A stretch of DNA of 13,460 nt from Desulfocapsa sp. (GTDB lineage Bacteria > Desulfobacterota > Desulfobulbia > Desulfobulbales > Desulfocapsaceae). The DNA lies in the NCBI GenBank assembly GCA_029934915.1, contig JAOZLI010000038.1, positions 1 to 13,460 on the forward strand. Direction: 5' to 3'. Every line of letters starts with the position of its first letter. The first letter of the stretch is position 1. Under the pieces are notes generated by a model, which was given only the letters and a program-made list of their open reading frames with translations, was not told where the DNA came from and did no database searches. Below, in pieces: positions 1-13,460 of the stretch. The position numbers were made by a program, and so were the translations under genes.

Positions 1-156
1 GCAAAATACACCCGTGGCCGCACTCCCGTGACCCTGGTTTATTCAGAAGAACAAGAATCCAGATCATCCGCCTGCAGCCGGGAACATGCAATCAAAAAGC
101 TATCCAGAAAGCAAAAAGAACAACTCATTCAAAAAATAAACAAATCAGTCACATAA
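1..156 (+). CDS. GIY-YIG nuclease family protein, C-terminal fragment (UPF0213/YhbQ-like)
   Basis: The gene is cut by the left window edge; 51 codons in frame 1 run to TAA at 154-156. The visible residues begin AKYTRGRTPVTLVY and continue with an acidic stretch, an SREHAIKKLSR segment and a Lys/Gln-rich end. In the small GIY-YIG proteins of the YhbQ/UPF0213 type, a 'G..KYT..R.PV.LVY' segment followed by 'A...E..IK.L.R..K..LI' is the typical C-terminal half, so the match is by recognition of that pattern. The GIY-YIG catalytic motif itself lies outside the window and cannot be checked. Family members are about 80-100 residues long, so about half is seen. The substrate in the cell is not established for this family. 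It shares strand with the downstream regulator but lies 73 nt away, so a common transcript is possible but not shown. Confidence 0.8.
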   Translation, partial: AKYTRGRTPVTLVYSEEQESRSSACSREHAIKKLSRKQKEQLIQKINKSVT

Positions 157-229
157 GAATTGGAAAATAACGAATGAATAAGGTAGGCTATTTATAAAGA
201 CAAACCTTTACAATAAAATCATTTCCCCC

Positions 230-1606
230 ATGACATCCATTCTCGTAGTTGATGACGAACGTTCCATGCGTGATTTCCTTAAGATTCTTCTGAACAAAGA
301 AGGATATCAAGTGGAGACTGCCCCGAACGGTTCTGAAGCCTTAACACTTCTGGGAAAACATAGTTTTGATCTGGTTATCAGTGATATCAAGATGGATGGT
401 ATGGACGGGCTTGAGCTGCTGAGCAGCATTAAGGAACAATCCCCTGCCCTCCCAGTGGTGATGATTACCGCCTTTGCCTCACCAGATGATGCTGTTTTTG
501 CCATGAAAAATGGGGCCTTTGATTATATCAGCAAGCCCTTTAACGTTGATGAAATCAAATCTGTAATCACCTCCGCCACCTCAAAGACGTTAGCACTTGA
601 TGAAGCAAAATCCATCTCCGCCCAATTCCCTGAGATTATCGGTGAAAGCCGGGAAATGGTAAAGATCTTCGAGATGATTCAACGCATAGCTCCTACTCCT
701 GCCAACGTACTTATCTACGGCGAATCCGGAACAGGAAAAGAACTTGTAGCCCAGGCCATTCACCGTCACTCTCTGGTGGCAGAACAAGGATTTGTCCCCA
801 TTACCTGTAGCGCCATCCCCGAAGACCTCATGGAAAGCGAACTCTTTGGCCATGTCAAAGGATCCTTTACTGGTGCCATCAGTGATAAACTTGGCCTCTT
901 CCAACTAGCCGATAAAGGGACAGCCTTTCTTGATGAAATCGGGGAACTCACACCTATTATTCAGACAAAACTCCTGCGTGTTCTGCAGGAACGTGAAGTT
1001 AAACCTGTGGGTGGTACCAAAGTTCAGCATGTGGCAGTTCGAATTATTGCCGCCACAAACAAAATTCTCGAAGAAGAAATTATGGCTGGCCGCTTTCGGG
1101 AGGATCTGTTTTATCGTCTTGCGGTTGTGCCTCTTCGTGTTCCCCCCCTGCGTGAACGCAAAGGCGATGTTCCGCTACTGGTTGATTATTTCCTGAAAAA
1201 ATACTCAAATCTCTTTGGCAAAGAAGTTCAGGAGATGTCAAGCTACGCCATGGAAGTGTTAATGAGTTACGACTTCCCGGGTAATGTGCGTGAACTTGAA
1301 AATATTATTGAACGCGGTGTTGCCCTTGAGGCCTCAAACATCATCCTGCCGGAAAGCCTGACCCTCTCATCATTTCGCAGTGAAACATCAGGCTCTGCAC
1401 AACAGCCTCAGTCTCCCTTTCAAATTGTTGCCAACGAAGAAGAGCTTTTTGATCGTGGCCTTGAGGAGGTAATGGCAGAAACTGAAAAAGTCTTTTTAAA
1501 TGCAGCATTGAAGAAAAGTGGTAATTCAAAGATGCAGGCTGCAGATCTGCTTCGAATCAGTTTTCGATCTCTGCGGTATAAAGTTAAAAAATATGAGATA
1601 GGTTAA
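230..1606 (+). CDS. Sigma-54-dependent response regulator, PilR/NtrC type
   Basis: This 458-residue protein has the full NtrC-class layout. The receiver domain (about 1-118) has the acidic pair D8/D9, phospho-acceptor D52, T80 and K102. The AAA+ domain (about 136-370) has Walker A GESGTGK at 164-170, the sigma-54-contacting L1 loop as GSFTGA at 211-216 and Walker B DE at 235-236. A Fis-type helix-turn-helix fills about 419-458. The GSFTGA form of the loop (Ala to Ser) is also found in PilR proteins. It should activate sigma-54 promoters when phosphorylated by the kinase encoded 5 nt downstream. ATG 230 is the only ATG after the in-frame stop at 179, yet no Shine-Dalgarno sequence precedes it; the upstream bases are AT-rich and then cytosines. 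No pilus genes are in the window, so PilR identity is inferred from the domain style and the partner kinase. Confidence 0.93.
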   Translation: MTSILVVDDERSMRDFLKILLNKEGYQVETAPNGSEALTLLGKHSFDLVISDIKMDGMDGLELLSSIKEQSPALPVVMITAFASPDDAVFAMKNGAFDYISKPFNVDEIKSVITSATSKTLALDEAKSISAQFPEIIGESREMVKIFEMIQRIAPTPANVLIYGESGTGKELVAQAIHRHSLVAEQGFVPITCSAIPEDLMESELFGHVKGSFTGAISDKLGLFQLADKGTAFLDEIGELTPIIQTKLLRVLQEREVKPVGGTKVQHVAVRIIAATNKILEEEIMAGRFREDLFYRLAVVPLRVPPLRERKGDVPLLVDYFLKKYSNLFGKEVQEMSSYAMEVLMSYDFPGNVRELENIIERGVALEASNIILPESLTLSSFRSETSGSAQQPQSPFQIVANEEELFDRGLEEVMAETEKVFLNAALKKSGNSKMQAADLLRISFRSLRYKVKKYEIG

Positions 1607-1611
1607 GGGAG

Positions 1612-3318
1612 ATGCAGTCAGTTCCAGACCATATACAACGTTCTCACGAAAGCACAGTCAAACAGCTCCTCATTGACCAGTTACTCTGGATGTTATTTCT
1701 TCGGGTGGTGCTCTACACACTCCTTCTGGGGATAAGTGTGTATCTGCAGGGAGGAGAGTTCAACATTATCATTCTTCCCCCGGCCCTTCTGCTTTTCCTT
1801 ATCATTCTGGTCTATTTCTCTTCCATAATATCGGGGCTGATCCTCTTAAAAAGCAAAATAAATCCCAGGCGTTTCGGGATACAACAAAACTTGCTAGACA
1901 CATTTTTCGTGACTATCCTTGTCTACCTCACAGGTGGATCAGGTTCCATCTTTGCACCAATTTATTTTTTCCCCATCATTGCCGGAGGCCTGATCACACC
2001 AAGACTCGGTGGTCCCATAGCCGCAGGTGCAGCCACCCTGCAGTATGGCCTCCTCCTCAGTCTCGCCTACAATGGAGTTTTCCCCAATTTCCTTGGGATA
2101 GCGTTCTACGATAACGGACATGATGCCCTGGCTACTTTGAACATGTTCGCTGTATACGGATTAACCTTTTTTCTAGCCGCAATTCTTGCCTCCCTGTTTG
2201 CAGGACGCCTGAGTAAAACAGAGGATGCCCTTTCAGATTCTGTACGTGATTTTGATCGTTTAATGCTCCTTTACAAACAAATTTTTGATGATATAACCAC
2301 AGGTATCATCACCACTGACGATCAAAATCGTATCACCTCTGCAAACAATGCCGTTTGCCTGATCACCGGTTTTGACCTAAACGATCTCTTGATGAATGAT
2401 TTTCATAAAACTTTCCCAAATGTCACCTTTGGCAAGAAGGGAATACGGCATGCAGCTGCCTTACAGCGTAAATCCGAGGAAACTATTCGAATAGGATACT
2501 CCTATGCCAGATTACAATTCAACGCTCTGACCGACATGGATACGGGAGGGAGTAAACTTGAGACATGCCAAAACTGCAAGGTCATAACCATACAAGATAT
2601 CAGTGAAGTTGAACGATTGGAAAAACAGATGCAGCAAGCAGAAAAACTTGCTGCAATTGGACGTATGAGCGCTGGCATTGCCCACGATTTCAGAAACCCC
2701 CTCACTGCTATTTCAGGTTCTGCCCAGGTTCTAGCCAATGAACTCAACCTGATGCCCTCAGAACAACAGGAGACCAATATAACCCTGATCAATATTATCA
2801 TACGTGAATCCAATAGACTGGCAAATACTGTCTCTGATTTCCTTAAATTTGCACGCCCCGAACATGCCGAAAAAGACTGGATTTCTTTAAAATCCTGTTT
2901 GGGAGAAGTCATTGAAGTTGCCAGAGCAAACCCTAACTGGCCAACAGATAACGCACTGGATATACAGACAAACGACATAGTCGACGTCTACGCAGATCAG
3001 TACCAACTCTTTACCGTCTTAAACCACTTGCTGCAAAATGCCCTGGCATTCTGTCCAGCAGGAAAAGAAGCTATTCGAATAATCGCCAGGGAAGAGAATG
3101 ACGAGATAGAGATCAGTGTTGAAGATAATGGACCAGGTATAGAACCGGGTAAAGAAAAGAAAATATTCGAACCTTTTTACACCAAAAGAGTTGATGGGAC
3201 AGGACTTGGTCTTGCCATCGTGAGGCAGATGATGGAAGAACACCAAGGCAGTATCAGGGTAGATGATTCTTCACTTGGGGGAGCGAAGTTCACCCTATCC
3301 TTCCCCCTTCCAACATAG
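1612..3318 (+). CDS. Membrane sensor histidine kinase, PilS-like, with PAS domain
   Basis: This 568-residue protein is the likely partner kinase of the preceding regulator. The N-terminal part (about 21-198) holds about six hydrophobic segments, as in PilS. A PAS-like domain follows (about 212-330), then HisKA with phospho-acceptor H358 in the motif AGIAHDFRNPL. The ATPase domain has the N-box N476, G1 DNGPGI 505-510, F-box FEPFYT 519-524 and G2 GTGLGL 529-534, so all key catalytic motifs are present. A CxxC pair (C319, C322) sits near the end of the PAS region and could bind metal or respond to redox; this is speculative. The start lies 5 nt after the regulator stop, with GGGAG directly against the ATG, so translational coupling is likely. 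The 3' end converges with murA, 7 nt apart. The input signal is unknown. Confidence 0.93.
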   Translation: MQSVPDHIQRSHESTVKQLLIDQLLWMLFLRVVLYTLLLGISVYLQGGEFNIIILPPALLLFLIILVYFSSIISGLILLKSKINPRRFGIQQNLLDTFFVTILVYLTGGSGSIFAPIYFFPIIAGGLITPRLGGPIAAGAATLQYGLLLSLAYNGVFPNFLGIAFYDNGHDALATLNMFAVYGLTFFLAAILASLFAGRLSKTEDALSDSVRDFDRLMLLYKQIFDDITTGIITTDDQNRITSANNAVCLITGFDLNDLLMNDFHKTFPNVTFGKKGIRHAAALQRKSEETIRIGYSYARLQFNALTDMDTGGSKLETCQNCKVITIQDISEVERLEKQMQQAEKLAAIGRMSAGIAHDFRNPLTAISGSAQVLANELNLMPSEQQETNITLINIIIRESNRLANTVSDFLKFARPEHAEKDWISLKSCLGEVIEVARANPNWPTDNALDIQTNDIVDVYADQYQLFTVLNHLLQNALAFCPAGKEAIRIIAREENDEIEISVEDNGPGIEPGKEKKIFEPFYTKRVDGTGLGLAIVRQMMEEHQGSIRVDDSSLGGAKFTLSFPLPT

Positions 3319-3325
3319 TTGCGCG

Positions 3326-4597
3326 TTATTCGTCCTCTTTCCAGACGGTTGCCCCGAGCCCACTTAACTTTCCGACGATATCTTCGTAGCCTCTTTCCAG
3401 GTGATAAATTCGGGAGATATCAGTTCGACCGCTGGCAGCAAGCCCTGCGATAACAAGAGAGGAGCTGGCACGTAGATCCGTTGCCATCACCTGTGCACCT
3501 GTTAAGGGCAGTCCGCTACGCCCCTTGACCATGGCAATACGACCATCAATTTTTATATCAGCTCCCATTCGCTGTAGTTCTGCCACATGCATGAACCTGT
3601 TTTCAAAAATGGTTTCGTGAATAACGCTTACCCCATTGCTCCCTGTCATAAGGGCCATAAATTGTGCCTGTAAATCTGTAGGATACCCGGGGTATGGTAG
3701 CGTTGTAACATCGACGGCTTTTATTTGAGTCTTCTTTTCTTCGGCAAGTATATGTAAAAAATCTTCCCCTACTTCAACCTCCACTCCTGCAAGGCGTAAT
3801 TTATCGACCAAAGAGGGAAGATGACTCGGATCACAATTCTGAATAATTGCATCTCCGCCTGTTGCTGCGACTGCAATGGCATAGGTTCCAGCCTCAATTC
3901 TATCCGGAATTATCCTACTTTCTGCAGCTGTAAGCTTCTCGACTCCTTGTATCTCCAGTCGATCGCTGCCTTTCCCTTCGATGTTGGCCCCCATGGAGCA
4001 GAGCATATCGATAAGATTACCGATTTCAGGCTCCTTGGCCGCATTTTTAATTATAGTGGTTCCTTCTGCAAGCGTTGCCGCCATAAGAATATTTTCGGTA
4101 CCGGTCACCGATGGAATATCAAAATAGACATTGTTACCCTGCAAACGACCGGGACTGATGGCATCAACATATCCACCCTCAAGATCACACTGCACACCAA
4201 GTTGTTCAAAACCCATCAGGTGAAAATTAATGGGCCTGGCACCAATGGCACAACCGCCTGGCAGAGAGACCTTAGCTCTCCCAAGTCTTGCTAACAATGG
4301 TCCCAACACCAAGACAGAAGCACGCATGGTTTTAACCAGTTCGTAGGATGCTTCTGAATACTTTAATCCCGTTCCATCAATACGTAAGGTTGAGCCTTCA
4401 CGTTCCCAGGTTAAACCTAAGGATTCAAGTAACCGCAGAATAGTTCTGGTATCGCGAAGATCCGGTACATTATTAAGTATATGCACGCCTGGAGCCAGAA
4501 GAGTTGCGGCCATAAGAGGTAATGCAGCATTTTTGGCCCCACTTATTTTAACTGTACCGTGTAGGGGCTTACCACCCTCTATTACTAATTTTTTCAT
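3326..4597 (-). CDS. murA: UDP-N-acetylglucosamine 1-carboxyvinyltransferase
   Basis: MurA transfers enolpyruvate from PEP to UDP-GlcNAc, the first committed step of peptidoglycan synthesis, in the cytoplasm. The 423-residue length is normal. Visible family residues are K22 in the SGAKNAALP segment, the active-site loop GGCAIGARP with catalytic C116 (E. coli Cys115), and D308 in GYPTDLQAQ (E. coli Asp305). A Cys rather than Asp in the loop predicts fosfomycin sensitivity at the target level. It is the last gene of the leftward train, 26 nt after prmC, and probably shares its transcript. The ribosome-binding site is weak (a GAG close to the ATG). There is no room for a terminator before the convergent kinase gene, so its mRNA probably runs into that gene's antisense strand. 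Confidence 0.98.
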
Positions 4598-4623
4598 CGC
4601 TCACAATTTGGTTCTGTTATTTA

Positions 4624-5496
4624 TTATTTTTTTAATTTCGTATAGAAAACACGGTCATGTCCAGCGTAATCTTTCTGAACTGAAACATCACCAAAGGATT
4701 GCTCATTTACTAGTTGCACAACAAACAAATTCGACACATCTTCTCCCTGCTCGGTCCCTATCTCCATAAACAAATGTCCACCAGGAAGCAAACGAGACCG
4801 TAATTGCCCACATATTTTTGAAATGATTTCCATTCCTTTTTTTCCACCATCAAGGGCAAGATGCGGTTCAAAGTGCGCAACTTCAGGCTGCAACCCCTCT
4901 TGTATTGATTCCTGGCTTACATAGGGAGGGTTGGAAACCACACAGGACAAACAAGGTCGTGGTAAAACTGCAGACAACAAATCAGAGTGAAGAAAAGTGA
5001 CAAGGTGCGAGACGCCATGCTGAACACAATTTTTATGGGCAATACAAAGTGCTTCCCACGAAATATCAATGGCGAGCACTGGCCTGTTCAGTTCTTTTGC
5101 CAAAACCACCGCAATAGCGCCACTACCACAGCAGAGATCCAGAAGTATCCCATCTTCGATAGGATCATTTTCTGTAAAATGAATAACCTGCTCAAGGAGG
5201 AACTCAGTTTCAGGCCTTGGAATAAGAACATCAGGTGTTACTAGAAAATCCAGTGACCAGAATTCCTGCACCCCTAAGATATAAGCAAGGGGTTCCCGCT
5301 TTACCCGGCGGGCTATTAATGTACTGCACAGTTCAATAGAACTTTCAGAAATCTGCTCTTCAGCAGCAAGATACAGACCGGTACGAGACTTTGCTAGACA
5401 GTGGCCAAGAAGAAGTTCAGCATCAATCTCAGGCGTATCTATCCCTGCCTTAGCAAGCACCACAGCACTTTCTCGCAAGAACTGAGCGACGCGCAT
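4624..5496 (-). CDS. prmC: Peptide chain release factor N5-glutamine methyltransferase
   Basis: PrmC (HemK) methylates the glutamine of the GGQ motif in release factors RF1 and RF2, using S-adenosylmethionine. The 290-residue protein has the helical N-terminal substrate-binding domain (about 1-75), the SAM motif LDLCCGSGAI at 119-128, and the diagnostic NPPY at 189-192 that holds the target glutamine. Motif I reads CCGSG where many family members have GTGSG, a minor variation. Its ATG directly follows the TAG of prfA with no spacer, so the two are probably translationally coupled. That pairing, enzyme next to its substrate RF1, is common in bacteria and supports the call. Confidence 0.97.
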   Translation of the reverse strand: MRVAQFLRESAVVLAKAGIDTPEIDAELLLGHCLAKSRTGLYLAAEEQISESSIELCSTLIARRVKREPLAYILGVQEFWSLDFLVTPDVLIPRPETEFLLEQVIHFTENDPIEDGILLDLCCGSGAIAVVLAKELNRPVLAIDISWEALCIAHKNCVQHGVSHLVTFLHSDLLSAVLPRPCLSCVVSNPPYVSQESIQEGLQPEVAHFEPHLALDGGKKGMEIISKICGQLRSRLLPGGHLFMEIGTEQGEDVSNLFVVQLVNEQSFGDVSVQKDYAGHDRVFYTKLKK

Positions 5497-6567
5497 CTAC
5501 TGAATTTGCTTAAGTTTTTCTTCCTGATCGTGAGTGATCAACGGTGTCAGTACGTCATCAAGCTTACCAGCGATAATGGAATCCAGCTTGTACAGTGTTA
5601 AATTTATGCGATGATCAGTGAGCCTTCCCTGAGGAAAGTTGTAGGTTCGTATGCGTTCACTGCGGTCCCCTGTTCCGACCTGACTCCTGCGATCATCGGC
5701 TATTTTATCATGGTGTTCCTGTTCCAGCTTATCAAGCAGTCGGGCACGAAGAACTGTTAGCGCTTTAGCTTTATTCTTGTGTTGTGACTTCTCATCCTGA
5801 CAAGTCACCACAAGACCAGTTGGCAAATGGGTGATGCGAACAGCGGAATCGGTCGTGTTAACGGATTGCCCCCCAGGGCCAGACGCACGATACACATCAA
5901 ATTTCAATTCATGCATATCGATATTAAGTTCCACCTCGTCAGCTTCTGGAAGAATAGCCACTGTAACTGCTGAGGTATGAATCCTCCCCTGAGTTTCCGT
6001 AGCCGGAACCCGCTGTACACGGTGTACTCCACTTTCGTATTTAAGCCTTGAGAAGACAGAATCCCCACTAATAAGCGCAATCATCTCCTTAAAACCACCT
6101 ATACCAAGAGGATTCGAAGACATCACTTCCACTTTCCACCCCTGAGACTCAGCATAACGGGAATACATACGAAAAAGATCGGCAACAAAAAGGGCAGCCT
6201 CATCGCCACCTGCTCCTGCACGAATTTCAAGGAAAGTATTACGTTCGTCATTGGGATCTTTTGGCAAAAGCAATAACAGAATATCCTGTTCAAGTACTTT
6301 TTGTCGAGCCAGTAGATCTTCTATTTCTTCCTTGACCATCTCAAGCAATTCCGGATCGTCGTCACCCGCTTGAAGCATCTCACGATTATCTACGATTTCA
6401 TTGCTGACAGCTTCGTTTTCATTGTACAGCAGTTGGAGTTTCGAAAAATGCGCATGCTCCTGAGCCACTTTTTGGTAGGCTTTCTGATTACTGATCAGTG
6501 ATGGGTCTGAAAGCCTCCCTTCGAGGTGGGATATTTTTTCGTCAAGATCTGCTAATTTATCAATCAT
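5497..6567 (-). CDS. prfA: Peptide chain release factor 1
   Basis: RF1 recognises UAA and UAG stop codons on the ribosome and triggers peptidyl-tRNA hydrolysis. The 356-residue protein contains the catalytic GGQ at 232-234 in the context [10 protein letters not shown], and the PAT tripeptide at 188-190, which is the RF1-type PxT codon-recognition motif (RF2 carries SPF instead). The segment [19 protein letters not shown] is family-typical. The chosen ATG gives a normal RF1 N-terminus but has no clear Shine-Dalgarno sequence; the 30 nt before it are pyrimidine-rich on this strand. An intrinsic terminator ends about 30 nt upstream, which raises the question of where prfA transcription begins. 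prmC follows without a gap. Confidence 0.98.
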
Positions 6568-6597
6568 GGAAAGGGTCGCTGAAAATCAAAGGAGGCT

Positions 6598-6634
6598 AAA
6601 AAAAAATCCACAACCTGTTATCAGGTTGTGGATT
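6598..6634 (-). terminator. Intrinsic terminator downstream of rpmE
   Basis: On the minus strand a perfect 13-bp stem (arms 6622-6634 and 6605-6617) with a 4-nt loop is followed by nine uridines (the A-run 6598-6606 on the + strand, partly within the stem base). It lies 34 nt beyond the rpmE stop and about 30 nt before the prfA start, so it should end most rpmE transcripts. Confidence 0.92.
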
Positions 6635-6668
6635 AATGTGATACGTTCGGTGCGTAATAAATTCGAAA

Positions 6669-6884
6669 TCAGGCTTTCTTTTCGAAATGTTTCGCGTAAC
6701 GTTTCTTGAATTTCTCAATTCGACCAGCAGTATCAATCAGTTTCTGCTTTCCAGTAAAAAAAGGATGACAGGCTGAACAAATCTCAACTTCCATTTCCGC
6801 ATTCACAGAACCAATCTCAACTTTATTACCACAGCCACAAACTGCTGTAATTTTATGATATTCTGGATGTATGTCACTTCTCAT
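6669..6884 (-). CDS. rpmE: 50S ribosomal protein L31, zinc-binding form
   Basis: This 71-residue protein of the large ribosomal subunit sits in the bridge to the small subunit in the L31 family. It carries all four cysteines of the zinc-binding (C+) form, C16, C18, C36 and C39, arranged as CxC...CxxC, so it is not the zinc-independent paralogue. The segments MRSDIHPEY and [16 protein letters not shown] are typical. A Shine-Dalgarno AAGGA lies at good distance upstream of the ATG. It has its own strong promoter (6955-6982) and a downstream terminator, so it is probably a one-gene transcript within the train. Confidence 0.98.
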
Positions 6885-6907
6885 AATCTTGTATCCTTAA
6901 ATAATAG

Positions 6908-6923
6908 GTGACCCATCGGCCAC
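6908..6923 (-). promoter_or_regulatory. Leader hairpin upstream of rpmE
   Basis: In the predicted rpmE 5' UTR the minus strand reads GTGGCC, a 4-nt loop, then GGTCAC, forming a 6-bp stem with one G-U pair. It lies between the predicted transcription start (about 6948) and the AAGGA ribosome-binding site. L31 leaders that allow autogenous control are known in other bacteria; a similar role here is inference. Confidence 0.35.
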
Positions 6924-6954
6924 ATTTATCAATTTTGTATCTAAAAAGAATGGT

Positions 6955-6982
6955 ATTATAATAAACTATTCAGGAATTTCAA
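6955..6982 (-). promoter_or_regulatory. Sigma-70-type promoter of rpmE
   Basis: On the minus strand, TTGAAA (6977-6982) and a perfect TATAAT (6955-6960) are separated by 16 bp. It lies in the 126-bp rho-rpmE gap and predicts a start near 6948 with a leader of about 64 nt. Five of six -35 positions and all -10 positions match consensus. Confidence 0.75.
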
Positions 6983-7010
6983 CAATAAAGATATTTTACT
7001 TTATCTGAAA

Positions 7011-8261
7011 TCACTGATTCATCTGATCAAAAAAGTCTTCATTGGTTTTCTGGTGTTTTAATTTATCAAGCAAGAATTCCATTCCACTGGCGGGATTCAT
7101 GGAAGCAAGAAGTTTACGTAGGATCCAGATACGATTTAAGACATCGGGGGCAAGCAGCAGGTCCTCCTTACGAGTTCCGGATCTTTTCACGTCGATGGCT
7201 GGATAAATACGTCTATCAGACATCTTCCTGTCAAGAATCACTTCCATATTACCTGTCCCTTTGAATTCTTCAAAGATAACATCATCCATACGACTTCCGG
7301 TCTCAATAAGTGCGGAGGCAATAATGGTCAGACTTCCACCGTCCTCAATATTGCGCGCTGCACCAAAAAAACGTTTGGGACGAAACAGAGCATTAGCCTC
7401 CACACCACCGGAAAGAATTTTCCCACTGGAAGGAGTCACGGTATTATAGGCTCGTGCCAGACGGGTAATACTATCGAGCAAGATAACAACATCCTTTCCA
7501 TGCTCTACCAGTCTCTTTGCCTTCTCGATGACCATTTCTGCCACCTGAATATGCCGTTGTGGCGGCTCATCGAAAGTAGAACTCACGACCTCGGCCGTGG
7601 TAACAGTTCGTTCCATTTCCGTTACTTCTTCCGGACGCTCATCAATCAGCAGGATAATCAGATACACTTCCTTATGATTATGGGCAATGGAGTTGGCAAG
7701 CTTTTGAATAAGGACTGTTTTACCGGTTCTGGGAGGCGCGACAATAAGACCACGCTGCCCTTTTCCAATGGGACACATCATCTCCATCAGACGCATTGAG
7801 TAATTATCCGGCTGCCACTCAAGGTTAAACTTTTCTTCCGGATGCAGGGGAGTCAAATTGGTAAAAAGGGTTTTCTTTTTAGCCGCGGCAGGCGTATCGA
7901 AGTTGATAAACTCAACCTTTAACAGGGCAAAATAGCGTTCACCGTCTTTTGGAGCTCTTACCTGCCCTTCAATGGTATCACCGGTACGCAGACCAAGCCG
8001 ACGTATTTGTGAAGGAGAGACATAGATATCATCTGGACCTGGTAGATAGTTATAATCAGGTGCCCGAAGAAAACCAAAGCCATCCGGAAGGATTTCAAGA
8101 ACTCCGCTTCCACGCAACTTTCCATCTTTTTCGACCTCAGCCTTTAAGATAGCAAATATTAAGTCCTGTTTACGAAGCGTATTAACGCCTTCAACTTTTA
8201 GCTTTCGGCCAAGCTTGACGAGTTCGGCAATTTTCTTGAGTTTTAAATCAGCCAGATTCAT
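7011..8261 (-). CDS. rho: Transcription termination factor Rho
   Basis: Rho is the hexameric RNA helicase that ends transcription at C-rich, unstructured sites. The 416-residue protein has the normal order: N-terminal helical domain (about 1-45), the cold-shock-like RNA-binding domain (about 50-125, with DGFGFLR), and a RecA-like ATPase. The ATPase shows Walker A PPRTGKT ending at K181/T182, Walker B in [16 protein letters not shown], the Q-loop region [14 protein letters not shown], and the R-loop after RKEDLL. There is no large insertion between the domains. The ATG has AGGAG about 10 nt upstream. The gene has a 302-bp upstream region without coding potential, suggesting its own promoter and leader control. 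No convincing intrinsic terminator follows it before the rpmE promoter. Confidence 0.98.
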
Positions 8262-8414
8262 TCCTTGTAGTCTCCTGTTGGGGCTGTTTATTTACTGAAT
8301 ACAAAATAACGGTTATCCAATCACCTACACTTTCTCAAATAATAATGATAATAAAATTCAAGAAAAAGGACGAATAACAACGATGGGATTTTATAATAAG
8401 ATTATATTGAGAAG

Positions 8415-8433
8415 TTATCACACATAGTGACAA
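8415..8433. repeat. Inverted repeat TTATCAC-N5-GTGACAA
   Basis: Seven-base arms (6 of 7 complementary) are separated by 5 nt, just upstream of the possible rho -10 at 8401-8406. The place suits an operator, but no known regulator motif is matched convincingly. Confidence 0.4.
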
Positions 8434-8450
8434 ACATGTTTCATAGCTAA

Positions 8451-8469
8451 ACGGTTCGTTACGATCCGT
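8451..8469. repeat. Near-perfect palindrome ACGGnTCGT-n-ACGAnCCGT
   Basis: A 19-bp symmetric element has two 4-bp paired blocks in each arm and unpaired single bases between them. It lies about 45 bp upstream of the possible rho -10. On the plus strand it is followed by a T-rich stretch, so it could also work as a weak terminator in that direction; an operator is equally possible. Confidence 0.4.
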
Positions 8470-8487
8470 ATTGTTTTGCTTAGTTTT

Positions 8488-8504
8488 TTCTATTTCGAAT
8501 AGAA
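8488..8504. repeat. Inverted repeat TTCTATT-TCG-AATAGAA
   Basis: Perfect 7-bp arms flank a 3-nt centre, with a T run directly to the left. On neither strand is the hairpin followed by a U-tract, so it is not an intrinsic terminator. Confidence 0.4.
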
Positions 8505-8563
8505 TAATAAGGCGGGGCAGCAAGTGCTTATGCAGACAATGATAAGATTTCTCTAAATTCCTG

Positions 8564-9187
8564 TCAAGTATTTTTCATGGTCTCTTCGATTTTCTTTCCA
8601 AAAGAGTCATTTCTCACCAACCACTTAAGCTCTTCAACGGCTTCGGCAAATGACGAAGAGTTATCCACTACAAAATCGGCTAACTTCACCTTCTCTTCTA
8701 TCTTCATCTGCGCCGACACAGATTCACCAGCAGCATCCTTCGACACCTGATCCCGTTGCATCACTCTTTGTATGCAATCGGCCTCGTCAGCGTAAACAAG
8801 CAGCGTGCAATCAAAGTCACCCTGCCAGCCCTTTTCAAAAAGAAGAGGAATTTCAGCCACAAGATGCACCGAATCATTTGTAGCCATTTTGCAAAAGCGC
8901 TGCATCTCATTGCGAACCAATGGATGAATAAGAGCATCAACCGCTTCCCTAAATTGCTTATCTGCAAAAATTTTCTTTCGAAGAACAGGCCTGTCAATTT
9001 CACCATCTGGTAAAAAAATATCGGCAGGAGCGATTCTTTTTACCCCTTGCCACCCTTTGTGATCTATGGATAAAAGATCACGACAGAGAAGATCAGCACT
9101 AACCAGCGTCCCATCCAGTAATCCAGCAAGAACCTTAGAAATCTGGGTTTTTCCTGATCCCATACCGCCAGTTACAGCAATATTCAT
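8564..9187 (-). CDS. coaE: Dephospho-CoA kinase
   Basis: CoaE phosphorylates the 3'-hydroxyl of dephospho-CoA with ATP, the last step of coenzyme A synthesis. The 207-residue protein begins with the P-loop GGMGSGKT at 7-14, has the conserved acidic residue in SADLLCRD (D32), the HP pair at 88-89 and the lid-region segment EIPLLFEKGW (112-121). The length is normal. Its ATG lies 2 nt after the rluD stop, so it is probably translated from the same mRNA as carD and rluD. The ribosome-binding site is weak, which fits translational coupling. No clear terminator follows. Confidence 0.97.
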   Translation of the reverse strand: MNIAVTGGMGSGKTQISKVLAGLLDGTLVSADLLCRDLLSIDHKGWQGVKRIAPADIFLPDGEIDRPVLRKKIFADKQFREAVDALIHPLVRNEMQRFCKMATNDSVHLVAEIPLLFEKGWQGDFDCTLLVYADEADCIQRVMQRDQVSKDAAGESVSAQMKIEEKVKLADFVVDNSSSFAEAVEELKWLVRNDSFGKKIEETMKNT

Positions 9188-9189
9188 GA

Positions 9190-10167
9190 TTAGGAGATCA
9201 CCGTATATTCAGCTGAACGAAGCTCTTCTACTTTTTGCTTAAAGTCATCCCAAAGAGGTGCAGTAAACGAGATGATCTCTTTTGTAACCGGATGGGGCAG
9301 CCGCAAACGATGCGCATGAAGCATTTGCCTTGGAAACTGCGCGACATCACGCCCTCTCCCATAGAGCCTATCTCCGGCAACCGGATGCCCAAGCGATATC
9401 ATATGTACCCGTATCTGATGCGTTCGCCCTGTTTCAATTTTCACACGAACAAGACTCCACAATCCAGCATACTCTTCAAGTACCTGCCAATTCGAAACGG
9501 CGTATCGCCCACGCCCTTCTTCACAAACAGCCATTTTTTTCCTGTTAATGGGATGCCTGCCTATATTCGCAACTATCCTGCCCTTTTTTTCTTTGAATAT
9601 TCCACGAACTAATGCCAAATATTCTTTATCCACAGTACGTGCCTTAAATTCTTCCGACAAGAGCCTGTGCGACTGAACAGTCTTGGCGACCACCATAATA
9701 CCAGAGGTATCTTTGTCGAGCCTATGGACAATTCCGGGTCTCACATCATCACCGACACCTGCTATCTCCTGACAATAATATAAAAGACCATTCACGAGAG
9801 TCCCATCGGGATTTCCATGGGCAGGATGCACTACCAGACCTGGTGGCTTAGAAATAATAAGAAGATCGCTATCCTCGTACAGGACAGGGAAAGGAATTTT
9901 CTGCGGTTGTAAAGTGGGCGCAGCTGGAACAAACAAAGTACCCGTTATTATCTCTCCAGCCTTTAATTTATAACTACTCTTTTTCTCGGCCCCATCAACA
10001 CGAATCAGGCCTTTACGAATAGCCTGATTCAATAGACTCCTGGAATTGCCTGAGACATGCTGCACAAGAAAGTGATCAAACCTGCTACCACTATGTACAG
10101 GATAAACCTCAATAGTAATGATAGCAGATTGCTCAGTGTTTGGCTGTTCTAACGGGGGAGTGATCAT
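9190..10167 (-). CDS. rluD: RluD-family 23S rRNA pseudouridine synthase
   Basis: This 325-residue protein of the RluA/RluC/RluD family converts uridines to pseudouridine in RNA. It has an S4-like RNA-binding domain (about 18-85) and a catalytic domain with the signature HRLDKDTSG at 148-156, where D151 is the catalytic aspartate. The later segments EYLALVRG, GRTHQIRVH and HPVAGDRLYG are also family-typical. The S4 domain plus length points to the RluD type, but the exact target uridines cannot be read from sequence. The first 17 residues before the S4 domain are not conserved in character and the start has no Shine-Dalgarno, so the true start could differ slightly. It is 27 nt downstream of carD and 2 nt upstream of coaE. 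Confidence 0.9.
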   Translation of the reverse strand: MITPPLEQPNTEQSAIITIEVYPVHSGSRFDHFLVQHVSGNSRSLLNQAIRKGLIRVDGAEKKSSYKLKAGEIITGTLFVPAAPTLQPQKIPFPVLYEDSDLLIISKPPGLVVHPAHGNPDGTLVNGLLYYCQEIAGVGDDVRPGIVHRLDKDTSGIMVVAKTVQSHRLLSEEFKARTVDKEYLALVRGIFKEKKGRIVANIGRHPINRKKMAVCEEGRGRYAVSNWQVLEEYAGLWSLVRVKIETGRTHQIRVHMISLGHPVAGDRLYGRGRDVAQFPRQMLHAHRLRLPHPVTKEIISFTAPLWDDFKQKVEELRSAEYTVIS

Positions 10168-10194
10168 GACAACGAAGCCATGGAAATGGACAAC

Positions 10195-10719
10195 TTACTT
10201 AAAAAGGTCTTCAATTAATTTTTCAATTTTGGATTCATCAACCTTTCTGGCAAGAGAGATCTCGGTTACCAATAAATTTTTAGCAGTATCCATCATTTTT
10301 CGCTCGCCATAGGAAAGATCTTTATCAACTGAGAGCAGATACAAATCTCGAAGAACGGCGGCTACCTCATGAATAGAACCTGTCTTGATCTTTTCCATGT
10401 ACTCACGATAACGTCGGTTCCATGTTTGAGTCCCAATTTCTCTATCACGATCTCTCAGGATATCAAGAACCTTTTCCACTTCTTTTTTGCTGATAATGGC
10501 ACGTAAACCAACATTATCACTACTCACAGTGGGGATCATGATTTTCATGGCATTATCAAGAATTTTCATTATATAATAATCCTGATCAATACCAGCCACA
10601 GTCTGAGACTCAATAGCCTCTATAACTCCTACTCCATGGGCCGGATAAACGGCCATATCGCCTGCTGCAAACAAAGTATCCTCCTGGGAAAACTTCAGAG
10701 ATTCGGACATGAACCTCAT
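10195..10719 (-). CDS. carD: CarD/CdnL-type RNA polymerase-binding transcription regulator
   Basis: CarD/CdnL proteins bind the RNA polymerase beta subunit and stabilise the open promoter complex, notably at rRNA promoters in mycobacteria and myxobacteria. The 174-residue protein has the N-terminal RNAP-interacting domain (about 17-75, with GDMAVYPAHGVGVIEAI) and a helical C-terminal domain. That domain contains TWNRRYREYMEKIKTG, where W100 matches the tryptophan that wedges into the promoter bubble in known CarD proteins. The start could be M1 (10719) or M4 (10710): a GAGG sits 3 nt before M4, while M1 has only a weak purine stretch. It heads the carD-rluD-coaE group, with a 116-bp non-coding gap upstream. 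Confidence 0.93.
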   Translation of the reverse strand: MRFMSESLKFSQEDTLFAAGDMAVYPAHGVGVIEAIESQTVAGIDQDYYIMKILDNAMKIMIPTVSSDNVGLRAIISKKEVEKVLDILRDRDREIGTQTWNRRYREYMEKIKTGSIHEVAAVLRDLYLLSVDKDLSYGERKMMDTAKNLLVTEISLARKVDESKIEKLIEDLFK

Positions 10720-10793
10720 TGGATATGAGAATTTCTTTTATACAATAAATATACGAAGAGCAAATCTGTATAAGAAAAGTTCTCAGCATACCA

Positions 10794-10810
10794 CACTTTT
10801 CCAAAAAGTG
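10794..10810. repeat. Inverted repeat CACTTTT-CCA-AAAAGTG upstream of carD
   Basis: Perfect 7-bp arms flank a 3-nt centre in the pth-carD gap, about 75 bp before the carD start. On the minus strand it is followed by TGGTATGCT, which resembles an extended -10 element. It lacks a U-tract, so it is not a clear pth terminator and could instead be an operator. Confidence 0.4.
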
Positions 10811-10835
10811 CTTTGAAAAAACAGTGAGTTGCTCG

Positions 10836-11429
10836 TCATTTAACGCTATTTAACAAATTCATAGCCTTCTCGGCACCGAATTCCACGAACAGCTGAATAC
10901 CTTCAAGTAACGTTTCCATACGTTCATCCATAATTTTTTGTTCTTCATTGGAAAAAGGAGCAAGCACAAAACGCTCTACAGGTATGTCTGGATGAATATT
11001 ATTTTGCCCAGGTCTTCCAATGCCAATTTTCAATCTGAAAAATTGTTTACTGCCCAAGCATTGAATAATGGATTTAATCCCATTGTGGCCACCTGGCCCA
11101 CCTGTGGCAGCCATTTTCAGCCGCCCAGGATGCATATCAAGATCATCATGAAGGACAAGAATATGATCTGTAGGCACCTTATAAAAATCAGCAAATCTGG
11201 CTAAGGACTTTCCCGATAGATTCATATAGGTCTGTGGTTTTAGAAGATAAACACGTTTACCTGCCAATTGAGTCCGACAAGAAAGGGTCTCCCATTTTTC
11301 AGCATTAAGAGAGGTGCCAATGGTATCTGCCAATGCATCGACAACTTGGAACCCAACATTATGCCTGGTATTCTCATATTTGCTCCCGGGATTCCCAAGA
11401 CCAGCAATTAAATATACTTCCTCAGCCAC
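10836..11429 (-). CDS. pth: Peptidyl-tRNA hydrolase
   Basis: Pth cleaves the ester bond of peptidyl-tRNAs that drop off ribosomes, recycling tRNA. The 197-residue protein shows the family signature GLGNPGSKYENTRHNVGF with catalytic H23, the KPQTYMN segment with N70, D95 in LHDDLD, and N116 in GGPGGHNG. The start is GTG, preceded at 8 nt by AAGGA; no ATG fits the conserved N-terminus. It is next to rplY, a very common pairing in bacteria. An intrinsic terminator lies between them and ends only 15 nt before the GTG, so pth is probably made by readthrough from rplY or from an unseen promoter upstream of the hairpin. Confidence 0.97.
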   Translation of the reverse strand: MAEEVYLIAGLGNPGSKYENTRHNVGFQVVDALADTIGTSLNAEKWETLSCRTQLAGKRVYLLKPQTYMNLSGKSLARFADFYKVPTDHILVLHDDLDMHPGRLKMAATGGPGGHNGIKSIIQCLGSKQFFRLKIGIGRPGQNNIHPDIPVERFVLAPFSNEEQKIMDERMETLLEGIQLFVEFGAEKAMNLLNSVK

Positions 11430-11444
11430 GTGTTTTGTCCTTTC

Positions 11445-11485
11445 AAAAAAAAATCCGGAAAAGGTTTTTCAAAACCTCTTCCGGA
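11445..11485 (-). terminator. Intrinsic terminator downstream of rplY
   Basis: On the minus strand a 15-bp stem (arms 11471-11485 and 11454-11468, one G-U pair, otherwise complementary) with a 2-nt nominal loop is followed by nine uridines (+ strand A-run 11445-11453). It starts 24 nt after the rplY stop. The pth ribosome-binding site begins immediately after the U-tract. Confidence 0.92.
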
Positions 11486-11509
11486 CGAATCTTACATTTG
11501 TATTACGTA

Positions 11510-12211
11510 TTACTCAGAATCAGCGGAAGCCGCATCTCCCTCTGCTGAGGCATCAGCCTCTGTATCTGTTGCATCTGCCGATGCCGCTTCTGCTGCCTCT
11601 GCTGCTTCTGCGGAATCTGCTGCGGCCGTTGCTGCTGCTGCCGCTGCTGCTGCTGCTGCTGCTGACACAACCTCAACGCAAAGGATATCCCCATCGGAAT
11701 CCATTTTTACATTCTCAGGCAGTTTAATGTCTGCAAACAAAATCGTTTCGTCAATATCCAGATCGGAGACATCAACGCTAATAACATCTGGAATCTCAAG
11801 CGGTAAGCCTTCAAGTACTACAACTGCATTGTGGACAACAATCTCGCCACCACGATCTACACCCTTTGCTTTTCCGGTAAATTCAACCTTTACAGAGAAA
11901 GACCTGGAAGTCTCAAGGTTAATTTCCAGAAAATCGGCATGGATCAATCTATCATCAACGGGATCTGTTTGAATCTCTCGCATCATAACGTGGCGAGTAT
12001 CATCTCCATTAATGGAAAGATTTACCACTGCATTTTTGCGGCTGATTTGATACAACGTTTTCAAAAACGGCTTGGTCTCAAGCTGCAGCGATAGTGAATC
12101 TTTACTATTTCCGTACAATACGGCTGGCGTATTTCCGCTTACACGCAGACGACGCATGGAACCTTTGCCAAAAACTTCTCTTGTTGAAGCAGACATGTCT
12201 ACTTGTAGCAT
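11510..12211 (-). CDS. rplY: 50S ribosomal protein L25, general stress protein Ctc type
   Basis: L25 binds 5S rRNA in the large ribosomal subunit. The 233-residue protein is the long two-domain form (TL5/Ctc). The N-terminal 5S rRNA-binding domain (about 6-95) includes GKGSMRRLRVSGNTPAVLYG, and the C-terminal beta domain (about 100-182) includes the VEFTGKAKGVDRGG and LEGLPLEIPDVISVDVSDL segments. Beyond it lies a tail of about 50 residues made almost only of Ala, Asp, Glu and Ser, beginning with 11 alanines encoded mostly by GCA. Low-complexity acidic or alanine tails are known in this family, but length varies. AAGGAG lies 6 nt before the ATG. A leader hairpin precedes it and a strong terminator follows. 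prs is 90 nt upstream on the same strand. Confidence 0.97.
   Translation of the reverse strand: MLQVDMSASTREVFGKGSMRRLRVSGNTPAVLYGNSKDSLSLQLETKPFLKTLYQISRKNAVVNLSINGDDTRHVMMREIQTDPVDDRLIHADFLEINLETSRSFSVKVEFTGKAKGVDRGGEIVVHNAVVVLEGLPLEIPDVISVDVSDLDIDETILFADIKLPENVKMDSDGDILCVEVVSAAAAAAAAAAATAAADSAEAAEAAEAASADATDTEADASAEGDAASADSE
11630..11662 (-). repeat. GCA trinucleotide tract coding poly-alanine in rplY
   Basis: Eleven consecutive alanine codons (ten GCA and one GCG); on the plus strand 11643-11663 is seven perfect GCT units. Slippage would add or remove alanines without shifting the frame. The surrounding tail also uses GCA and GCG heavily. Confidence 0.85.
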
Positions 12212-12226
12212 TTGTTTCTCCTTAGT

Positions 12227-12258
12227 CTCGAGTCTGACAATGTTTCAGACAAATCGAG
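12227..12258 (-). promoter_or_regulatory. Leader hairpin just upstream of the rplY ribosome-binding site
   Basis: On the minus strand CTCGA and GTCTGA pair with TCAGAC and TCGAG across a 7-nt loop, with a 3-nt bulge on the 5' side; one more pair can extend the base. No U-tract follows. The AAGGAG begins a few nt after the stem. The 5' arm can alternatively pair with an upstream GAGA, so two folds are possible. A GATAAT at 12260-12265 is a weak -10 candidate. Its role in rplY control is inferred from position. Confidence 0.4.
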
Positions 12259-12301
12259 AATTATCTCAAAAATAAAATTTTTAGTAATTATCACACACCA
12301 G

Positions 12302-13240
12302 TTACACAAAAAGTGAACTGATGGAACCTTCGGTATGAATACAATCTATGGCAGCTCCGAGCAAATTAGAGACTGAGAGCACCTTAATTTTATCACATGT
12401 CTTTGCATCGCCACGAAGAGGAATGGAATTGGTAACAACCAGCGAGCTTATCTCTGATTTATTCAGACGCTCAACAGCAGGCCCTGAAAGCACAGGATGC
12501 GAACAACATGCATGCACTTCATTGGCACCATGTTTCATAAGTGTTCCTGCACCATTACAAAGCGTCCCTGCAGTATCGACCATATCATCAAGCAAAATTG
12601 CAGTCTTCCCCTTCACGTCACCAATAACATGCATGGCCTCACACTCGTTAGGCCTGTCACGACGTTTATCAATAATAGCAAGTCCCGCATCCAATCGTTT
12701 GGCAAAGGCACGTGTTCGTTCAACACCACCCGCATCGGGAGAGACCATAACGACATTTTTAAATTTGTCTTTGATATAGTCAAGAATTACTGGAGCAGCG
12801 TAAAGATGATCCACAGGAATATTAAAGAATCCCTGAATCTGGCCAGCGTGAAGATCCATGCTTAAAACACGGCGAACTCCAACGGCCATAAACATTTCGG
12901 CTACGACTTTAGCTGAAATGGGTACTCGGGGTGCAACTTTTCTATCCTGGCGCGCATACCCATAATAAGGGACCACAGCGGTAATTCTTCTGGCGGATGC
13001 TCTTCGAAGAGCGTCAACCATGATCACCAGTTCCATAAGGTGATCATTAACCGGAGTAGAAGTGGGCTGCACAACAAAAACATCCGCACCACGAACATTT
13101 TCTTTTATTTCAACAAAGATCTCGCCATCACTGAATTTACGAACATCGGCTTCTGAAAGTGGCACCTTAAGATAGTCACAAATTTCCTGCGCCAGCACCG
13201 GATTGGCATTTCCTGAGAAAACTTTAATGATGTTTGGCAT
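12302..13240 (-). CDS. prs: Ribose-phosphate pyrophosphokinase (PRPP synthetase)
   Basis: Prs makes 5-phosphoribosyl-1-pyrophosphate from ribose 5-phosphate and ATP, feeding nucleotide, histidine and tryptophan synthesis. The 312-residue class I enzyme shows SDGE at 37-40, [11 protein letters not shown] at 91-101, the metal/ATP segment [11 protein letters not shown] with H131, the flexible-loop KRRD at 192-195, and the PRPP-binding DDMVDTAGT at 218-226. All main catalytic motifs are intact. The ATG has only a weak purine-rich ribosome-binding region. It lies downstream of tRNA-Gln on the same strand, 166 nt away, and 90 nt upstream of rplY; prs-rplY-pth is a widespread order. Confidence 0.98.
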
Positions 13241-13406
13241 GTTCTTTTTCTTTGTTGTTGTGGTGTTAAAAAACTTTTAAATATCTTTTCTACAGCACTA
13301 AAATTGACTGTAAATGTGTTCAAGTTCGTTCGTTTTTATTCTGGCGCAATGGTAGTGTCATGCGACTGAACAAAAACGAATGAAATTGGATGCATTTCCA
13401 GTCAAT
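13241..13406. other. tRNA-Gln to prs intergenic region
   Basis: This 166-nt gap holds no gene. It is mostly occupied by the 106-bp palindrome listed separately (13302-13407). The remaining 60 nt before prs are AT-rich, with a small TTAAAA/TTTTAA inverted repeat at about 13266-13280. No convincing -35/-10 pair for prs was found. Confidence 0.6.
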
Positions 13407-13407
13407 T
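13302..13407. repeat. 106-bp imperfect palindrome abutting tRNA-Gln
   Basis: Two 47-nt arms (13302-13348 and 13361-13407) are symmetric around 13354.5 with no bulge. As plus-strand RNA 38 positions form Watson-Crick pairs, 4 form G-U pairs and 5 mismatch. The strongest blocks are the outer 15 bp (14 matches, AATTGACTG... with ...CAGTCAATT), the 13-bp block 13329-13341 with 13368-13380 (12 matches), and CGCA with TGCG at the apex. The right end coincides with the base complementary to the terminal A of the tRNA CCA. It has no coding capacity. It could be a MITE-like or REP-like element, or a structured RNA. Confidence 0.8.
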
Positions 13408-13460
13408 GGCTGGGGCGGGAGGGATCGAACCTCCGAATGTCGGGATCAAAACCCGATGCC
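13407..13460 (-). tRNA. tRNA-Gln (UUG anticodon), 3' portion
   Basis: The gene is cut by the right window edge; the acceptor 5' strand and most of the D-arm are missing. Visible on the minus strand are the anticodon stem TCGGG/CCCGA with loop TTTTGAT, giving anticodon TTG (13447-13449), a 5-nt variable region, the T-arm GGAGG/CCTCC with loop TTCGATC, the acceptor 3' strand CGCCCCA, discriminator G and an encoded CCA (13407-13409). The acceptor end CCCCAGCCA is typical of bacterial tRNA-Gln. It reads toward prs. Confidence 0.95.

Follow-up and report, generated by a model that had tools for sequence, protein, structure and literature searches.

The 106-bp palindrome between a tRNA-Gln gene and prs in Desulfocapsa sp. 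is most probably (we put the likelihood at roughly 0.8) an old, solitary copy belonging to a palindromic MITE family found in Desulfocapsa and its order. Family members are short and non-coding, with a hairpin of about 104 nt, and occur as many dispersed copies. We found no prior description of the family in the open-licence literature. The work thus adds a large palindromic mobile-element family in Desulfocapsa and its relatives, and points to a MITE hairpin that appears to be structurally selected where it stands at fixed positions next to essential RNA genes; such sites make the role of bacterial palindromic repeats, an old question, directly testable.

The palindrome and its setting

The window analyzed here is the whole 13,460-nt stretch of contig JAOZLI010000038.1, which belongs to a fragmented assembly (606 contigs, 83% complete). 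The features that matter for the argument are the following:

12302..13240, minus strand: prs, the next gene (ORF list; name as in the original prediction)
13241..13301, no strand: 61-bp spacer from the hairpin to prs (sequence, ORF list)
13302..13407, plus strand (the better-folding strand and the family-model orientation): palindromic hairpin element (inverted repeat, fold, family model)
13302..13348, no strand: left palindrome arm (inverted-repeat search)
13319..13389, plus strand: stretch matched by the sequence-only model R3 (36.4 bits, E 2e-10)
13348..13348, plus strand: bulged A under the apical stem, shared by the family (hand-counted position)
13361..13407, no strand: right palindrome arm, its end abutting the CCA of tRNA-Gln (inverted-repeat search, sequence)
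13408..13460, minus strand: 3' part of the tRNA-Gln gene, CCA encoded, cut by the contig end (sequence, Rfam)

The single-centre palindrome of the original prediction was recovered by an inverted-repeat search: two 47-nt arms, 81% complementary and separated by 12 nt, align without an insertion or deletion around the centre 13354.5, and no longer inverted repeat is listed in the window. The claim that this order exceeds what the surroundings predict also held, with 38 of the 47 symmetric positions forming Watson-Crick pairs, the maximum across all centres of the window, versus at most 28 in 200 first-order Markov copies of the window. Folding gave -51.7 kcal/mol (z -6.51) for the plus strand and -42.1 kcal/mol (z -7.34) for the minus strand, and on neither strand was any of 200 shuffles as good. 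The element lies, as predicted, between the CCA of tRNA-Gln on one side and, 61 bp away on the other, the ORF at 12302-13240, which we take to be prs, as in the original prediction. The tRNA-Gln gene, on the minus strand, scores 30 bits with the Rfam tRNA model for a gathering score of 29; ARAGORN listed no tRNA in the window, probably because the contig end falls inside this gene.

A classic terminator tail had been said to be missing, and a search for intrinsic terminators (a GC-rich hairpin plus a T run) returned no site. Rfam gave no family at its gathering score on the hairpin of the window, the best being a microRNA-precursor family (31.3 bits versus 113), nor on the hairpins of ten family loci. 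Adjoining prs, the ORF at 11510-12211 (minus strand) has a long low-complexity C-terminal tail of Ala, Ser, Asp and Glu built from imperfect repeats.

Dispersed copies and the complete unit

Nucleotide search alone returned one copy, and the corresponding single-copy reading was ruled out by covariance-model matches. A model built from five same-site copies (R1) gave matches in at least 22 of 56 relatives under strict filters, with up to the best 70 candidates scored per genome. Of 63 copies collected, seven were dropped, namely L179 (125 nt long), the duplicates L227-L229 and L233, and two that are the G013 and G014 copies from the tRNA-Gln/prs site; the other 56 were aligned with the five same-site copies (alignment A2). 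With model R2, the host genome yielded at least 62 matches on both strands, at no fewer than 41 hand-counted places (best 150 of 657 candidates scored), and the complete 3,097,763-bp genome G038, from the same order, at least 134 matches at no fewer than 132 places (best 150 of 841 candidates). In a sample of the phylum, the family was present in at least 11 of 395 genomes (strict filters, best 10 candidates per genome). Multiple dispersed copies, named beforehand as support for a mobile element, are thus found in the host, in its relatives and in G038. A sequence-only model (R3), trained on 56 copies to the exclusion of the host copy and four same-site relatives, finds the host copy on the plus strand with 36.4 bits and an E-value of 2e-10, versus 15.4 bits on the other strand.

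The host genome also contains two longer, near-perfect palindromes with an inner hairpin of family style (L179:808-1052 on contig C429 and L398:1233-1472 on contig C54), folding at -124.8 and -114.6 kcal/mol, respectively. Ten R2 matches of about 120 nt in this genome look like the same long subfamily, judging from the two that were looked at.

In several genomes, young copies extend some 46 nt further to the left and start with GTAAC or GTAAG. The complete unit measures about 154 bp and comprises a left end reading GTAA(C/G), about 46 nt, and the hairpin of about 104 nt, which has the inverted terminal repeat as its right end. Copies were considered testable for their ends when the right end was followed by AC and a (G/C)(T/C)AA(A/C/G) start lay 15-75 nt upstream; 49 of the 92 copies examined qualified, one of them (L201) being a contig-start artefact. 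Direct repeats of 8 bp, identical at 7 or more of the 8 positions, sit exactly at the boundary in 19 of these 49 copies, versus no copy at thirteen of the 14 shifted boundaries and two copies at +1. The boundary rule is conservative, as it misses L226 and L223, whose repeats are visible. The family thus displays the terminal inverted repeats and the target duplication of MITEs. The host copy has neither the left GTAA end nor an 8-bp repeat (13294-13301 compared with 13408-13415; flanks GCACTAAA and TGGCTGGG), and both have presumably decayed. Short forms of about 60-65 bp were seen in G018 (L268:4840-4899 and L267 from 3169), with both GTAA ends and no hairpin, consistent with loss of the hairpin or with its never having been present.

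GTAA(G/C) ends combined with an 8-bp duplication are IS66-like, and characterize the family, not the host copy. The IS66 insertion sequences of the same order share GTAAGCG or GTAACCG terminal repeats and 8-bp duplications, a script scan having found such ends with 8/8 repeats at 7 of 30 loci, but they carry a transposase gene, span 2.2-2.5 kb at the seven loci whose repeats are exact, and lack the hairpin at all 30 loci searched. Searches for an IS66 transposase gave one match in G038 and matches in several same-genus genomes, and none in the host genome, G018 and G037, all many-copy genomes. We describe the family as a MITE with IS66-like ends. Since the transposase is missing from these three genomes and the hairpin from the 30 IS66 loci, movement of the unit in trans by an IS66-type transposase is something we infer, and which we consider slightly better than an even bet.

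Among known systems, the NEMIS/Correia elements of Neisseria (about 107 and 155 bp) are likewise short palindromic repeats with shorter and longer forms and a target duplication (PMC2229807). ERIC, 127 bp long and found in enterobacteria, is also an intergenic repeat, and published work describes an orientation-dependent effect of ERIC on RNA (PMC2229807). Both have TA at their termini according to its table, whereas units of the family start with GTAA and show 8-bp duplications; NEMIS further differ in host group, and ERIC in host group and size, these distinctions being drawn from published descriptions (PMC2229807). GTAG REPs also lie at gene ends, where their terminus provides a stop codon (TAG, versus TAA from the GTAA of the family; PMC3733652), but they are 20-40 bp long, tagged and associated with a Y1 transposase, in contrast to the 104 nt, the absence of a visible tag and the 8-bp duplications of the family.

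Constraint on the fold and the site in same-genus relatives

In A2, 93.9% of cells are paired and 41 of 46 pairs have changed on both sides (mean of 500 shuffles 28.8, none reaching 41); as a control, a one-column shift of the partner brought pairing down to 36.7 and 41.3%. The conserved features are tandem U-G/G-U pairs, a 2x2 internal loop and, beneath an AUAG/CUAU apex, a bulged A; by reading, the tandem wobble is kept in the host copy and not in G013 or G014. Broken pairs fell below every one of 500 random sets in all 18 same-place comparisons, ten of which share five sequences and are hence non-independent. For example, 4 pairs are broken between the host copy and L012 for a random mean of 13.3, and 0 (mean 20.3) and 1 (mean 20.2) between copies beside a gene that we assume to be aspS from its N-terminal letters. 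These alignments show that the shape of the hairpin is kept while its letters change, apparently under structural selection.

Outside the six consensus wobble pairs, we counted 138 G-U, 30 A-C and 124 other non-standard cells, and wobble pairs occur mainly on one strand; fold energy, a criterion biased towards G-U, set the initial orientation of the copies, and R3, trained on them in that orientation, agrees. At the host site, the better-folding strand is antiparallel to both tRNA-Gln and prs, so that the fold present in an operon transcript would be the weaker one.

A hairpin occupies the tRNA-Gln/prs site in 6 of the 20 same-genus genomes, namely the host, G013, G014, G005, G003 and G016, the last with a divergent copy of unclear orientation (R2 43.9 bits; R3 E-value 7e-7). 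Thirteen genomes have other spacers without a family hairpin, ten of them shorter than 82 nt and the other three 98, 125 and 274 nt long; most were checked with R2 and some by eye, the latter being the sole check for G007, and no verdict was possible for G017. When five same-site copies were aligned, 21 of 51 pairs proved to have changed on both sides with 84.3% of cells paired, a result reached by none of 500 shuffles. The pattern is that of a syntenic copy with compensatory changes, which the original prediction had named as support for a structured RNA.

The site copies of the host, G013 and G014 are each 106 nt long, and the host hairpin is identical to the other two at 83/104 and 85/105 positions, respectively, compared with agreement at 49/150 and 56/144 fourfold sites of prs. 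In gapped alignments of the spacer beside the hairpin (67 and 69 columns), 42 of 54 and 39 of 53 ungapped columns agree, which indicates that the spacer, though variable in length, is not free of constraint either. Given nearly saturated fourfold sites and a spacer that also agrees, the contrast in conservation shown by the hairpin is smaller when set against non-coding sequence. The site is old, and the fold has been retained there. On a prs tree that includes the five carriers with prs (G005 absent), the carriers need 3 changes, and 34 of 500 label shuffles are as low, so that a single origin, loss or repeated insertion at the site would each fit. In G013, G014 and G005, tRNA-Gln is flanked by hairpins on both sides, in inverted orientation, and a second, inverted hairpin would be expected upstream of tRNA-Gln in the host too, beyond the contig end at 13460. 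Other hairpins, unmatched by R2, lie in the tRNA-Gln/prs gap of several genomes (L023, L116 and L137, upstream of prs), and the site may therefore be prone to such insertions.

Gene-end placement, proposed history and competing accounts

The position of copies relative to genes was surveyed with a simple ORF caller in three sets: the first copies, the further host-genome copies and those of G038. The right end overlaps an ORF or lies within 20 nt of one in 36/62, 18/20 and 18/29 copies, respectively, and it is the 3' end of the adjoining ORF that faces it in 29, 17 and 16 copies (62 of the 111 with an ORF on the right). The corresponding figures for the left end are 1/55, 3/20 and 5/29, an asymmetry partly due to the left boundary of the complete unit lying about 46 nt further out. 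By reading, the GTAA end provides the stop codon in a number of copies. The host copy follows the gene-end pattern, its right end touching the 3' end of tRNA-Gln; further copies are found beside tmRNA and SRP RNA (at the same place in two genomes each), beside a tRNA whose anticodon was read as UCG (read as Arg), and before the ATG of the putative aspS in three genomes. When the flanking ORFs share a direction, they are mostly antiparallel to the better-folding strand (30 versus 10, 10 versus 1 and 12 versus 4 in the three sets); given this excess and the same orientation at the host site, selection on the operon transcript alone is no explanation.

The history that we propose would begin with the insertion of a GTAA-ended unit of about 154 bp, accompanied by an 8-bp duplication, with an IS66-type enzyme acting in trans. 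Such units often have their right end at the 3' end of a gene, the terminal GTAA being able to give a stop codon. At tRNA-Gln, the left end and the target repeat would have decayed while the hairpin stayed; in the weakest step of the scheme, it would have been retained because the folded nucleic acid acts locally. The likeliest such action would be that of a long RNA duplex, either cleaved or shielding the ends of transcripts in the interval from tRNA-Gln to prs, although we hold this role to be doubtful. Transcripts of NEMIS form long stem-loops for which cutting by RNase III has been proposed (PMC2229807), and RNase III-type processing at tRNA-Gln would, by analogy, be our leading if weakly held guess. 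More speculatively still, the family may be a mobile element whose RNA hairpin is strand-specific and under selection; inserted where genes and stable RNAs have their 3' ends, it would have been co-opted at tRNA-Gln, SRP RNA, tmRNA and aspS, either as an antisense signal or for processing; if so, one transposon family would have rewired RNA ends across a bacterial order.

The order of events could also be the reverse, with a functional, perhaps antisense, structured RNA hairpin existing first beside tRNA, tmRNA, SRP RNA and aspS genes and one of its branches later captured by a GTAA-ended unit. We regard this as unlikely, though compatible with the best explanation for the host copy. Same-place copies at tRNA-Gln (on both sides in G013, G014 and G005), tmRNA, SRP RNA, the UCG-read tRNA and the putative aspS speak for it, as does the strong covariation in A2, but 62 of the 111 copies that have an ORF to their right adjoin its 3' end, few genomes of the phylum have the family (at least 11 of 395), the orientation relative to the neighbouring gene varies, and no Rfam family reached its cut-off in the window or at the ten loci.

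Far less probable is a repeat of REP type, mobilized via single-stranded DNA by a Y1 (RAYT) transposase. The fold does favour one strand, Y1 transposase matches occur in 16 of 18 genomes tested, and REPs, too, are located at the ends of genes, where they supply stop codons (PMC3733652). The 8-bp target duplications, a length of about 104 nt instead of 20-40, GTAA ends with no GTAG or CGTC tag among the copies listed (by reading), and the presence of the hairpin at just one of the 29 Y1 loci covered (out of 30) all argue against it. So does the lack in G038 of the replication-strand bias expected for single-stranded DNA transposition: across 128 of its 132 places, the four of unusual length being omitted, P was 1.0 when GC skew was used to guess the replichore borders and 0.38 when the origin was placed at base 1.

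Lastly, a chance palindrome or an unconstrained decayed relic, which might be suggested by the patchy occurrence within the genus and by the lack of a left end and a target repeat, is scarcely credible in view of the same-site compensatory changes (21 of 51 pairs), the contrast between hairpin and prs fourfold sites, the few broken pairs in same-place comparisons, the 38 Watson-Crick pairs versus at most 28 in Markov copies, and the R3 match with an E-value of 2e-10.
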